Assembly (NCBI GenBank): GCA_036403155.1
Contig: DASWRM010000037.1
Location: forward strand, 1-64,000
Direction of reading: 5' to 3'
Source: Gaiellales bacterium
Lineage (GTDB): Bacteria; Actinomycetota; Thermoleophilia; Gaiellales; JAICJC01
DNA length: 64,000 nt
Shown: positions 1-64,000 of the stretch, in pieces
How positions within the stretch are numbered: the stretch's first letter is position 1
How the letters are laid out: every line of letters starts with the position of its first letter
Notes under the pieces: generated by a model
What the model was told of the DNA's origin: nothing
What the model saw: only the letters and a program-made list of their open reading frames with translations
Databases searched by the model: none
Program-made: the position numbers and the translations under genes

Positions 1-2822
1 GCACGAGCCATCGCCGTCAGGAAGGCGAGGTCGTAGAGGAAGAGCTTGCCGAGCGCGACGAACAGCAACGCGATGCCGCCGGCGCGGAGGCCGCGGCGGT
101 CGCCGCGGAGGGAGGCGACGACGAGCGCCAACCCGACGAGCACCCAGCTGATCGACACGAGCACCTGCCCCTGCTGGAAGTGGTCGCGGACCGACTCCGG
201 GACGCCCGGCCTGGCGACGAGCTGCTCGGCGCCGAGGATCGCCGCCGAGAGCGTCCACAGCGAGGCGGCGCCTGCGAGATAGACCAGGGCCGTCGACGCC
301 TCGACCGGCCCCACCGTCCAGGGCGCCCGCCGGCTGCGCACACTGGCGGCCGCGGCGGCGGCGTACAACGCCGCGGTGACCGCCAGGGCAGCCGCGAGGC
401 CGGCGGCCGGCCCGTGCGAGGAAACGAACAGCATGCGCGGGGTCTCGTACACCGTCAGCACCGCCGCGGCGCCGCCGAGCGCCGAGAACACGGCGATCTG
501 CGCAATGACAGCCCGGTCGAGACGGGCCGCCAGCGGGCGCGGCCACGCAACGGCGAGCAGTGCCGCGACCAGCGCCAGCCCGGCCGCGACGACGACGGGG
601 TATTGACCTGGCAGCAGCATGCACGCGAGCTGGACGGCCAGCGTGAGCGGTAGCCACAGCGCATGGGAGCGCCGTCGCGGATCGAGGAACGCCGAGGCAA
701 GCAGCCCCGCGGTCAGGCAGGCGATCAGGATGCTCGGCCATCCCCGCGATGTCCCGTGGTGTGCGATCGCGCTCAGCGAGTCGTCGTGGCTCCATGCGCC
801 GATCAGCGCGAATGCCAGCGTTCCGGCCGAGCAGGCGATCAGCGGCACGGGCAGCAGCCGGCGCCGGATTGGCGGCACGTGCGCAACCGCAGCCAGCGCT
901 GCGCCCACCGCCATCCACGACCACATCGCGTACGGCACGGGCAGCGCCTCGGCCAGGAGATAGACGAGCGTCGCCACCGGAAGGACGAGCATCAGCTCGG
1001 CATCCGGGCGCCGCGGCCGGCGCAGCGACCACGCGGCGACGGCGGCCGCCGCGGTGAGAGCCGCGAGCGGCACGAGCCCGTGACGGGCGCCCACGCCGCT
1101 CCAGCCGGGGGCGGTCAGCTCTCGCAGGGGAGCCGTCACACGAAGCGCCACCGCCGCTCCGATGACCCACCAGGCAACGGCCATCGCGATCGCGGCGGCG
1201 TCCTGGAGCCACCACACCAGCCAGGCCGAACGGCGGTAGGCGAGCAGCGCAGCGGCCAGCCCGGCCAGCGCGACATCCGCCCATGTGCCGCCGAGCGCCC
1301 ACAGCGGCAGGTACGCGATCGCGACGCCCGGAAGCGCCCAGGTCGCCATCTGCGCGGGATGGGCGATCCATCGCGTGCCGTAGCAGTAGACGACCCCGGC
1401 GACGGCGATTCCCGCGATCGCCAGCGATCCCTGCCACGACCCGGCGCCCAGTGTGGGAAGGTGCTCGGTGGTCGGGGCGACCACCCAGACGGCGGCGATC
1501 GTGGCCAACGTGAGGTACGCGCCGGCGGCGATCGTGATCCGCACCTGGCGCACGTGCGACCTGCGCGCGATCCGCTCGGCGGCGACGACCAGCAGCGCGG
1601 ACTGCGCTGCCCAGGCCGACGGCAGGGCCGCTCCGCCGAGCAGCAGGCCCGTCGCGGTCGCGCCCAGTGTCAGCGCGAACGCCGCGAGCACGTCGGTGAG
1701 GTCGCTGTGCACGCGGCGAACCGCATGCGGCACAGCCGCGGCGGCGGCCCACGCGGCCATCACACCGACGAGCGCGATGCCGCTGAGCGAGTGACCGTCG
1801 ACCTCCCGAGCTCCTCCGAACAGGAATGCGTCGCCGATCGAGAGCGTGAACGAGCTGGCCGCGATCAGCCACCCGAGCTGGGTGATGCGCGAGCGGGTGG
1901 CCGGCCGGAGCTCGACCAGCATCAGCAGGCAGACGAGCAGCAGCACGACGCTGCCTACGGCGACGACCGGTGCGCCGAAGCCGACGTGGTCCTCCCGGTG
2001 GATGAGCAGCGCGGCCGCCTCTCCGGCAGCGACCAGCCACGCGGCGGCCGCCAGCCAGTCCCAGCGCAGCCGGGCGACCAGGCAGATCGCCGCGCCCAGC
2101 ATGACCGCGGCGTACAGGAGGCCGTAGGCCGTGATTTCCAGGCTGATGAGCACGGGAGCGAGCATCGCCGCGGAGATCCCGAACACCGCCAGCGGCTCCT
2201 GCCGCAGCCGGATCGCCACTCCGACCGCGAGGGCCGCGACCGCCGCCGCAAGGCCCGACGCCGCGGGAGCCGACACGTACGCGTAGAGCGACGCGGCCGC
2301 CCACAGGGTGGCGTAGAGGCCCGCGATGCCCGCGCCGGCCGCGGCGAGGATCGCGTCCGCCCGCCAGGCGCGCCGGTCGAGCTCCAGCGCGGCGCTCAGC
2401 ACGGCGATCGACACGAACGTCCCGATCCCGAGCCGCATGGGAGGCGTCACCCAGCCGCGGCGCGCGGCAAGCACGAACAGCAGCACGACGCCGAGCACCG
2501 TCGCGACGGCGCCCGCCCAGGCGAGCGTCCGCGCCGTGAACACGCGAGCGGCGACTTTGCCCCAGTCGATCGGATCGCGGGCCGCACGCGGCGGGATGGG
2601 CACTCGAGCGGCAGAGGCGGCGGGCGTGGCGGCCGGCTGTCGTATGGCGGCGGTCGACCGGGGCGCCGTGGGCGGCGCGGGAACCGGGTCCTGCCAGTCG
2701 AACGACCGCACCGGCTCGGTGGCGGAATGCTCCGCCAGCGACTGCTCGAGCGCCCACACGCGGGCGGTCAGCCGCGCGATATCGGACTGGAGCTGCTCGA
2801 GTGTGGGGCGCTGGTCACTCAT
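1..2822 (-). CDS. DUF2339 family multi-pass membrane protein, 3' end outside window
   Basis: Large integral membrane protein of unknown function. The frame runs from the ATG at 2822 through about 940 codons to the left window edge with no stop, so the C-terminus is missing. Residues 6-32 look like a short coiled coil, residues 36-82 are a Pro/Ala-rich linker, and residues 83-102 (starting DPIDWGKVAARVF) are the DUF2339 entry segment. After that the protein is almost continuous hydrophobic helix with short Arg-rich loops, well over twenty segments. The start is fixed by a good promoter ending only 11 bases upstream, so the mRNA leader is very short. Long Arg-rich frames on the opposite strand are shadows of this gene. 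The family is seen clearly; its biochemical role is not known. Confidence 0.85.
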   Translation of the reverse strand, partial: MSDQRPTLEQLQSDIARLTARVWALEQSLAEHSATEPVRSFDWQDPVPAPPTAPRSTAAIRQPAATPAASAARVPIPPRAARDPIDWGKVAARVFTARTLAWAGAVATVLGVVLLFVLAARRGWVTPPMRLGIGTFVSIAVLSAALELDRRAWRADAILAAAGAGIAGLYATLWAAASLYAYVSAPAASGLAAAVAALAVGVAIRLRQEPLAVFGISAAMLAPVLISLEITAYGLLYAAVMLGAAICLVARLRWDWLAAAAWLVAAGEAAALLIHREDHVGFGAPVVAVGSVVLLLVCLLMLVELRPATRSRITQLGWLIAASSFTLSIGDAFLFGGAREVDGHSLSGIALVGVMAAWAAAAAVPHAVRRVHSDLTDVLAAFALTLGATATGLLLGGAALPSAWAAQSALLVVAAERIARRSHVRQVRITIAAGAYLTLATIAAVWVVAPTTEHLPTLGAGSWQGSLAIAGIAVAGVVYCYGTRWIAHPAQMATWALPGVAIAYLPLWALGGTWADVALAGLAAALLAYRRSAWLVWWLQDAAAIAMAVAWWVIGAAVALRVTAPLRELTAPGWSGVGARHGLVPLAALTAAAAVAAWSLRRPRRPDAELMLVLPVATLVYLLAEALPVPYAMWSWMAVGAALAAVAHVPPIRRRLLPVPLIACSAGTLAFALIGAWSHDDSLSAIAHHGTSRGWPSILIACLTAGLLASAFLDPRRRSHALWLPLTLAVQLACMLLPGQYPVVVAAGLALVAALLAVAWPRPLAARLDRAVIAQIAVFSALGGAAAVLTVYETPRMLFVSSHGPAAGLAAALAVTAALYAAAAAASVRSRRAPWTVGPVEASTALVYLAGAASLWTLSAAILGAEQLVARPGVPESVRDHFQQGQVLVSISWVLVGLALVVASLRGDRRGLRAGGIALLFVALGKLFLYDLAFLTAMAR

Positions 2823-2833
2823 GAGCCACACCC

Positions 2834-2862
2834 GATATAGCATAAATGCTATTAGGCGTCAA
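2834..2862 (-). promoter_or_regulatory. Sigma-70-type promoter with a palindrome in its spacer
   Basis: Read on the minus strand: TTGACG (2862-2857), a 17-bp spacer, then TATATC (2839-2834), with the DUF2339 ATG 11 bases further on. The spacer contains an inverted repeat, ATAGCAT-TT-ATGCTAT (2852-2837), with two perfect 7-bp arms. A palindrome between -35 and -10 is a typical repressor operator position. It is AT-rich in a very GC-rich setting. The cognate regulator is unknown; the Ni/Co permease gene lies just upstream on the same strand, so a metal regulator is one possibility. Confidence 0.7.
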
Positions 2863-2925
2863 GAGGTTCATGCACAGATGGTGCTGCGCATGAACCGCCG
2901 CGGCGTCGGGGCGATCCCTATGCCG

Positions 2926-3984
2926 TCATGCCCGCCGGCGCTCCTTCACGGGCACCGGCGCCCATCGCTCCTCGATGTTCGTCAGCTTCCACACCGCAAC
3001 TGACGTCGCCCACATCAGCACGAACAGGCCGACGATCCCGTAGCCGAGCGTGCCGAAGTCGAGGCCGTTCAGCCACGTCCAGAAGCCGCCGGAGAAGGCA
3101 AACCGCGCGGACAGCACCTGCAGGAGCTCCACCGTGCCGATGGCGAGTGCCACGACAACGGAGAGGCTCGTGACCGTGATGTTGTAGTAGACCTTGCGAA
3201 CCGGGTTCGAGAAGGCCCAGCCGTACGCCTGGCTCATGAAGGCGCCGTCGAGCGTGTCCATCAGGCTCATGCCGGCCGCGAACAGGATCGGCAGCGAGAC
3301 GATCGCGAGCACGGGCACGGAGTGCACCGCGACCCCGGCCGCCAGCGCGAGCAGCCCCACCTCGGTCGCCGTGTCGAAGCCCAGCCCGAACAGCACGCCG
3401 AGCGGATACATCTGCCAGCTGTGGTCGATCAGCCGGAACAACCGGCCGAACCAGCGGCTCATCATCCCGCGCTGCATCAGCCTGTCTTCCAGCAGCTCGC
3501 GGTCGTACTGGCCGCCGCGCATCTCGCGGAAGATCCGCACGATGTCCACGAGCACGATCAGGTTGAGGACGCCGATCGCCCAGAGGAACGTGCCGGAGAC
3601 GCCGGCGCCGATCGTCGCGCCGTAGTCCTGGAACGCCGGCACCGCCGAGTTCACCGTGCGGGCGGCCACGGCCAGCCCCGCGGCGAGCGAGAACACGATC
3701 GTCGAGTGGCCGAGCGAGAAGAAGAACCCGACGCCCATCGGCCGCTTGCCCTGCGCCAGCATCTTGCGCGTCGTGTTGTCGATGGCGGCAATGTGGTCGG
3801 CGTCGAAGGCGTGCCGGAGGCCGAACAGGTACGCGGTTAGCCCCAGCCCGACCAGCGGCCGGTAGTGGCCCGAGTAGTAGACGAAGAGCCCCCACCCGAC
3901 GAGGTGCAGGACGGCCACGGCGGCGAGAAAGCCCGACAGCCGCGTCCACTCACCGCGCGAGACGTCCTTGACCCATGCCGACAT
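2926..3984 (-). CDS. Nickel/cobalt permease, NiCoT family (HoxN/NixA type)
   Basis: Cytoplasmic-membrane permease for Ni2+ and/or Co2+. The family signature is present: RHAFDADHIAAIDN at residues 57-70, with the metal-binding H-x4-DH, and the second motif LGHSTIVFS at about 91-99. About eight hydrophobic segments and 352 residues match the family's usual size. The start is the ATG at 3984, because GGAGG lies 8 bases upstream; an in-frame ATG at 3999 overlaps that Shine-Dalgarno sequence and is less likely. No urease or hydrogenase genes are visible nearby, so the user enzyme and the exact metal cannot be inferred here. A small hairpin lies just before the Shine-Dalgarno sequence but no metal riboswitch is recognisable. 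Confidence 0.92.
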   Translation of the reverse strand: MSAWVKDVSRGEWTRLSGFLAAVAVLHLVGWGLFVYYSGHYRPLVGLGLTAYLFGLRHAFDADHIAAIDNTTRKMLAQGKRPMGVGFFFSLGHSTIVFSLAAGLAVAARTVNSAVPAFQDYGATIGAGVSGTFLWAIGVLNLIVLVDIVRIFREMRGGQYDRELLEDRLMQRGMMSRWFGRLFRLIDHSWQMYPLGVLFGLGFDTATEVGLLALAAGVAVHSVPVLAIVSLPILFAAGMSLMDTLDGAFMSQAYGWAFSNPVRKVYYNITVTSLSVVVALAIGTVELLQVLSARFAFSGGFWTWLNGLDFGTLGYGIVGLFVLMWATSVAVWKLTNIEERWAPVPVKERRRA

Positions 3985-4192
3985 CGTGAGAACCTCCATC
4001 CGGGACGACAGTGCCCGTCGTTCGCCCCAGCGCCACGATCGGTTCGCCGGGCGGCGTCCGACCGTCGCTTGTCAGCCATCCATTCTGGCAGTGGGGTGGA
4101 GGATCGGGAGATCGAGCGGCGCGCGAGCACGGCGCTCGCGCGGTGCACTCGCTACGCCGACGGCGCGAGGCGGCGTTGCCGGTGCAGCTCGG

Positions 4193-4585
4193 TCACTCGG
4201 TGTAGCGCGGCGGCACGTCGGAGCCCGGCTCCTGGCCGTCGACCGACGTCGCTGCCGCACCGCTCCCGGCGAAGCTCCGCTGCCGCACGGGAGCGTCGAC
4301 CACCTCGGCGCTGGGGGCGCCCGCGTACACCCAGCCGATCACCGTTCCCGCGATGGCGAGCAGCGCGGGCAGCCCGACCACCCAGACCCACGGGTTGTCA
4401 CTGCTGCCCGTGTAGTGCGGGGCATCGAGCACCGTCACGAGGACGCCGCCGATGACGAAGCCAACCGCCGTGCCGCTGAGGATGGTGAACAGACGGCGCC
4501 GACGCCGCGGTGGGCTGTCCCCCGCGATCGGCGCGCCCTTGCTGGACTCGCTCCGGCGAACGTCGAACTGATCGGGCGTTGCCAT
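4193..4585 (-). CDS. Small two-helix membrane protein, hypothetical
   Basis: A 130-residue protein with a charged N-terminus (residues 1-32, ending in a run of arginines), two transmembrane helices (about 35-56 and 70-92) and a polar C-terminal tail. The ATG at 4585 is chosen because upstream codons in this frame are low-complexity and because a promoter resembling actinobacterial SigB/SigF sites (GTTT-N15-GGGTAC, 4619-4595) ends 9 bases before it. I recognise no family. It lies head-to-tail between the DUF1203 gene upstream and the Ni/Co permease downstream, with its own promoter. Confidence 0.6.
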   Translation of the reverse strand: MATPDQFDVRRSESSKGAPIAGDSPPRRRRRLFTILSGTAVGFVIGGVLVTVLDAPHYTGSSDNPWVWVVGLPALLAIAGTVIGWVYAGAPSAEVVDAPVRQRSFAGSGAAATSVDGQEPGSDVPPRYTE

Positions 4586-4594
4586 GCCGGGTCC

Positions 4595-4619
4595 GTACCC
4601 GCCGCCTGCGGGGGCAAAC
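4595..4619 (-). promoter_or_regulatory. SigB/SigF-like promoter (GTTT-N15-GGGTAC)
   Basis: On the minus strand GTTT (4619-4616) is followed after 15 bases by GGGTAC (4600-4595), then 9 bases to the ATG at 4585. This matches the GTTT/GGGTA layout of alternative stress sigma factors in actinobacteria. The same spacing is found before the GlsB-like gene (9534-9509). Assignment rests on motif similarity only. Confidence 0.5.
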
Positions 4620-4625
4620 ATGCCG

Positions 4626-5087
4626 CTACGCGGCGCGATCGATCCGGCATGCGTAGCACCCCGGCCCGGCGAAGTGAACGAAGACGTAGGCCGTGGCCGG
4701 CTCATCGAACAGGGCTGTCGCCGCCTGCTCGACGTCCCGCCCCTCCACCACCGCATTGCCCGTGATCATGTGGCGGCTGTCGTAGCCGCGCAGGGACAGC
4801 CTCCGCCCCGGCAGGATCTCGGGCAGCTCGCTGCTCGCGCGGTGCCCGGCGCACGGGCCGGCGTGGACGTACACCGGGCTCGCCGCGGCATAGGGGCTGG
4901 CCTCGCAGGGCGGCTGGACGGACAGCAGGAGCACGCCCTCGCCGGCCTGGGCTTCCGCGAGGCAGCAGCGAACGGGGAACGGCGCGTCCGCTGCGGCAGG
5001 CGCGACGGCCGTTCCGGCCGCGAGCGCGGCGGTGCGTGCGGCGTCGACCAGCGGGGCGGGAAGCGCGGAATATACGAGCGACGGCAT
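4626..5087 (-). CDS. DUF1203 family protein
   Basis: Soluble protein of 153 residues, function unknown. It shows the DUF1203 pattern: PVRCCLAEAQAGEGVLLLS near residue 40, a SPYAAASPVYVHAGPC segment near 65-80, and GYDSRHMITGNAVVEG near 105-120. Conserved Cys and His residues could bind metal, but no enzyme activity is established for the family. The ATG at 5087 has AAGGAG 8 bases upstream; longer versions of the frame read into Arg/Ala-rich noise. It is followed by the two-helix membrane protein. Confidence 0.8.
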   Translation of the reverse strand: MPSLVYSALPAPLVDAARTAALAAGTAVAPAAADAPFPVRCCLAEAQAGEGVLLLSVQPPCEASPYAAASPVYVHAGPCAGHRASSELPEILPGRRLSLRGYDSRHMITGNAVVEGRDVEQAATALFDEPATAYVFVHFAGPGCYACRIDRAA

Positions 5088-5151
5088 GGGGGCGGCTCCT
5101 TGTCGGTTGTCCCCGGTGAAACGGCCGCCGCGGCCGCCGCGTGAGATCGCG

Positions 5152-6132
5152 TCAGCGCCGGTCGCTGCGGCGGCGTCGCTTGTTGCCCCGCATCGAGCGC
5201 GCCGCGCGCCGCACCAGGTCGCGCGGCCCTTCCCCCGGCCGCCCCTCGACGACGCCCACCGACACACCACCGCTGATCTGCGCGACGCGCGGATGCAGCG
5301 GCTGGCGTCGGAACCGGCGGAGGATCCGCTTCGCCTGCTTGCGCGCCTGCTTCTCGGTCGTGTCGGGCAGGATCACGATGAACTCGTCACCGCCCATCCG
5401 CGCGGCCACCGTGCCGTCCTCGACCGCCTCGACGATCGTGCGGGCGAGCGTGCCGATCAGGTGGTCGCCCTGCTCGTAGCCGAGCGCGTCGTTCACGTCC
5501 TTCAGGCCGTCGACGTCCAGCAGGAGCAGGCACACGTCCGAGCCGCTGCGGCAGATGCGCTCGAGCTCGTTGTCGAGCGCCCGCCGGTTCGCCAGGCCCG
5601 TCAACTGATCCGTCAACGCCGCCCGCCGCAGCTCATCGGCTTCGAGCCGGGCGTGCACCAGCGGAGCGACCACGTCCGCATACCGGCGGAGCTGGCCCCG
5701 CTCCTGCGCTCTGATCCAGCCGCCACCGGGCCGCGCGGCAACCAGTTCCCCCAGCCGCACGCCGGCATGCCGCAGCGGCACCCGCACCTCCGTGCCGTCA
5801 GGCCGCAGGTCGAGCAGCGCGATGGTGTCGTCCTCCCGCGGCGGCACGGGCGGCGGCGCGTCGAAGATCTGCCCGGCCAGGCAGCGCGGGTCGAAATGCT
5901 CGAGCGTCAGAGTGATCTCCGGCACCAGCTCCTCCGCCCCCTCGCAGACCGCCTCCGGCAGCAGCTCGAGGCGACCCTCGTCGAACACCTCGGCGAGGAT
6001 CATGGGCAGCGTCTGGTCGAAGGCCCGTTCGGCCTCCGGATTCCAGGCATTGTCATCTGCTGGTACGGCCGCGTCGGAGCCGCGCACGGTCATGCAACGA
6101 CTGTACGTGGCATTCGGGGGATGCGCGCTCAC
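5152..6132 (-). CDS. GGDEF-domain protein, probable diguanylate cyclase
   Basis: Predicted to make cyclic di-GMP from two GTP in the cytoplasm. The N-terminal 160 residues are soluble and not assigned, possibly a degenerate sensor domain. The GGDEF domain covers about 172-320, with the entry motif TDQLTGLANRRAL (174-186), the metal-binding D-x-D-G-L-K at 206-211 and an intact GGDEF at 247-251. The usual RxxD product-inhibition site upstream of GGDEF is not present. The tail is strongly basic. Start is uncertain: GTG at 6132 (326 residues) or ATG at 6093 (313 residues), neither with a clear Shine-Dalgarno sequence. A degenerate HD-GYP gene lies at the far end of the window. Confidence 0.9.
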   Translation of the reverse strand: MSAHPPNATYSRCMTVRGSDAAVPADDNAWNPEAERAFDQTLPMILAEVFDEGRLELLPEAVCEGAEELVPEITLTLEHFDPRCLAGQIFDAPPPVPPREDDTIALLDLRPDGTEVRVPLRHAGVRLGELVAARPGGGWIRAQERGQLRRYADVVAPLVHARLEADELRRAALTDQLTGLANRRALDNELERICRSGSDVCLLLLDVDGLKDVNDALGYEQGDHLIGTLARTIVEAVEDGTVAARMGGDEFIVILPDTTEKQARKQAKRILRRFRRQPLHPRVAQISGGVSVGVVEGRPGEGPRDLVRRAARSMRGNKRRRRSDRR

Positions 6133-6147
6133 CCATAGGGGTGAGCG

Positions 6148-6444
6148 TCAGTCGTGGTCGCCGCGGTCGCGGAGGTGATCGGTCGCCAGACGCAGCCGGT
6201 CCCGCAGCCGCAGCTGCTGCGTGTCCTCGCCCACGTCGGCCGGATCGATCGGATCGAGCGCCATCGGCTCCGGCTCGGACAGGGGCTGCGGCGCCTGACG
6301 CGCGTAGTGCAGCTGACGCTCGAGATCGTCGACGCGGTCGAGCAGCATCGCGATCGCCCGGCCCATGGCGCGGCGCTCCGGATCCTCCACCCCTGACAGC
6401 TGCTGCGCCCAGCGGCGAAGCTCCCGCTGCTCCCCCACGTTCAT
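6148..6444 (-). CDS. Small coiled-coil protein, hypothetical
   Basis: A 98-residue protein, mostly helical and charged. Residues 1-45 (MNVGEQRELRRWAQQLSG...) contain heptad-like Leu/Ala spacing, followed by a Pro/Asp-rich middle and an Arg/Leu-rich end. The ATG at 6444 is preceded 7 bases upstream by TACACT (6457-6452), which fits a leaderless transcript. It sits just upstream of the GGDEF gene with a 15-base gap, so the two may be co-transcribed. No family recognised. Confidence 0.55.
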   Translation of the reverse strand: MNVGEQRELRRWAQQLSGVEDPERRAMGRAIAMLLDRVDDLERQLHYARQAPQPLSEPEPMALDPIDPADVGEDTQQLRLRDRLRLATDHLRDRGDHD

Positions 6445-6485
6445 CGCGCAAAGTGTACGCGACAAACGCGGGGAAGCGAGCGGGC

Positions 6486-7979
6486 CTACCTGCCGTCGAC
6501 CGAGACCTCGACCAGCGCGAAGCTCGTTGCGTCGCCGCCCAGCTCCGACACGGCGAGATCCGCGCCACCCGTCAGGGCACCGGTGTACTCGAGCCCGGGC
6601 ACCGGGACGGCGGCCGTCCGCCACATCCCCGTGTCGGTCTTCGTGATCGTCACCGACTGCTCGGCACCGGCGCCCCAGGAGACGTCGAAGCTACCCGTGC
6701 CGTTGTCCAGATACGTGACGTTCACGGTCGTCTGCGCACCCTCGATGCCGCTGCGGAATGCCGGGTCGAGCGCGAAACTCATCGTGCTCTGCGCCGTTCC
6801 CCCGGTGATGCGGCGCGCATAGCGCCCCCACCGCTGCCCGGCCGGGCCGATCATCGACGCGCCCGCGTTGCTGTCGACCGCCGTCGACGTCGTGCTCGGG
6901 TCGAGCTGCGTCATGAACCAGGTGAAGTTGCCGGCCATCCGCCCGCTGCCCTGGCGCAGCGCCACCCAGGCGCCCGGCGAGCCGGCGGGATCCCACTGGT
7001 GGCCCGCGTAGCGGTCGGCGAAGTCGAAGGCCGCCCGGTACTCGGGATCCGTCTGGCCCTGGGCCAGCACGTTCCCGTACACGGCGATCGAGCGCACGCC
7101 CTTGTCGAGCTCCATGAGGATCCGCCACCAGTTCCAGCTGACGAGGTTCTTCTTGCCGGCGTAGCTGATCGGCTCCCAGTAGGCATTGGTCGCCCCGAGC
7201 CGCACGTTGTCGTAGGCGTACACGTCGAATGCGTCGCGCACGGGGTTGGGATCGATGTCGGATGCGGTGCCCATGATCCAGGCCCCGCCGCTGCCGAGCC
7301 ACGTCGTCGGGCAGTGCCCCGGCCACTGCGTCCACACCTGGGCTCGCAGGGCCACCTGCACGTCGGGCAGCAGCTGCTGCCGGTACAGGTTCATGACGTT
7401 GTAGTAGAACTGGTTGCGGATGTCCTTCGACCACGCGGTCGAGACCTTGTGCCCGCTCGGCGTCGGCTTGCACGAGTAGCCGCTGGGCATGTCGGTCAGC
7501 TCCGTGCCGATCGCGTTCGGCGCGGCGCGCACCAGCGCGACGGACGACCTGTACTGCGAAGCCTTGATGTGGGCCGCGAGCGCCGACACCAGCTCGGTCT
7601 GCACGGTCATGAAGGCCGGATCCCAGTACTGCGGAGCGGGCTGGCCGTGCACGAGCCCGCAGTTCGCCACCACGTTCCAGAGCCATGACGGCTTGGTCTT
7701 GGTCGAGTTGACCTGCACGGTGGCCACCTTGCCGATCGAGGCGTAGTACTTCAGCTCGGAGTCGAGCGTCGACCACGCGAACGTCCGCCGCTTCGGCTCG
7801 ATCGTCGCCCAGTCGAGGGTGATCTGGCCGCCCTTGACGTACGGCGCGGCGGCCGCCGAATCCTTGCCCCAGACCTGGTAGATGCCTGCGGGAGGCAGCG
7901 TGCCCGCGGATGCGGAGGCGGTGAGCGCGCCCCAGGCGAGAAGTGCGAGGAGCGCAACGCTGATGCGTCGAGTAAGCAT
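6486..7979 (-). CDS. Secreted protein, possible glycoside-hydrolase-like fold
   Basis: Exported protein of 497 residues. Residues 1-25 form a Sec signal peptide (MLTRR, hydrophobic core, ASASAG). The mature part begins with segments typical of (beta/alpha)8 glycoside hydrolases of the beta-galactosidase/GH42 type: GQITLDWATIEPKRRTF (entry strand and catch), a long aromatic-rich body with YAYDNVRLG and SWNWWRILME, and a C-terminal beta-rich domain from about residue 380 that resembles a carbohydrate-binding or jelly-roll module. I cannot identify two catalytic acids with certainty, so the enzymatic call is inference. The ATG at 7979 has GGAAGGGG 7 bases upstream. It appears monocistronic. Confidence 0.7.
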   Translation of the reverse strand: MLTRRISVALLALLAWGALTASASAGTLPPAGIYQVWGKDSAAAAPYVKGGQITLDWATIEPKRRTFAWSTLDSELKYYASIGKVATVQVNSTKTKPSWLWNVVANCGLVHGQPAPQYWDPAFMTVQTELVSALAAHIKASQYRSSVALVRAAPNAIGTELTDMPSGYSCKPTPSGHKVSTAWSKDIRNQFYYNVMNLYRQQLLPDVQVALRAQVWTQWPGHCPTTWLGSGGAWIMGTASDIDPNPVRDAFDVYAYDNVRLGATNAYWEPISYAGKKNLVSWNWWRILMELDKGVRSIAVYGNVLAQGQTDPEYRAAFDFADRYAGHQWDPAGSPGAWVALRQGSGRMAGNFTWFMTQLDPSTTSTAVDSNAGASMIGPAGQRWGRYARRITGGTAQSTMSFALDPAFRSGIEGAQTTVNVTYLDNGTGSFDVSWGAGAEQSVTITKTDTGMWRTAAVPVPGLEYTGALTGGADLAVSELGGDATSFALVEVSVDGR

Positions 7980-8151
7980 TCGAGACCCCTTCCTTCACGG
8001 CCGACCCCGGCCTGAAGGGGTACATCGGTCGGCTCGGAGGCGGCCCGTCCCCCGCCCGGTGGTTCGTGCCATCCCCCGATCGGAGGCGGGCCACGCCCCC
8101 GATTCGGGTGTGCCGCCGGGCGCAATCCCGCATGGCTCCGTGGAGCCGCGG

Positions 8152-9120
8152 TCAGGACTGGCGGATGGTGCGCTCCCAGTTGGAGAACCGCGGCTGGGCG
8201 GTCATCCCGGCGCGCTCGTAGAGCCGCGTTGCGCCCGTCGTCGACTCACTGTCGACGATCAGCGTGACGCCGGAGCGGCCGCGGTCGTGGAACTGCGCGA
8301 AGCTGCGCCGCAGCAGGGCCTCCCCGATGCCGCGGCCTCGCTCCGCCCGCCGCACGCCCAGCAGGTCAACGTGCCCGAAGGCCGGATCCTCGTCCGCCTG
8401 AGCCAGCCCGAGCAGCGCGCCGACCACCCGCCCTTCGCGGCGGGCGACGTGCCAGAGCGAGGGATCGTGATGCTCGACCGCGGTGACATGCGTATGCAGC
8501 CAGATCTCACGCGGCGCAAGGCTGTCGCCGAAGTGATCCTCGAACGCCTCGGCCAGGCAGTCGTAGACGTCCGCCTCGCGCCCCGGCTGGATCACGTCGA
8601 AGGCGATGCCGGGCACCTCCCCGGGGGGCTCCGGCGGGCCGTCGAAGCGCCGATGCATCGCCCAGAAGATGCGCCGCTCGACGAAGCCGTGCGCCGCCAG
8701 CAGCGCGGCCACCTGGGGTTCCTCGGCGAGCGCGCCCATCCGCCAGACGACGGGCTCGCCGGCCGGCGCGAGCCGTGCGAACGCGGCGGCCCGCCGCTCG
8801 AGCTCCTTCACGATCGCCGAGCCGACGCCCCGCCCGTGGTGCGCAAGCGCAACGCCGCCGATCGAGAACACGGAGGTATGAGGAGCGTCCGAGGAGAGGA
8901 AGAAGTACCCGGCAATTGCGCCGTCCGGCGCGAGCACGACCCCGAAGTCGCGCTCGAGGTCGGCCCCGGGCGCCGTCCAGGGAGCCGTCACCCAGTCGAG
9001 CGACGTGAACTCGACGCCGACCAGCGCCCGCGTCTCGTCATTCAGCATACGGACGATGGCCGGGCCATCGTCCAGGCGCGGCGCGCGCACGCGGTATCCC
9101 GGCGGGAACGGCACGAGCAC
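8152..9120 (-). CDS. Tandem-GNAT N-acetyltransferase (MshD-like architecture)
   Basis: Two GNAT domains in one chain of about 322 residues, the layout of mycothiol synthase and related actinobacterial acyltransferases. The N-terminal domain carries GVALAHHGRGVGSAIVKEL (near residue 90-108) and the C-terminal domain RGRGIGEALLRRSF (near 260-273); both fit the acetyl-CoA pyrophosphate loop R/Q-x-x-G-x-G/A. The substrate is not known, and the sequence is not close enough to call MshD. Start is GTG at 9120 or GTG at 9114. A TAGGAT box ends 7 bases before the latter, so a leaderless start at 9114 is plausible. Confidence 0.8.
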   Translation of the reverse strand: MLVPFPPGYRVRAPRLDDGPAIVRMLNDETRALVGVEFTSLDWVTAPWTAPGADLERDFGVVLAPDGAIAGYFFLSSDAPHTSVFSIGGVALAHHGRGVGSAIVKELERRAAAFARLAPAGEPVVWRMGALAEEPQVAALLAAHGFVERRIFWAMHRRFDGPPEPPGEVPGIAFDVIQPGREADVYDCLAEAFEDHFGDSLAPREIWLHTHVTAVEHHDPSLWHVARREGRVVGALLGLAQADEDPAFGHVDLLGVRRAERGRGIGEALLRRSFAQFHDRGRSGVTLIVDSESTTGATRLYERAGMTAQPRFSNWERTIRQS

Positions 9121-9196
9121 GATCCTACCGGCGTGCGGCCGGCTGACCTCCGGGGCGCGGGCGGGCGTGCCGGCCCCGGAGGTCGAGCCGCACCGG

Positions 9197-9475
9197 TCAG
9201 GTCAAGCGGCGATGACCGCTGTGACCGGTGACCAGCCGGTAGATCGACAGCAGGATGAGCGACCCGATGATGGCCGTGACCCACGTCGAGATGTCGAAGA
9301 AGTCATCCAGCGGATGCGCGTTGAACAGCGCGGCCGCCAGAAAGCCCCCGGCGATGGCGCCGACGACACCGATGATCATCGTGACGATGAAGCCGCCGGG
9401 GTCGTCTCCCGGCATGATCGCCTTGGCGATCGCACCGGCCAAGAGACCGAGGATGAGGAACGCGATGATGCCCAT
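9197..9475 (-). CDS. GlsB/YeaQ/YmgE-family stress membrane protein
   Basis: A 92-residue protein with three transmembrane helices and Gly-rich packing: FLILGLLAGAIAKAIMPGDD, GGFIVTMIIGVVGAIAGGFL and a third helix near residues 62-82. This is the transglycosylase-associated/GlsB family, induced by general stress in many bacteria; its molecular role is unclear. The ATG at 9475 has AGGAGG 5-6 bases upstream. A SigB/SigF-like promoter (9534-9509) precedes it, which fits stress induction. Confidence 0.88.
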   Translation of the reverse strand: MGIIAFLILGLLAGAIAKAIMPGDDPGGFIVTMIIGVVGAIAGGFLAAALFNAHPLDDFFDISTWVTAIIGSLILLSIYRLVTGHSGHRRLT

Positions 9476-9508
9476 GAACCCTCCTGGTTTCGATTGAACG
9501 TCAGTGCC

Positions 9509-9534
9509 CTACCCGGCGTGTCGAATGGCTAACC
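9509..9534 (-). promoter_or_regulatory. SigB/SigF-like promoter before the GlsB-like gene
   Basis: On the minus strand GGTTAG (9534-9529), 14 bases, then GGGTAG (9514-9509); counted from GTTA the spacing is 15, identical to the site at 4619-4595. The start codon lies about 33 bases downstream with a Shine-Dalgarno sequence. The motif agrees with stress sigma-factor promoters of actinobacteria. A STAS/RsbW-like regulatory pair lies at 13.8-14.7 kb. Confidence 0.5.
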
Positions 9535-9641
9535 AGCCGGCAACGGGGCGTGGTGCCGGAAAGCCTCACTGACGCGGGGCCGGCACACACCCGGCCGATG
9601 GGTCCGGGAGGCTGTACCGGGCTGATCTAGACTCCCGCGCC

Positions 9642-11054
9642 GTGTCCGCTCCCGACCAGCCCCGCGACGCGCTCGAGCGCCGCTACCGGGCACGCAGCCT
9701 GTGGCTCGACGGGCTCGCCGAGCCGCTCGCTCCCCGGCCGCCGCTGGCAGGCGACACCGACTGCGACGTGGCCATCGTCGGCGCCGGGTTCACCGGCCTG
9801 TGGGCCGCCTACTACCTGAAGCGGCACCAGCCCGACCTGCGGATCGTGGTCGTCGAGCGGGAGATCGCGGGCTACGGCCCGTCGGGGCGAAACGGCGGCT
9901 GGGTGTCGTCCGGCATCTCCGGCAGCGCGTCCGCATACCGGCGCCGCGGCGGGACGGACGCCGTCCGCCGCGCCGAGCGGGAGACGGAGCGCACCGTCGA
10001 CGAGATCGGCGCGGTGGCCGGCCGTGAGGGCATCGAGTGCGGGTACCTGAAGGCCGGCGACCTGATCGTCGCGACCACACCACCGCAGCGCGACCGGCTG
10101 GTCGCATCCGCGCGCGCCAACGGCGATCTGGGTGCGACGGACGACGACGTGCGCGTGCTCTCGCCCGAGCAGAGCGCCGCGTACGCGCGCGTGGCCGGGT
10201 GCGTCGCCGCCTCCTACTCACCCCACGCCGCGCGCGTGAATCCCGCACAGCTCGTGCGTGGTCTGGCAGCGGCATGCGAGCGGCTCGGCGTGACGATCCA
10301 CGAGCGCACGGCGGCGCTGTCGGTCGAGCCGCGCGCGGTGCGCTGCCAGGGCGGCCGGATCCGCGCCGAGACGGTGCTCCGCGCGACGGAGTCCTACACG
10401 ACGCAGCTGCGGGGACAAGCGCTCCGCTACCTGCCGCTCTACTCGCTCATGATCGCGACCGAGCCGCTGCCGGCCGACGTCTGGCACGAGCTCGGCTGGC
10501 GAGACGGGCTGCTGGTCGGCGACCGCCATCACCTGTTCTTCTACGCACAGCGCACGGCCGACGGGCGGATCGCCATCGGCGGCCGGGGCGCGCCGTACCG
10601 GCTGCGCACACCCATTGACGAGGCGCACGAGCGCTCGGCCGCCGTGCGCGCGCGGCTCGAGCGCGCGCTGCTGCGGCACTTCCCCGCGGCAGCCGGCGCC
10701 CGGATCACCCACCACTGGGGCGGGCCGCTGGCTGTGCCGCGGGACTGGAGCATGAGCATCGGGTACGACCGCTCGAGCGGCTTCGGGTGGTCCGGAGGCT
10801 ACTCCGGGCACGGTGTGGTCTCGGCAAACATCGGCGGCCGCACGCTCGCGGATCTCGTGCTCGGACGTGAAAGCGACCTCGTCTCGCTCCCGTGGGTCGG
10901 GCATCGGAGCCGCCGCTGGGAGCCAGAGCCGCTTCGGTTCCTGGCCTCGCGGGCGATCGTCCGGGTGCTGGAGAGCGCGGACAGGAGCGAGGACACCACC
11001 GGCCGGCGCGCTCGCCGAACGAACGTGCTCGCGCCCGTGATGCCGCCTCACTGA
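9642..11054 (+). CDS. FAD-dependent amine/amino-acid oxidoreductase (DAO family, PuuB-like)
   Basis: Flavoenzyme of 470 residues that would oxidise an amine or amino acid, probably with O2. The FAD-binding Rossmann motif AIVGAGFTGLWAAYYL is at about 45-60, followed by the acidic strand end VVVEREIAGYGPSGRNGGW; this GxSGRNGG stretch is typical of gamma-glutamylputrescine oxidase-like enzymes. The C-terminal FAD contact region reads GWSGGYSGHGVVSANIGG near residue 385. The start is GTG at 9642, with TAGACT (9628-9633) ending 8 bases upstream, so the mRNA is probably leaderless. The substrate is not known. A second, unrelated flavin amine oxidase follows after 49 bases. Confidence 0.85.
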   Translation: MSAPDQPRDALERRYRARSLWLDGLAEPLAPRPPLAGDTDCDVAIVGAGFTGLWAAYYLKRHQPDLRIVVVEREIAGYGPSGRNGGWVSSGISGSASAYRRRGGTDAVRRAERETERTVDEIGAVAGREGIECGYLKAGDLIVATTPPQRDRLVASARANGDLGATDDDVRVLSPEQSAAYARVAGCVAASYSPHAARVNPAQLVRGLAAACERLGVTIHERTAALSVEPRAVRCQGGRIRAETVLRATESYTTQLRGQALRYLPLYSLMIATEPLPADVWHELGWRDGLLVGDRHHLFFYAQRTADGRIAIGGRGAPYRLRTPIDEAHERSAAVRARLERALLRHFPAAAGARITHHWGGPLAVPRDWSMSIGYDRSSGFGWSGGYSGHGVVSANIGGRTLADLVLGRESDLVSLPWVGHRSRRWEPEPLRFLASRAIVRVLESADRSEDTTGRRARRTNVLAPVMPPH

Positions 11055-11061
11055 CCACGCC

Positions 11062-11083
11062 GACTGGTACATTTGTACCAGTC
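11062..11083. promoter_or_regulatory. Perfect 22-bp palindrome, likely TetR operator
   Basis: Two 10-bp arms, GACTGGTACA and TGTACCAGTC, are exactly complementary and separated by TT. The site lies 8 bases after the first oxidase gene and 20 bases before the second, and it overlaps a possible -10 box (TACATT, 11068-11073). Size and symmetry are those of a TetR-family operator, and a TetR gene is the next gene but one, in the same operon. Autoregulation by that TetR is the natural inference. Confidence 0.75.
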
Positions 11084-11103
11084 CCTCGACGCAAGGAGCG
11101 TGC

Positions 11104-12387
11104 ATGGTCGACGTGGTCGTGATCGGAGGCGGATTCGCCGGAGTGACCGCCGCGAGAGAGGCGGCACAGGCCGGGCGGTCGGTGCTGCTGCTCGAGGCGC
11201 GCGACCGCATCGGCGGCCGCACGTGGACCGCCCCCTGGGCCGGGCACGACATCGAATACGGCGGCGGCTGGGTGCACTGGCACCAGCCCCACACCTTCTC
11301 GGAGGTGACGCGCGCCGGGCTCGGGGTCGTGCTCTCGGGAGACGCCGACGTGGCAGGCTGGTACGTCGGCGATGAGCGCCGCACCGGCCCCATCGCGGAT
11401 CGCGACGCGATCGCAAACCGCGGGTGGGTGCGCTTCGTGGAGGGCGTCGAGCAGGCGCTGCCGAACCCCCACGATCCGCTGCTCGCAATCGACCAGCTCC
11501 GCCGCTTCGACGACATGACGATCGCCGATCGGATCGCAGAGCTCGGCCTCGACGAGGAGACCCACGATGTGCTGTGGGCGGAGCTCGAGTCGGTTGCGCA
11601 CGGGCCGCTGGACGACGCGGGAGCGGTCAGCATCCTGCGCTGGCACGCCCTCTCGGGATACAGCCTCCAGCTCACGCAGTACACAGGGGGCCGGGTCACA
11701 CTCGGGACGGGCACGCGCGGGCTGATCGAGGCGATCGCCTCCCAGGCGACGTTCGAGACGCGCCTGGAGACGCCGGTCGCGGCGGTGCGGCAGCGGAACG
11801 GCGCCGTGGAGGTGGAGACGCGCGGCGGCGAGGTGATCCAGGCGTCGCTGGCGGTCGTCGCGGTGCCTCTGAACACGCTCCACGCGATCGACTTCGAGCC
11901 GGGGCTCTCGGAGGGCAAGCAGGCCGGCATCGCACTCGGCCAGTCGTCGCGCGGCATCAAGATCTTCGTTCACGCGACCGGCGACCCGAAGACCCAGAAC
12001 AGCATCCGGCCGGGCCACCCGTTCGGCTACATCGACACCGAATGGGTCGAGCCGGACGGGAGCCAGATCCTGATCGGGTTCGGCATCGATGCGGAGAGCT
12101 GCGACGCAACCGACCTCGATGGGGTGCAGCGAGCGCTCGACGACATCATCCCCGGATACCGGGTCGTCGGAGCAGCCGCACACGACTGGCTGGCAGACGA
12201 GTTCGCACAGGGAACCTGGGCGATCCACCGGCCCGGCTGGTACAGCCGCCACTACGACGAGATGCGCCGCCCGGAGGGCCGCGTGGCCCTGGCCGGCTCC
12301 GACGTCGCGGCGGGCTGGTCGGGCTTCATCGACGGCGCAATCGAGTCCGGCCTGCGCGCCGGCGCGTGGGTGCGCAGCATGACGTGA
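11104..12387 (+). CDS. Flavin monoamine oxidase-family protein
   Basis: FAD-dependent amine oxidase of 427 residues. The N-terminal motif VVVIGGGFAGVTAAREA (residues 4-20) and the RDRIGGRTWT segment near 36-45 define the family. The C-terminal flavin-binding segment is LAGSDVAAGWSGFIDGAIESG near residue 397-417. It would deaminate a primary or secondary amine to an aldehyde with peroxide release; the natural substrate is unknown. The ATG at 11104 has AAGGAG 6 bases upstream, and the 22-bp palindrome lies in its leader. The stop codon overlaps the GTG of the TetR gene (GTGA), implying translational coupling. Confidence 0.88.
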   Translation: MVDVVVIGGGFAGVTAAREAAQAGRSVLLLEARDRIGGRTWTAPWAGHDIEYGGGWVHWHQPHTFSEVTRAGLGVVLSGDADVAGWYVGDERRTGPIADRDAIANRGWVRFVEGVEQALPNPHDPLLAIDQLRRFDDMTIADRIAELGLDEETHDVLWAELESVAHGPLDDAGAVSILRWHALSGYSLQLTQYTGGRVTLGTGTRGLIEAIASQATFETRLETPVAAVRQRNGAVEVETRGGEVIQASLAVVAVPLNTLHAIDFEPGLSEGKQAGIALGQSSRGIKIFVHATGDPKTQNSIRPGHPFGYIDTEWVEPDGSQILIGFGIDAESCDATDLDGVQRALDDIIPGYRVVGAAAHDWLADEFAQGTWAIHRPGWYSRHYDEMRRPEGRVALAGSDVAAGWSGFIDGAIESGLRAGAWVRSMT

Positions 12388-12950
12388 GCGACCGGCGGGA
12401 GGTCGTGCTCGAGGCCACGCTGCGCGTCATCGCGCGCAACGGCGTCGACGCGGCCACCCACCGTGCGGTGGCGGCGGAGGCGGGCGTCGCGCTGGCCTCG
12501 ACCACGTACCACTTCGCCTCGAAGGCGGATCTCGTGCGCCAGGCGCTCGAGCTGGTGATCGAGCGCTCGACGGCCGCCGTCGCCCGGCATGCTGCTCCCC
12601 CCGGCCCGGCGGACGCGGAGGAGCTGGCGGACCGCCTGGTCGAGCTCGCCGGCGCGCTCGCGCACGACGAGCGAGCGCCGCTCACGGCGCAGTACGAGCT
12701 GCTGCTCGAGGCCGGCCGGCGCGCCGAGCTGCGGCCGCTGGCCGAGCGCTGGAACGACGCCTACCTCGGCGCGCTGGTCGCGATGGTCACGCGCGCAGGC
12801 CTGCCCCGGCCCGAGCTTGCCGCCGAGATCGTCTCGAACGTGCTCGAGGGCGCGCTCCTGAACCAGCTGGCACTCCCACGGCCCGGGTTCGTGCAGGGGC
12901 CGCTGCAGGAGATGATCCGCTCGACGGTCCGCGGGCTCGCCGGCCGCTAG
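12384..12950 (+). CDS. TetR-family transcriptional regulator
   Basis: A 188-residue DNA-binding regulator. The helix-turn-helix covers about residues 20-52 ([20 protein letters not shown], then [11 protein letters not shown]), which is the TetR pattern with the conserved Y-x-H-F. The C-terminal part is an all-helical ligand/dimer domain. It starts with GTG at 12384, overlapping the stop of the amine oxidase by 4 bases. The upstream 22-bp palindrome is its probable operator, so it likely represses the oxidase and itself until an amine or aldehyde ligand binds. Its last 4 bases overlap the convergent zinc-peptidase gene. Confidence 0.88.
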
Positions 12951-13819
12951 AGCGACCCGTGAAACGTGTCGCAGGCCGCCGGGTTGCCGGTGTTGTGGCC
13001 GACGGTGAACCAGTGCCGGCGCTCCGCGGACGAGCCGTGCGTCCACGACTCCCGGTCGACGTGCCCCTGGAACTCCTTCTGGATGCGGTCGTCACCGACC
13101 GCCGCCGCCGCATCCAGCGCGTCGGCGACGTCGCTCTTCGTGATGGTGGTCAGCAGCGCGTTCGGCCCGGCTGCCGCGTGTGCGGCCCACACGCCGGCAA
13201 AGCAGTCCGCCTGGAGCTCCACGCGGACGGACGCGCTCTGCGGCCCCTGCTGGTCGTTCCCGATCCTCGCCAGCGTACCCTCCTGATCCTGCACGTGGTG
13301 CCCGTACTCGTGCGCGATCACGTACGCCTCCGCCAGCGGCCCGCCGCGAGCGCCGAACTGGGTATGCAGCTGATTGAAGAACCCGATGTCGAGGTACACG
13401 TATCCGTCACCCGGGCAGTAGAACGGGCCCGTGTCAGTGCTCGCGGTGCCACACGCGGTCGGGGTCTGCCCGGTGAACAGGCGCGTCTTCGCGACCTCGT
13501 ACGTGGCGCCCGCCTGCCGGAACTCCTGCGCCCAGAAGCGCTGCACGCTGTTGACGTAGCCAACGATGCGGCACTCCTCGCTCGCGTTCGCGCTCGCGCC
13601 GGTACGGCACGACGAGAGGTCGTTGTGCGGCGACGACCCGGAGCCGGCGCTGTTTGCGAGCACCAGGACGACCACGACGATCAGCCCGACGATGCCACCG
13701 CCGCCGCCGATCGCCATGCCCGGCATGCCGCCGCCCGAGCCGAGGCCGCCGCCGAAGCCTCCACCTCGGCGATCCTCGATCTGCGAAGGATCGAGCCGGG
13801 CGCCGCGGCGGAACTTCAC
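12947..13819 (-). CDS. YpfJ-family neutral zinc metallopeptidase
   Basis: Membrane-anchored putative metallopeptidase of 290 residues. It has a basic N-terminus, a Gly-rich stretch (residues 18-43), one membrane helix (about 43-56) and an extracytoplasmic domain containing HEYGHH (near residue 170), the HExxH zinc motif. A later [11 protein letters not shown] segment supplies the third ligand typical of the family. The N-terminal motif [20 protein letters not shown] is the YpfJ signature. The start is GTG at 13819, overlapping the STAS gene stop by 4 bases, so the two genes are probably coupled. Its substrate is unknown. Confidence 0.9.
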
Positions 13820-14163
13820 GTCGCCGCCAGCGCCTCCTCGCGGGAGCGGTGCACCGGCAGCCGGTCGGAGAGACCGGCCAGGTCGACCAGGCGAGCCGCG
13901 AAGCTCCCCTCGGGAACGACCAGGCCGAAGCGTCCGCCCCCGTCGGCGCGGCTCGCGTGCGCCTCCACGATCGCGCCGAGGATTGACGAGTCGAGGAAGA
14001 CTGTGTCGGAGAGATCTACCACCAGCGGATCAGTACCCGGGAGACTGCGAATTTGATCGCGTAATGCGGCGACGGTCGCGAGGTCATGCTCGCCGGTCAG
14101 CCGCACGACCCACGTCGGCGCGTCCCCTTCCCGATCGATCTGCACGCCGCCGAGGCTCGTCAC
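13816..14163 (-). CDS. STAS-domain anti-sigma factor antagonist
   Basis: A 115-residue single STAS domain. It has the family layout of strand, then [20 protein letters not shown], in which the serine after LDS is the position phosphorylated in SpoIIAA/RsbV proteins. In partner switching the unphosphorylated form binds an RsbW-like kinase and frees its sigma factor. The start is GTG at 14163, with TAGACT (14077 side of the start: 14177-14172) ending 8 bases upstream, indicating a leaderless message. An RsbW-like kinase gene starts 62 bases away on the other strand, so the pair is likely one module. The zinc-peptidase gene overlaps its stop. Confidence 0.85.
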
Positions 14164-14224
14164 GGTGCCGGAGTCTACTGGAGGTGAAGGTTTTTCGGCC
14201 GAGAGGCGGGGGCACCCTGGGCGT

Positions 14225-14683
14225 ATGCCGGAACCGACGGCATCGACCGCGGTCCGTCGCAGGCTCCCGTCGAGCACCGCGGCACTCGCTCAGCTGCGGT
14301 CGGTTGCCCGCTCGTACGCCGCCGCTCAGTGCGGGGTGGACGAGGACCAGTCCCAGCTGATCGCGCTGGCCGTCTCCGAGGCGGCCACGAACGTGGTGCG
14401 GCACGCCTACCCGGGACGCCGGGGCATGATCGACTTCGAGGCGGAATCCGACGGTAACGAGCTGCGGATCCGGATCGCCGACGCCGGGGTCGGCATGGCG
14501 GCCGAGTCGCCCGATCGCGGGCTCGGGGCCGGCCTGCGGATCATGCGGGGCCTGGCCCAGACCAGGGTCGCTTCCCGGCCTGGGGCGGGGACGGAGGTCG
14601 AGCTGGTCTTCCCGCTCCGGAGCGCTACGCCGCGCCCAGCGTTCGCGGAGCCTCCACCACATCCTCGTCGCCTACAGGAGTGA
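14225..14683 (+). CDS. RsbW/SpoIIAB-like anti-sigma kinase (HATPase_c_2)
   Basis: A 152-residue GHKL-fold serine kinase. The N-box reads SEAATNVVRHAYPG (near residue 55-68), the G1 box IADAGVGM (near 92-99) and the G2 box GLGAGLRIMRGLA (near 106-118). It likely binds a sigma factor and phosphorylates the STAS protein encoded divergently 62 bases away. The ATG at 14225 is the first methionine that leaves the family N-terminus intact. The final 20 residues are Pro/Arg-rich and unrelated to the family; they lie inside a 59-bp overlap with the convergent rmuC gene. Confidence 0.85.
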   Translation: MPEPTASTAVRRRLPSSTAALAQLRSVARSYAAAQCGVDEDQSQLIALAVSEAATNVVRHAYPGRRGMIDFEAESDGNELRIRIADAGVGMAAESPDRGLGAGLRIMRGLAQTRVASRPGAGTEVELVFPLRSATPRPAFAEPPPHPRRLQE

Positions 14684-15908
14684 GCTCGGGCGCCTGTGGC
14701 GCGCGCGGCACGCGATCGAGCGGCTCGATCGCCGCGATCTCCTTGTCATGCCCGACGACCCCCTGGTCGGCGAACTTCCGCGCGCTGACCAGCACACGCG
14801 TCTCGAACGACCCGACCGCCGCGTTGTAGGCGTCGACCGCGGTTCCCAGCCCGCGGCCGAGCTTGCGGACGTGGTCCGCGAGGCTGCCGAGCCGGGTGTG
14901 CAGTTCGCGCCCGAGCTCGCTGATCTCGCGCGCGTTTTCGGCGACCCGCTCCTGCTGCCACCCGTAGTGCACGGCGCGAAGCATCGCGATCAGCGTGGTC
15001 GGCGTCGCGATCAGCACCTGTTCGGCGACGCCCTGCTCGATCAGCGACGGATCCTGCTCGAGCGCCGCGTTGTAGAAGTGCTCCCCGGGCAGGAACAGCA
15101 GCACGAAGTCCGGAGCCTCGGAGAACTGCGACCAGTAGCTGCGGGCGCTGAGCTTGCGAACGTGGTCGCGAAGCAGGCGCGCGTGCTCGGCCATGTGGCG
15201 CTGACGGTCAACCTCCTCGGTGGCGTCGTAGGCGTCGAGGAACGCCTGCAGAGGCGCCTTTGCATCGACCACCACCTTCTTGCCGCCCGGCAGGTTGACG
15301 ATCAGGTCCGGCCGCATGGCGCGGTCGTCATCGCGCACGGTCACCTGCTCGGCGAAGTCGCAGTAGGAGACCATGCCCGCCATCTCGACGACGTTGCGCA
15401 GCTGCATCTCACCCCAGCGGCCGCGCGCCTGCGGCTTTCGCAGCGCGGCCACGAGCGCCCCCGTCTCGCCCCGCAGCCGGTCCTGCGACTCGACCATGTG
15501 CTTGAGCTGCTGCTGGAGCGCGCTCGCCCCCGCGGCGCGCTCGCGGTCCAGCCGCTCGAGCCGCACGTCGACCTTGCTCAGCTGCTCGCTGATCGGGGCC
15601 ACCAGCTGGGCGACCGCCTTCTCGCGCTTCTCGAGCTCTCCGCGCGCCTCGGCCTGATACGAGCCGAGCGCCTGGCGGGCCAGCGTGAGGAACTGCTCGT
15701 TGTTCTGCTTCAGCGCCTCGGCGGACAACGACCGGAACCGGTCCTCCGCCATCTCGCGCTCGGTCTGGAGCCGCTCCTCGAGCCGGGCGCCGTCGAGCGC
15801 AAGACGGTCGCGCTCCTGGCGGACGGCCGACAGCTCGGCAAGGCGAGGGCGCAGGGCGACGAGCGCGATGCCCGCGCCGATGACGATTCCGAGTACGAGC
15901 CACAGCAT
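14625..15908 (-). CDS. rmuC: RmuC-family DNA recombination protein
   Basis: A 427-residue protein with one N-terminal membrane helix (residues 2-20), a long coiled coil (about 25-150) and the RmuC nuclease-like core. The core shows ARGRWGEMQLRNVVEMAGM (near 163-181), DLIVNLPGGKKVVVDAKAPL (near 206-225) and a C-terminal helical part with HYGWQQERVAENA. RmuC limits inversion and rearrangement at inverted repeats; the core belongs to the PD-(D/E)xK-like fold. The ATG at 15908 is preceded by GGGTATTCC. The 3' end overlaps the kinase gene on the other strand by 59 bp. Confidence 0.9.
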   Translation of the reverse strand: MLWLVLGIVIGAGIALVALRPRLAELSAVRQERDRLALDGARLEERLQTEREMAEDRFRSLSAEALKQNNEQFLTLARQALGSYQAEARGELEKREKAVAQLVAPISEQLSKVDVRLERLDRERAAGASALQQQLKHMVESQDRLRGETGALVAALRKPQARGRWGEMQLRNVVEMAGMVSYCDFAEQVTVRDDDRAMRPDLIVNLPGGKKVVVDAKAPLQAFLDAYDATEEVDRQRHMAEHARLLRDHVRKLSARSYWSQFSEAPDFVLLFLPGEHFYNAALEQDPSLIEQGVAEQVLIATPTTLIAMLRAVHYGWQQERVAENAREISELGRELHTRLGSLADHVRKLGRGLGTAVDAYNAAVGSFETRVLVSARKFADQGVVGHDKEIAAIEPLDRVPRAPQAPELTPVGDEDVVEAPRTLGAA

Positions 15909-15992
15909 GGAATACCCGTCCTTTCCGAGCGCCCCGGCCTTACAGCAGGGGGTCTGAAAGCATGCCAGCCGGGTCGGACGGAGCCCGACGCG

Positions 15993-18116
15993 CTAGTCGC
16001 CGGCGTGCGATGGCACGCCGGGCGGCTCGTGCGCCAGGTACGGCAGCCGCCGGTCGAGCCACCGGGGCAGCCACCAGTTCCACTCGCCAAGCAGCCGCAT
16101 GGTGGCCGGCACGAGCACCAGCCTGGTGACCGTGGCGTCCACGGCGATCGCCACGGCCAGCCCCAGCCCGATCTCCTTGATCGCGGGGACGCCGGTGAGC
16201 ACGAAGCTGGCGAACACGACCGTCATGATCGTCGCCGCCGAGGTGATGATCCGCGCGCTGCTCGCAAGTCCCTCGGCAACCGCCCGCTCGTTGTCGCCGC
16301 ACTCCTCGTACCGCTCCCTGATGCGGGAGAGCAGGAACACCTCGTAGTCCATCGCCAGGCCGAACGTCGTGGCCAGGATCAGGGCGGGGCTGAGCGTGTT
16401 GATGTGCCCGAGCGAGTGGAAGCCTGTCCAGTCGAACCAGCCCCACTGGAACACCGCCACGATCACGCCGTAGGAGGCGCCGATCGAGAGCAGGTTCATC
16501 ACCACGGCCTTGAGCGGAAGCACGACGGAGCGCAGCAGGGCCAGCAGCACCAGGTACGAGAGCCCGAGCACGAGCGCCATCACCTTCCAGAGGTCGCCGC
16601 CCACCTGCTCGTTGAGGTCGCGGTTGAACGCGGACACGCCGCTGACCAGCCCGCGATCGCCCACCCACGACCGCACCCGCGGCACCAGCGTGTCGGTGGC
16701 CGCGCTCGACTCCGGATCGACCCGCAGCTGGCCGACCACGAGCACGCTAGGGCCCGCGCGCTCGAGCCCGGCGGCGACCACCAGCGGATCGCGGGCGAGG
16801 CGGTCCCGCAGCCGTGCGGCCACGGCGGCCGGGCCGGCGGCGCCCGCGTCGGACGGGCGGACGAGGATCGTCATGGCGCCCTCGTGCCCCTGGCCGGGGC
16901 CGGTGATCCGGCGCGTCAGGATGTCGTTCGCCACCCGCACCTCGGTGGATGCGGGCAGCTGCTCGAGCGAGCGGTTGGCCGTGACCATGGCGAAGCCGGG
17001 CAGCGCAAGGACGATCAGCAGCGTGGCGGCGGCTCCGGCCGAGAGCAGCGGGCGGCGCATGACGCGGCGCGACCAGCCGAGCCAGAAGGCGCTCGCGTCG
17101 CGCCGGCGGCGGGACGGCAGCCGCAGCCGGTTGATCCGCGGGCCCAGCAGCATCAGCACGGCCGGCAGCAGCGTCATGCCGGCCAGCACGGCGATCGCAA
17201 CGACGATCACCGCCGCCAGCGCCATCGACTGCAGCGCCCGCACCGGCACGATCCACACGGAGGCGAGCGACACGACGACGGTCATGCCCGAGAACGCGAC
17301 GGCGGTGCCCGAGCTGCGCATCGCGCTTTCGACGGCCCGGCCGGTCGGGACGCCCGCCAGCAGCTCCTCGCGGAAGCGCGCCAGGATGAACATCGAGTAG
17401 TCGACGGCGACGCCGACGCCGATCATCGTCACCATCGTGGTGGCGTACACCGAGACCTCGGTGTGCGAGGCGATGCCGTAGACGATGGCGAACGCGATCG
17501 CAACCGATACGGCGCCGAGCGCCGCCGGCACGAGCGTGGCGACGACGGCGCCGAACAGCACGAGCAGGGCGATCAGGATGATCGGCGAGGACAGCGTCTC
17601 GGCGCGCGTCACCCCGCGCTCGGTGATGTCCTGGAAGGCAGCGAAGTTGGCGGACGGACCGAGCAGGTAGGTGCGCACGGGCCCGCTCGTGCGCTGGACG
17701 AGGCCCTCGAGGTCGCGGGAGATCTGGAGCGAGCGGTTCTGGTCGATCGGGGCGAAGCCGAGGAACGAGACCGTGCGGCCATCCGGCGACATCTGCGGCT
17801 TGCTGCGGAAACGGATGACGGGGTAGCGGCGGACGACGTCGGCCCGCACGGCCGCGGCTCGCGCGCGAGCGGCCTGCGGCGTGTCGGCGTCGACGAGGAA
17901 GGAGAACGAATAGGCACCGCGCCCGGGCAGGGCATTCAGGTAGTCGATGGCCGTCTGCGACTGCGAGCCGGGCACCTCGAAGCCGCCGGAGGACAGCCGC
18001 CCCTGGGCACGGCTCGCGAACGGCAGCGCGACCAGGACGAGGGCGATCCAGACCGCCACCACCCACCATGGGCGGCGCGTGCACACGGCCGTGGTGCGCA
18101 GGATCAGGCGCTCCAT
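15993..18116 (-). CDS. MMPL-family RND-type transporter
   Basis: A 707-residue inner-membrane transporter with the MMPL duplication: TM1, an extracytoplasmic loop (about 35-175), five TMs, a second TM and loop (about 360-500), then five more TMs. The first TM bundle contains GVAVDYSMFILARFREEL and the second TFGLAMDYEVFLLSRIRERY. These two GxxxDY segments carry the proton-relay aspartates of the family. Cargo is probably a lipid or other hydrophobic compound, not identifiable here. The start is ATG at 18116, with TACCAT ending 9 bases upstream. The tRNA-Gly gene begins 66 bases away in the other direction. Confidence 0.9.
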   Translation of the reverse strand: MERLILRTTAVCTRRPWWVVAVWIALVLVALPFASRAQGRLSSGGFEVPGSQSQTAIDYLNALPGRGAYSFSFLVDADTPQAARARAAAVRADVVRRYPVIRFRSKPQMSPDGRTVSFLGFAPIDQNRSLQISRDLEGLVQRTSGPVRTYLLGPSANFAAFQDITERGVTRAETLSSPIILIALLVLFGAVVATLVPAALGAVSVAIAFAIVYGIASHTEVSVYATTMVTMIGVGVAVDYSMFILARFREELLAGVPTGRAVESAMRSSGTAVAFSGMTVVVSLASVWIVPVRALQSMALAAVIVVAIAVLAGMTLLPAVLMLLGPRINRLRLPSRRRRDASAFWLGWSRRVMRRPLLSAGAAATLLIVLALPGFAMVTANRSLEQLPASTEVRVANDILTRRITGPGQGHEGAMTILVRPSDAGAAGPAAVAARLRDRLARDPLVVAAGLERAGPSVLVVGQLRVDPESSAATDTLVPRVRSWVGDRGLVSGVSAFNRDLNEQVGGDLWKVMALVLGLSYLVLLALLRSVVLPLKAVVMNLLSIGASYGVIVAVFQWGWFDWTGFHSLGHINTLSPALILATTFGLAMDYEVFLLSRIRERYEECGDNERAVAEGLASSARIITSAATIMTVVFASFVLTGVPAIKEIGLGLAVAIAVDATVTRLVLVPATMRLLGEWNWWLPRWLDRRLPYLAHEPPGVPSHAGD

Positions 18117-18182
18117 CGGTCAGGCATGGTAGCCACGGCCCCGTGCCTCCCCGGCCAACCGTCGGCTATCCTCGCAGGGCGT

Positions 18183-18253
18183 GCGGGCGTAGCTCAGTGG
18201 CAGAGCAAGAGCCTTCCAAGCTCAAGACGGGAGTTCGATTCTCCTCGCCCGCT
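18183..18253 (+). tRNA. tRNA-Gly (anticodon UCC)
   Basis: A 71-base cloverleaf. The acceptor stem GCGGGCG/CGCCCGC pairs perfectly with discriminator T at 18253. The D stem is GCTC/GAGC, the anticodon loop CTTCCAA with anticodon TCC, and the T arm GGGAG-TTCGATT-CTCCT. The outermost anticodon-stem pair is A-A, a mild irregularity. CCA is not encoded. A TATCCT box lies about 10 bases upstream. The accessory island starts right after this gene, which suggests the tRNA 3' end served as an insertion site, although no second copy of it was found in the window. Confidence 0.93.
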
Positions 18254-18696
18254 TCGTCGTCGTCGGTACGCGTCCAGGCATGGTTCTCACGAATGTTCGA
18301 ATCGGTCACGCCGCGTCGATCCGTCACCTTCTCCCGGGCTCGCGTGGGTAAGGCGCTCACCCGTACGCCAGGGACCGCCAAAAGATCAGGGGTCGGATCA
18401 GGGTGATGCCCTGATGACCATGAGGCGCGAAGACCTCATCATTCAGCGCATGCCCCGTTACCTCCTTCAGCACCGGCACGAAACCCGCCGATTGCGGCGT
18501 CGTCTTCGCGTCGTTCAAGGGACACGAGAGCCCGCTCAGGCACGCGAGTGCGCTGGCGTCCTGCAGCTTCGGCCATCCGGCACCACGCGAATACGCGGAC
18601 GAACTGCGAAGGGTCGTGCCCGACCCCTGCGGCTGTTCGCGGAGGCTCGGCGGTGTGGCGGCAATCCGCCTACACCGCCAGGCCGTATTCCTGACC
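18254..18696. other. Gene-free left end of the accessory island
   Basis: 443 bases between tRNA-Gly and the GFA gene. No frame here is convincing: both strands have open stretches, but without a start signal or a recognisable protein. The one structural feature is a hairpin at 18397-18415, ATCAGGG-TGATG-CCCTGAT, with no T-run. The sequence probably holds decayed coding material. Confidence 0.5.
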
Positions 18697-19167
18697 GTGA
18701 GCAGCACCCAGACAAGCGAGGTCACGGCACTCCCACTGACCGGCGGGTGCAACTGCGGCCGAGTCCGCTACGAGGTCACCACGCCGCTCGTGACAGCGAG
18801 CTATTGTCACTGCAAGCGCTGCCAGCGCCGAAGCGGAGCCGCCGCATCGCCAAACGCCCACCCAGCACCCGGCAGCTTCCACATCGTCGCAGGCAAAGAC
18901 GCACTGCGCATGTGGAAGCCCGCAGACAGCGCAGGCCGAAAATGGTTCTGCTCCCATTGCGGCTCCCACATCTACGGCGACAATCCAAGCCACCCCGACT
19001 CGATCGGCATCCGCATGGGCACCTTCGACAACGATCCAATCATTCGGCCAACCCAGCGTCAGTTCGTCACATACGCCGCGCCGTGGGAACCCCTGCCCAC
19101 GGACAACCTCCGGAGCTTTCCTGAAAGCCGCCACACAGACCATCCCGGCAAGCTTCGAGCGCCTTGA
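18697..19167 (+). CDS. GFA/CENP-V-domain zinc protein
   Basis: A 156-residue protein of the glutathione-dependent formaldehyde-activating (GFA) fold. The zinc sites are visible as GGCNCGRVRYEV (C-x-C), SYCHCKRCQRRSG (C-x-C-x2-C) and KWFCSHCGSHIYG (C-x2-C). Most members are of unknown function; a reaction on an S-hydroxymethyl thiol adduct is proposed for the founding enzyme. The start is GTG at 18697, and upstream sequence in the frame does not look coding. GC content is lower than in the core genes. It is the first gene of the island after the tRNA and has two strong hairpins about 130 bases downstream. Confidence 0.82.
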   Translation: MSSTQTSEVTALPLTGGCNCGRVRYEVTTPLVTASYCHCKRCQRRSGAAASPNAHPAPGSFHIVAGKDALRMWKPADSAGRKWFCSHCGSHIYGDNPSHPDSIGIRMGTFDNDPIIRPTQRQFVTYAAPWEPLPTDNLRSFPESRHTDHPGKLRAP

Positions 19168-19296
19168 GACCGACATAGCCGAAGACGTGCCCTTACCTAA
19201 TCTGGGCGAGCGGATGGCCGTCTCTCGCGCGCCAAACCCTCCACAGACAAAGACCGCGAAGCCGACGCACTACTCCTCGAAGCGCCTGTCGGCTGC

Positions 19297-19345
19297 GCGG
19301 CCGGGTTACCGGCCGCTGCATCTCGGACACGATTCCATGTCCGAG
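19297..19345. repeat. Two adjacent strong stem-loops
   Basis: The first (19297-19316) is GCGGCCGG-GTTA-CCGGCCGC, an 8-bp perfect stem. The second (19322-19345) is CTCGGACA, an 8-base loop, then TGTCCGAG, also 8 bp and perfect. They stand 5 bases apart, between the GFA gene and the frameshifted membrane gene. No T-run follows, so a standard intrinsic terminator is not certain. They could also be recombination or processing structures. Confidence 0.6.
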
Positions 19346-19415
19346 TTGCCGCTACCGCCCCTGGCAGAGCACGAGGACGGCCAGAGCGAGTGCGGATGTC
19401 GGCCAAGCGGCTGGG

Positions 19416-19845
19416 TTGTGGGGGATCTTCGCCATCTTGGCAGGAGGGGCCATCGCCAGCGTCCTCATTGTTGCCGAGAAGCGACAGCCCGGTTATCTGC
19501 TTCTCGTTGTCGCGCTCGCTTTCTCGGCTTGGCTGATGGCGTATGTCGCGCGGCATTTCGCGGCTCTAGTAACGATGGATCAGGACGGGTTCTCCGCTGT
19601 GACTGTTGGGTTGCGGCGCGAAGGTTGGCGGTGGGCGGAAACGCGGGCAGAGCACACCGGAACTCCTCCGGCCTATTCGGCCCCATCGTGTCGTTGGGCA
19701 CATCGTGGACGAGGGTGTCCACATCGACCTGCGCAGGACGGAAGGCGGCTACGACAAGGCCATGCGATTCGCTATCGAACATGCGGCGGAGCGCGTCACG
19801 TTCGAGGCAGCCGTGTCCGAATCGCTCCGACGCACGAAGTGGTAG
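19416..19845 (+). pseudogene. Small membrane-protein gene broken by an apparent frameshift
   Basis: From TTG at 19416 the frame encodes two membrane helices (WGIFAILAGGAIASVLIVAE and GYLLLVVALAFSAWLMAYVA) and a soluble stretch ending near GLRREGWRWAE at about 19640. Beyond that point the frame turns into Arg/Pro-rich noise. The +1 frame instead continues as a plausible protein (HIVDEGVHIDLRRTEGGYDK..., VTFEAAVSESLRRTKW) to the TAG at 19845. Joining the two needs a single-base slip around 19640-19665. It may be a decayed gene, a sequencing error or, less likely, programmed frameshifting. No family recognised. Confidence 0.55.
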
Positions 19846-19877
19846 ACCGCCGCTCGCGCACCCGCTCCATCCTGCCC

Positions 19878-19910
19878 GGCATCGGCGCAGACCTCAAGGT
19901 GCTACTGGGC
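19878..19910 (+). repeat. Island repeat type 1, copy a
   Basis: A 33-bp copy of the type 1 repeat with core CGGCGCAGACCTCAAGG followed by TGCTACTGGGC. It lies 33 bases after the frameshifted gene. The middle ACCT-CA-AGGT is a small palindrome. This copy matches copy d (21326-21358) at every position. Confidence 0.8.
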
Positions 19911-19979
19911 CGGCAGCCCGACTACAGAAAGCTGCCGCCTGGGTAGCGATCACACCGAATGTTCGACCCTTCGATGAGT

Positions 19980-20219
19980 TCATTCACGCCAGACCTCAAG
20001 GTGCTGGTGGGCGGGGGAGCATTGCGAAACCATGTCCCAACTGCCGTCGTCGGCCTGCTCGCAGATGTTCTCGTCGAGGTAGTAGCCCGTCCCGGCGACC
20101 TCGACAGCGAGGAGCACCCACGCGCCGCCGTCCCCAGTGGCTCGCGAGGCGACTACGTGGGTGATGCCGTTCGGCATTGAGTGACGCGCAGCATCCTCCG
20201 GCGAGGCGAACCCTTCCAT
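19980..20219 (-). CDS. Small hypothetical protein, cassette-like
   Basis: A 79-residue soluble protein beginning MEGFASPEDAARHSMP, with an alternating beta-strand pattern (HVVASRATGDGGAWVLLAVE) and acidic C-terminal half. The MEGF-SPE-A start resembles a small actinobacterial family of unknown function. The ATG at 20219 is chosen because upstream codons run into repeat copy c. The last nine codons are encoded by repeat copy b (19987-20012), so the C-terminus has been replaced or extended by the repeat. No Shine-Dalgarno sequence is visible. Confidence 0.6.
   Translation of the reverse strand: MEGFASPEDAARHSMPNGITHVVASRATGDGGAWVLLAVEVAGTGYYLDENICEQADDGSWDMVSQCSPAHQHLEVWRE
19987..20012 (+). 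repeat. Island repeat type 1, copy b (diverged)
   Basis: Shares CAGACCTCAAGGTGCT with the consensus and then reads GGTGGGC in place of ACTGGGC; the left part is changed. It overlaps the 3' end of the minus-strand 79-residue gene and supplies its final codons. Confidence 0.65.
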
Positions 20220-20242
20220 ATGGGCATTTTGGTCGATTCGAC

Positions 20243-20301
20243 GCCCAAGAGCACCGCGAGGTCTGCGCCGATGCCCGAGGCGCAACCCCATCAATACCCC
20301 G
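20243..20301 (-). repeat. Island repeat type 1, copy c, inverted, with extension
   Basis: In the minus orientation, 20275-20243 matches the 33-bp repeat except at four positions in the centre and end (CTCGCGGTGCTCT). It is the only inverted copy. The adjoining 20301-20283, CGGGGTATTGATGGGGTTG, is also shared with copy e (22748-22767), so copies c and e preserve a longer unit of about 55 bp. Confidence 0.75.
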
Positions 20302-20569
20302 ACGGCGGGCGAGTCGCCGAGCGCGGCGGATCGGCTTGGAGGGATTCGAGGCTACGTTCGGTGAAGCCACTTCCCAAACGCTGCTCAACTAACCGCGCTC
20401 AGGGCAAGCGATCGCAACGCTTCGCCATATACCGCTACGACGCTACGCTGCTAGGCGTTCGGAAGTCAGAGCCGACCCACGCACTGGTCAGGGCACCGAG
20501 CCAGATGAAGCGCGAGTCTCTAAGCCACTCACGCAGCGAACGGTGTTCGTTGGGACTTGCTCTCAACGT
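20302..20569. other. Gene-free stretch with one type 2 repeat
   Basis: About 270 bases between repeat c and the 3' end of the next minus-strand gene. Frames here give no credible protein. It contains the type 2 repeat ATACCGCTACGACGCTAC at 20429-20446. Confidence 0.5.
20429..20446 (+). repeat. Island repeat type 2, copy i
   Basis: ATACCGCTACGACGCTAC, 18 bp, identical to copy ii at 22091-22108; copy iii (24086-24099) shares the last 14 bp. It lies near the 3' end of the minus-strand gene at 20570. Confidence 0.75.
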
Positions 20570-21067
20570 CTAGTCGCCTTCATGCCTGCTTCGCGACGGA
20601 GGCCACCTCCGCGTCACGAATCCACGGCCCCGGAACCGGTTCGTGTATTCCGACCACTCGCGGTCTGCGCGATCCCGCCGCCACTGCTCGCGATCCCGCC
20701 GCCACTGCACTCGATAGGCGGTCGGCAAGCTCACGATAAAGGCGAGGAAGACCGCAAGCATCGCCGCGTTGAACAGGAAACGTCGGTCAGGGGCCAGCCC
20801 ATCGGCTACCAGTTTGAGACCGAGACCCAGCCCAGCGGCTGAGATAGCAGCGTCAATCCGATGGAGTGGATGAGGAACGCGATGAGGTATCTGCCTCGCG
20901 TTCCACACCCCCGCGACAAGCCCGGCCACAACTAAGCAAACAGCCACGACCCGATAACGCGGCGCTGCGTCGTGCCACGAACCGGCTACGAGCCAACCAA
21001 CCACAACGAGCGCGGGGCCCCAGAAAACGAAGGCCCAGGCAACTTTCCAGGTCGGGATAGGGTTCAC
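20570..21067 (-). CDS. Four-helix membrane protein, hypothetical
   Basis: A 165-residue protein with four membrane helices (about 8-30, 37-57, 70-90 and 96-118) and a basic, soluble C-terminus. That tail contains a tandem QWRRDRE-QWRRDRA repeat encoded by two 21-bp units (20669-20689 and 20690-20710, 20 of 21 bases identical). The start is GTG at 21067 with GATACT ending 7 bases upstream, so it is probably leaderless. No family recognised. It is divergent from the HAD gene, with repeat copy d in between. Confidence 0.65.
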   Translation of the reverse strand: MNPIPTWKVAWAFVFWGPALVVVGWLVAGSWHDAAPRYRVVAVCLVVAGLVAGVWNARQIPHRVPHPLHRIDAAISAAGLGLGLKLVADGLAPDRRFLFNAAMLAVFLAFIVSLPTAYRVQWRRDREQWRRDRADREWSEYTNRFRGRGFVTRRWPPSRSRHEGD

Positions 21068-21325
21068 CGCTCCTAGTATCGCCGTCCCGACCGCTCGCCG
21101 TAAGTCCGACTATCGAGGAGCGGGGCGACCGAGCGGGAAGCGGTTACAAGTCCCGGCTCCCCCACAGCCACGAGAGCGACAAACCCGGCACACGGTCACG
21201 CCGAGACCATCGGCAACCCGTCAGGGTGCCTTGACGCCGCCTCCGGCGGGCACCCAGCCGTCGTCAGTCCCTCTCTGTAGGGTCATCACGCAGGCGGGGC
21301 AGGCTCCGAAGAACCTCACCCTCGT

Positions 21326-21358
21326 GGCATCGGCGCAGACCTCAAGGTGCTACTGGGC
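21326..21358 (+). repeat. Island repeat type 1, copy d
   Basis: All 33 bp match copy a. It ends 6 bases before the TAGGAT -10 box of the HAD gene, so the repeat occupies the position where a -35 region would be. Confidence 0.8.
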
Positions 21359-21364
21359 GCGGGC

Positions 21365-21370
21365 TAGGAT
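21365..21370 (+). promoter_or_regulatory. -10 box of leaderless HAD gene
   Basis: TAGGAT, followed by 6 bases (CGAGCC) and the ATG at 21377. The spacing places the transcription start at or next to the start codon. Confidence 0.55.
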
Positions 21371-21376
21371 CGAGCC

Positions 21377-22078
21377 ATGTCGGTTCTTCTTTGGGATTTC
21401 GACGGCACGCTTGCCCGTCGGCCTGGTATGTGGCGCAGCTGCTTGATCGACGTGCTTGATGAGCAGGTGCCGGGCCACGCGGTCACCACCGAGGCGCTTC
21501 GCCCCTCACTCAAAGACGGGTTTCCTTGGCACCGGGCGGACACGCCGCACCCTGAACTTTGTGACCCGGAAGCCTGGTGGAATCACGTCGAACCGCTTTT
21601 CGCTTCAGCGTACGCGAGCGTCGGCTTTGCTCCGGTGCGCTCCCAGGAGCTTGCCCGCCATGTTCGACGCCACTTCACCAACGCGGACGGCTGGGAACTG
21701 TTCCCCGACGCAATCCCCGCTCTCACCGCGCTCCACCAGGCTGGTTGGAACCACATCATCCTGTCCAACCACGTTCCCGAGCTAGAGGAAATCGTCCACG
21801 GCCTGGGGCTAACGCCACTGATTGCCGCTGTCCTGTCATCGGCATCGAGCGGTCATGAGAAACCACACCCACAAGCGTTCGCCATTGGTCGGGCACGGGC
21901 CGGGAATCCCGATGTTGTATGGATGATCGGAGACAGCTTCACCGCTGACTACCGGGGAGCGCACGACGTTGGCATTCCAGCCATCCTCGTTCGCACCCAG
22001 GACGAGCGAGCGCGACCCTGCTTCGACACACTCGATAAGGTCGTCTCATTCCTGTCGGCAGCTGAGCCAGGCGCTTAG
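21377..22078 (+). CDS. HAD-superfamily hydrolase (phosphatase)
   Basis: A 233-residue HAD enzyme that would dephosphorylate a small molecule in the cytoplasm. Motif I is DFDGTL at residues 7-12 (nucleophile D7, acid/base D9). Motif II is the serine in IILSNHVPEL, motif III the lysine in GHEKPHPQAF, and motif IV IGDSFTADYRGA with the Mg-binding Asp. A helical cap lies between motifs I and II, as in subclass I. Substrate unknown. It starts directly after repeat copy d and its own -10 box, and the stop is followed by repeat type 2, so gene plus flanking repeats look like a cassette. Confidence 0.85.
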   Translation: MSVLLWDFDGTLARRPGMWRSCLIDVLDEQVPGHAVTTEALRPSLKDGFPWHRADTPHPELCDPEAWWNHVEPLFASAYASVGFAPVRSQELARHVRRHFTNADGWELFPDAIPALTALHQAGWNHIILSNHVPELEEIVHGLGLTPLIAAVLSSASSGHEKPHPQAFAIGRARAGNPDVVWMIGDSFTADYRGAHDVGIPAILVRTQDERARPCFDTLDKVVSFLSAAEPGA

Positions 22079-22090
22079 CGCTCCGTCCAC

Positions 22091-22108
22091 ATACCGCTAC
22101 GACGCTAC
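22091..22108 (+). repeat. Island repeat type 2, copy ii
   Basis: ATACCGCTACGACGCTAC, 13 bases after the HAD stop codon and 70 bases before the 3' end of a convergent gene. A 14-bp fragment of type 1, CATCGGCGCAGACC, follows at 22150-22163. Confidence 0.75.
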
Positions 22109-22178
22109 ATGGCTCGCCAAGGTTCCCCAGCCTCGCGCCAGCCAACCGACATCGGCGCAGACCGCTCTCCGTTGCGGC

Positions 22179-22496
22179 TCACGTCCTGTTGGCACTGTTC
22201 TCGTGGCGGTCGGCCATGAACCCGCCAGCGATCAGGCTGACTCCGATCACCAGCCAGGGCCACGGCGAGAGGCCACCAGGCTGCGACTGCACGTGGGCAA
22301 CCCATAGGAACGGAACACACGCACCCGTGAAGGCACCCGCCCAGAACCGCCTCCCCAACGGCCATGCCAGTAGCGCCGCTACGGGCAACACGATGACCAC
22401 ATCGAGACACGCCGCGAACACCGCGCCGACGACCGCCCACGCCCAAGACCACAGGCAATGGCCGACATGGGGCCTTTCCCCTACCTCGGAGTTCAC
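22179..22496 (-). CDS. Three-helix membrane protein, hypothetical
   Basis: A 105-residue protein with three hydrophobic segments (SWAWAVVGAVFAACLDVVIV, AALLAWPL through FWAGAFTGACVPFLWV, and WPWLVIGVSLIAGGFMA). The start is GTG at 22496 rather than the earlier GTG at 22520, because a consensus TATACT (22508-22503) lies 6 bases upstream, which fits a leaderless message. No family recognised. It is convergent with the HAD gene. Confidence 0.6.
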   Translation of the reverse strand: MNSEVGERPHVGHCLWSWAWAVVGAVFAACLDVVIVLPVAALLAWPLGRRFWAGAFTGACVPFLWVAHVQSQPGGLSPWPWLVIGVSLIAGGFMADRHENSANRT

Positions 22497-22595
22497 TGTG
22501 CGAGTATACGGGGCGGGCACAGGGGCGGTGCGACCACTCCGACCTCCGGCCCTGGCTTCGGCACACGTCAGATGTTACTGGGTGAGGCAGCGAGA

Positions 22596-22709
22596 CTAGC
22601 GACGGGCGAAACGCCGCCGTGCGACGACTAACACCGCAAGCACGACGACGATTGGCGCAGCCAACTCGATGAACACCATCCACGGACGATACCCGGAACG
22701 CGACGACAT
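22596..22709 (-). CDS. Possible 37-residue single-helix membrane protein
   Basis: A short frame from ATG 22709 encoding a polar start (MSSRSGYRPW), one membrane helix (MVFIELAAPIVVVLAVLVVA) and a basic end. GGGGAG lies 4 bases upstream, which is close for a ribosome-binding site. It lies between the three-helix gene and repeat copy e. The clean helix-plus-basic-tail pattern supports it, but the length makes this tentative. Confidence 0.35.
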   Translation of the reverse strand: MSSRSGYRPWMVFIELAAPIVVVLAVLVVARRRFARR

Positions 22710-22747
22710 TCCGCTCCCCGGAACCAGTGAGATCGCTATCGCGCCCT

Positions 22748-22802
22748 CCGGGTATTGAATGGGGTTGGCCCCATCGGCGCAGACCTCAAGGTGCTTAGTG
22801 CC
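22748..22802 (+). repeat. Island repeat type 1, copy e, with extension
   Basis: The repeat core is at 22770-22802 (CCATCGGCGCAGACCTCAAG, then GTGCTTAGTGCC). Upstream, 22748-22767 (CCGGGTATTGAATGGGGTTG) matches the extension of inverted copy c. Within it ATGGGG-TTGG-CCCCAT forms a 6-bp hairpin. A half copy of the extension, CCTCCGGGTGTCGGAATGG, lies at 25147-25165 near the right end of the island. Confidence 0.75.
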
Positions 22803-22846
22803 CTGAGGCAGCAGCCGGGCACGTTGACGCCTTCGTCGTGCCTGGT

Positions 22847-22874
22847 AGCTTGAGTCCGTGAGCTTGAGTCCGTG
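22847..22874 (+). repeat. 14-bp tandem duplication
   Basis: AGCTTGAGTCCGTG occurs twice in direct succession. The second copy's GTG begins a 20-codon frame (VSAFLALAAMSSPSVTTLTP, 22872-22934) whose stop overlaps the GTG of the next gene. A leader peptide is possible but unproven. Confidence 0.6.
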
Positions 22875-22930
22875 AGCGCCTTCCTCGCACTCGCTGCCAT
22901 GAGCAGCCCGTCCGTCACCACACTGACCCC

Positions 22931-23380
22931 GTGACTCGCGGTCGAGCGGTCGCAGTAACCGTCGCAACTGCCCTGGTGGCGTGCGTCCTTTCGCTCGTCG
23001 TGGCAGCGATGCTGCTGACGACATCACTCAATAGCACCTGCCCGCAGCCAGACGACCCCACCTGTCACAGCGGCACCTTCCCCGGCCTTGACGCCATCGG
23101 CCTTGGCCTGCTGCTGGGCGTAGTCGGCGTGGCTATCCTCGGCGTCGCGGTCGCCATCGGATGGGGTCAACCGTCGCCTCGGTTTCGATGGCACGCCCTC
23201 TTTGCGTTATTGATGGCCCCGATGCCCACTGCGGCAGCCACCGCCTACCTAGTGCTGTACCTCCCGTCAGGTGGGGTGGCCGCGAGCCTCGCAGCCGTGA
23301 GCGTGGTCATCGTGTGGTTGGTCGTTTGGGGCCGACTCGTCGGATGGGCTTCCAACCGCATCCCCGTGACGACGGCCTAG
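22931..23380 (+). CDS. Four-helix membrane protein, hypothetical
   Basis: A 149-residue protein. Helix 1 is at about 6-30, followed by a 20-residue loop with two cysteines (CPQPDDPTCHSG), then helices at about 55-78, 88-108 and 113-135. The loop cysteines would face the outside and could form a disulfide. The start is GTG at 22931, overlapping the stop of a 20-codon upstream frame. No family recognised. Repeat copy e lies upstream and copy f directly downstream. Confidence 0.65.
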   Translation: MTRGRAVAVTVATALVACVLSLVVAAMLLTTSLNSTCPQPDDPTCHSGTFPGLDAIGLGLLLGVVGVAILGVAVAIGWGQPSPRFRWHALFALLMAPMPTAAATAYLVLYLPSGGVAASLAAVSVVIVWLVVWGRLVGWASNRIPVTTA

Positions 23381-23397
23381 CGGCAGTGGAGCCTCAG

Positions 23398-23428
23398 AAT
23401 CGGCGCAGACCTCAAGGGCTACTGCTGC
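23398..23428 (+). repeat. Island repeat type 1, copy f
   Basis: ATCGGCGCAGACCTCAAGG is conserved; the right half is altered by a 2-bp shift (GCTACTGCTGC). It lies 18 bases after the four-helix gene and about 50 bases before the next start codon. Confidence 0.75.
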
Positions 23429-23476
23429 CACGTGGCGCGTGCCGAGCGCCATCGACGCGGGTAGGCTCGCCTCGCA

Positions 23477-24076
23477 ATGGTCGCCGACCCGATCCCCGAT
23501 TTCGTCACGCACTACTACATGCCCGGGACGCGGCCATTCTTGAATCTGTCCGACCTCCCGGCCGATGAGCTTTCGGCGGTGCTGCTGACCCTCGACCAGC
23601 GCCGCCAGGCAGGCGAACATCACCGTGTGTTTGGCAGCCGCTACATGCATCTCCGTCGCCGCACCGAGGCGCGACTCCTAGAGTTGTTCCGACTGTCCGG
23701 GGGACGCCCCGAGCGCGATTCGCCCCACTACTTCGTCCTCGGCGAATCGACCTGGTATCGGGGACTCGCACCCGGCATGCAGGCAATCGTTCTGCCCCTC
23801 ACCGAGTTGCCCCCTACCGTTACCAGCTTCACCTACCCCGACAGCTTCACCGCGACAGGGCTAGTCGCCGACTACGGCCTGCCCTACGAGCCACGCCCCT
23901 ACCACCATCGGGTGTTTCTGATAGAGCAGCTCCCCGACGTAATCACGCAGTATGGCCTCCCCCGCGACGACCCGGCCCCGACTTACCAGGGCTACCAGCA
24001 CCGCACCTTCGAGAAGTACATCGAAGTGCAGGTCTGGTCGGACACACCAGTCGAGAGGTTCCTTCAAGCGTCCTGA
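23477..24076 (+). CDS. Hypothetical soluble protein, 199 residues
   Basis: A soluble protein of mixed alpha/beta character with many Tyr, His and Pro residues (FVTHYYMPGTRPFLNLSDL; GSRYMHLRRRTEARLLELF; DSPHYFVLGEST). The even spread of conserved-looking aromatic residues supports a real folded protein, but I recognise no family. The ATG at 23477 has TAGGCT ending 9 bases upstream. The stop is followed after 9 bases by repeat type 2. The 5' side carries repeat type 1, the same flanks as the HAD gene. Confidence 0.65.
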   Translation: MVADPIPDFVTHYYMPGTRPFLNLSDLPADELSAVLLTLDQRRQAGEHHRVFGSRYMHLRRRTEARLLELFRLSGGRPERDSPHYFVLGESTWYRGLAPGMQAIVLPLTELPPTVTSFTYPDSFTATGLVADYGLPYEPRPYHHRVFLIEQLPDVITQYGLPRDDPAPTYQGYQHRTFEKYIEVQVWSDTPVERFLQAS

Positions 24077-24085
24077 GCGAGCGGA

Positions 24086-24099
24086 CGCTACGACGCTAC
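24086..24099 (+). repeat. Island repeat type 2, copy iii
   Basis: CGCTACGACGCTAC, sharing 14 bp with copies i and ii. It lies between two convergent genes, and the stop codon of the minus-strand GNAT gene (24098-24096) falls inside it. Confidence 0.7.
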
Positions 24100-24593
24100 G
24101 CGGGTGGTGGAGCTTCCACCAGGCGGTAGTAGTTCACGATCCGCAGCTCGGTGGTGAAGCCGCAGGCTTCGTAGAGCGCCCGTGCTGGGGCATGTCCGGG
24201 GTCACCCCCTGTGCTGAGGACCGCGACGGCACAGCCGGCGTCGCGGATCTGGCTCAACGCGTGATCGGTCAATGCCCTGCCCACGCCTATACGCTGCGAC
24301 GCAGGGTCAACCGCCAGCATGTAGATCTCGCCCGGCTCCTGCGGACCTTCGATCAAGACAGAGACGAATCCGACGACGGCTTCGTCCTGCACCGCGACGG
24401 TGGTCAGCTGCTCCGCGCACGCCTTGCTGACACCAGCTTCCTGCGATTGCCGCCAGTCCGGGGTCACATGAGGGTTGATGTCTGGGCCAAGGACGCGGGC
24501 AAGGGATGCGTGTACCGGCTCCCAAGCGCGCAGGGACAGCGCCACGACATGCTCGATGTCGTCCGAGGCGAACGGACGGAGGCTGAACTCCAT
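24096..24593 (-). CDS. GNAT-family N-acetyltransferase
   Basis: A 165-residue single-domain acetyltransferase. Motif A, YMLAVDPASQRIGVGRALTDH (in parts: VDPASQRIGVGRA near residues 95-107), supplies the acetyl-CoA pyrophosphate loop, and ALYEACGFTTELRIVNYYR near the end is the usual motif B. The closing sequence is common in acetyltransferases of unknown substrate. The ATG at 24593 has TAGGGT ending 7 bases upstream. It is divergent from the kinase gene and convergent with the 199-residue gene. GNAT genes are frequent cargo of mobile gene arrays. Confidence 0.85.
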   Translation of the reverse strand: MEFSLRPFASDDIEHVVALSLRAWEPVHASLARVLGPDINPHVTPDWRQSQEAGVSKACAEQLTTVAVQDEAVVGFVSVLIEGPQEPGEIYMLAVDPASQRIGVGRALTDHALSQIRDAGCAVAVLSTGGDPGHAPARALYEACGFTTELRIVNYYRLVEAPPPA

Positions 24594-24637
24594 GCGACCG
24601 ACCCTACCGCGGATGAAGGGGTGCTGAACTACGAGTT

Positions 24638-25117
24638 GTGAGCGCCGCTCGACTGATTCTCACCTGCGGCTTGCCCGGGGCGGGGAAGACTGCACTCGCA
24701 CGGCACCTAGCCGCGAACCGTAATGCCGTGCGCCTCACGAAGGATGAATGGCTAACGGCTCTCGGCTCCAGCCCCTGGGATACGCCGACCCGGAAGAAGG
24801 TCGAACGCGAACTCTGGCGTCTTGCCCTAGAACTCCTGCGCCTCGACCTCAGCGTCGTACTCGATTTCGGGCTTTGGGCGCGGAGCGAACGCGACGAGAT
24901 GAGATTGGCCGCTCGGAGCATCGGTGTCGCCGTCGAACTGCACTTCCTCGACGCGCCTCCTGACGAGCTTTGGCGGCGCATCCAGGCCCGAAACTCGCAG
25001 CCCCCCTGGGACAGTCACCCCATCCGCCGCTCCGACCTGGACGAGTGGCTCGCCATCTTCCAAGCGCCCGACTCCGCCGAGCTAGCGTTATTCGACCCTT
25101 CGCCAGACGCGAACTAG
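24638..25117 (+). CDS. P-loop kinase (AAA_33/zeta-like)
   Basis: A 159-residue ATP-binding protein. Walker A is GLPGAGKT at about residues 11-18, followed by RLTKDEWLTAL, the acceptor-binding region of small-molecule kinases of the AAA_33 group. SVVLDFGLWARSERDEM supplies the Walker B-like strand and Asp, and a lid Arg-rich segment follows (PPDELWRRIQARN). Its substrate is unknown; relatives include toxin-like and metabolite kinases. The start is GTG at 24638, 44 bases from the divergent GNAT start. It is the last intact gene of the island. Confidence 0.8.
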   Translation: MSAARLILTCGLPGAGKTALARHLAANRNAVRLTKDEWLTALGSSPWDTPTRKKVERELWRLALELLRLDLSVVLDFGLWARSERDEMRLAARSIGVAVELHFLDAPPDELWRRIQARNSQPPWDSHPIRRSDLDEWLAIFQAPDSAELALFDPSPDAN

Positions 25118-25340
25118 CCAGCGATGCCCGCTGCGTGACGCCGTGCCCTCCGGGTGTCGGAATGGGGTTCGGCGGCCAATGAACGGCGGGCCAGCCCGTG
25201 ACGCCCCGGCCACTGGAACACGTATAAGCCCCCGCGAGCGCAGAGGAGGCTCGTGCGGTGACGACGCCCGAGAAATATTCAGACGGCTTGTTGTCCCACT
25301 ACCCGGACTAGCCAGTGCCGCGGGGCGCACCAGGCCCTGA
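25118..25340. other. Right-end intergenic region of the island
   Basis: About 220 bases without a gene. It contains the half copy of the repeat extension (25147-25169) and an AT-richer stretch near 25270-25290. No copy of the tRNA-Gly 3' end was found here. Confidence 0.45.
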
Positions 25341-25547
25341 CCCGAGGCAGGGCACGACCTCTGGCGCCGCGGCGACGGGATCACCGTGGGCGCGGGGCAG
25401 ATTGGCAACGTGCTTCGCCGCAACCGCGCCCACCGAAACAGCGCGCTGGGGATGAACGCCGCGCCGGGCACGATCGACGGCGGCGGCAACAGCGCACGGA
25501 ACAACGGCGACCCGCGGCAGTGTGTCGGCGTCGTCTGCACGATGTAG
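25341..25547 (+). pseudogene. 3' remnant of a right-handed beta-helix protein
   Basis: An open stretch of 68 codons with no start, ending at TAG 25547. Its translation is clearly the C-terminal end of a parallel beta-helix protein: GDGITVGAGQIGNVLRRN, then HRNSALGMNAAPGTIDGGGN and NNGDPRQCVGVVC. Rung-like NxA/G repeats and the final IDGGGN...QCxxVVC are typical of secreted right-handed beta-helix proteins. An in-frame TGA (25338-25340) closes the upstream side. The 5' part is absent, consistent with truncation where the island joins the core chromosome. Confidence 0.7.
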
Positions 25548-25579
25548 GTAAGGCGTTCGCGGAGCTGCGGCGCCTGCCA

Positions 25580-26698
25580 TCACGCGCGACGGACGACCGC
25601 GATGTCTCCTCCCTGTCCCCGGACACCGGCATCGACGCGCTCACCCGTGTCGACGATCGCCCGCTCGACGGTCGCGCCGGCAACGACCTGCACGTCGTCG
25701 AAGAGCACGCTCTCGACCACGCGCGACCCCTCCTCGACGACCGCTCCCGGCCCGATCACCGACCGGATCACCTCCCCGTGCACCGCACATCCCGGAGACA
25801 GCAGCGCCTCGTCGAGACGCGCGCTGCCGCCGACACGCGCGGGGACGCGCGTCGACGCCGCCGTGAAGAACGGCCAGTCTGGCTCGGCCAGCTGGAACCG
25901 CGGCCGGTTGCCGAGCAGATCCATGTGCGCCTGCCAGTAGCTCGGCAGGGTGCCGAGGTCGCGCCAGTAGCCACCGAGCGGCCGGGCTCGCGCGCCTCCC
26001 GCCGCCACGAGCCGCGGCAGCAGGTCGTCGCCAAAGTCCCCGAGCGACTCGCCGTCCCGCCGCTCCGCGGCGCTCCGCTCCAGCGTCTCGAGCAGGCTCG
26101 CGGGCCGGTACGCGAAGATCTCACTCGTAACGACGCCCGTATCGGGCTCGTCGGGCTTGTATGCGAATGCGGTCACCGCCCCCTCGTCGTCGACGTGGAC
26201 GGTGCCGAACCGCGCGGCCTCCCCTCTCGGCACATCGGCCGTCACAACGGTCACCGCGGCGCCGCTCGCGGCGTGCTCGTTTGCCACATCGAGCAGATCC
26301 AGCCGGTAGACGTGATCGGCGCTGAGGACGAGCAGCACGTCCGGATCGAACTCGCGGATGATCTCCCGCTCGCGGTACAACGCGTCCGCGTTGCCGTGGT
26401 GCCATCCCTCCCCGGTGGAGCCGGTGTGCGGCTGCACGACCAGCAGGCCGCCGCGCGTGCGGTCGAGATCCCACGGCCTCCCGTTCGAGAGGTGGTCGGT
26501 GAGGCCGTGCGGCTGGTACTGCTCGAACACCCAGACATCCGAGATCCCGCTGTTCGCACAGTTGCTGAGCGGGATGTCGATCAGTCGATAGACGCCGCCG
26601 AAGGGCAGGGACGGCTTGGCGCGAGCGTCGGTGAGCGGCCGCATCCGGCCGCCCGCCCCGCCGGCCATCACGGTCGCGAGCACCTTCAGTCGAGCCAT
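25580..26698 (-). CDS. glgC: Glucose-1-phosphate adenylyltransferase-like nucleotidyltransferase
   Basis: A 372-residue enzyme of the ADP-glucose pyrophosphorylase type, making ADP-glucose from ATP and glucose-1-phosphate for glycogen synthesis. The nucleotide loop is VMAGGAGGRMRPLTDARAKPSL (parts: AGGAGGRMRPLT near 12-23, with the conserved K). FGGVYRLIDIPLSNCANSGI follows, as in GlgC. Further motifs are GNADAL, LSADHVYRLD and GYWRDLGT, then a C-terminal left-handed beta-helix-like domain (from about 290). The chain is somewhat shorter than classic GlgC, about 400 residues, so a related sugar nucleotidyltransferase is possible. No other glycogen gene is adjacent. Confidence 0.85.
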   Translation of the reverse strand: MARLKVLATVMAGGAGGRMRPLTDARAKPSLPFGGVYRLIDIPLSNCANSGISDVWVFEQYQPHGLTDHLSNGRPWDLDRTRGGLLVVQPHTGSTGEGWHHGNADALYREREIIREFDPDVLLVLSADHVYRLDLLDVANEHAASGAAVTVVTADVPRGEAARFGTVHVDDEGAVTAFAYKPDEPDTGVVTSEIFAYRPASLLETLERSAAERRDGESLGDFGDDLLPRLVAAGGARARPLGGYWRDLGTLPSYWQAHMDLLGNRPRFQLAEPDWPFFTAASTRVPARVGGSARLDEALLSPGCAVHGEVIRSVIGPGAVVEEGSRVVESVLFDDVQVVAGATVERAIVDTGERVDAGVRGQGGDIAVVRRA

Positions 26699-26759
26699 CC
26701 GCCCAGCGTGCCCGCCGGGCGAGCGTCGTCAAACACCGCGCGCCTTCGCCCGGCACAGG

Positions 26760-28094
26760 TCAGACCGAGCCGAGACCTCGACGGGTGGTCCCGTTGCCTC
26801 CCCCTTCGCCGCCGCTCCGCTCCTGCGGCACGCCGCCCGGGCGTTCGCCGGTGAGGCCGATGCCCAGGCGGTCACCGACGAGGTACATGTCCCGCTCCGC
26901 CTCGGGTACGCGCTCGGTTACCGCCGCATCGAGCAGCCGCCGCTGCTCCTCCAGGACAAGACGGCGGTCGGGCGGCGCGGCACTGAGCAGGTCGTCGATC
27001 GCGGCGTGCAGGCGCCGGGCGACCTGGGGCGATTCGGCGCCCGCCCGGCGGATCTCGTCGAACGAGAGGTGGACGTAGTCGTCCCACGACATCGCCGGCG
27101 TGGTGAGCCGCACCACCCCGTCGGCGTCCCGGTGCCGTCCGTCCGGGAACGGCCGTGCAGCCAGGTGCCGGAGGCAGTCGTGCAGCCGGTCGATCGCCTG
27201 CACCGCGGTGGTCGGGTCCAGGAACGGCGATTCCGCCAGCGAACGCTCCGCGATGTCGACGAGCATCCGGAAGCCGTACGCGACGTCCTGCTCGAGCGTG
27301 CGCTCCAGCCCGAGCACGAGCGCCTCGGTGACATCGCGGTCCAGCCGCCGCGGATCTCCCTCCACGCGAACGAGCGGGGACCCGGCGGCGACGAACTCGC
27401 CGACGGCGGCGAGCACCACCAGCCGGCAGTCAGCAGAGCGCGCCGCCGCGACGAGCGCGTCGTGGTCGACATGGCAGAGGACGCCGGAGTGCGGGGCCGG
27501 GATGATGCCGAGGTCGGCGGTGTGCTCTGGGTCGTCGCCCGGATACGCCTCGTCCAGCACGCGCCGCGTGCCCGTGCCGACCAGCTCGATCAGCGCCGAG
27601 ACGCGCAGCGACCGCCCGATGTGATGGACGTAGATCACCAGCACGGCGATCGACACGACCACGAGCAGGAACGCCACGACCACGGTCAGTCCGGGCACCT
27701 GCCCGCGTCCGCTCATCAGCACCTCGCGCATCGCCAGCATCGCGAACGCGAAGGTGCCGACGAAGATGCCGATGGCAAGCTGGCTGGGCCTGTCCTTGAG
27801 GATCGGCTGCACGATGCGGGGGGAGAACTGCCCCATCGCCAGCTGTACGACCACCATGGTGATCGTGAGCACCAGCGCAGCCAGGCTGACCATCGACGTG
27901 GCGACCGCCCCGAGGATCGCAAGCGCCGCGTCCGGCCCGCCGGTGAAGGACCTCGGGATCAGCGTGTACCCGGCCTGTCCGTCGATCCACAGCGTCACGA
28001 ACGACAGCAGGACGCCCGCACCGACGCAGAGGACGGGGACGAACCAGAGGCTGCCGCCGACGTGCGACTGGATGCGGTACGTGGTCGGCCGCAT
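26760..28094 (-). CDS. DUF2254 family membrane protein
   Basis: A 444-residue protein with four N-terminal membrane helices (about 15-37, 58-82, 107-128, 137-158) and a long soluble C-terminal region. The second helix region, LGAVATSMVSLAALVLTITMVVVQLAMGQFSPR, is the DUF2254 hallmark (here in parts: TSMVSLAALVLTITMVVVQ, then GQFSPRIV). Function is unknown. The start is ATG at 28094, with TAGCAC ending 6 bases upstream. It lies 61 bases upstream of the glgC-like gene on the same strand. Confidence 0.85.
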   Translation of the reverse strand: MRPTTYRIQSHVGGSLWFVPVLCVGAGVLLSFVTLWIDGQAGYTLIPRSFTGGPDAALAILGAVATSMVSLAALVLTITMVVVQLAMGQFSPRIVQPILKDRPSQLAIGIFVGTFAFAMLAMREVLMSGRGQVPGLTVVVAFLLVVVSIAVLVIYVHHIGRSLRVSALIELVGTGTRRVLDEAYPGDDPEHTADLGIIPAPHSGVLCHVDHDALVAAARSADCRLVVLAAVGEFVAAGSPLVRVEGDPRRLDRDVTEALVLGLERTLEQDVAYGFRMLVDIAERSLAESPFLDPTTAVQAIDRLHDCLRHLAARPFPDGRHRDADGVVRLTTPAMSWDDYVHLSFDEIRRAGAESPQVARRLHAAIDDLLSAAPPDRRLVLEEQRRLLDAAVTERVPEAERDMYLVGDRLGIGLTGERPGGVPQERSGGEGGGNGTTRRGLGSV

Positions 28095-28154
28095 CCCGCA
28101 GTGCTACCCACCCTTACAGCCGGCCGAACCCCTGGCCGCGCGTGCCGCGTGCGC

Positions 28155-28760
28155 TCAGGTCCGCGGCTGACGCCACATCGTGGTGATGCGATGGCCGTTG
28201 GGCAGGTCGATCGCGCCGAATGGCTCGAACCCGTGGCGCATGTACCGGCGGTCGTTGTCGTTGTTGGTCGACTCGAGGTACGCGGGCATCCGCTCACGGT
28301 CGACCAGCTCCAGCCCGGCGGCGAGCAGCCCCATGCCGAGGCCCCTGCCGCGATGGTCCGAGTGCGTGCCGAGCAGGCTGAGGTAGAAATGCGGCGTGTC
28401 ATGGGGGTGCGACGCGTCCAGCCGCTCGAACGCGTCGAGGATGACGCCGGCCTGCCCCTCGCCGACCAGTTCCTGGACGATCGCGACGAACTCGGTCTCC
28501 TGCTCGGGCGTCAGCTCGGGCTCGCCGGGCGGCACCCAGACGGCCGCCGCCTCGCACCCCGGGGTGACATGCGTCCAACCGTGCCGCATCGCCCCGCGCA
28601 GCAGCGGCTCCCAGAACGATCGTGACAGCTCGAGGCGCGACCGGTCGTCCGGGAAGCTGTACGGCCCCCACACCGGGTCGGTGGCAAACGCGGTCGCGAT
28701 CACGTCCGTGACGGCGGTCAGGTCGTCGGGGGTCGCGGTGCGCAGTGCGGCCGTCGTCAT
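28155..28760 (-). CDS. GNAT-family N-acetyltransferase
   Basis: A 201-residue acetyltransferase. The N-terminal domain DLTAVTDVIATAFATDPVW is typical of actinobacterial GNATs. The acetyl-CoA loop is LLGTHSDHRGRGLGMGLL near residues 130-147, and LESTNNDNDRRYMRHGFEPF near 165-184 is the family's C-terminal signature. The ATG at 28760 replaces a much longer frame whose first 54 codons are Arg/Gly noise. Substrate unknown. Confidence 0.85.
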   Translation of the reverse strand: MTTAALRTATPDDLTAVTDVIATAFATDPVWGPYSFPDDRSRLELSRSFWEPLLRGAMRHGWTHVTPGCEAAAVWVPPGEPELTPEQETEFVAIVQELVGEGQAGVILDAFERLDASHPHDTPHFYLSLLGTHSDHRGRGLGMGLLAAGLELVDRERMPAYLESTNNDNDRRYMRHGFEPFGAIDLPNGHRITTMWRQPRT

Positions 28761-29027
28761 ACGCGGGGCATGATCGCATGGCCGGCCGCCGCGCGTGCCG
28801 TGTAACGCGGGCGGCCGCGCGCGCGATGTATGGGTACCGCGGATGACCTTGGCCGCCCCTTCCCGGCTGCCCGAGCGATCCGCGGTGTACCTTCCCCTGG
28901 CTCTGGGCCGTCCGGATCTCATTCACCGCTCCGGGCGGCTCAAGCCCGTGGAGGAACGGGCGCAAGCTTTACAGATTTCTCACTTAAACCGGTGCTGCCC
29001 GGAGCCGATCTAGGGCATGTGTCCAGT

Positions 29028-29525
29028 GTGAAGTTTCGCCTGCTCGTGTCGTGGTTGCTCGCCGTCGCGGTGATCGCCACGGCGGCCAGCCCGGCTCTCG
29101 CATCCGGCGGCCGGGTCTACCGCCACCGGCTGCTCGCCGAGATCAACCAGGTGCGCGCCGAGCACGGCCTGCACGCGCTGAGGCGGTCGCGAGGCCTGCA
29201 CCGGGCGGCGCAGCATCACTCCGCCGACATGATCGCCCGCGGGTACTTCGGCCACACCAGCCCGACCGGCTCAACGCTTCAGCTGCGCATCCTGCGGTCG
29301 GGCTTCGTCTACTGGGGCCAGTGGTGCGCCGGCGAGACGCTCGCCTGGGGCACCGGTTCCTACGGCTCGCCGCGCGCCACCGTCAGGATGTGGCTCCACA
29401 GCCCCGAGCACCGCGCGATCCTGCTCTCGCCGCGCTACGGCCTGATCGGCATCGGCCGGGCGACCGGGCGGTTCCTCGGGAACTCGGGCGCCGTCGTGTG
29501 GACCGCCGACTTCGGCCACCGCTGA
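29028..29525 (+). CDS. Secreted CAP/SCP-domain protein
   Basis: A 165-residue exported protein. Residues 1-25 are a signal peptide (FRLLVSWLLAVAVIATAASPALA). The CAP domain follows: LLAEINQVRAEHGLHALRRS, the conserved AAQHHSADMIARGYFGHTSPTG and a final MWLHSPEHRAILLSPRY. This is the SCP/PR-1-like fold often found in extracellular proteins of bacteria with unclear function; some bind lipids or metal through conserved His/Glu. The start is GTG at 29028. The upstream 267-base gap holds no other gene. Confidence 0.87.
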   Translation: MKFRLLVSWLLAVAVIATAASPALASGGRVYRHRLLAEINQVRAEHGLHALRRSRGLHRAAQHHSADMIARGYFGHTSPTGSTLQLRILRSGFVYWGQWCAGETLAWGTGSYGSPRATVRMWLHSPEHRAILLSPRYGLIGIGRATGRFLGNSGAVVWTADFGHR

Positions 29526-29561
29526 GCCGGGCCGAGGCCGGTAGCGGCTAGCATCAACCGG

Positions 29562-30503
29562 GTGACTCCGACCCGACTCGTGCTCGCCTCGCCGCGCGGC
29601 TACTGCGCCGGCGTCGACCGCGCCGTCGATACCGTCGAGCGCGCGCTCGACCACTTCGGGGCACCGGTCTACGTCCGCAAGGAGATCGTCCACAACTGGC
29701 ATGTCGTCCAGGAGCTGGCCGACCGCGGCGCCGTGTTCGTCGACTCCGAGCTCGACGTGCCCGAAGGGGCGGTCGTGGTGCTCTCCGCGCACGGGGTGGC
29801 GCCAGAGGTGTACGAGAACAGCCGGCATCGCAGCCTGCAGGTCATGGATGCGACGTGCCCGCTGGTGACGAAGGTGCACGTCGAGGCCAAGCGGTTCGCC
29901 GCCGACGGCTACACGATCGTCCTGATCGGCCACGAGGGTCACGAGGAGGTGGTCGGAACGATGGGCGAGGCGCCGGACGCGATCCGGCTGATCGGCTCGG
30001 TCGACGAGATCGACGACCTCGACATCCCCGACCCGACCCGCGTCGCCTACATCACCCAGACCACGCTCTCGGTCGACGAGACCATCGAGATCATCGCCGC
30101 GCTGCGCGAGCGCTATCCCGCCATCGTCGGGCCGAAGAAGGACGACATCTGCTACGCCACGCAGAACCGGCAGAACGCGGTCAAGGAGCTCGCCCTCGAG
30201 GTCGACCTGGTGCTCGTGATCGGATCGCGGAACTCGTCGAACTCGAACCGCCTCGTGGACGTGACGCGTGAGATGGGCGTGCCGGCGCACCTGATCGACG
30301 ACGAGACGGCGATCGATCCGGCCTGGCTCGAGGACGTCGAGACGGTCGGCATCACATCCGGCGCGTCGGCGCCCGAGAGCCTTGTCGAGCGCGTCGTCGA
30401 CCACTTCCGCCGGCTCGGCGTCGAGCGGGTCGAGTCGCACGAGCTGGTGAACGAGAACGTGCACTTCTCGCTGCCGCTCGAGCTGCGCCGCGCCGTCGGC
30501 TGA
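29562..30503 (+). CDS. ispH: 4-hydroxy-3-methylbut-2-enyl diphosphate reductase
   Basis: Last enzyme of the MEP isoprenoid pathway, reducing HMBPP to IPP and DMAPP with an Fe-S cluster in the cytoplasm. The three cluster cysteines are C15 (PRGYCAGV), C99 (MDATCP) and C197 (DICYAT). Substrate-binding motifs KEIVHN, SAHGV, GHEGHEEV, TQTTLS, GSRNSSNS and GITSGASAP are all present. The 313-residue length is normal. The start is GTG at 29562, with TAGCAT (29549-29554) ending 7 bases upstream, so the message is probably leaderless. It is a lone gene, 36 bases after the CAP gene. Confidence 0.97.
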   Translation: MTPTRLVLASPRGYCAGVDRAVDTVERALDHFGAPVYVRKEIVHNWHVVQELADRGAVFVDSELDVPEGAVVVLSAHGVAPEVYENSRHRSLQVMDATCPLVTKVHVEAKRFAADGYTIVLIGHEGHEEVVGTMGEAPDAIRLIGSVDEIDDLDIPDPTRVAYITQTTLSVDETIEIIAALRERYPAIVGPKKDDICYATQNRQNAVKELALEVDLVLVIGSRNSSNSNRLVDVTREMGVPAHLIDDETAIDPAWLEDVETVGITSGASAPESLVERVVDHFRRLGVERVESHELVNENVHFSLPLELRRAVG

Positions 30504-30524
30504 CGGCACGGCGCAGCTCCGCGG

Positions 30525-31427
30525 TCAGCTGACGGGGATCTTGTAGATGTTCGAGCGGTTGCCCGTGCAGCTCGCCTGGTCGTAGTACAGCGTGTACTCG
30601 CCGGCGCCCTCGTCCACCACGAAGGTGTGGAACACGTCGTAGCCGGCCGGGAGCGAGACGAGCGGGGTGTCCGCCCCGCCGGGGACGTTCTCCCGGATGA
30701 CGACGTGCTTTCCGCAGCCGATCTTCGCCCGCACGTAGAAGAGCGTGCCGTTCGGCGCGATCGACGACGAGTACTGCGCCCGGTTGTCGGGCCGAGGGAT
30801 CTTCTCGGTCGTCACACCGGCGATGTCGTAGCGAAAGACGTTCCCGGTCCGGGAGCGCTTGCTGAACACCGAGTAGGACGCCCAGGTGCCGTCCACCTGG
30901 CCGGGATCCAGGATCACGCCCTTGCGGCCGTGCTCCTTCAGCTCGACCGTCTGACTGGTCGTGGTGTTGTGCAGGAGGATCCGGTACTTGCGGGCGGTGG
31001 TGCGCCCGAACAGCACCCAGTCAGCCGACATCGACGGCTCGTACTGCCACGTGCCGGTGTTCACGCCGTCCGGCTGGGACTTCGTGTGGGTGGTGACGTC
31101 GTAGAGCCGGATCGCCGAGCGGTTCCCGCGGCCGTTGATCTGCTGGTAGACGACCTTGGTGCCGTCGAACCCGCCGTTCAGCGCGTCGCCCCTGGTGTTG
31201 ACGGCAATGCGCGGCTGGCCCTGCGGGCGGACATAGAGCGTCGCGTCGCGGCGCCGTTCCTCGGTGTAGGCCACGTATGCCTCGGCCGGTGCGGCGGACG
31301 GCAGGTACTGCCAGCCCTTTCGCGCGACGACCGGGGCGGGAACGATCGCGGCGTATGCCAGTGCGGCGGTGAGCCCGGCCGACAGCGTGACCGCACCGCC
31401 CACCAGAACCCGTGTTCTCACTCGCAT
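30525..31427 (-). CDS. Secreted beta-propeller protein (TolB-like)
   Basis: A 300-residue exported protein. Residues 1-27 form a signal peptide. The rest is a series of four-stranded blades of about 45 residues, each with a pattern such as SADWVLFGRTTARKYRILLH and GTWASYSVFSKRSRTGNVFR, as in TolB/DPP-like propellers. There is no catalytic motif, so a binding or structural role is likely. The ATG at 31427 has GGAGG 4 bases upstream; the longer frame is noise. The C-terminal half of the protein at 39590-40909 is a paralogue with the same blade pattern. Confidence 0.75.
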   Translation of the reverse strand: MRVRTRVLVGGAVTLSAGLTAALAYAAIVPAPVVARKGWQYLPSAAPAEAYVAYTEERRRDATLYVRPQGQPRIAVNTRGDALNGGFDGTKVVYQQINGRGNRSAIRLYDVTTHTKSQPDGVNTGTWQYEPSMSADWVLFGRTTARKYRILLHNTTTSQTVELKEHGRKGVILDPGQVDGTWASYSVFSKRSRTGNVFRYDIAGVTTEKIPRPDNRAQYSSSIAPNGTLFYVRAKIGCGKHVVIRENVPGGADTPLVSLPAGYDVFHTFVVDEGAGEYTLYYDQASCTGNRSNIYKIPVS

Positions 31428-31504
31428 GCTTCCTCCCTCCAGACTCCGGCGGTCCGCCGGGCGGGGCGATGCTACTCCTCGCTGCGGCGTTCCGCTGTCC
31501 CCCG

Positions 31505-32500
31505 TCAGCCGGCCAGCTCGCCCAGCAGCGCGGCCTCGCGCTCCCGCGTCATCCGGAACCCGGCGCGCGCCGGCGACCCCTCGGTCGCTCGATGCCATGC
31601 CAGCGTGTCTGCGATCGTCTCGTCCAGCTGCCGGTACCGCAGGCCCGCCGCAACGGCCGGCCCGGGGTCGACGCGATCCATCCACGCGAGCTCCGGATCC
31701 TCCCCGAGCCAGAGCGGCAGGTCGGTCCACACCTCCACCCCGCGCTCGACCAGTGCCGGGCTCGGCACCCAGACCAGCTCAGCATCGGACCCGGACACCG
31801 CGACCGAACGGTCGAGCACCTCCCCGATCGGCAGCGTCCGCTCGGGCCCCACGGCGTTGAACCGGCCGGACACCCCGCGCTCGGCGAGGTCGACGGTCCA
31901 GGCCGCGAGGTCGCGAACGTCGATCACCTGAGTCGGAGTCGACGGCGAACCGGGTGCCAGCACGCGCCCGCCGCCGGCGATGCGCGCCGGCCAGTAGGTG
32001 AACCGATCGGTCGGATCGTCCGGCCCGACGATCAGCCCCGGCCGGATCACGAGCGACCGGTCGCGCCCGAACGTCTCCTCCACCGCCCGCTCGCACAGCG
32101 CCTTCAGCGGGCCGTATGACTCGTCCGTGATCTCCTCGGTCGACTCGTCCTCGATGGTGCCCACCGGGCCGTCGACCTCCGTGCCGGCGCCGCCGTTCCC
32201 GTCGTACACCGAGACGCTGGAGATGAAGACGTAGCGGCTCGCGGAGACGGCGAGCAGCTCGGCGGAGGCGCGCACCATCCGCGGGACGTAGCCGCTGGTG
32301 TCGATCACCGCGTCGAACTGGCGCCCCCGCAGGGACTCCAGGCCGCCGTCGCGATCGCCGTGCACATGCTCGGCCGCGGGAAACAGCTCCGGGTTCGTGC
32401 GTCCCCGGGTGAACAGGGTGAGCTCGTGGCCGCCGGCGAGCGCGTGCTCCGCGATGTGGCGGCCGAGAAAGACCGTCCCGCCGAGGATCAGCAGGCGCAT
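31505..32500 (-). CDS. NAD-dependent epimerase/reductase (extended SDR)
   Basis: A 331-residue SDR protein. The nucleotide motif is LILGGTVFLGRHIAEHAL (residues 4-21), a GGTxFLG form seen in a subgroup of atypical SDRs related to RNA-binding CSP41. The catalytic region has SSVSVYDG and, downstream, YGPLKALCE, where the YxxxK motif holds the likely catalytic Tyr and Lys. Substrate is unknown. Its ATG overlaps the ileS stop (TGATG), so it is translated with ileS. Confidence 0.82.
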   Translation of the reverse strand: MRLLILGGTVFLGRHIAEHALAGGHELTLFTRGRTNPELFPAAEHVHGDRDGGLESLRGRQFDAVIDTSGYVPRMVRASAELLAVSASRYVFISSVSVYDGNGGAGTEVDGPVGTIEDESTEEITDESYGPLKALCERAVEETFGRDRSLVIRPGLIVGPDDPTDRFTYWPARIAGGGRVLAPGSPSTPTQVIDVRDLAAWTVDLAERGVSGRFNAVGPERTLPIGEVLDRSVAVSGSDAELVWVPSPALVERGVEVWTDLPLWLGEDPELAWMDRVDPGPAVAAGLRYRQLDETIADTLAWHRATEGSPARAGFRMTREREAALLGELAG

Positions 32501-35500
32501 CAGGCGCGTTCGATCCCGAGCGCTCCGTCCGCGCGACGCTCCACCGCGAGCGTCTCACCGGCGATCCAGTCGCCGTGCGCGTCCCAGACGTCCCCTGCCG
32601 GGTGGGTCAGCAAGATGCGATCGGTCACTTCCAGTCCCGCCTCCCGCCGCATCTCCTGGATGGCGCGGATCAGATCGCGCGCCTCCCCCTCGAGGGCGAG
32701 CTCGGGCGTGATCTCGGTGTCCAGCGCGACGGCGAAGCCGTCGCCGTCGAGCACCGAGAACCCTTCGCGCGCACGCGTCCGCAGTTCGAACTCCCCCGGC
32801 TCGAGCGTCCAGTCGCCCACCTGCACCGAGCCGTTGGCCAGCGTGAAGTCTCCCTCGCGCAGCAGCCCGCGGATCATGCCCAGGTCGCGACCGTACTTCG
32901 GCCCGAGCACCTTCAGCAGCGGCATGACCTCCACCTCGGCGAACTCCTCCGCCGAGGTCGCCAGCCGAACCGCTTTCACGCCGAGCTCGCCCGCGACGAG
33001 GTCGACGTGGCGGGCAACGTGCTCCCGGCGCATGCTGTCGTCGGTCGCCACGATCACCTCCGCCAGCGGCTGGCGCAGCTTCACGTTCGCCCCCGAGCGC
33101 GCCTCGCGGCCGAGCCGCACGACCGACCGCACGCTCGTCATCTCGTCGACCAGCGCCGGGTCGGCCAGGCCGTCCACCGCCGTGGGGTAGCCCGACAGGT
33201 GCACGCTCTGCGGAGCGCCGTCGCAGACGTTGCGAACGAGGTTCTGCCACAGCTCGTCGGCCAGGAACGGCATCACCGGCGCGACGCAGCGGACGACCTG
33301 CACGAGCGCATACCAGAGCGTCTCGTACGCGGCGCGCTTGTCACCGGCGTCCTCGGATTTCCAGTACCGCGCCCGGGACAGGCGGACATACCAGTTGGAA
33401 AGGTCGTCGACGTAGGCCTCCGCCGCGCGCACCAGCCGGGGGGAGTCGTAGGCGTCGAGCGCCGCCCGGCACTCGGCCACCAGGCTCTGCGTGACGGCGA
33501 CGAGCCAGCGGTCGAGCGGCCGGGCGATCGACGGGTCAGGGCCGGAAACGAGCGTCTCGTACCGCGGCCGGTAGTCGTCGATGCCTGCGTAGAGAACGAA
33601 GAAGTTGTAGGTGTTCCAGAGCGTCAGCAGGCGGCGCTTGACGTCGTTCGCGGGGCCGTAGCCGAAGTTCATGTTCTGCGCCGGCGTCTGGTTCGCGAAC
33701 ATCCAGCGCATGACGTCGGCTCCCATCTGCTCGACGGCGTCGTCGAACCAGATCGCGTTGCCCCACGACTTGTGCATGGGGCGGCCGGTCTCGTCGTTGA
33801 CCTTCTCGTAGCAGAGGACGCGCCGGTACGGGGACTTGCCGATCAGGACGACGCTCATGAACAGCATCGAGTAGAACCACAGCCGGATCTGCTCGCGCAT
33901 CTCGGACACCCAGTCCGCGGGAAACCAGACCTCCCAGTCGTCGTTCGACGGAAGGTCGGCCGCCGTCACGCCGGCAGCGGCGCCGGTCGCATAGCCGCGC
34001 TCGACGAACCGCTCGCTGCGCCAGCCCATCGTCGAGAACGGGACGACGCCGGCGTCCAGCCAGCAGTCGCCGACGTCGAGCAGGCGCTCTGCCTCCTTGC
34101 CGCACTCCGCGCAGCCGATCGTGATGCCGTCGATCCAGGGCCGGTGCAGCTCCTCGAGGCCGTCGATCGGCGCCGTCGCCCGCTCGGCCAGCTCCTCCTT
34201 GGAGCTGATCACCGTCATGTGGCCGTCGGGGCAGAAGTAGAACGGCAGCGGCAGGCCCCAGTAGCGCTTGCGGCTGATGCACCAGTCGCCCATGTTCCGG
34301 AGCCAGTCCTCCATGCGCTTGCCGTACTGCGCGGGCAGCCACTCCACGGTGCGCGCCGCCTCGATCATCGGCTCCCGCACATCGTCACAGCGGATGAACC
34401 ACTCGTCGACGAGGCGGTAGATCAGTTCCGTCCCGCAGCGCCAGCACACGGGATAGCGGTGCGTGATCTCGCCTGCCTCCACCAGGCAGCCGCGCTGGCC
34501 CATGTCCTCGACGATCGACGACGCCGCGTCGGCCGTGTGGCGGCCGTGCAGCCAGCCGAAGCCGTCGTAGAAGGCGCCCGACTCGTCGACCGGCACGATC
34601 GTGGCCAGGCCCTCGCGCTGCCCGAGCTCGAAATCCTCGGCGCCGCACCCGGGAGCGATGTGGACGATGCCGGTGCCCTCCTCCATCGACACCTCGTCCC
34701 ACGCCACCACCCGGTGCTCGACCCCCTCCTGCGCGGGCAGCGAGTCGAACGGCCCCTCGTACCCGAGGCCGACCAGCTCGGAGCCCTTCACCGTTCCCAG
34801 CAGGCGCCCGTGGACCGGGACGTGCGCCAGGCGCGCCTCGGCCACGTACGCGATGCCGGCCTGGGTCTCGACGCGTGCGTAGTCCGCCTCCGGGTCGACG
34901 GCCGCTGCGACGTTGGCGGGCAGCGTCCACGGCGTCGTCGTCCAGGCCACGAGGTACTCGCCCGGCCTGCCTGCGAGCGGGAAGCGGACGTAGAGCGACG
35001 GGTGGCCGATCTCGCGGTAGGAGTCGATCAGCTCGTGCTGGGAGAGCGACGTGCCGCACCGCGGGCACCACGGCATCGAGCGGTGGCCCTTGTACAGCCA
35101 TCCCCGGTCGTTGCACTCCTTCAGGAAGCCCCAGATGTAGCTGATGTTGGTGTCCGACATCGTGAAGTAGCTGCGGTCCCAGTCCATCCACTGGCCGAGC
35201 CGGCGCGACTGCCGTGTCTGCACGCCCGCGTACTCCGCGACGCGGTCGCGGCAGGCGCGCGCGAACCGGTCGAGGCCGTAACGCTCGATCTCGGGCTTGG
35301 AGTTGAGGCCGAGCGCCTTCTCCACCTCCACCTCGACCCACAGCCCCTGGCAGTCGAAGCCGTTCTGGTAACGCTGGTCCTCGCCGAGCATCGCGTGGTA
35401 GCGCTGCCAGATGTCCTTGAGCGTGCGGCCCCAGGCGTGGTGCACGCCCATCGGATTGTTCGCCGTGATCGGGCCGTCGATGAACGAGTACGTTGGGCCG

Positions 35501-35616
35501 CCGCGGTTCGCGTCGCGCAGCTGCTGGAACGTCTGCTCACGGTCCCAGCGGTCGAGGGCAGCATGCTCGATGCCGACGTGGTCAGGCTGCTTGGGAACGG
35601 GCGCGAACGGGGACAC
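32500..35616 (-). CDS. ileS: Isoleucyl-tRNA synthetase with GxHH signature
   Basis: Class I synthetase of 1038 residues that charges tRNA-Ile. Family evidence includes WCISRKRYWGLPLPFYF, the editing-domain AWTTTPWTLPANVA, and a C-terminal anticodon-binding region. The HIGH motif is swapped: GPITANNPMGVHHAWGR, with GVHH at residues 57-60 in place of HxGH. The KMSKS equivalent is PMHKSWGN. The start is GTG at 35616, not 35649, because TAGAAT (35629-35624) ends 7 bases upstream, giving a leaderless message. That leaves no room for a T-box leader. The SDR gene overlaps the stop by one base. Confidence 0.93.
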   Translation of the reverse strand: MSPFAPVPKQPDHVGIEHAALDRWDREQTFQQLRDANRGGPTYSFIDGPITANNPMGVHHAWGRTLKDIWQRYHAMLGEDQRYQNGFDCQGLWVEVEVEKALGLNSKPEIERYGLDRFARACRDRVAEYAGVQTRQSRRLGQWMDWDRSYFTMSDTNISYIWGFLKECNDRGWLYKGHRSMPWCPRCGTSLSQHELIDSYREIGHPSLYVRFPLAGRPGEYLVAWTTTPWTLPANVAAAVDPEADYARVETQAGIAYVAEARLAHVPVHGRLLGTVKGSELVGLGYEGPFDSLPAQEGVEHRVVAWDEVSMEEGTGIVHIAPGCGAEDFELGQREGLATIVPVDESGAFYDGFGWLHGRHTADAASSIVEDMGQRGCLVEAGEITHRYPVCWRCGTELIYRLVDEWFIRCDDVREPMIEAARTVEWLPAQYGKRMEDWLRNMGDWCISRKRYWGLPLPFYFCPDGHMTVISSKEELAERATAPIDGLEELHRPWIDGITIGCAECGKEAERLLDVGDCWLDAGVVPFSTMGWRSERFVERGYATGAAAGVTAADLPSNDDWEVWFPADWVSEMREQIRLWFYSMLFMSVVLIGKSPYRRVLCYEKVNDETGRPMHKSWGNAIWFDDAVEQMGADVMRWMFANQTPAQNMNFGYGPANDVKRRLLTLWNTYNFFVLYAGIDDYRPRYETLVSGPDPSIARPLDRWLVAVTQSLVAECRAALDAYDSPRLVRAAEAYVDDLSNWYVRLSRARYWKSEDAGDKRAAYETLWYALVQVVRCVAPVMPFLADELWQNLVRNVCDGAPQSVHLSGYPTAVDGLADPALVDEMTSVRSVVRLGREARSGANVKLRQPLAEVIVATDDSMRREHVARHVDLVAGELGVKAVRLATSAEEFAEVEVMPLLKVLGPKYGRDLGMIRGLLREGDFTLANGSVQVGDWTLEPGEFELRTRAREGFSVLDGDGFAVALDTEITPELALEGEARDLIRAIQEMRREAGLEVTDRILLTHPAGDVWDAHGDWIAGETLAVERRADGALGIERA

Positions 35617-35623
35617 CGCCGGG

Positions 35624-35629
35624 ATTCTA
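35624..35629 (-). promoter_or_regulatory. -10 box of leaderless ileS
   Basis: On the minus strand TAGAAT, then 7 bases (CCCGGCG), then the GTG at 35616. The spacing predicts transcription beginning at or beside the start codon. Confidence 0.6.
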
Positions 35630-35705
35630 TGCGGCGGCGCCAGGCGCACTGCCGGACATCCCGCAGGTCACGGGACGCCGGCCGCAGGTGTCAGAAGCGC
35701 AGCAC

Positions 35706-35849
35706 CTAGTCGGTATCGTGCCGGTCGCAGTAGTCGTCGAAGGCGGCGTGCTTGGCGAGGTAGGAGCCGAGCTCGGAAAACCCGAACTCGAACCACTCCG
35801 AGAGCCACCGCTCGTCGATCTCCACGTGCTTTTCCTGCAGCTCGTCCAT
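35706..35849 (-). CDS. Small acidic protein, hypothetical (47 residues)
   Basis: A short, acidic, aromatic-rich protein: MDELQEKHVEIDERWLSEWF, then EFGFSELGSYLAKHAAFDDY and a charged end. The ATG at 35849 has an excellent GGAGGAG 6 bases upstream, which is the main reason to accept it. No family recognised. It lies between the Nudix gene and ileS on the same strand. Confidence 0.6.
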   Translation of the reverse strand: MDELQEKHVEIDERWLSEWFEFGFSELGSYLAKHAAFDDYCDRHDTD

Positions 35850-35950
35850 CGTCGTCTCCTCCGGAGGGGTCTCCCCGGACGATTCGCTTGGCGCTCCGGC
35901 TGGGGCCGGCAGCCTGATGGTTGAGTAATCGGCCGCACACGGCCGAGCCT

Positions 35951-36469
35951 TTACGACTTCCGAACACTCGCGCGCAGGGCGTCCCGGCAGCACTGGAACG
36001 CAAGGGAGGCCGGGTCGATCGCCGCCGGGTCGAGCCACAGGATCTCGCTGACGTCGTCGTTGGGGGATTCCGCACCGCCGGTCACCCGGGCCGCGTAGAA
36101 GAGGTTGAGGGTGTAGACGCCGTCCTCGCCGTAGGCGTCGGTGAAGATTCCTGCGAGCGGGCCGACCGCCACCTCCAGCCCCGTTTCCTCGCGCAGCTCG
36201 CGCCGCACGGCGTCCTGCGGTGACTCGCCCGGCTCGATGAACCCGCCGGGGAGGTCGAGCCGGCCGGCGAACGGCTCACCTGCGCGCCTGGTGACCAGCA
36301 GCCGGCCGTCCCGCAGCACGAGCGCGCTTGCGGTCGCCGACGGATTGTCATAGACGGTCAGCCCGCAGGCCGGGCAGTGCACCGCGGCGCTCGCGTGCTC
36401 CTCCGAGCCGCCGTGCCGGAGCGGCGACGCGCATCGGGGACAGTGGCGCCAATCGGCGAAGCGGGTCAT
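35951..36469 (-). CDS. Nudix hydrolase with N-terminal zinc ribbon
   Basis: A 172-residue pyrophosphohydrolase. Residues 9-40 form a four-Cys zinc ribbon (CPRCASPL ... CPACGLTVYDNP), similar to the one in NudC/NADH pyrophosphatase. The Nudix box is GGFIEPGESPQDAVRRELRE, continuing ETGLEV, with all catalytic glutamates. A role on NAD-type or mRNA-cap-type dinucleotides is suggested by the ribbon but not proven; the SQPWPFPxS signature of NudC is absent. Its ATG overlaps the stop of the upstream beta-lactamase-fold gene (ATGA), so the two are coupled. Confidence 0.87.
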   Translation of the reverse strand: MTRFADWRHCPRCASPLRHGGSEEHASAAVHCPACGLTVYDNPSATASALVLRDGRLLVTRRAGEPFAGRLDLPGGFIEPGESPQDAVRRELREETGLEVAVGPLAGIFTDAYGEDGVYTLNLFYAARVTGGAESPNDDVSEILWLDPAAIDPASLAFQCCRDALRASVRKS

Positions 36470-37452
36470 GCGTCGAGCACCGCCGCGGTCAGCTCGAGCC
36501 AGCGGCCGGGCCGCAGCATCCATCCCGAATACGTGGACCGGTTCGTGAGGCAGACGAGACCGCGGCCGGCTGCGGGGTCCGCCCAGAGCAGCGTGCCGGA
36601 GGCGCCGAAGTGCGACAGGGTGGCGGGCGAGACCCGATCGCCGCACCAGTGCGGGCCGCCGGTGGAGCGGACGTTGATGCCGAGCCCCCAGTCCGGGCAG
36701 TGCAGCTTCGGATAGGACTCGAGACCGCCCTCGAGGCCCGGCCACTGGACGGCCGCGAGATCCCGAAACGCGTCGGCGTGGAGCAGCGGCGGTCCCCCCG
36801 CGAGCAGCAGCGAGACGATCCTGGCGCACGCCTCGGCGGTGGCGAAGCAGCCCCCCGCTGCCGTTCCCCGCCGCCGCCACTCGGGGCCGTTGAAGAGCTG
36901 GACGCCGGGAGCCACCAGCCCCGGCTCGGCGACCTCGAGCGCCCGCGCGTACTCCTCGGCGGGCAGCGGCAGGAAGGCGTCCATGCCGAGAGGCTCGAGC
37001 ACCGCCTCGCTGACGTAGCGGGCGTGGCCCATTCCGGTCGCCGCCGCAAGCACCAGCCCGAGCACCTGGTAGCCCTCGTTCGAGTAGATCCGGCGCGTCT
37101 CCGGCGGAGATACCGGCTGCACCTCCAGCACCGGCGTGCCCTTGGCCGTCTCGGGCAGCCCGGAGGCATGCGCGAGCAGATGCCGGACGGTGATCGCCCG
37201 GCGCCCTGGGTCGTCGTACTCGCGCAGGTATGCGCTGACCGGCTCGTCCAGGCCGAGCGCACCCTCCTCCGCGGCCACGATCGCCGCGAGCGCGACGATC
37301 GGCTTGGTCAGCGACGCCAGGGCGAACAGCGAGTCGCCTCGCGCGGAGCCCGCGGTGCGCACCTCGCGCAGGCCCGTGCGGTCGACGACGGCGGCCGCCA
37401 CGCCCTCGACGTCGCCCTCCTCGACCCACGAATCGATCGTCTCCAGGGACAT
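36466..37452 (-). CDS. Serine beta-lactamase-fold hydrolase (class C/esterase type)
   Basis: A 328-residue cytoplasmic-looking protein (no signal peptide) of the penicillin-binding/beta-lactamase fold. The nucleophile motif is SLTK (S47-K50), the second is YSN (Y123-N125), and FGASG near residue 280 stands where KTG/HxG occurs. Relatives include esterases and D-aminopeptidases, so antibiotic hydrolysis should not be assumed. The ATG at 37452 has TAGGAT (37465-37460) ending 7 bases upstream. It is divergent from the LytR_C gene with only 33 bases between starts and overlaps the Nudix gene by 4. Confidence 0.85.
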   Translation of the reverse strand: MSLETIDSWVEEGDVEGVAAAVVDRTGLREVRTAGSARGDSLFALASLTKPIVALAAIVAAEEGALGLDEPVSAYLREYDDPGRRAITVRHLLAHASGLPETAKGTPVLEVQPVSPPETRRIYSNEGYQVLGLVLAAATGMGHARYVSEAVLEPLGMDAFLPLPAEEYARALEVAEPGLVAPGVQLFNGPEWRRRGTAAGGCFATAEACARIVSLLLAGGPPLLHADAFRDLAAVQWPGLEGGLESYPKLHCPDWGLGINVRSTGGPHWCGDRVSPATLSHFGASGTLLWADPAAGRGLVCLTNRSTYSGWMLRPGRWLELTAAVLDA

Positions 37453-37485
37453 CCGGCGCATCCTAGAGGTATCGTTTTGGGGTAG

Positions 37486-38103
37486 ATGGCACCGTTGGAG
37501 ACACGCGACCGCCCTTCGGGGCCGGTCGAGGACACGGGCGAGGAGCATCTCGACGACTGGTTCGCCCGGCGGCTGCAGTCGCAGGGCATCCCGTCCAGGC
37601 TGGGCGGCACGCCGACGCCGAGACTGCTCGCCGTCGGCGGCCTCGTGCTCGCGCTGGTCGCGTTCCTGTGGGCGCTCTCGAGCGTCGGCGCGCACACCGG
37701 CTCGACCGGCGCCACGGCCCCGACCACGCCCAAGACCACCGTGGCGCCGCCTGCGAACAACCAGGGCACCGGGAGCACGAAGAAGCACAACGGCAAGCTG
37801 ACATGGCGGGACGTCACCGTCGACGTCGTGAACGGCTTTGGCGGCCCGTCGGCCGCCGCGCAGGCCGCCTCCCAGCTGAGCCAGAAGGGCTGGTCCGTGG
37901 GAGTCACGGGCAACGCCACCGGGATCGCCTCCACCGAGATCGTCTACCTGCCCGGCAACCTGAAGGCTGCGAGGGTGGTCGCCCGCAAGCTCGGTCTCGG
38001 GACGCCTGTGGCGATCGCGCAGGCGACCGGGGTCGCGGCCGACGCCACGCACGGCGTGGCCGTCGTGCTCGGCCCCGACGAGCTTACGAACGCGACGCTG
38101 TAG
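37486..38103 (+). CDS. Membrane protein with LytR_C domain
   Basis: A 205-residue single-pass protein. The cytoplasmic N-terminus (1-45) is followed by one membrane helix (about 46-66), a Thr/Pro/Ala-rich linker (about 70-102) and a C-terminal LytR_C domain. The domain starts VTVDVVNGFGGPSAAAQAAS, the typical N-G-x5-A-A pattern, and ends VAVVLGPDEL. Such domains occur in actinobacterial cell-envelope proteins. The ATG at 37486 has TATCGT about 10 bases upstream. It is divergent from the beta-lactamase-fold gene. Confidence 0.82.
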   Translation: MAPLETRDRPSGPVEDTGEEHLDDWFARRLQSQGIPSRLGGTPTPRLLAVGGLVLALVAFLWALSSVGAHTGSTGATAPTTPKTTVAPPANNQGTGSTKKHNGKLTWRDVTVDVVNGFGGPSAAAQAASQLSQKGWSVGVTGNATGIASTEIVYLPGNLKAARVVARKLGLGTPVAIAQATGVAADATHGVAVVLGPDELTNATL

Positions 38104-38121
38104 CTCCACTGTCCGGCCGGG

Positions 38122-39567
38122 TCAGCCTGCGACCTGGTGCGCATCGCGGAGCGCATCCCAGGCCTGCTGCACGTGCTCCCATCGCGTCGCGGCGTTCCCG
38201 ATCGCAATCCGGATCGCATACCGCCCGCTCACCTTCGTGTGCGAGACGAACGCTGCGCCGGCGCGGTTGACCGACTCCACGAGCCGGGCGTTCAGCGTCT
38301 CGAGCTGCTCGCCGTCATCCACACCGGCGGGATGCGCCCGGAAGCAGACCGTCGAGAGCGGGACCGGAGCGAGCACCTCCCATCCCGGCGTTTCACCGAC
38401 CATCGCCGCCAGCCTCGCGGCCATCTCGATGTGCCCGGCCACCAGCTCAGCCAGCCCGTCGCGCCCATACGCGCGGATCACCATCCACAGCTTCAGCGCA
38501 CGGAACCGCCGCCCGAGCGCGAGACCGTAGTCCATCAGGTTGACCACGTCGCTCTCCGAGCTGGTCAGGTAGAACGGCACGAGGGCGAATGCGTCACGCA
38601 GCACCTCGGGCCGCGACGTGTAGAGGAGGCTGCAGTCGATCGGCGTGAACAGCCACTTGTGCGGATTGAAGACGAGCGAGTCGGCGTGCTCGCAGCCGGC
38701 GAGCAGGTGCCGGTGGCTGTCGAGAAGCCCCGCCGCCCCGCCGTAGGCCGCGTCCACGTGCAGCCAGACGCCGTGGCGCCGGCAGATCTCGGCGATCTCC
38801 GGCACAGGGTCGACGCTGGTCGTCGATGTGGTGCCGACCGTGGCGACGACGGCGACCGGCCGCACTCCAGCGGCGAGGTCGCGCTCAACCGCCCCGGCGA
38901 GCAGGTCGGGGCGCATGCGAAGGGCCTCGTCGGTGCCGATCTTCTCGAGGCCGTCCTGGCCGATGCCGAGCGCGATGCATGCCTTCTCGACCGACGAGTG
39001 CGCCTCCGCGGAGGTGTACACGCGCAGCGCGGGCAGGTCGGCGCGCCCAGCCATGCCGCGGCGCCGGATGTCGAGCCCCGCCGCCTCCCGGGCCGCCGCC
39101 AGCGCGGTCATGGTCGAGCTCGACGCGGTGTCGAGGATCTCGCCGAACCAGCCGGCCGGCAGGCCGAGCATCTCGAGCACCCACTCGAGCGTCCGCTGCT
39201 CGAGCTCCGTCGCGGCCGGCGACGTCCGCCACAGCATGGCGTTCACGTTGAGCGCGCTCGCGATCAGCTCGCCGACGATGCCCGGCCCGGACCCGGTGAT
39301 GCCGAAGTACGCGAAGAATGAGGGATGGTTCCAGTGCGTGATCCCCGGCAGGACCAGGCGGTCGAGGTCGGCCATGATCGCGTCGAGCGGCTCCCCGCGC
39401 TGCGGCGCGGCGGCGGGAAGGCGGGCCGCGATCTCCCCCGGCCGCACCTGCGAGAGCACCGGGTGCTCACCGACCGACTCGAGGTATCCGGAGACCCACG
39501 CGGCCGCCTCCGCCAGCGCCTCGCGCACCTGCTGACCGGTGGGCCCGGGCCCCGTGATCGCGCTCAT
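38122..39567 (-). CDS. PLP-dependent amino-acid decarboxylase (group II, AADC-like)
   Basis: A 481-residue fold-type I PLP enzyme that would decarboxylate an L-amino acid, most likely aromatic, to an amine. THWNHPSFFAYFGITGSGPG is the AADC-type substrate region, TSAEAHSSVEKA binds the cofactor, HVDAAYGG carries the PLP-binding Asp, and FNPHKWLFTPIDCS contains the Schiff-base lysine. Length matches AADC/TDC enzymes. The ATG at 39567 has CATACT ending 6 bases upstream. It follows the Mau-like genes on the same strand with a 22-base gap, so amine production next to an amine-dehydrogenase-like set is notable. Confidence 0.92.
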   Translation of the reverse strand: MSAITGPGPTGQQVREALAEAAAWVSGYLESVGEHPVLSQVRPGEIAARLPAAAPQRGEPLDAIMADLDRLVLPGITHWNHPSFFAYFGITGSGPGIVGELIASALNVNAMLWRTSPAATELEQRTLEWVLEMLGLPAGWFGEILDTASSSTMTALAAAREAAGLDIRRRGMAGRADLPALRVYTSAEAHSSVEKACIALGIGQDGLEKIGTDEALRMRPDLLAGAVERDLAAGVRPVAVVATVGTTSTTSVDPVPEIAEICRRHGVWLHVDAAYGGAAGLLDSHRHLLAGCEHADSLVFNPHKWLFTPIDCSLLYTSRPEVLRDAFALVPFYLTSSESDVVNLMDYGLALGRRFRALKLWMVIRAYGRDGLAELVAGHIEMAARLAAMVGETPGWEVLAPVPLSTVCFRAHPAGVDDGEQLETLNARLVESVNRAGAAFVSHTKVSGRYAIRIAIGNAATRWEHVQQAWDALRDAHQVAG

Positions 39568-39589
39568 CGGCGGAGTATGTCAGCGCGGC

Positions 39590-40909
39590 TCAGCCGCGGT
39601 CGATCCACGAGCCGGAGTCGTCGTACACGGTGAAGTAGCGGTGGGAGCCCGAGATGCCGGTCGTCCAGAGGAACCGGTCGGAGCCCTTGCTGATGGAGTA
39701 CACCCGCCTGCCGGCGCCGGTGCGGAGATCGAGCACCCGCACCTCCATCCGCTTCAGCGTCTGATAGACGTAGACCACCATCGTGGCGTCGATCGACGGG
39801 CCGAAGTACGAGTACCTCACGGTCGATCGGACCAGCTTGGTCGTGCCGCGATCGATGCGGTAGACGGCGATCGAGCTGCGGCTCGCGCCGGTGCGGTGAT
39901 AGACGACCCGCGGATAGGAGATGTCGGGCGCCCCGAGGTCGGTGCGGCGCTTGGAATGGGCGATCACCTTCGAGGTCGCGTCGGACAGGTCGTACAGGAC
40001 GATCTGCCGCCGGCCATCCTTGACCCGGCGGTAGACGAGCCACGAGCCGGAGAGCGCAGGGTCACGGCCCGGCAGCGTCAGCGTGTGCAGGACGTTCATG
40101 GTGGTCAGGTCGACGATCTCGAAGTCCGGGCCGGTGTCGACGACCGCCTGGGTGCCGTCCACGTCCGGCTCGAAGCCGGGCAGCGTCGTGAACGTCCCGT
40201 TCATCCGCACGACGCCCGTGAGCGCACCCCCGCTGCCGATGCGGTCGAACGCGAGCACCCCCGGTGCCGCCGAAGGATCGGCCACCGACCCCGGGCCGAG
40301 GTCGAGCCTGGTAGCGGCGCGCGCCTCCCCCGTCGCGGCGGCCAGCGCCAGCACGGCGGCCAGCAGGCCGAGGGCGGCGGCGTTGACGCGCTTCAGACGC
40401 CCGCCGGCGCCGAGCCGGGCCAGCCGTTCCACCCGGAAGCCGGCCTGCTCATACGTGCGGACGCGGACCGTGGAGGCGGCAAGCACCAGCGTCCGGCCGA
40501 CGCCGAACCCGGCCAGCACCGCCGCGCCTGACAGCGGGCCGGCGAGCGCGGCCACTCCGGCGGCGACGACGATCAGCGTGGCGACCGGCAGGTAGGTCGC
40601 GAAGCCGAGGCCGAGGCCGAGGCCGTACAGGAGCGCCGTCAACGGCTGCGGATAGCGCTCGCGCCAGCGCTCGGGCACCTGCCGGCGCAGCTGCGGGACG
40701 GGCAGGCGAACGATTCCGAGCTCGGCCGCGGCCTCCGCTACGGCGAACCCGGCCACCACCATCGCAGCCGCCCCTCCGCCCGCCGGGAGCGCCGCGCCGA
40801 GGACGAGCCCGACGAGCGCGGCGGCGCTCACCGCCCCCAGCCCGAACAGCACGATGGACGCCAGCCATGTCCGTGTCCCGTGCACGACGGGGACGATGGT
40901 CTCCACCAT
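39590..40909 (-). CDS. MauF/CcdA-like membrane domain fused to a beta-propeller
   Basis: A 439-residue two-part protein. Residues 1-190 hold about five to six membrane helices of the DsbD/CcdA type: PVVHGTRTWLASIVLFGLGA near the start and YGLGLGLGFATYLPVATLIV near 110-130, resembling MauF-like proteins. Residues 200-439 form a beta-propeller with repeated blades (PALSGSWLVYRRVKDGRRQI; ISYPRVVYHRTGASRSSIAV), like the secreted protein at 30525-31427. MauB, the large subunit of methylamine dehydrogenase, is also a propeller, but this one is shorter, and direct homology is inference. The ATG at 40909 has GAGGA 7 bases upstream. Confidence 0.65.
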   Translation of the reverse strand: MVETIVPVVHGTRTWLASIVLFGLGAVSAAALVGLVLGAALPAGGGAAAMVVAGFAVAEAAAELGIVRLPVPQLRRQVPERWRERYPQPLTALLYGLGLGLGFATYLPVATLIVVAAGVAALAGPLSGAAVLAGFGVGRTLVLAASTVRVRTYEQAGFRVERLARLGAGGRLKRVNAAALGLLAAVLALAAATGEARAATRLDLGPGSVADPSAAPGVLAFDRIGSGGALTGVVRMNGTFTTLPGFEPDVDGTQAVVDTGPDFEIVDLTTMNVLHTLTLPGRDPALSGSWLVYRRVKDGRRQIVLYDLSDATSKVIAHSKRRTDLGAPDISYPRVVYHRTGASRSSIAVYRIDRGTTKLVRSTVRYSYFGPSIDATMVVYVYQTLKRMEVRVLDLRTGAGRRVYSISKGSDRFLWTTGISGSHRYFTVYDDSGSWIDRG

Positions 40910-40995
40910 CGAGAATCCTCAGGGCGACCAGGCGCCGGACACGCCGGCGACGAGCGCGCACGCCGCGAGGGCGGCGCCGGGGTTGGGGTCCGGGA

Positions 40996-41601
40996 TCAGC
41001 ACGGGACGGTGGTCTGGTAGTACAGGACGCAGAACACCTTGCGGCCGTTGTAGCAGTAGCCCGTCAGCGCCGCGTCCCCGTTGATGCGCGTGGCGGTGTG
41101 GGCGCAGCAGTCGACGAGCTTGCGGATGGTGCCGCCGCAGCAGCGGTACCATCCGCCGTCGAACTGCGCGTGCAGGTGATAGCGCTCGAGCACCCAGTCC
41201 TGGCAGAGGCGCGTGCGCGGCGCGCGCGGCACCGGGTCGCCCGTCGGGCCGAGGACGCGATCGCCCTGCTCGTCGACGACGTAGCCGTCGCGGTCGACGA
41301 GGCGACCGAGGTTGTCGACGCGGTGGCCGTCCTTCGGCCGCAGCGGGCGGCCGCGGCGGTCGATGCGAGGCGGGAAGTACGGGCCGGGGCAGTGGTGGGT
41401 GGTGTACGTGTGCCCGCAGAAGCCGTAGTAGCGGGCCTCCGCCGTGTCCGGCGCCACGGCGCTGGCCGCCAGCCGCCCGGACGTCGCGGCGACGGCGGCC
41501 GCGCCCAGCCGCCCGAGGAAGCCGCGGCGCGTGTGCGACGACGCCAGCCGCCGGGCCAGGCGCTCGCCCGGCGGGGTGCCGGCGTCATGCCGCCCGAACA
41601 C
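40996..41601 (-). CDS. MauA-like Cys-rich Tat substrate lacking TTQ tryptophans
   Basis: A 201-residue exported protein. Residues 24-29 (TRRGFL) and the following helix form a Tat signal, as in methylamine dehydrogenase small subunit MauA. The mature protein has ten cysteines (62, 71, 133, 154, 155, 165, 166, 183, 191, 201). GGWYRCCGGTIRKLVDCC and GYCYNGRKVFCVLYY align with the CSGG...C and SCYNPTDG... regions of MauA. The two tryptophans that build the TTQ cofactor have no counterpart: the position before CYN reads DAALTGYC, and no Trp follows residue 151. The start is GTG at 41601, overlapping the MauED stop by 17 bases. Family link is moderately sure; activity is unlikely to be classic MADH. 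Confidence 0.6.
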   Translation of the reverse strand: MFGRHDAGTPPGERLARRLASSHTRRGFLGRLGAAAVAATSGRLAASAVAPDTAEARYYGFCGHTYTTHHCPGPYFPPRIDRRGRPLRPKDGHRVDNLGRLVDRDGYVVDEQGDRVLGPTGDPVPRAPRTRLCQDWVLERYHLHAQFDGGWYRCCGGTIRKLVDCCAHTATRINGDAALTGYCYNGRKVFCVLYYQTTVPC

Positions 41602-42460
41602 CGACCCGCTCCCGCTCGCGGGCGCGCCCGGTCAGGACGACGGCCTCGAGCTGCTCGAGGGTGTTGACCGTCCCCTTCGCGCGCACCAGTCCCTCCGCAT
41701 CGACGTACACCGCGAACGGCGTCCCGGGCACCATGAACCACTCGTGCAGCCGCCGCCCCGCCTCGTCCTCGTGACGTGCGTGCTCGACGTGCAAGGCGTG
41801 GTCGCTCGCCAGCGGGCGCAGCCCAGGGACGATCTGCGCGCAGATGGGGCAGGACTCGGAGGTGAAGACCACGAGCCGGCCGGCGAAGCCGTCGGGGGCC
41901 GGCTCGCCCAGCGGGAGCCCCTCTCCCTCGTGCTCGAAGGCCCCCCGCGGCCCCAGCCGCAGATGCAGCACGCCGACCTGGCGGTACAGCGCCAGGACGA
42001 GCGCCGCCAGCCCGGCCACCGCCACCCACAGCGCGACATAGGTGGCGGTCCAGAAGCCGTCGCCGAGACGGATGTGGACGCCGGCGCCTGCGGCGACGGC
42101 CGCCGCTCCCAGCACCGCGTTGCGCAGCAGCGCCGACGGGCCGGGGCGCGAGGCGACGCCGGGAAGGCAGCCGCACGCCGGCGGGGCCGCGCCGCTCGCC
42201 AGCTCCACCGCCAGCGCCGCCGTGAACGCCGCGAGCAGCCCGGCGGCGAGCCATCCGGCGGCGCGCATGCCGGCCAGCAGCCCGGCGCCGGCGACCAGCT
42301 CGGCGCCCGGAACGCCGACCGCCACGACGGCGGCCGGCCGCGCCAGGCGATACGCCCCGACCGCCTCGCGGAACGCCCGGAACCGGACGATCTTCGCCCC
42401 ACCCACGATGACGAACAGCCCGCCCAGAAGCGGGGCGATCGGTGCTTCAACTGTCCCCAT
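41585..42460 (-). CDS. MauE-MauD fusion redox protein
   Basis: A 291-residue membrane protein joining two Mau accessory modules. Residues 1-150 are the MauE/DoxX-like four-helix bundle, including a CGC pair (C96, C98; ACGCLPG). Residues 155-291 are MauD-like: the join QVGVLHLRLGPRGAFEHEGE and GLPLGEPAP, then a thioredoxin-fold domain with CPIC at 204-207. In Paracoccus, MauE and MauD are separate proteins needed for disulfide formation in the small subunit MauA. Here they would serve the ten-Cys protein encoded immediately downstream. The ATG at 42460 has TAGCAT ending 9 bases upstream. Confidence 0.82.
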   Translation of the reverse strand: MGTVEAPIAPLLGGLFVIVGGAKIVRFRAFREAVGAYRLARPAAVVAVGVPGAELVAGAGLLAGMRAAGWLAAGLLAAFTAALAVELASGAAPPACGCLPGVASRPGPSALLRNAVLGAAAVAAGAGVHIRLGDGFWTATYVALWVAVAGLAALVLALYRQVGVLHLRLGPRGAFEHEGEGLPLGEPAPDGFAGRLVVFTSESCPICAQIVPGLRPLASDHALHVEHARHEDEAGRRLHEWFMVPGTPFAVYVDAEGLVRAKGTVNTLEQLEAVVLTGRARERERVGVRAA

Positions 42461-42562
42461 CCCGCCGCGATGCTAGCCAGCGCCGCGGACGGCGCCCGCC
42501 TCGCGATACCGCGTCGATGGACGCCGGCTACGGGGTGCGCCCGGCCGGTGGCCGCACGCCGG

Positions 42563-43882
42563 CTACAGCGCCGATTCCACCTCGACGACCGCCGCCTCGA
42601 GCCGCGACAGCATCTCGGCGATCTCGTCGTCGCCGATGACCAGCGGCGGGGCGAGCATGACCGCGTCCATGTGCTGGTTCAGGACCGGAGTCGGGCAGGG
42701 GTAGATCATGAGGCCGCGCTCGCGCGCGGCGCCGGTCAGCCGGCCGGTGACCCGCTCGGATGCCTGGAAGCGGTCCCCGGTGGCCGGATGGCGGAGCTCG
42801 ATGCCCTGCAGCAGGCCCCGCCCGCGCAGGCCGGCCATGAGCGGGTGCGCGACCGCCATCTGCTCCAGCTCGCGGCGGATCAGCTTCCCCTTGCGCTCGG
42901 CCTCGGCGACGAGGTCATCCTCCTCGATCGCGTCGATCACGGCGCAGCCCACGGCGCAGCCGAGCGGATAGCCCGAGAACGTGTGACCGTACGAGAAGCC
43001 GTGCGGCGCGCTGCCGACCACCTCGCGGATCGCTCGGCTCGCGACCATGCCCGACAGCGGCACGACGCCGCCGCCGATGCCCTTCCCGAACGTGATCACG
43101 TCGGGCACGGCGTCGTGGTGCTCGACGCCGAACCACCTGCCGGTGCGGCCGAACGCGGTGATGATCTCGTCCGCGACGAGCAGCACGTCGTAGCGGTCGC
43201 AGATCTCGCGCACGGCGGCCAGATAGCCGGGCGGCAGGTCGACGGCCGCGCCGGACGAGCCGGTGACCGGCTCCACGATGAACGCGGCGACATGCTCAGC
43301 GCCGCGGCTCTGGATGGCGGCCTCGAGCTCGGCCGCCCCCTGCTCGGCCGACTCCGCATTCGGCACGGCGGCGTACTTGTGCAGGAGCGACTCGAACGGC
43401 GCCCGCCAGCGCGACCCAGACAGCGACAGCGCTCCCAGCGTGGAGCCGTGGTACGACGTCACGCGCGAGAGGAACTCGATCTTCGCGGGGTTGCCGCGGA
43501 GCTCGTGATAGAGCACCGCGAGGTGCATCGCCGACTCGTTGGCCTCCGAGCCGGACGAGTTGAAGAACGACCATTCCAGATCGCCTGGGGCGCGGCCTGC
43601 GATCCGCTCGGCCAGATCCAGCATGGGCCGGTTGCGGAACGAGAAGCGGTACGTGAAGTTGAGTGCCTGGGACTGCTGCTCGAGCGCCGCCACCACCCGC
43701 GGATGGCTGTGGCCGAGCAGCATGACCATCGCGCCGCCGCACGCGTCCAGGTAGCGGGCGCCGTCCGCCGTCTCGATCCAGCAGCCGCGGGCCCGCACGG
43801 CGACCGGCAGCGGCTCACCGGCCGTCATCGAGTAGTCGACGTCGTCGAGCCCGGGGGCCGGCGTGATGGGCGTGGCTTCCAT
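42563..43882 (-). CDS. Class III (omega) aminotransferase
   Basis: A 439-residue PLP transaminase. Family motifs are DACGGAMVMLLGHSHPRVV, FFNSSGSEANESAMHLA (cofactor phosphate binding), LLVADEIITAFGRTG with the PLP Asp, and ITFGKGIGGGVVPL with the Schiff-base lysine. Class III enzymes use amines, omega-amino acids or ornithine-type donors; the exact substrate cannot be told. The ATG at 43882 has TACACT (43894-43889) ending 6 bases upstream. It stands 102 bases upstream of the MauED gene on the same strand, but the promoter box before MauED suggests separate transcription. Confidence 0.92.
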   Translation of the reverse strand: MEATPITPAPGLDDVDYSMTAGEPLPVAVRARGCWIETADGARYLDACGGAMVMLLGHSHPRVVAALEQQSQALNFTYRFSFRNRPMLDLAERIAGRAPGDLEWSFFNSSGSEANESAMHLAVLYHELRGNPAKIEFLSRVTSYHGSTLGALSLSGSRWRAPFESLLHKYAAVPNAESAEQGAAELEAAIQSRGAEHVAAFIVEPVTGSSGAAVDLPPGYLAAVREICDRYDVLLVADEIITAFGRTGRWFGVEHHDAVPDVITFGKGIGGGVVPLSGMVASRAIREVVGSAPHGFSYGHTFSGYPLGCAVGCAVIDAIEEDDLVAEAERKGKLIRRELEQMAVAHPLMAGLRGRGLLQGIELRHPATGDRFQASERVTGRLTGAARERGLMIYPCPTPVLNQHMDAVMLAPPLVIGDDEIAEMLSRLEAAVVEVESAL

Positions 43883-43904
43883 CAGGTCAGTGTAGTGGCG
43901 ACGG

Positions 43905-45521
43905 TCAGATCGACTGCGGAGGGGCGGCCAGCTCTGCCTGGAGCTCGATCAGCGTGGAGCCGCCGGCACGAACGGAGAGCGCCTCTCGCAGCGCGGCCCC
44001 GGCCTCGGCCGTCGAGCCGATCCGCCGGTAGGCCACGCCGTAGGCTCCGGCCAGCTGCTCGAAGTCGGGCGAGCGCAGGTCGACCGAGCTCGAGTGCCCG
44101 TAGGCGGACATCTGGTAGTTCTTGAGGACACCGAAGCAGCTGTCGTTTACCAAGAGGACAACCATGTTGAGACCGTTCTGCTGCGCGGTGGCAAGCTCGT
44201 GGCCGCCCATCAGGAATCCACCGTCGCCGACCAGGACGACCACCGGCGCGTCCGGGTTTGCGGCGACCGCGCCGAGGGCGGTGGGTATGCCGGATCCGAG
44301 CGCACCGCTCATCGGGTAGGCGAAGCCGCCGGGACGGCGGGCGTCCAGGTACAGCACGCCCCAGTAGGACTGGATCGTCATGTCGGCGACGATCAGCGCG
44401 TCGGCGGGAAGCGCAACGTCCAGCTGGTGCATCAGCTCACGCTCGGCCTCGAACCCGTGCGCCGCCACCTCGGACTGGCGGCCGGCGAGCGCGGCGCGGG
44501 CCTCGGCGGCCCCGTCCCGGCTCCCGGCGTCGACGCCGCCGGCCAGCAGCGCGTCGCAGAAGAGGCCGACGTCGGCGACCACCCCCTCGCGGACGGGGTA
44601 GTTCCGGCCGATGCGGGAGGGGTCGACGTCGACCTGCGCGAGCGCGTCCGGGAAGCGGACGGCCCAGTGGCAGGTGTACTCCTCGGCGAAGCGGGTGCCC
44701 AGGGCGACGCAGGCGTCGCTTGCCGAGACCAGGCGACGGATCGACGGCTCCTCGCAGGACGACCCGGCGTGAAGCGGGTGGCCTGGCGGAACGACGCCCT
44801 TGCCGTTGAAGCTCGTGACGACCGGCGCGTCGAGCGCCTCCGCAAGCGCGACCACACGGTCGGCCGCGAGCCGGCTGCCGCCGCCCGCGAACACGAGCGG
44901 CGCCTGCGCGCCGGCGAGCATCTCCTGGACGCGCGTGACGGCGGCCGCATCGGGCGCCGGGGCCGAGAGCGGCGTGACCCGCGGCTCGACCGCCTCTGCC
45001 GGCGCCGTCAGGACGGTCGTCATGGCCTCGATCATCGCGGGCCCCGGCCGCGTGGCGATCGCGCAGAGCGCCTCGTCGACGGCCGCCGCGAGCGCCGCTG
45101 GGGTCTGCGGCCGGACGTGGTGGCGCGTGACGGCGGAGAACGCGCCGGTCTGACCGGCCGTCTCGTGCATCCAGCCGCGCTCGCCGGCGTCGCTCGGCAC
45201 CTGCGTGGTGATGTGGAGCACCCGGAGGCTCGAGGCGTCGGCCTCCCCCATGCCGGCGAAGGCGTTGAACGCCCCCGGGCCCGTGCTCGTGATGCAGACG
45301 CCGACGCGGCCGCTGGTGCGCGCGTAGCCGACCGCCGCAAACGCCGCCGCCTGCTCGTGGCGGACGACGACGGCGCGGATCGGCGACCCACGCAGGGCCT
45401 CCCACAGGCTGAGCGCGTGCTGTCCGGGAATGCCGAAGACGACCTCGACGCCATGTGCTTCGAGTGCGGCAACCAGCGCCTCGGCGCCGGTGCGGACGCG
45501 GGTCTGCGCGGCGACCGTCAT
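43905..45521 (-). CDS. Thiamine-diphosphate enzyme of the acetolactate synthase family
   Basis: A 538-residue ThDP enzyme with the three domains of the family. The N-terminal PYR domain has VVVRHEQAAAFAAVGYAR with the catalytic Glu and TSTGPGAFNAF. A central domain covers about 190-320. The C-terminal PP domain has VVLVGDGGFLMGGHELATA, then VLLVNDSCFGV, the GDG...N ThDP/Mg motif. No acetolactate regulatory subunit is adjacent, so it is better seen as a catabolic or 2-oxoacid decarboxylase/carboligase relative. The ATG at 45521 has TAGCGT ending 7 bases upstream. Confidence 0.9.
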   Translation of the reverse strand: MTVAAQTRVRTGAEALVAALEAHGVEVVFGIPGQHALSLWEALRGSPIRAVVVRHEQAAAFAAVGYARTSGRVGVCITSTGPGAFNAFAGMGEADASSLRVLHITTQVPSDAGERGWMHETAGQTGAFSAVTRHHVRPQTPAALAAAVDEALCAIATRPGPAMIEAMTTVLTAPAEAVEPRVTPLSAPAPDAAAVTRVQEMLAGAQAPLVFAGGGSRLAADRVVALAEALDAPVVTSFNGKGVVPPGHPLHAGSSCEEPSIRRLVSASDACVALGTRFAEEYTCHWAVRFPDALAQVDVDPSRIGRNYPVREGVVADVGLFCDALLAGGVDAGSRDGAAEARAALAGRQSEVAAHGFEAERELMHQLDVALPADALIVADMTIQSYWGVLYLDARRPGGFAYPMSGALGSGIPTALGAVAANPDAPVVVLVGDGGFLMGGHELATAQQNGLNMVVLLVNDSCFGVLKNYQMSAYGHSSSVDLRSPDFEQLAGAYGVAYRRIGSTAEAGAALREALSVRAGGSTLIELQAELAAPPQSI

Positions 45522-45561
45522 GCCGCTGACGCTACCAGACGGCTGCCGGGCTCCGGCGCGG

Positions 45562-46038
45562 CTACTTGCTCAGGCTGAGGATGTACGCGGCCAGGTCCTT
45601 GGCATCCTGGCCGGTCGCGAGCCCGGGCGGCATGCCGGCGCCGCCGTTCTGGATCTGCGTGAGGATCACATCCTCGGTCAGGCTGCCCGACGCGCTGAGG
45701 TCGGCGAGGTTCGGGGCGGCCGGATTCGGCGACCCCGTCCCCGACTGCGCAGAGTGGCAGCTGGAGCACGTGCGCTGGGTGAACAGGGCCTGCCCTGCGG
45801 TGGCATTGCCGTCGGGGGCGCCGCCCGAGGAGCCGCCGCTCTGGCCGCCGCCGCTGGACGCGGGCGGCACGCTGGTCTGCGTCGACCCGACGGTCGAGGC
45901 CGCCGTCGACAGGCTGAGATCGCCGAGCCCGACGCTCGAGGCGCCGCTCGTGTCCGTCCCGGAGATGGCGATGACGGCAACCATGACGACGATGCCGATG
46001 ATGGTGCCGACAAGCGCTGCAGTGAGAACCTTGATCAT
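45562..46038 (-). CDS. Membrane-anchored class I cytochrome c
   Basis: A 158-residue electron carrier. Residues 5-26 are a membrane anchor or uncleaved signal, residues 28-78 a Ser/Gly/Thr-rich linker, and residues 80-158 a c-type domain. The haem motif is CSSCH (C91, C94, H95), and M136 in GGAGMPPG is the likely sixth ligand. It would sit on the outer face of the membrane. It could accept electrons from an exported dehydrogenase, such as the Mau-like set 3 kb away; that link is inference. The ATG at 46038 has TAGAGT ending 11 bases upstream. Confidence 0.88.
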   Translation of the reverse strand: MIKVLTAALVGTIIGIVVMVAVIAISGTDTSGASSVGLGDLSLSTAASTVGSTQTSVPPASSGGGQSGGSSGGAPDGNATAGQALFTQRTCSSCHSAQSGTGSPNPAAPNLADLSASGSLTEDVILTQIQNGGAGMPPGLATGQDAKDLAAYILSLSK

Positions 46039-46144
46039 CTGCGCCGGGCACTCTACCAGCTTGGTCCGGACGCGCTGCCGGTTCCCGTGTTACCCCAAGA
46101 AGGGGATGTTCGGGGGCCCGTCGAACGACGACGTGGTGAACCGT

Positions 46145-46312
46145 ATGCTCGACCGACGAGACATCCAAACCCTCATGTACTGCGTTCGCCTGACCGAGAT
46201 CGCGGGCCAGTGGCAGGCGGGCTATCCGGTGCGGACGCCGCACGACCTGGAGTGCAAGCTGGCCGAGCTGCTCCGCGAGGTCGAGGCGCTGCAGGCCACC
46301 AAGGCCGCCTGA
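46145..46312 (+). CDS. Small helical protein, hypothetical
   Basis: A 55-residue protein beginning MLDRRDIQTLMYCVRLTEIA, with a helix, a short loop (GYPVRTPHDLE) and a second Leu/Glu-rich helix. An alternative ATG at 46106 would give 68 residues and abuts a small CCCC-AAGAA-GGGG hairpin. No Shine-Dalgarno sequence is clear for either. The regular amphipathic pattern and the overlap of its stop with the ThpR-like frame suggest a real gene. No family recognised. Confidence 0.5.
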   Translation: MLDRRDIQTLMYCVRLTEIAGQWQAGYPVRTPHDLECKLAELLREVEALQATKAA

Positions 46313-46857
46313 CCCATCGCCTGTTCGTGGCGGTGACACCGCCCGAGGCGGTGCGCGCCCAGCTCCACGCGTACGCCACCTCGCTCGCGCACCCGTCGCT
46401 TCGGGTGGTCCCCGCCGAGACCCTGCACGTGACGGTGCTCTTCCTCGGCAGCGTCGGCCTCGATGCGATCGACGAGCTGGCCGGCCTGCTCGCCGGCGTC
46501 GCCGCCCGCGAGCCGCCGTTGGCGCTGACCGTGCGGCACGCGGCGCCCGGCCCGCCGCGGCGCCCCTCGATGCTGTGGGGCGAGGTCACCGGCGGGGAGC
46601 CGCTGCTCCGGCTGTCGCTGGCGATGCACGCGGTGTCGGCGCGGCTCGCGCCCCACCTTGCGAGGCCGCTGCGCGACCCGCACGTCACGCTGGCGCGCGG
46701 CCGGCGGCCGCTCCGCGGCGTCGAGCGAGCAGCGATCGGGCTCGACCCGGACGTGTTCCAGGTCGGCGAGGCGCGCCTCATCCGCTCACGGCTGTCCCCA
46801 CGCGGCGCGCGCTACGAGACCGTGGCAGCGCTCCCGCTCGACGTCACCGAGCGATGA
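46309..46857 (+). CDS. thpR: RNA 2',3'-cyclic phosphodiesterase (ThpR, 2H family)
   Basis: A protein of about 182 residues of the 2H phosphoesterase family, which opens 2',3'-cyclic phosphates on RNA. Both HxTx motifs are present: LHVTVLFLG near residue 42 and PHVTLARGR near residue 125. The fold start RLFVAVTPPEAVR is complete only if translation begins before it. No ATG, GTG or TTG stands at the right place; a CTG at 46309 overlaps the stop of the preceding small gene (CTGA). GTG at 46252 or at 46327 are alternatives that fit the family less well. Confidence 0.82.
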   Translation: MTHRLFVAVTPPEAVRAQLHAYATSLAHPSLRVVPAETLHVTVLFLGSVGLDAIDELAGLLAGVAAREPPLALTVRHAAPGPPRRPSMLWGEVTGGEPLLRLSLAMHAVSARLAPHLARPLRDPHVTLARGRRPLRGVERAAIGLDPDVFQVGEARLIRSRLSPRGARYETVAALPLDVTER

Positions 46858-46875
46858 CCGAGTGCAGCCGGCGCG

Positions 46876-47853
46876 TCACAGCCAGCCGGCACGGCGGAAC
46901 CGCCACCAGAGGACGGCCGAGCTGACCGCCATCAGCCCCAGCGCGTACGGGTACCCGAGCCGCCAGTGCAGCTCCGGCATCGAGCGGAAGTTCATGCCGT
47001 AGATCCCGGCGATCAGCGTTGGCACCAGCACGATCCCGGCCCACGAGCTGAGCCGGAGCACGACCTGGTTGAGACGGTTCGACACGACCGAGAGGTGGGC
47101 TTCCAGGATGCTCGTCAGCAGGTCGCGCTGCGTGTCCAGCTCGTCGTAGACGCGCAGCACGTGGTCGTACAGATCGCGGAACTCGGCATCGAGATCCTCC
47201 CCCAGCACGGTCTGGTCGATGTGGACGACCCGGCTGAGCACGTCGCGCAGCGGAGCGACGGCCCGCCGAAAGCCGAGCAGGTCGCGCTTGATCTGAAACG
47301 CGTCCCCCAGCGACCCGCTCGGGTTGGCTGACCCCTCGCCGATCAGCGCGTCCTCGGCCCGCTCGATCCGCTCCTCGTAGGACTCGACGATCGGAAAGTA
47401 GCCGTCGATGATCGCGTCCAGCACGGCGTAGGCGATGTGCGACGCGCCGCCGCGCACCAGCGAGGGGCTGCGGTCGACCCGCTCGCGCACCGTGTCCATC
47501 ATGAACCGTCCGCCGTGACGGATCGTCACGACGTACCGGCGCGACACGAACATCGACACCTCGTGCATCGCCGCTCGGCCATCGTCACCCATCTCGGCCG
47601 CATACGCGACCACGAAGACGTAGCCCTCGTACCGCTCGAGCTTCGGCCGCTGGTGCGTCGACAGCGCGTCCTCGAGCGCGAGCGGGTGCAGCCCGAACTC
47701 CTCGCCCAGTTGTGCCGCCTCCTCCAGCGTCGGCCCGTCCACGTCGACCCACACGAGGGAGCCGTCCTCCCTGAGCACGTCGGATACGCGGTCGAACGCC
47801 AGCCGGTCGTGCGACCGCGCACCGTCCCGGTAGACGCAGGTGGTGAACGCCAC
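46876..47853 (-). CDS. corA: CorA-family Mg2+/Co2+ channel
   Basis: A 325-residue divalent-metal channel. The large cytoplasmic N-terminal domain includes LVWVDVDGPTLEEAAQLGEE and HPLALEDALSTHQRPKLERY, both typical of CorA. Two C-terminal membrane helices follow, the first ending in YGMNF (the GMN selectivity motif). A pentamer in the inner membrane is expected. The start is taken as GTG at 47853; there is no strong Shine-Dalgarno sequence, and the methyltransferase stop lies 38 bases upstream. Confidence 0.92.
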   Translation of the reverse strand: MAFTTCVYRDGARSHDRLAFDRVSDVLREDGSLVWVDVDGPTLEEAAQLGEEFGLHPLALEDALSTHQRPKLERYEGYVFVVAYAAEMGDDGRAAMHEVSMFVSRRYVVTIRHGGRFMMDTVRERVDRSPSLVRGGASHIAYAVLDAIIDGYFPIVESYEERIERAEDALIGEGSANPSGSLGDAFQIKRDLLGFRRAVAPLRDVLSRVVHIDQTVLGEDLDAEFRDLYDHVLRVYDELDTQRDLLTSILEAHLSVVSNRLNQVVLRLSSWAGIVLVPTLIAGIYGMNFRSMPELHWRLGYPYALGLMAVSSAVLWWRFRRAGWL

Positions 47854-47891
47854 GTCTCGGTGTTCGGCCCGCGCCGCCGGTTCACCTTCTC

Positions 47892-48560
47892 TCAGGCCGG
47901 CGCGAACCTCGCCATCCAGGCGGCCGTCTCGAACCGCGGGGCCCCCACGAGCTCGCGGACGCGCACGCGCGCGTCGTCCGGTGTGCCTGCCATCTCGAGC
48001 CACGGCTCGAGCTCCCAGGCCGACCGCCATTCCCGCTCCTCGTCCACCGCGAGGCCGTGCGGGGCGAGCGCCGCCGCCACCTCGCCGCGCCGCGGCAGCC
48101 GCCGGTGGTCGGGGTCGCGCAGCCGCTCCACCGTCTCCCACCGCGCGGCGGCCGCCGGGTCGTCGTCGGCCAGGTAGTCCTGCACGACGATCCGGCCGTC
48201 CGGTGTGAGCACGCGAACCATCTCGGCGAGCGTCGCGTGCATGTCGTCCACGTGGTGGAGGGTGTTGACGACCGTCACGAGGTCGAACGACGCTTCCGGG
48301 AAGGGGATGTCCTCCCCGGTGCCGATGGCCCGCTCCACGCTGTCCGGCGCGTGCTCGAGCAGCGCGGCGGACGGATCCAGCGCGACCGCTCTCGCAACGT
48401 GCGGGGCGAGCGCCGCCGAAAACAGGCCCGGGCCCGCGCCGACGTCCAGCGCGCTGTCGGACGCGCTCGGCCGGCACAGATCGACCAGCCGCGACCAGTC
48501 CTTTGCCGCGGCCGCCTTCGCATACCGGTCAGCCGTCCTGTCGAACCTGCTCTCGGACAA
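47892..48560 (-). CDS. SAM-dependent class I methyltransferase
   Basis: A 222-residue methyltransferase. SAM motif I is SALDVGAGPGLFSAAL (near residue 34-49), followed by VALDPS with the acidic residue for the ribose, and the Methyltransf_11 pattern FDLVTVVNTLHHVDD and VLTPDGRIVVQDYL. Substrate unknown. The start is TTG at 48560, supported by AGGAGG about 9 bases upstream and by FDRTADRYAKAA as the natural N-terminus. It overlaps the end of the cca gene by 32 bases, so it belongs to the same operon. Confidence 0.85.
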   Translation of the reverse strand: MSESRFDRTADRYAKAAAAKDWSRLVDLCRPSASDSALDVGAGPGLFSAALAPHVARAVALDPSAALLEHAPDSVERAIGTGEDIPFPEASFDLVTVVNTLHHVDDMHATLAEMVRVLTPDGRIVVQDYLADDDPAAAARWETVERLRDPDHRRLPRRGEVAAALAPHGLAVDEEREWRSAWELEPWLEMAGTPDDARVRVRELVGAPRFETAAWMARFAPA

Positions 48561-49923
48561 ACGCGATCGCCTCCTCCCGTGTGGACACGCCGCCGGCCGC
48601 CTGCTCCTCCGCGAGCAGCCCGACCAGCCGGCTGATCTCGGGCCCCGCCGCACCGGCCGCTTCGGCGATCTCGTCGCCCCGCAGGAGCGGTGCAGCACCG
48701 TCGTCTTCGAGCGATCCGATCAGCCCGAGCAGCTCGTCCGCCGTCTCCGCATGGCGGCGCAGGTGGCGCAGCCGCGAGGACGGGCCGCGCGTGGCGAGCC
48801 GGTCGCCCAGCGACAGCACCACGCTCGAGCGCGGCCAGGGCTCGGTCGCGCGCAGGTAGCGGTATGCGCGCCGCCGGTCGAGCGGCCGCTCGGGGATCGC
48901 GAAGCCGAGCACCAGGTGCTGCGCCACCATGATGCGGCAGAACCGGATCACCGAGTTCGCCGCCTTCCACCGCGACAGCACCCGCTCGGCGGCGTCCGCC
49001 CCCTCGCGGTCGTGGCCGACGAAGCTGACGCGCCCGCCCCGCTCCCCGCGCGTCTGCGGCTTGCGGATGTCGTGGAAGAGCGCCGCGAACCGAAGCGCCT
49101 GCTCGGCCGTGAGGTCGTCGCCGACGGTCCGCCCCAGCTCCTCCTCCACCACCGGCGCGTGGCGCGGGAGGTAGTGCACCGGGTGCGCCGCGACGTCGGC
49201 GACCGCCTCGATCACGTGGAGGGTGTGCTCCCACACGTCCAGCTGGTGGTGGGCGCTCTGAAGGCAGCCGCGCAGCGGCACCGCCTCCGGCAGCACGACG
49301 TCGAGCACGCCGACCCGTTCGGCCAGGCGCAGCGCCTCGGCCGGACGCGGGCCGCAGAGCATCCGCCGCATCTCCATGTAGATCCGCTCGCCCGACGGCG
49401 CGTCCGCGAGCGGCGCCTGCCGTCGCGCCAGCCGCTCGGTGTCCGGGTCGATCGCAAAGCCGATCTCGTGCGCGATGCGCGGCAAGCGCAGCAGCCGCAG
49501 CGGGTCGTCCGCGAACGCCCGCTCGGAGACGACGCGGACGACGCCTCGTTCGAGGTCGCCGCGCCCGCCGTGCGGGTCGACCACCGCGCCGCCGTCCAGT
49601 GCCATTGCGACCGCGTTGACCGTGAAGTCGCGCAGCGCGAGATCGTCCTCGATCGTTCCGCGGCAGGCCGTCACGTCGACCGTGTCCGGGCCGGCAACCA
49701 CCCGCCATGCGCCGTGTCGCTCCGACAGCGGGAACGGCGAGCCGCCGCTGCGCCGGGCCAGCCACCGGGCGGCCTCCCCCGGATCGCCGTCGACGACCAG
49801 GTCGATGTCGATCACCGGCCGGCCGAGCAGGAGGTCGCGGACGGAGCCGCCCACCAGCCACGCACCGGGGAGCGGCGCGCGCTCGCGGATCGGCCCGAGC
49901 AAGTCAGCCGTCGACGATGACAT
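48529..49923 (-). CDS. cca: CCA tRNA nucleotidyltransferase-family protein
   Basis: A 464-residue class II tRNA nucleotidyltransferase/poly(A) polymerase-type protein. The head motif WLVGGSVRDLLLGRPVIDID contains the GG and the catalytic DxD, followed by RDFTVNAVAM and DPLRLLRLPRIAHEIGF. An HD domain is present (QLDVWEHTLHVIE, ALFHDIRKP). It would add or repair the 3' CCA of tRNAs, needed because the tRNA-Gly here lacks an encoded CCA. The ATG at 49923 is preferred over TTG at 49929. It overlaps the end of alr. Confidence 0.9.
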   Translation of the reverse strand: MSSSTADLLGPIRERAPLPGAWLVGGSVRDLLLGRPVIDIDLVVDGDPGEAARWLARRSGGSPFPLSERHGAWRVVAGPDTVDVTACRGTIEDDLALRDFTVNAVAMALDGGAVVDPHGGRGDLERGVVRVVSERAFADDPLRLLRLPRIAHEIGFAIDPDTERLARRQAPLADAPSGERIYMEMRRMLCGPRPAEALRLAERVGVLDVVLPEAVPLRGCLQSAHHQLDVWEHTLHVIEAVADVAAHPVHYLPRHAPVVEEELGRTVGDDLTAEQALRFAALFHDIRKPQTRGERGGRVSFVGHDREGADAAERVLSRWKAANSVIRFCRIMVAQHLVLGFAIPERPLDRRRAYRYLRATEPWPRSSVVLSLGDRLATRGPSSRLRHLRRHAETADELLGLIGSLEDDGAAPLLRGDEIAEAAGAAGPEISRLVGLLAEEQAAGGVSTREEAIAFVREQVRQDG

Positions 49924-51013
49924 GCTCAACCCGCCGCCTGCGTGGCGCGATGTCGCACACGACCTCGTAGCTGATGGTCCCGCACAGCGCCGCCCACTCC
50001 TCCGCGCCGATGCGCTCCCCGCCGTCGTCGCCGATCAGCACGACGGCGTCGCCCAGCTCGACATCGCATTCGTCGCCGATCACGAAGGTGAGCTGGTCCA
50101 TGCTCACCGTCGCCGCCACGCGACGCCGGGTGCCGCGGACGAGGACGTCCATCCGACCGGACAGCAGCCGCGGCACGCCGTCCGCATAGCCGGCGGGCGC
50201 CAGGCCGATCCAGGTCGGACGGTCAGCGACGAACCGGCGCCCGTAGCCCGCGCTCTCGCCCGCGGCCAGGCGCTTCAGCTGCGCCACGTAGCTCTCGAGC
50301 CGCAGCGCCGGCACCAGCCCGTGCGCGTCGGGCGCGTCGCCGAAGGGCGACAGCCCGTAGACCGCGATGCCGGAGCGGACGGCGTCGAACCGCGCCTCGG
50401 GGAATGCCAGCGCGCCCGCGCTGTTGGCGACGTGCCGCGGGCACGGCGGAAAGCGCTGCGAGAGCTGCTCGAAGCGCTCCAGCTGGCGCCTGGTGTGCTC
50501 GGGGTCCGTGTCCGCCGCGGCGAGATGGCTCATGAGGCCGCCGAGCCGCAGATGCTCGGAGGCAAGCACCTCGTCCGCGACCCGCAGCGCCTCCTCCTCG
50601 CTCATGCCCCAGCGCCCCATCCCGGTGTCCGCCTTGACGTGCACGACCAGCGGCTCGCGCGAGGCGGCGCGGACGCGCGCGAAGCCCTCGACCGAGCTGA
50701 CGGCGATCTCGACGCCCTCGACCTCGCCCTCCTCGCCCGGGGCGAGCGGCGACATCACCAGCACCGGGGCCTCGGGCAGCGCCGTCCGCACCGCGCGCGC
50801 CTCCTCGCACGTCGCGACACAGAGCTTCGCCGCTCCGGCCGCCAGGGCGGCGCCGCCGACCGCGCTTGCGCCGTGCCCGTACCCGTCGGCCTTGACGACC
50901 GCCCATACTTCGGCCGGCTGGACGACGTCACGCAGCTGTGCGACGTTCGCGGCAACCGCGGCCAGGTCGACCGTGACGGTGGCGCGGGCCGGCCGCTGCG
51001 CCCGCGCTACCAC
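49904..51013 (-). CDS. alr: Alanine racemase
   Basis: A 369-residue PLP enzyme converting L-alanine to D-alanine for peptidoglycan. The PLP lysine is K41 in VVKADGYGHG, and the second catalytic residue, the Tyr, lies in ATVSMDQLTF-adjacent sequence with the usual GYADG motif upstream (APAGYADGVPR). RSGIAVYGLSP is also typical. The start is GTG at 51013, overlapping the CBS gene's stop. Its 3' end overlaps cca by 20 bases. The acpS-nnr-alr order is common in bacteria. Confidence 0.95.
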   Translation of the reverse strand: MVARAQRPARATVTVDLAAVAANVAQLRDVVQPAEVWAVVKADGYGHGASAVGGAALAAGAAKLCVATCEEARAVRTALPEAPVLVMSPLAPGEEGEVEGVEIAVSSVEGFARVRAASREPLVVHVKADTGMGRWGMSEEEALRVADEVLASEHLRLGGLMSHLAAADTDPEHTRRQLERFEQLSQRFPPCPRHVANSAGALAFPEARFDAVRSGIAVYGLSPFGDAPDAHGLVPALRLESYVAQLKRLAAGESAGYGRRFVADRPTWIGLAPAGYADGVPRLLSGRMDVLVRGTRRRVAATVSMDQLTFVIGDECDVELGDAVVLIGDDGGERIGAEEWAALCGTISYEVVCDIAPRRRRVEHVIVDG

Positions 51014-51483
51014 TCCTCCGCGAGCGCGCGCACGACGTCCGCCCGCGAGATCACCCCCGCCACCGCGCCGGACGGATCGACCACCGGCAGCCGGTTGACG
51101 TTGTGGTCGACCATCCGCTGGGCCGCCTCGTGCAGCGTGTCGTCCGGCGAGATCGTCACCGGCTCTGGCTCCATCAGGTCGCGGACCGTGGTGCCGAACG
51201 CCTTGCGGAACCGCTCCCGCCACTCGTCCATCCGCTCGAGGAAGATGACGCCACCCAGGATGGGCAGCGTGTGCGGCATGTCGATCTCGTCCTCGACGGC
51301 CTGGAACACCAGGTCGGCCTCGCCGACGACGCCGACCAGCGTGCCGCCCTCGACCACCGGCACGCTCGAGAGGTTGTGGTCGGAGAGCACCGCCGCCAGC
51401 GTGCGCAGGTCGTCGTCCGGAGCGACCGTCGGCCCACCGACGCGCATGCGCGCCGCGACCTTGAGATCGGCTATCGCGGTCAC
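51007..51483 (-). CDS. Protein with paired CBS domains
   Basis: A 158-residue protein of two CBS motifs: ARMRVGGPTVAPDDDLRTLA with SDHNLSSVPVVEGGTLVGVV, and VRDLMEPEPVTISPDDTLHE with VDHNVNRLPVVDPSGAVAGV. An insert of about 40 residues separates them. Such pairs bind adenine nucleotides and act as energy sensors, usually on a partner. No partner domain is fused. The start is GTG at 51483, overlapping the nnrED stop (GTGA), and the stop overlaps alr, so it is embedded in a tightly coupled operon. Confidence 0.9.
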   Translation of the reverse strand: MTAIADLKVAARMRVGGPTVAPDDDLRTLAAVLSDHNLSSVPVVEGGTLVGVVGEADLVFQAVEDEIDMPHTLPILGGVIFLERMDEWRERFRKAFGTTVRDLMEPEPVTISPDDTLHEAAQRMVDHNVNRLPVVDPSGAVAGVISRADVVRALAEEW

Positions 51484-52973
51484 TGCTTGAACACTCCTGG
51501 AAGGGCGTCGATCACGTCGCCGCTGATGATACCGTCGGGCCCCAACGCCTCCGCCGCCGCACGACCGGCGCGAGCGTGCAGCACGGCGCCACAGCACGCG
51601 GCCGTCCACGGATCGAGCCCCTTCGCGAGCATGGCCCCGATCACGCCCGTCAGGACGTCGCCGCTGCCCGCCGTGGCCAGGCCGCCCGTGTCGGAGACCG
51701 ACACGACGACGCGCTCGCCGCCGGGGGCCGCAACGAGCGAATCGGCGCCCTTCAGCAGCACGACGGCACGCGACCGGGCGGCCGCCTCGCGCACCGCCGC
51801 AAGGCGGTTCGCCCGCACCCAGGCGGCATCGCGGTCGAGCAGCCGGGCCATCTCGCCCTCGTGCGGCGTGAGCACCGCCGGAACACGACGGCGAGCCGTC
51901 AGCTCGAGGGCGCCGGCCATCGCGAACAGGGCGTCCGCATCAAGGACGATCGGCCCCCGGTGCCGCCGGGCGAGGCGCCGCGCGAGGTCGCCCGCCGCCT
52001 CTCCTCGCCCCATGCCCGGCCCCACCGCCAGCGCGCCCGCGCGGTCGGCCAGCTCCAGCCCCTGGCCGGTCTCCTTCACCATCAGCTCCGGGTGCACCGT
52101 CGCGATCTGCGGGGCGACGTCACCGGGCACCGCCACCCAGACCACCCCCGCGCCGGCCCGCAGCGCCGCCCGGCCGCAGAGCACGGGCGCTCCCGCGAAG
52201 CCGGGGGCGCCGCCGACCACGAGCACGGAGCCGGCCGCGTACTTGGTGGATTCCGCGCCCTTTCGCGGCACCAGGTCGAGCAGCGAGCGGGTCGCCAGCG
52301 CGGCGGCCGTCGGCGTCTCGAGCTGCGGCGGGATGCCGATGTCCGCCACCACGACGTTGCCCGCGTGCCGGCGTCCGGGCGCGATCACCAGGCCCAGCTT
52401 CGGCCCGTGGAACGTGACGGTCACGTCCGCGCGCACCGCGGCCCCCGCGACCGTGCCGTCGTCGGCGTTCACGCCCGACGGCACGTCGAGCGCCACCACC
52501 GGCCGGCCGGCCGCGTTCATCGCGTCGATCGCCGCGGCCGCCGCCGCACGCGGCTCGCCGGCGAACCCCGTGCCGAACAGCGCGTCGACGATCACGCCGG
52601 CCCCTCGCAGCGCCCTGCGAAGGGCGGCAGGCTGGGGGCGCCGGACGACGTCGACGCCGAGCCGTTCCGCCACGTCCATGAACCGCCGCGCGTCCTCGCC
52701 GATACGCGTCGCCGCACCCATGAGCATGACCTGCACATCGAACCCGGCCGACGCGAGGTGCCGAGCGACGACGAACCCGTCGCCGCCGTTGTTGCCCGTT
52801 CCGGCGACGATCACCGCACGCCCCGCGTCGCCGAAGCGCTCGGCGATCTCATGGGCGGCCGCGAGCCCGGCGCGCTCCATGAGCACCGTCCCGGGGATGC
52901 CGAGGCCGTGGATGGCCGCGTCGTCCAGAGCGCGCATCTCGGCCGAGTCGTAGAGCGGCAGCAGCTCGTTCAT
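51480..52973 (-). CDS. nnrED: Bifunctional NAD(P)H-hydrate epimerase/dehydratase
   Basis: A 497-residue repair enzyme for hydrated NADH and NADPH. The N-terminal YjeF/NnrE epimerase domain (about 1-210) has VIVAGTGNNGGDGFVVARHL and DALFGTGFAGEPR. The C-terminal NnrD dehydratase domain (about 225-497) has VLVVGGAPGFAGAP, TPHEGEMARLL and GGLATAGSGDVLTGVIGA. The pathway is ATP/ADP-dependent dehydration after R/S epimerisation. The ATG at 52973 overlaps the acpS stop (ATGA), and the stop overlaps the CBS gene. Confidence 0.95.
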   Translation of the reverse strand: MNELLPLYDSAEMRALDDAAIHGLGIPGTVLMERAGLAAAHEIAERFGDAGRAVIVAGTGNNGGDGFVVARHLASAGFDVQVMLMGAATRIGEDARRFMDVAERLGVDVVRRPQPAALRRALRGAGVIVDALFGTGFAGEPRAAAAAAIDAMNAAGRPVVALDVPSGVNADDGTVAGAAVRADVTVTFHGPKLGLVIAPGRRHAGNVVVADIGIPPQLETPTAAALATRSLLDLVPRKGAESTKYAAGSVLVVGGAPGFAGAPVLCGRAALRAGAGVVWVAVPGDVAPQIATVHPELMVKETGQGLELADRAGALAVGPGMGRGEAAGDLARRLARRHRGPIVLDADALFAMAGALELTARRRVPAVLTPHEGEMARLLDRDAAWVRANRLAAVREAAARSRAVVLLKGADSLVAAPGGERVVVSVSDTGGLATAGSGDVLTGVIGAMLAKGLDPWTAACCGAVLHARAGRAAAEALGPDGIISGDVIDALPGVFKQ

Positions 52974-53329
52974 CGAGGGTGGACGATCGCGACCGCGGCC
53001 GCCATGCCCTTGGAGTGCGTCATCGACAGGTCGATCTCGCCCGCGTCGAAGCGCTCGGCGAACTCGGCGACCTGGCCTGAGAGCGTGACGGAGGGCTTCG
53101 GCCGTCCGCTGATGTCGATGTCGCGCCACATGAACTCGACGCCACAGCCGATCGCCTTGCCGACGGCCTCCTTACCGGCGAACCGCGCAGCGAAGTGCTG
53201 GGCCGGGTTCGGCCGCGAGAAGCAGTACCGCCGCTCCGCCTCGGTGAAGACGCGATCCGCGAACCGCGGCCGCTTGGCGAGTGCGGCCCGCACGCGCTCG
53301 ATCTCGATCATGTCGATGCCGACGCGCAT
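52970..53329 (-). CDS. acpS: Holo-[acyl-carrier-protein] synthase
   Basis: A 119-residue phosphopantetheinyl transferase that activates acyl carrier protein from CoA. The family motifs are GIDMIEIERVRAAL (residues 4-17, with the Mg-binding Asp), RFAGKEAVGKAIG near residues 53-65 and LSMTHSKGMAAAVAIV near the end. It is the first gene of the acpS-nnrED-CBS-alr-cca run. The ATG at 53329 has TAGTGT ending 6 bases upstream, and that box overlaps the promoter of the divergent MBL gene. Confidence 0.95.
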   Translation of the reverse strand: MRVGIDMIEIERVRAALAKRPRFADRVFTEAERRYCFSRPNPAQHFAARFAGKEAVGKAIGCGVEFMWRDIDISGRPKPSVTLSGQVAEFAERFDAGEIDLSMTHSKGMAAAVAIVHPR

Positions 53330-53335
53330 GCCCGG

Positions 53336-53345
53336 ACACTACACT
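53336..53345. promoter_or_regulatory. Overlapping divergent -10 boxes
   Basis: ACACTACACT reads as TACACT (53340-53345) on the plus strand, 7 bases before the MBL gene's ATG at 53353. On the minus strand it reads TAGTGT (53341-53336), 6 bases before the acpS ATG at 53329. The two hexamers share two bases, and the two start codons are only 23 bases apart. Both messages would be leaderless and cannot be initiated at the same time. Confidence 0.65.
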
Positions 53346-53352
53346 CACGCCG

Positions 53353-54144
53353 ATGTCGCGCGCCCGTCAGCTCAGCCCGTCGGCCACCTGGTGGCCGAGC
53401 GTCCTATGGCAGACCACGACGCTCGAGGTCGTCCGCGACGGGGAGCGGTTGCTGGTGGACCCGGGCATCGCCCCGTGGGAGGTCTCGGAGGCAGCGCGGG
53501 ACGGTGCAGCGCACGTGCTGATCACGCACGCCGACTGGGACCACGTGATGGGCATCGGGCTGCTGCCCGAGGCGACGGTATGGGCCGGCGCGGGAGCATC
53601 GCAGCGGATCCGCACCGGCGAGGCGCGCGCGTCGGTCGAGAGCCAGGCGCGCGTCTACGGCGTCCCGCTCGAGGGGCTCGACGGCCTGCGCGCCGACCGG
53701 GCGCTGCCGGCCGAGCAGGGAACGTTCCAGCTCGGGCCGTGGACGGCAGAGTGCCACTCGACGTCAGGCCACACACCCGACGGCATCACGACATGGCTGC
53801 CCGACGAGGGGCTGCTGATCGTGGGCGACTACCTGTCGGAGCAGGAGGTGCCGTTCATCTACGACTCCGCATGGAGCTACCGGGAGACGTTGCAGACGCT
53901 GATCGGCCTGCTCGAGCGCCACCGACCGGAGCACGTCGTCGTCGGGCACGGCAGCCCGCACACCGCCGCGCGCGCGGCCGAGATCGCGAGCGAGGATCTC
54001 GAGTACGTCGAGCGGCTGATCGCCCACGCGGAGGCCGGCCGCAGCGCCGAGGACGACGTCCCGTATCCGCAGCGCGGGGGTGCGAGCGACCCGGCCGAAC
54101 ACCGCGCAAACGTCGTGCGCACGTGCGAACGGCTGGACATCTGA
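53353..54144 (+). CDS. Metallo-beta-lactamase-fold hydrolase
   Basis: A 263-residue MBL-fold protein. The metal motif is THADWDHVMG (H-x-D-x-DH form, near residues 57-66), with further ligands in STSGHTPDG (near 138), IVGDYLS (near 156) and VVGHGSPH (near 196). This matches glyoxalase II/RNase Z-like hydrolases that bind two metals. The substrate is unknown. The ATG at 53353 follows a leaderless-type promoter shared with acpS. A GNAT gene overlaps its 3' end. Confidence 0.85.
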   Translation: MSRARQLSPSATWWPSVLWQTTTLEVVRDGERLLVDPGIAPWEVSEAARDGAAHVLITHADWDHVMGIGLLPEATVWAGAGASQRIRTGEARASVESQARVYGVPLEGLDGLRADRALPAEQGTFQLGPWTAECHSTSGHTPDGITTWLPDEGLLIVGDYLSEQEVPFIYDSAWSYRETLQTLIGLLERHRPEHVVVGHGSPHTAARAAEIASEDLEYVERLIAHAEAGRSAEDDVPYPQRGGASDPAEHRANVVRTCERLDI

Positions 54145-54902
54145 CGCCCGGCGCCTGGCTGCGAGACCTGGCGGAGTCGCCTCCCGCTCCCGAGCCGCCG
54201 GCCGGATCCGGCTCCCGCCGCATTTTCGAGCGGCGCTACCAGATCGAGATCGGGCCGGAGCCCGACCCGGACATGAACATCGTCTCCCGCCTGCGGCTCG
54301 CGGGGCACGACCTCGCCGCCGCGGTGGACGATGCCCGCGAGGCGTTCCGCGCGGCCGGGCGCACCGCGGCGACGTGGGAGGTCGGCAGCGGCGCGACGCC
54401 CGGCGGCCTCGTGGAGCAGCTGCAGGGGTTGGGCATGTCGCCGCACGAGCCCGCCTCCATGCTGGCGCTGGCCTGCACGGTCGAGCCGGCGAGGTCCACG
54501 CCGGACATCGAGACGGAGCCGGTCGAGACGGACGCGCAGTTCGGCGAGGTGCGGGCGATCTTCGAGGAGGGAGACGGGTGGAAGCCGGGTGATGAGTGGC
54601 TCCGCGGGCCGGGGTTCGTGACCCGGTATCTCGGCCGCATCGACGGGCGCGCCGTGGCGACCGCGGACATCACGTGGCTCGACGACGACCGCGCGGTCTT
54701 CCTCGGCGGTGCCTTGACCCTGCCCGAGTTCCGCGGCCGAGGCGCCTATCGGGCACTCGTCCGGCGGCGCTGGGAGGAGGCCGCCGCGCGGGGGCGGGAC
54801 GTGCTCGTCACGCAGTCCGAGCCGATGTCCCAGCCGATCCTGCTGCGCCTCGGCTTCGAGGTGGTCGGCGAGATCGCCGTGCTCGTGGACAGGTTCCCGT
54901 GA
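54123..54902 (+). CDS. GNAT-family N-acetyltransferase, tandem copy 1
   Basis: A protein of about 255 residues. The N-terminal half is family-specific (GSRRIFERRYQIEIGPEPDP; AATWEVGSGATPGGLVEQL). The C-terminal GNAT domain has LTLPEFRGRGAYRALVRRRW and VLVTQSEPMSQPILLRLGFE. Substrate unknown. GTG at 54123 is a possible start; a CTG at 54141 overlapping the MBL stop (CTGA) is the alternative that keeps the natural N-terminus. The next gene overlaps by 4 bases and is a paralogue. Confidence 0.8.
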   Translation: MRTAGHLTPGAWLRDLAESPPAPEPPAGSGSRRIFERRYQIEIGPEPDPDMNIVSRLRLAGHDLAAAVDDAREAFRAAGRTAATWEVGSGATPGGLVEQLQGLGMSPHEPASMLALACTVEPARSTPDIETEPVETDAQFGEVRAIFEEGDGWKPGDEWLRGPGFVTRYLGRIDGRAVATADITWLDDDRAVFLGGALTLPEFRGRGAYRALVRRRWEEAAARGRDVLVTQSEPMSQPILLRLGFEVVGEIAVLVDRFP

Positions 54903-55684
54903 ACGAGCACGTCCTCGCCCTGGCAAACGACCCGAACACGCACACGCCGCTTCGCGCCGGCGACGAGCGGATCGTCGACCCGCGCTTCGTGATCTGGCTC
55001 GGCATGGGTACCGACAGCCCGCACTGGACGGTGGTGCAGCGGTTCCGGTTCCAGCCGGAGGAGGTCGACGCGGTGGTGGCGGACGTGCACGACCTCCTGC
55101 GGCAGCGCGGCCGCACGAGCTGCGCCTGGGAGATCGGCAGCACCGGCCGGCCGGCCGGGCTGGCCGAGATGCTGCTCGAGCGCGGCATGGCGCTGGCCGA
55201 GACCGACAGCCACCAGACCGGGATGGTGCTCGACCGCGAGCCGGCGCCCAGGCCGGAAGGGGTCGAGGTGCGCCACGCGGAGACGCTCGAGGACTACAGG
55301 GTCGCCGAGGAGATCGCCCACCGCGCATTCGGCGAGCCGGCGCCGTCGGAGGAGTACGTCTCCGAGATGTTCGAACGGCGCAACCCCGACGTCGTCCGAC
55401 GCTACCTGGCCCGCGTGGACGGCCGCGACATCGGCACGGCCACGGCCACCTTCGCCCGCGACGGCGTGGTGCTCAACTCGGGCTCGACGCTGCCCGACCA
55501 CCGCGGCCGCGGCGCGTACCGGGCGCTCGTCCGCGCCCGCTGGGACGACGCCGTCGCCGCCGGGACGCCGGTGCTCGTGACCCAGGCGGGCGCAATGTCA
55601 CGGCCGATCCTGGAACGGCTCGGCTTCCGGGCGGTGTGCGAGGTCGTCGCGGTGGTCGACCGGTTCGGCCCAGCCGATGGCTGA
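54899..55684 (+). CDS. GNAT-family N-acetyltransferase, tandem copy 2
   Basis: A 261-residue paralogue of the preceding protein with the same layout: PHWTVVQRFRFQPEEVDAVV, then CAWEIGSTGRPAGLAEMLLE, and a GNAT domain with LPDHRGRGAYRALVRARWDD and VLVTQAGAMSRPILERLGFR. The two differ in most positions but share the domain ends almost exactly, so the duplication is old. The start is GTG at 54899, overlapping the stop of copy 1 (GTGA). They may act as partners or on related substrates. Confidence 0.83.
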   Translation: MNEHVLALANDPNTHTPLRAGDERIVDPRFVIWLGMGTDSPHWTVVQRFRFQPEEVDAVVADVHDLLRQRGRTSCAWEIGSTGRPAGLAEMLLERGMALAETDSHQTGMVLDREPAPRPEGVEVRHAETLEDYRVAEEIAHRAFGEPAPSEEYVSEMFERRNPDVVRRYLARVDGRDIGTATATFARDGVVLNSGSTLPDHRGRGAYRALVRARWDDAVAAGTPVLVTQAGAMSRPILERLGFRAVCEVVAVVDRFGPADG

Positions 55685-55766
55685 TTGCTCCACCGCCACC
55701 CCACCTCGGCAGCCGCGGTGCGCCGAGGATGTGGGATTGCCCATGCAGCCGTCCTAGACTGCCGCG

Positions 55767-56879
55767 ATGCGCCAGGTCATCCCATTCGGCCGGATCGCCG
55801 GCATCCCGATCGGCGCGAGCTGGACGTGGCTGCCCGTCCTGCTGCTCGTCATCCTCAATTACGCGAACGACGTCTTCCCGGCCAGCAACCCCGGGCTTTC
55901 GGACTCCACGTACCTCGTCATGGCGGTGGCGCTTGCCCTGCTGTTCTTCGCCGGCCTGCTGCTGCACGAACTCGGACACGCGTTCGTCGCCCGTCGCAAC
56001 GGCATGCAGATCGAGGGCATCACGCTCTGGCTGTTCGGCGGCGTGGCGCGGATCGTGGGCGAGTTCGCGGCTCCGGGAGTCGAGTTCCGGGTGGCGGTGG
56101 CCGGGCCGGTGGTGACGCTCTGCATCGGCCTGGCCTTCGCCGCGGCCACGCTGCTGCTGTCGCTCCCCTCGGCGGTCGACGGCGTCGTCTCGATGGTCGC
56201 CATCGCGAACCTCTTCCTGCTCGCCTTCAACCTGATCCCCGCCTATCCGCTCGACGGCGGCCGGATCCTGCACGCGGTGCTGTGGCGCTTCCAGCGGGAC
56301 CGCGGCGCTGCCACGCGCCTGTCGGCCGGCATCGGCCGCGGGTTCGGCCTGGTGATGACCGGGCTCGGTGTCGCAGCCATCCTGCTCGGCGGCGACGTCC
56401 GGTACGGCTGGATCGCGGTGATGGGCCTGTTCCTGCTGATGGCGGCCACCGGCGAGCGCCGCGGCGAGCAGGTTCGGTCCCTGCTCGACGGCCTCACGGT
56501 CGCGGACGTGATCGAGCGCGACCCGGTCTGCGTGCTGCCCACCCTGACGCTGTCGGAGTTCGTGGACGCGGTCGTCTGGGCCCAGCGGTACACGACCTAT
56601 CCGGTGTACGACGGCGAGCGGGTGATCGGAATGCTGCCGTTTCGGAGCGTCGCCGCCGTGCCGCGGAGCGAGTGGGACGAGAAGCGGGTCGCCGAGGTGA
56701 TGACGCCGCTGTCGGGCGTCGTCCTGCTGGACGAGGAGCAGTCGCTGACCGAGGCCGCCGGCCGCCTGTCAGGCAACCCATTGCAGCGGGGGCTGGTGCT
56801 CGACGGCGACCGCCTGGTCGGCCTCGTCTCGATCTCCGACATCGCCCGCGCGTTCGAGCGGCGGGCACGGGCGCTCTGA
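55767..56879 (+). CDS. M50-family site-2-type metalloprotease with CBS domains
   Basis: A 370-residue intramembrane zinc protease. Several helices span residues 15-225. The active site is LLHELGHAFVARRNG (HExxH near 68-72), with the second metal motif NLIPAYPLDGGRILHAVLW (near 151-169). Two CBS motifs occupy about 245-370. This layout matches S2P proteases regulated through CBS domains, which cut membrane-bound regulators. The ATG at 55767 has TAGACT (55755-55760) ending 6 bases upstream. Two small cNMP-binding proteins follow, suggesting nucleotide control, but this is inference. Confidence 0.93.
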   Translation: MRQVIPFGRIAGIPIGASWTWLPVLLLVILNYANDVFPASNPGLSDSTYLVMAVALALLFFAGLLLHELGHAFVARRNGMQIEGITLWLFGGVARIVGEFAAPGVEFRVAVAGPVVTLCIGLAFAAATLLLSLPSAVDGVVSMVAIANLFLLAFNLIPAYPLDGGRILHAVLWRFQRDRGAATRLSAGIGRGFGLVMTGLGVAAILLGGDVRYGWIAVMGLFLLMAATGERRGEQVRSLLDGLTVADVIERDPVCVLPTLTLSEFVDAVVWAQRYTTYPVYDGERVIGMLPFRSVAAVPRSEWDEKRVAEVMTPLSGVVLLDEEQSLTEAAGRLSGNPLQRGLVLDGDRLVGLVSISDIARAFERRARAL

Positions 56880-56899
56880 CGCCCGACTACGATCTGGGC

Positions 56900-57307
56900 A
56901 TGGACGCCAGCGAACTCCGCGGCCTCGCGCTCTTTGCCGGCCTGACCGACCAGCAGCTGCAGCAGGTGGCGGGGTGGGGGGACGAGATCGAGGTGGACAT
57001 CAACCACCACCTGATCCGCCGCGACGGGTACGGGCACGAGTTCTTCGTGATCCTCGACGGCACGGCGGAGGCGATGGACGGCGACATCCATCTCGCCGAC
57101 CTGGCGAAGGGCGACTTCTTCGGCGAGATCTCGCTGCTCGACCACGACAGGCGCACGGCCTCGGTGCGGGCGACCACGCCGATGCGGCTGATGGTGATGC
57201 CCGAGCAGCACTTCCGCTCGATGCTCCACGGCATGCCGCAGGTCGCCGAGCGCGTGCAGGTCAAGGTGGACGAGCGCCGGGAGGCGAGCGAGTTCAGCAA
57301 GGGCTGA
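56900..57307 (+). CDS. Stand-alone cyclic-nucleotide-binding domain protein, copy 1
   Basis: A 135-residue single cNMP-binding domain. The phosphate-binding cassette FFGEISLLDHDRRTASVRAT has the Glu and Arg that contact cyclic nucleotides, so binding is plausible. No DNA-binding or enzyme domain is attached. The ATG at 56900 has TACGAT ending 6 bases upstream, giving its own leaderless promoter just after the protease stop. Confidence 0.88.
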   Translation: MDASELRGLALFAGLTDQQLQQVAGWGDEIEVDINHHLIRRDGYGHEFFVILDGTAEAMDGDIHLADLAKGDFFGEISLLDHDRRTASVRATTPMRLMVMPEQHFRSMLHGMPQVAERVQVKVDERREASEFSKG

Positions 57308-57368
57308 GCCGCGCTGGCGCAGCCGGTGCCCACCCGGTATGGTCGGCGGCCCCGACCCGGAGGACGCC

Positions 57369-57767
57369 ATGGACGCCGCGAAGCTGACGCAGATCCCCCT
57401 GTTCGAGGGGCTGTCGCAGAGAGACCTGGAACGTCTCGGGCCGATGATCGATGAGGTCGACGTCCGCGCCGACAGGCCGCTGGCAGTGGAGGACACGCTG
57501 GGGCACGAGTTCTTCGTCCTGCTCGAGGGGACGTGCAAGGTGCTGATCGGAGACGAGACGATCGCCGAGCTGCGGGCCGGCGACTTCTTCGGCGAGATGG
57601 CGCTGCTCGACCGCGAGCGCCGGACGGCATCGGTGGTGGCGACGACGCCCGCGCGCGTCGCGGTGATGACGCGGTCGGCATTCCGTGACATGTCCACGCG
57701 GTACCCGGAGGTCGGCGCGCGCCTGCGGGCGGCGATCGACGAGCGGTCGGCGCGCTCGGCCGGCTGA
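57369..57767 (+). CDS. Stand-alone cyclic-nucleotide-binding domain protein, copy 2
   Basis: A 132-residue paralogue of the previous gene. Its cassette reads FFGEMALLDRERRTASVVAT, again with Glu and Arg intact. Both proteins begin with a similar helix (LRGLALFAGLTDQQLQQV versus LTQIPLFEGLSQRDLERL). In contrast to copy 1 it has a leader with GGAGG 5 bases before the ATG at 57369. Confidence 0.88.
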   Translation: MDAAKLTQIPLFEGLSQRDLERLGPMIDEVDVRADRPLAVEDTLGHEFFVLLEGTCKVLIGDETIAELRAGDFFGEMALLDRERRTASVVATTPARVAVMTRSAFRDMSTRYPEVGARLRAAIDERSARSAG

Positions 57768-57774
57768 CCGGCGG

Positions 57775-58125
57775 GTGGCGCTCCGCGCAGCCGTCCTCAC
57801 GATCCGGTTCGTCTGCGAGCTGGGCGCTCTGGCGGCGGTGGCGTTCTGGGGGTACCACACGGCGGGCGGCGCGGCCGGTGTCGCGCTCGGCGTGCTCTGC
57901 GCCGGCGTCCTCGCGGCCGTCTGGGGGACGTTCCTCGCGCCGAAGCGGCGGATCGACCTGCCCCCGCCGGGGCGGCTGGCGATCGAGCTCGCCGTCTGGG
58001 CGCTGGCCACAGCCGGCCTGTGGTCGGCGGGCCGGCCGGGTCTGGCGGCGGTGCTGCTCGTCGCCGCCGTGGTCACCGGCGGGCTGAACGCCGCGATGCA
58101 GTCCCGCCGACCTACTCGACGGTGA
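57775..58125 (+). CDS. YrdB/DUF2568 family membrane protein
   Basis: A 116-residue protein with four membrane helices. The family marker is the RFVCELGALAAVAFWGYHTA segment, with ALGVLCAGVLAAVWGTFLAP and the K-R after it. Function unknown. The start is GTG at 57775, 8 bases after the cNMP-protein stop, so it may be co-transcribed. Its 3' end overlaps the convergent glmS by 14 bases. Confidence 0.8.
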   Translation: MALRAAVLTIRFVCELGALAAVAFWGYHTAGGAAGVALGVLCAGVLAAVWGTFLAPKRRIDLPPPGRLAIELAVWALATAGLWSAGRPGLAAVLLVAAVVTGGLNAAMQSRRPTRR

Positions 58126-59935
58126 CTGTCTTTGCCAGGTTCCGCGGCTTGTCGATGTCCAGCCCGCGCCGCCTGGCGATGGCGTAGGCCAGCTGCTGCA
58201 GCGGCAGGATGGCGAGTGCGGCCTGCAGCTCGGGCTCCGTGCGAGGCAGATAGAGCACGTGCTCGGCGAACTCCTGGATCTGGACGTTGCCTTCGGTGGC
58301 GACGGCGATCACGTGTGCGCCGCGGGCGCGCACCTCCTGGATGTTGGAGACCACCTTCTCGTACACGTCGTTGTCGGTGGCGATCACCACCACCGGGGTG
58401 CGGTCGTCGAGCAGCGCGATCGGCCCGTGCTTCATCTCGCCCGCCGCATAGGCGTCGGTGGGGATGTAGCTGATCTCCTTGAGCTTGAGAGCGCCCTCGA
58501 GCGCGATCGGCAGGCCGATGTTGCGTCCCAGGTAGAGGAAGAACTCGTTCTGCCAGAACCGCTCGGCGATCGGCTCCACCAGATCACCGCGATCGAGCGT
58601 CTGCTGCGCCAGGTCGGGCAGTGAGCGCACCTGCTGCAGCAGCACGTCGGCCCGCGTCGCGTCGATCGTCCCGCGCACCATGCCAAGCTTCAGCGCCAGC
58701 AGGTACATCAGCACCACCTGGCTGGTGAACGTCTTGGACGCGGCCACGCCGATCTCGAGGCCCGCTCGGGTGTAGAGCACGGAGTCGGCGTCCCGCGTCG
58801 CCTGGCTGCCCATCACGTTCGTGATCGCCAGCACGTGCGCGCCGCGGTCGCGTCCCTCCTTCATGGCGGCGATCGTGTCGATCGTCTCACCGGACTGGGA
58901 GACCGCGATCACCAGGGTGTTCTCGTCGATCACGGGCCGGCGGTAGCGCCATTCGCTCGCAATGTCCGACTCGCTCGGGATGCGCGCCCACTCCTCGAGC
59001 AGGTAGCGCCCGATCAGCCCGGCGTGGTACGCCGTGCCGCAGGCCAGGATGACGACACGCGACAGGCCGCGGATCTGCTCCTCGCTGAGGTTCAACCCGT
59101 CTAGCTGCAGCTCGCCGTGGTACAACCGCTCGCCGATGGTCTCGGCGATCGCGTCGGGCTGCTCATGGATCTCCTTGAGCATGAATGTCTCGTAGCCCTG
59201 TTTCTCGGCCGCCTCCTCGTCCCAGTCGACGTACTCGACCGGCCGCTCGATCACGTCGCCGTCCGCCGTCAGGAAGGTCGCACCCTCGGGTCGGGCGACC
59301 ACGATCTCGTCGTCGAGCACGTACTGGACGCGCCGTGTCTCGCTCATGAAGGCGGGAATCGCCGACGCCATGAACGTCTCGCCGTCGCCCACGCCGACAA
59401 CGAGCGGGCACTGGCGCCGCGCCGCCAGGATCTCGTGCGGGTGGTCGCGGTGCACGACCGCGAACGCGAAGTGGCCGTGCAGCTCCAGGTACGCCAGCCG
59501 CACGGCCTCGACCAGGTCGCCGTCGTAGTGCTCCTCCACCAGATGGCTGATGACCTCGCTGTCGGTGTCGGTGTGAAACCGGTGCCCGCGTGTGAGCAGC
59601 GTCTCGCGGAGCTGGACGTAGTTCTCGATGATGCCGTTGTGGACGGCCGTCACACCGGAGCCCTCGCACGCCTCGATCGGGTGCGCATTCGACTCGGTGA
59701 CGCCACCGTGCGTGGCCCAGCGGGTGTGCGCCAGTCCCAGCGTGGCCGGGTGGCTCGACGTGCCGACCGCCTCGCGCAGCGCCTCGACGCGGCCGACGCG
59801 CCGGGTGATGTCGATGCTGCCGTTGATCAGCGCGATCCCCGCCGAGTCATAGCCGCGGTACTCGAGCCGCTCGAGACCCGTGAGCAGCAGCTCCTTGCAC
59901 TGGCGATCACCAACGTATCCGACGATTCCGCACAT
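58112..59935 (-). CDS. glmS: Glutamine-fructose-6-phosphate aminotransferase (isomerizing)
   Basis: A 607-residue enzyme making glucosamine-6-phosphate, the first step to UDP-GlcNAc. The N-terminal glutaminase starts MCGIVGYVGDRQC with nucleophile C2, followed by GLAHTRWATHG and HNGIIENY. Two SIS domains follow (VILACGTAYHAGLI; VIAVSQSGETIDTIAAM; KHGPIALLD), and the end KPRNLAKTVTVE is the conserved tail. It lies 9 bases after glmM. No glmS ribozyme structure is present, as expected outside Firmicutes. Confidence 0.97.
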   Translation of the reverse strand: MCGIVGYVGDRQCKELLLTGLERLEYRGYDSAGIALINGSIDITRRVGRVEALREAVGTSSHPATLGLAHTRWATHGGVTESNAHPIEACEGSGVTAVHNGIIENYVQLRETLLTRGHRFHTDTDSEVISHLVEEHYDGDLVEAVRLAYLELHGHFAFAVVHRDHPHEILAARRQCPLVVGVGDGETFMASAIPAFMSETRRVQYVLDDEIVVARPEGATFLTADGDVIERPVEYVDWDEEAAEKQGYETFMLKEIHEQPDAIAETIGERLYHGELQLDGLNLSEEQIRGLSRVVILACGTAYHAGLIGRYLLEEWARIPSESDIASEWRYRRPVIDENTLVIAVSQSGETIDTIAAMKEGRDRGAHVLAITNVMGSQATRDADSVLYTRAGLEIGVAASKTFTSQVVLMYLLALKLGMVRGTIDATRADVLLQQVRSLPDLAQQTLDRGDLVEPIAERFWQNEFFLYLGRNIGLPIALEGALKLKEISYIPTDAYAAGEMKHGPIALLDDRTPVVVIATDNDVYEKVVSNIQEVRARGAHVIAVATEGNVQIQEFAEHVLYLPRTEPELQAALAILPLQQLAYAIARRRGLDIDKPRNLAKTVTVE

Positions 59936-59944
59936 GGTTCCTTC

Positions 59945-61267
59945 TTACGCCCCGATCTCGGTTTGCACAAGGCTGACGAGCCGCTCGCTGATCCGCTCGC
60001 ACTCGGCTTCGTCCTCGGCCTCGACCATCACGCGCACGAGCGGCTCGGTGCCCGATGCGCGAAGGACGATCCGGCCTCCGTCGCCAAGCTTCTCACTGAC
60101 CGCCTCCACCTCCTGCCAGATGCGGTCAGCGGACGGTAGCAGGGATCGATCCGCGGTCACCGCGACCAGCCGCTGGGGGAACGGCTTCAGCATGTCGTTC
60201 GCCTGTTCCGGCCGAAGGCCAAGCCGGTGCAGCGCGCCGAGCAGCATCAACGCCGTTGCGAGCCCGTCGCCGGTGGTGTGGTGGCGAAGGTCGACGACGT
60301 GGCCGGACTGCTCGCCGCCGAGCACCGCTCCCGTCTCGAGCATGCGCTCGAGCACATAGCGGTCGCCCACATCGGTCACCTCGACGGCGATCCCGTGCTC
60401 GCGCATCAGGCGGTGGAACCCGAGGTTGGTCATCGAGGTGACCACCACCCGGTCGCCCGTGAGCATGCCGCGGCGGTGCAGGTCGATGCCGAGCACGGCG
60501 ATGATCACGTCGCCGTTCACGGCCCGGCCGCGCCCGTCCACGGCAAGGCAGCGGTCGGCGTCGCCGTCGAACGCGATGCCGGCGTCCAGCCCGTGCTCCG
60601 AGACCAGCGCCGCCACCGCATCGAGGTGTGTCGAGCCGACCCCCGCGTTGATGTTGCGCCCGTCGGGATGGCATCCGATCCGTTCGACCGCCTCACCGAG
60701 CCGCTCGAACAGCGCCGGCCCGGCCTGCCATGCGGCGCCGTTCGCGCAGTCGATGCCGATTCGCAGGCCGGCCTCGACGTCCTCCCCGTAGGTCTCCGCC
60801 AGCCACTCGACGTACCGCATCCACGCATCGTCGACGCGCTCCGCCCGGCCGCCCGCCCCGCCGGCCGGGCTCGCCATGAGCGACTCGATCCGCGCCTCGT
60901 CCGCATCCGCGAGCTTGCGGCCGTCGCCGCCGAGGAACTTGATGCCGTTGTCCTCGTAGGGGTTGTGGGACGCCGAGATGACGCAGCCGAGCGCGGCGCC
61001 GGCCTCGCGCGCCAGCACGGCAACGCCCGGGGTCGGGATCACACCGGCCCGGGTGGCGACGCCTCCCGCCGAGACGATGCCGCCGACGAGGGCCAATTCG
61101 AGCGCCGGCCCGGATTCGCGGGTGTCCCGCCCGATCAGGATCGTCTCGCCGGGGCCGGCGAACCGCGCCGCGGCCGCGCCCAGGTCGCGGGCTACCGCCT
61201 CGGTCAGGTCGACGCCCGCGCGGCCGCGCACGCCGTCCGTGCCGAACAGCTTCCGTGCGCGTGGCAC
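59945..61267 (-). CDS. glmM: Phosphoglucosamine mutase
   Basis: A 440-residue enzyme converting glucosamine-6-phosphate to glucosamine-1-phosphate. KLFGTDGVRGRAG near the start, the phosphoserine loop GCVISASHNPYEDNGIK, the metal loop AFDGDADRCLAVD and the C-terminal phosphate-binding RASGTEPLVRVMVEA are all intact. The start is GTG at 61267, only 7 bases after the rpsI stop, and glmS follows after 9 bases. The ribosomal and cell-wall precursor genes thus form one transcription unit. Confidence 0.97.
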   Translation of the reverse strand: MPRARKLFGTDGVRGRAGVDLTEAVARDLGAAAARFAGPGETILIGRDTRESGPALELALVGGIVSAGGVATRAGVIPTPGVAVLAREAGAALGCVISASHNPYEDNGIKFLGGDGRKLADADEARIESLMASPAGGAGGRAERVDDAWMRYVEWLAETYGEDVEAGLRIGIDCANGAAWQAGPALFERLGEAVERIGCHPDGRNINAGVGSTHLDAVAALVSEHGLDAGIAFDGDADRCLAVDGRGRAVNGDVIIAVLGIDLHRRGMLTGDRVVVTSMTNLGFHRLMREHGIAVEVTDVGDRYVLERMLETGAVLGGEQSGHVVDLRHHTTGDGLATALMLLGALHRLGLRPEQANDMLKPFPQRLVAVTADRSLLPSADRIWQEVEAVSEKLGDGGRIVLRASGTEPLVRVMVEAEDEAECERISERLVSLVQTEIGA

Positions 61268-61274
61268 CGGGTGC

Positions 61275-61673
61275 CTAGCGCTTCGAGAACTGCGGCCGCT
61301 TGCGCGCCTTCTTCAGGCCGGCCTTCTTGCGCTCGACCTCACGCGCGTCGCGCGTCAGGAACCCCGATCGCTTGAGATCGCCGCGCAGCGACTCGTCCGC
61401 CTGGAGCAGCGCGCGCGAGATGCCGTGGCGCAGGGCGCCGGCCTGGCCGGAGATGCCGCCGCCGTCGATGCGGGCGCGGACGTCGAAGCTCGCGTCGGTG
61501 CCGCTGACCCGCAGCGGCGCGGTGGCCACGGATTGGAGCGTCGGGCGCGGGAAGTACTCCGCGAGCGCCTTGCCGTTGACGGTGACCTGACCGCTGCCGG
61601 GGACGAGCACGACCCGGGCGACGGACGTCTTGCGCTTGCCGGTGCCGCGGTATGCGACGGGGGTGTTTGGCAC
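61275..61673 (-). CDS. rpsI: 30S ribosomal protein S9
   Basis: A 132-residue S9 protein. Conserved parts are [40 protein letters not shown] and the basic C-terminal tail [12 protein letters not shown], which reaches the ribosomal P site. The GTG start at 61673 overlaps the last base of the rplM stop (TAGTG). Confidence 0.97.
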
Positions 61674-62107
61674 TACGAGCTCTCCTTCAGCGGTGCGGGA
61701 TTCTGCGCCTCGTGCGGATGCGCCGGGCCGGCGTACACCTTCAGCTTTCGCAGCTGCGCGGCCGCGAGGCGGTTCTTCGGCAGCATGCCCTTCACCGCCT
61801 TGCGGATGACCTCCTCCGGCCGGCGCTGGAGCTGCTCCGCCAGCGTCCGCTGGCGCAGGCCGCCCGGATAGCCGCTGTGGCGGTAGTAGATCTTCTGCTC
61901 GAGCTTCTTGCCGGTCACATGCACCTTCTCGGCATTGACGACGATCACGAAGTCCCCGGTGTCGACATGCGGCGTGTAGGCCGGCTTGCGCTTGCCGCGC
62001 AGGACGTCGGCGATCTCGGTGGCGAGGCGGCCGAGCGTCTCGCCCTCGGCGTCCACCACATACCAGCTCTGCTCGATCTCGCGCGGCTTTGCGCTGTAGG
62101 TCTTCAT
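61673..62107 (-). CDS. rplM: 50S ribosomal protein L13
   Basis: A 144-residue L13 protein: [47 protein letters not shown] and [11 protein letters not shown] are the family landmarks. The ATG at 62107 has GAGGA 4 bases upstream. It is the first gene of the rplM-rpsI-glmM-glmS unit. Confidence 0.97.
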
Positions 62108-62183
62108 CGATCCTCGTTGCGTGGGAACTGTCGGCGTCGGGCGCATGCAGCGGCCCGCAGCCGGAACGACGGCGAATGGTAGC

Positions 62184-63299
62184 TCAGATCGCCGCGACGC
62201 GAAGGCGCACGGTGGAAGCGACGCCGTCGCGGTGGATCGTGCGCAGGGCGACGGCCACGACCTCCGGGTCGAACTGCGTGCCCGCGCCGCCGTCCAGCTC
62301 GGCGACCGCCTGCTCGTGGAGCAGCGGCCGGCGGCGGGCGTTCCCGCGGCGCATGACCACGTACGCAGCGCACACCGCAACGATGCGTGAGGTGAGCGGG
62401 ATCGCCTCGCCACGGAGCCCGTGCGGATACCCGCTTCCGTCCCACCACTCGCGGATCGCCCCCACGCCGGCAACGGCGTCCTGCAGCTCCGGGATGCCCG
62501 CCAGCATGCGCTGGCCGATCAGCGTGTGCCGCTGCACGACCGCCCGCTCGACGGGAGTCAGCGGCCCGCGCTTCGCTCGGAGCGGAGCGGGGATGTGCGA
62601 GATGCCCGCCTCGTGCACCAGGGCAACCAGGCGCACCTGCCGCAGGCCGGCCTCGTCGAGGCACAGCCCCTCGCCCACGGCCGCCGCCAGCACCGGGAGC
62701 TCCAGGTCGGCTGCGCCGATCTCCCGCGCATGGTCGGCCGCCCGAAGGAAGGCCATGGCCTCGTCGAAATCCCTGCCGGCCGCGGCCGGGAGCAGGCGCC
62801 CGGCGGCGCGCACGATCCGCCGCGCGCGGCGGACCTCGCCCCGCCCGAACGCCGAGGAGCGCATGTCCGACCACACCTCGACGAGGTAGGGCCCGCCCGC
62901 GCCGTCGAGGCGAAGCAGCAATGCGGCCCGCTCGCCGATCGCATCGAGGAACGCAGGCTCGGCCCGGTCACCACCCCGGTCCCCGACCCAGGTCGTATAC
63001 GGGCGGCCATCGTCGATGACGGCGCGAGTGGCCGGATAGCCCTCGAGCGCGCGCTCACCCGCATGCCGGCGCCACCGCTCCGGTGACCGCGTGAACGCGG
63101 CCAGCTCGGCGGCGACGCGGCGATCGAGGTCGACCCAGGAGACGAGGCAGCCGGACGCCCCGAGGTCGCGGGCGAGCACCTCGCACAGCGCGGAGAGCAG
63201 CTCCCGGCTGCCCGTCCCGGTGGGGAGCTCCTCTCCACCGACCATACGCGGCACGGCGATCATGCGGGCAGGATGCCCGAGCCGGCTGAGCGTGGACAT
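62184..63299 (-). CDS. HD-GYP-domain protein with degenerate metal site
   Basis: A protein of 371 residues (ATG 63299) or 359 residues (ATG 63263). The N-terminal 170 residues look GAF-like. The C-terminal part is an HD-GYP domain, recognisable from [34 protein letters not shown] and [20 protein letters not shown]. The signature HD is HE (LVHEAGIS), HHE before WDGSGYP is IRE, and the later DxYDA is CAAYVV. So most iron ligands are gone while the GYP loop remains. It is therefore likely a non-catalytic binding or sensing protein rather than a c-di-GMP hydrolase. Confidence 0.85.
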
Positions 63300-63375
63300 C
63301 CCCGATTTGTGGTGCCCGGGATCCCCGTCTGCGGGAGTGCGGTCGCCCGCTGGCACCACGGATAAGCTTCCAGGC

Positions 63376-64000
63376 ATGCGAGACGTGCTGCGCGACGCCC
63401 AGGAACTGCTTGCCGCCGGCGAGCCGGTCGCGGTCGCGATGGTGGTCGACAGCAAGCGCTCCGCGCCCCGCCCGCTCGGCTCGCGGCTGCTCGTGACCGC
63501 CGGCGGGGAGATGCGCGGCTCGGTGTCCGGCGGATGCGTCGAGAGCGACGTCGTGCTCCGCGCACAGGAGGTGCTCTCGACCGGCGAGCCGCAGCTCGTG
63601 CCGTACGGCATCACCGACGACGACGCATTCGACGTGGGGCTGCCCTGCGGCGGAGAGATCGAGGTGTTCATCGCGCCGCTCGACGCCGATGAGGTGGCCC
63701 GAGTGGAGCGGGCGATCGAGCGCGGCGAGCGCCTCGCCGTGACCACCACGCTGGCAGGGCCGGACGCGGGGGGCAAACGCTACGACGAGGGAGAGGCGCA
63801 CTCCAGCGCGTCGCGCGAGAGCGCCGACACCTTCGTCGAGCACCATGCACCGGCCCCGGTGCTGATGGTGTTCGGTGCCGTCGACACCGCTCAGGAGCTG
63901 TGCCGGATGGCCCGGCAGGCGGGCTTCCGCACGGTCGTCTCGGACGCGCGCACGAAGTTCGCACGGCCCGAGCGGCTGCCGGACGCCGATGAGATCGTGG
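63376..64000 (+). CDS. XdhC/CoxI-family protein, 3' end outside window
   Basis: The first 208 codons of an XdhC-family protein, the accessory factors that help insert or sulfurate the molybdenum cofactor in xanthine/CO dehydrogenase-type enzymes. The N-terminal XdhC_CoxI domain has VDSKRSAPRPLGSRLLVTAG, MRGSVSGGCVESDVV and DVGLPCGGEIEVFI. The Rossmann-like C-terminal domain starts with VLMVFGAVDTAQEL (about 160-173). The ATG at 63376 has TAAGCT (63363-63368) ending 7 bases upstream. The target enzyme should lie beyond the right edge. Confidence 0.9.
   Translation, partial: MRDVLRDAQELLAAGEPVAVAMVVDSKRSAPRPLGSRLLVTAGGEMRGSVSGGCVESDVVLRAQEVLSTGEPQLVPYGITDDDAFDVGLPCGGEIEVFIAPLDADEVARVERAIERGERLAVTTTLAGPDAGGKRYDEGEAHSSASRESADTFVEHHAPAPVLMVFGAVDTAQELCRMARQAGFRTVVSDARTKFARPERLPDADEIV

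What the first reader, a model, noticed from the sequence alone, without database searches (positions are those of the whole stretch)
39590..42460. Rebuilt methylamine-dehydrogenase-like locus whose small subunit lacks TTQ residues
Three adjacent minus-strand genes encode all main Mau modules, but re-packaged. MauE and MauD are fused (CGC pair and CPIC in one chain), followed by a Tat-exported ten-Cys protein that aligns with MauA around RCCGGT and CYNG, then a MauF/CcdA-like membrane domain fused to a beta-propeller. In classic MADH, MauB is a propeller and MauA carries a tryptophan tryptophylquinone made from two Trp residues. Here the position expected for the first reads DAALTGYC, and no Trp follows residue 151. 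No MauG is visible. The set may be a quinone-free or differently modified redox complex, or a disulfide-rich binding protein with its own oxidative folding machinery.
Basis: partly seen in the sequence, partly recalled or inferred. Interest (0 to 1): 0.82.

Follow-up and report, generated by a model that had tools for sequence, protein, structure and literature searches.

The report
Hidden selenocysteine MauF in disulfide module
A three-gene Mau-like cluster in an actinobacterium hides a previously unlisted selenium-containing membrane protein (a MauF homologue whose key cysteine is encoded as UGA selenocysteine) that most likely helps mature an exported ten-cysteine protein, and the same module is spread across many Actinomycetota.

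Summary
The three genes are real and form a unit kept together in dozens of Actinomycetota genomes. MauE, MauD and MauF homology is confirmed by profiles. The exported ten-Cys protein shares only its Tat leader with MauA: its mature part matches MauA neither by profile nor by structure, and the propeller is not MauB by sequence. So this is not a rebuilt methylamine dehydrogenase.

The MauF-propeller gene does not start at 40909. It starts at 41002 and runs through an in-frame TGA (40919-40921), exactly where relatives and Paracoccus MauF have Cys (WSP[U/C]G). Evidence for selenocysteine: 36 distinct TGA and 27 distinct Cys versions; a covarying bSECIS hairpin absent from Cys versions; selA, selB and tRNA-Sec in the genome; and association of TGA-MauF with SelA across genomes. 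The family is not among 119 listed prokaryotic selenoprotein families and has no Pfam or NCBIfam model.

Best explanation: MauF/MauE/MauD form a membrane thiol/selenol relay that sets disulfides in a Tat-exported Cys-rich client. Sec decoding is strongly supported; the relay is inferred; the client's function is unknown.

The parts
41585..42460 (-). MauE-MauD fusion: four-helix MauE domain (CGC pair) then membrane-anchored thioredoxin domain (CPIC)
   Evidence: PF07291 E 8e-18, TIGR02661 E 1e-15 (below its equivalog cut-off); profile vs P. denitrificans MauE E 1.6e-14 and MauD E 5e-18
40996..41601 (-). Tat-exported ten-Cys protein, inferred client of the module
   Evidence: Ten Cys and W151 invariant or nearly so in A1/A3; leader matches MauA leader E 1e-8, mature part does not; confident AlphaFold model without PDB match
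39590..41002 (-). Full MauF-propeller selenoprotein gene, 470 residues counting Sec28; GTG start overlaps the stop of the Cys-protein gene
   Evidence: Frame and alignment with Cys forms; 1 TGA inside the profile match
40919..40921 (-). In-frame TGA read as selenocysteine (WSPUG motif)
   Evidence: TGA/Cys exchange at this codon in 36 + 27 distinct sequences; SelA, SelB, tRNA-Sec in the genome
40875..40893 (-). bSECIS hairpin, loop CGUGC, 32 nt after the TGA
   Evidence: 95.1% paired cells in TGA forms with covariation, 38% in Cys forms; meets constraints in PMC13188914
40380..41002 (-). MauF membrane domain
   Evidence: hhalign to P. denitrificans MauF 99.5%, E 2e-22, controls negative
39590..40309 (-). 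C-terminal extracytoplasmic beta-propeller domain
   Evidence: AlphaFold strands with high pLDDT; Foldseek best matches TolB-type propellers; not MauB by profile

Best explanation
The locus is a dedicated extracytoplasmic thiol-redox (disulfide-maturation) module whose membrane component is a selenoprotein. MauF carries one selenocysteine at the WSPUG motif near its first membrane helix and is made by UGA recoding with a SECIS hairpin. MauE (CGC pair) and MauD (CPIC thioredoxin domain) work with it to form or correct the disulfides (up to five) of the Tat-exported ten-Cys protein. SHOWN by computation: Sec/Cys exchange, SECIS, Sec machinery, homology to MauE/D/F, conserved gene order. INFERRED: that MauF, MauE and MauD pass electrons to each other, the direction of transfer, and that the ten-Cys protein is their client; that the propeller holds or presents the client. 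The client's own function is unknown; a cell-envelope role is suggested because relatives of the module sit with Cys-rich Tat proteins fused to LGFP or CWB2-like cell-wall repeats.
For: Sec: TGA or Cys at one codon in 36 and 27 distinct sequences, never TAA/TAG; covarying SECIS absent from Cys forms; SelA/SelB/tRNA-Sec in the own genome; SelA in 32/36 and 32/33 TGA genomes against 8/14 and 0/3 Cys genomes; selA within a few kb of the module in five genomes; at least 4 Sec/Cys changes on the tree. Module: MauE, MauD and MauF profile matches with negative controls; MauD-Cys protein-MauF order kept and MauE fused to either partner. Client: Tat leader like that of MauA and ten conserved Cys; the wider MauF clade also travels with Tat-exported Cys-rich proteins.
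Against: No experiment. Direction of electron flow unknown. MauF has one invariant Cys/Sec, so it needs a partner thiol that was not identified. Two genomes (G007, G122) have the Cys protein and a separate propeller gene without MauF next to it, so adjacency is not universal. 8 of 14 Cys-form genomes also have SelA, so the association is not one-to-one.
Confidence: 0.62

Rival explanations
1. Re-packaged methylamine or amine dehydrogenase with a differently modified or quinone-free small subunit: Cys protein = MauA, propeller = MauB.
For: MauF, MauE, MauD and a MauA-like Tat leader are present, and a propeller is present.
Against: Mature Cys protein matches MauA neither by profile (E 0.18) nor by fold; no Trp at the TTQ places; propeller not MauB by profile; no MauG, MauA or MauB in the genome; the propeller is absent from the module in two other groups.
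Confidence: 0.04
2. The TGA is a true stop: the MauF-propeller protein starts at ATG 40909 and the upstream similarity is a remnant or coincidence.
For: The frame is open from ATG 40909 and gene callers start there; no protein evidence for Sec.
Against: Upstream helix and WSP motif are conserved with no other stop in 36 distinct TGA forms; Cys forms read straight through; covarying SECIS only in TGA forms; association with SelA.
Confidence: 0.04
3. The Cys protein is itself a redox enzyme or carries an uncharacterised cofactor (for example at invariant W151), and MauF/E/D mature that active site rather than structural disulfides.
For: Invariant polar and aromatic residues (H64, W151, R153, R160, D164, N174, D176, Y182) beyond the Cys; in mau clusters MauF/E/D serve a cofactor-bearing subunit (established knowledge; operon).
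Against: No recognised heme- or metal-binding motif; ten Cys kept as a set; relatives of the module accompany repeat-bearing wall proteins rather than enzymes.
Confidence: 0.2
4. MauF/E/D here are a general envelope redox or selenium/sulfur-handling system and the Cys protein is a sensor or regulator, not a folding client.
For: selA lies near some modules; MauF-like genes also occur without the ten-Cys protein.
Against: Where examined, other MauF clades mostly lie beside another Tat-exported Cys-rich protein; the order MauD-Cys protein-MauF is kept across three groups.
Confidence: 0.1

Closest known systems
mau cluster of Paracoccus denitrificans (mauR-F-B-E-D-A-amicyanin-J-G; L122)
   Same: MauF, MauE and MauD homologues and a Tat-exported Cys-rich small protein with a MauA-like leader
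   Different: Sec instead of Cys in MauF; MauE-MauD and MauF-propeller fusions; no MauA, MauB, MauG or amicyanin gene; mature Cys protein unrelated by profile and fold
aralkylamine dehydrogenase cluster (aauB-mauE-mauD-aauA; L124)
   Same: MauE and MauD next to a Tat-exported Cys-rich subunit
   Different: No MauF; light chain is a TTQ protein of the MauA family
Known prokaryotic selenoprotein families (119 in PMC13188914)
   Same: UGA-coded Sec replacing a redox Cys, bSECIS, Sec/Cys homologues
   Different: No MauF or WSPUG family in the list; the listed DsbD-related entry (TsoB, UxxxxU) has another motif
DsbD/CcdA transmembrane thiol carriers
   Same: Polytopic membrane protein with an SPC-type motif near the first helix (recalled resemblance)
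   Different: No Pfam match; only one invariant Cys/Sec, while DsbD/CcdA use two

Membership tests
Bacterial selenoprotein | In-frame UGA aligned with Cys in homologues | tested here: met
   36 distinct TGA, 27 distinct Cys forms at one codon
Bacterial selenoprotein | bSECIS: G in first two loop positions, 3-9 nt loop, 4-16 bp stem, loop 16-37 nt after UGA | tested here: met
   Loop 32 nt after UGA (20 nt in the PUSLS subgroup), invariant loop G, covariation (model)
Bacterial selenoprotein | SelA, SelB, SelD and tRNA-Sec in the genome | tested here: met
   SelA, SelB and tRNA-Sec found; SelD not tested
Bacterial selenoprotein | Selenium in the protein | not testable with these tools
   Needs Se-75 labelling or mass spectrometry
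MauF | Profile match over the membrane region with WSPCG | tested here: met
   hhalign E 2e-22 over 187 columns, controls negative
MauE (PF07291) | Pfam match above the gathering score | tested here: met
   65.4 bits against 27
MauD (TIGR02661 equivalog) | Match above the equivalog cut-off | tested here: not met
   57.8 bits against 188.6; homologous domain (E 5e-18), so MauD-like rather than a MauD equivalog
MauA / TTQ light chain (PF02975, TIGR02659) | Family match over the mature domain | tested here: not met
   No Pfam match; TIGR02659 only over the leader; hhalign E 0.18 on mature parts; no fold match
MauA / TTQ light chain (PF02975, TIGR02659) | Two TTQ tryptophans | tested here: not met
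   Only W151 is invariant and no Trp follows it
Methylamine dehydrogenase heavy chain MauB (PF06433) | Family match of the propeller | tested here: not met
   No Pfam match; hhalign not significant
DsbD/CcdA | Pfam match and two conserved intramembrane Cys | tested here: not met
   No match; one invariant Cys/Sec

The most novel reading that the evidence does not exclude
MauF is the membrane-embedded catalytic component of a widespread actinobacterial disulfide-maturation system that uses selenocysteine as its only conserved redox residue, serving a range of Tat-exported Cys-rich envelope proteins (ten-Cys type here, LGFP- and CWB2-like-repeat types elsewhere), of which MauA of methylamine dehydrogenase is one specialised relative.
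Probability: 0.4. Interest if true: 0.92.

Novelty: new variant of a known kind. Interest (0 to 1): 0.84.

Why it matters
It adds a selenoprotein family that gene calling by the standard code hides, because the called start falls after the UGA, and it is a membrane protein. A Sec/Cys exchange is the usual sign of a redox-active residue, so it gives a specific, testable hypothesis for MauF, whose job in making methylamine dehydrogenase has, to my knowledge, no established answer: its WSPCG cysteine is catalytic. It may also help explain why many actinobacteria keep Sec machinery, and it points to a dedicated maturation route for Tat-exported disulfide-rich proteins.

Tried and rejected
MauA homology of the mature Cys protein: PF02975, TIGR02659, profile-profile, PDB sequence search and Foldseek all negative beyond the leader. 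MauB homology of the propeller: negative. Function from flanking genes: the PLP decarboxylase, aminotransferase and TPP enzyme next door travel with the cassette only in the closest relatives. Profile comparison of the LGFP-type clients with MauA: suggestive by eye, not significant (E 0.015); the CWB2-like type does match the C-terminal part of the window's Cys protein (E 1.5e-7). Rfam: no match to the hairpin. MauF on plasmids: the window's MauF finds none; P. denitrificans MauF finds only proteobacterial mau plasmids. My first hairpin guess (GATGGT-GGAG-ACCATC, loop 14 nt after the TGA) was dropped for the conserved one 32 nt after it. Papers: no mention of MauF, MauE or CcdA as selenoproteins in the selenium papers searched, but only open-licence papers were searchable.

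Full report
WHAT IS THERE. On the minus strand, in order of transcription: 42460-41585, a MauE-MauD fusion; 41601-40996, a Tat-leader ten-Cys protein; then a membrane-plus-propeller gene called at 40909-39590. PF07291 MauE matches the first above its cut-off, and a profile of such proteins matches P. denitrificans MauE (E 1.6e-14) and MauD (E 5e-18). The cassette is not a local accident: the Cys protein occurs in 39 of 299 genomes of the class, in 50 named or MAG contigs including Solirubrobacter and Conexibacter isolates, and in two more family-level groups of the phylum (f13, f19) in a shorter form with the same Cys pattern. The order MauD - Cys protein - MauF is kept almost everywhere, while the flanking genes change. 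MauE moves: fused to MauD in the window's class, free and divergently transcribed in f13, fused to the C-terminus of MauF in f19.

THE START IS WRONG, AND WHY. In Solirubrobacter the third gene begins upstream and reads ALVAGVTGAWSPCGFSMVETLAP. In the window the same frame upstream of ATG 40909 reads, from GTG 41002, VLIPDPNPGAALAACALVAGVSGAWSP-[TGA]-GFSMVETIVPVVHG. The GTG overlaps the stop of the Cys-protein gene (GTGCTGA). The TGA sits exactly where relatives have Cys. Across all loci there are 36 distinct TGA sequences and 27 distinct Cys sequences; no TAA or TAG was seen at that codon, although only 65% of the called genes' stops in these loci are TGA. The same organism uses TGA as a normal stop (the Cys-protein gene itself, and 20 of 24 called genes in this part of the window), so this is not a changed genetic code.

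SECIS. From 25 to 43 nt after the TGA the TGA forms have a seven-pair hairpin with a five-nt loop: 95.1% of cells pair in 32 sequences, against 38% in 27 Cys forms at the same register; 500 synonymous recodings of the TGA forms reached at most 80%. Five of seven pairs show changes on both sides, 26 such cells against 9.0 expected, 0 of 500 shuffles as high; sliding the arms destroys it. The loop G is invariant. A separate subgroup (PUSLS, L074/L077/L087/L088) has its hairpin nearer the TGA, 4 of 4 fully paired, with one pair changed on both sides. Both registers meet the bSECIS constraints listed in PMC13188914 (G in the first two loop positions, loop 16-37 nt from the UGA). Rfam has no matching model.

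SEC MACHINERY. The genome has SelA (417 bits) with a SelB frame beside it, and tRNA-Sec (63.8 bits, over the gathering score). Among genomes with the cassette, SelA was found in 32 of 36 TGA genomes; the four misses are 68-91% complete and one of them has tRNA-Sec. It was found in 8 of 14 Cys genomes, with SelA and tRNA-Sec both missing from the near-complete G001, G005 and G065. In a wider MauF clade SelA is in 32 of 33 TGA genomes, 0 of 3 Cys genomes and 22 of 44 genomes without MauF (Fisher P 3e-6 for the first against the last; genomes are related, so P is only a guide). selA lies within about 3-5 kb of the module in G131, G155, G377, G566 and G619. On a tree of 82 MauF domains the Sec/Cys state needs at least 4 changes (quick tree, some long branches).

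THE MEMBRANE DOMAIN IS MauF. A 61-row profile aligns over 187 columns with P. denitrificans MauF at E 2e-22; reversed, shuffled, MauE and NapH sequences give nothing. MauF reads STWSPCGYSS, its Cys under the Sec. MauF has no Pfam or NCBIfam model. Only one Cys/Sec is invariant, so a DsbD-like two-Cys shuttle within MauF alone is unlikely; a partner thiol in MauE (CGC) or MauD (CPIC) is the natural candidate (inference). AlphaFold gives helices to about residue 220 and a propeller after it, mean pLDDT 89; Foldseek's best matches are TolB-type propellers; no MauB match by profile.

THE CYS PROTEIN IS NOT MauA. The leaders match (E 1e-8) but the mature parts do not (E 0.18). The mature domain is predicted with high confidence from 42 sequences and has no PDB match better than E 1. 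One Trp (W151) is invariant. The C-terminal part is shared with another kind of Tat-exported Cys-rich protein (L200, L209, L210; E 1.5e-7).

HOW FAR IT SPREADS. A MauF profile search over 396 genomes of the phylum hit 79; by my count of the table 58 matches contain exactly one TGA, one 31.8-bit fragment has TAG, none has TAA. The wider clade reads RSTWSPUGESMLSSI. It sits with MauE- and MauD-like genes and with other Tat-exported Cys-rich proteins carrying LGFP repeats or CWB2-like repeats. One of these clients hits the MauA equivalog model over leader and early mature part at E 1e-5, far below its cut-off. So the pattern of MauF/E/D plus a Tat Cys-rich protein is general, and methylamine dehydrogenase may be one specialised use of it (inference).

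MECHANISM. Most likely MauD and MauE exchange disulfides with the exported Cys protein, and Sec-MauF carries electrons or makes the key exchange at the membrane. Whether the system oxidises, reduces or isomerises is open. The step from Sec to a relay is inference; Sec decoding itself is what the data carry (I put it at about 0.95).

LIMITS. No protein evidence; most genomes are MAGs; the paper library holds only open-licence papers, so earlier notice of a MauF selenoprotein elsewhere cannot be excluded; SelD was not searched.

Noticed in passing
L196-L212: A second, larger clade of TGA-MauF genes (WSPUGESM) sits with MauE/MauD-like genes and Tat-exported Cys-rich proteins bearing LGFP or CWB2-like repeats; clients look MauA-like by eye (CP.GS..GWW) without profile support.
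   Followed up: partly
L197, L205, L160, L161: selA (and in L161 selB) lies within a few kb of the MauF module, suggesting the two are linked.
   Followed up: partly
L137:7352-7939 and L134:7596-8141: Secreted ~190-aa protein family (DPND..G.LD.R.V) without Pfam match next to the module in the f13 and f19 groups.
   Followed up: no
L163:6946-7746 and L050: In G122 and G007 the propeller is a separate exported protein without MauF; G007 has a lone Cys-form MauF elsewhere (L214).
   Followed up: no
L208 (G003), L213 (G011): Very divergent TGA-containing MauF-like genes (SPUGLSF, STGUGTSM); possibly further Sec subfamilies.
   Followed up: no
window 38122-39567, 42563-43882, 43905-45521, 45562-46038: PLP decarboxylase, class-III aminotransferase, TPP enzyme and a cytochrome c flank the cassette, shared only with the closest relatives.
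   Followed up: partly
G000:C74 and G000:C61: Two SelA matches on different contigs of the window's genome (3% contamination estimate): a paralogue or a contaminant.
   Followed up: no
L042, L076, L079, L081: In several Solirubrobacter two large genes on the opposite strand are inserted between the Cys-protein gene and the MauF gene.
   Followed up: no
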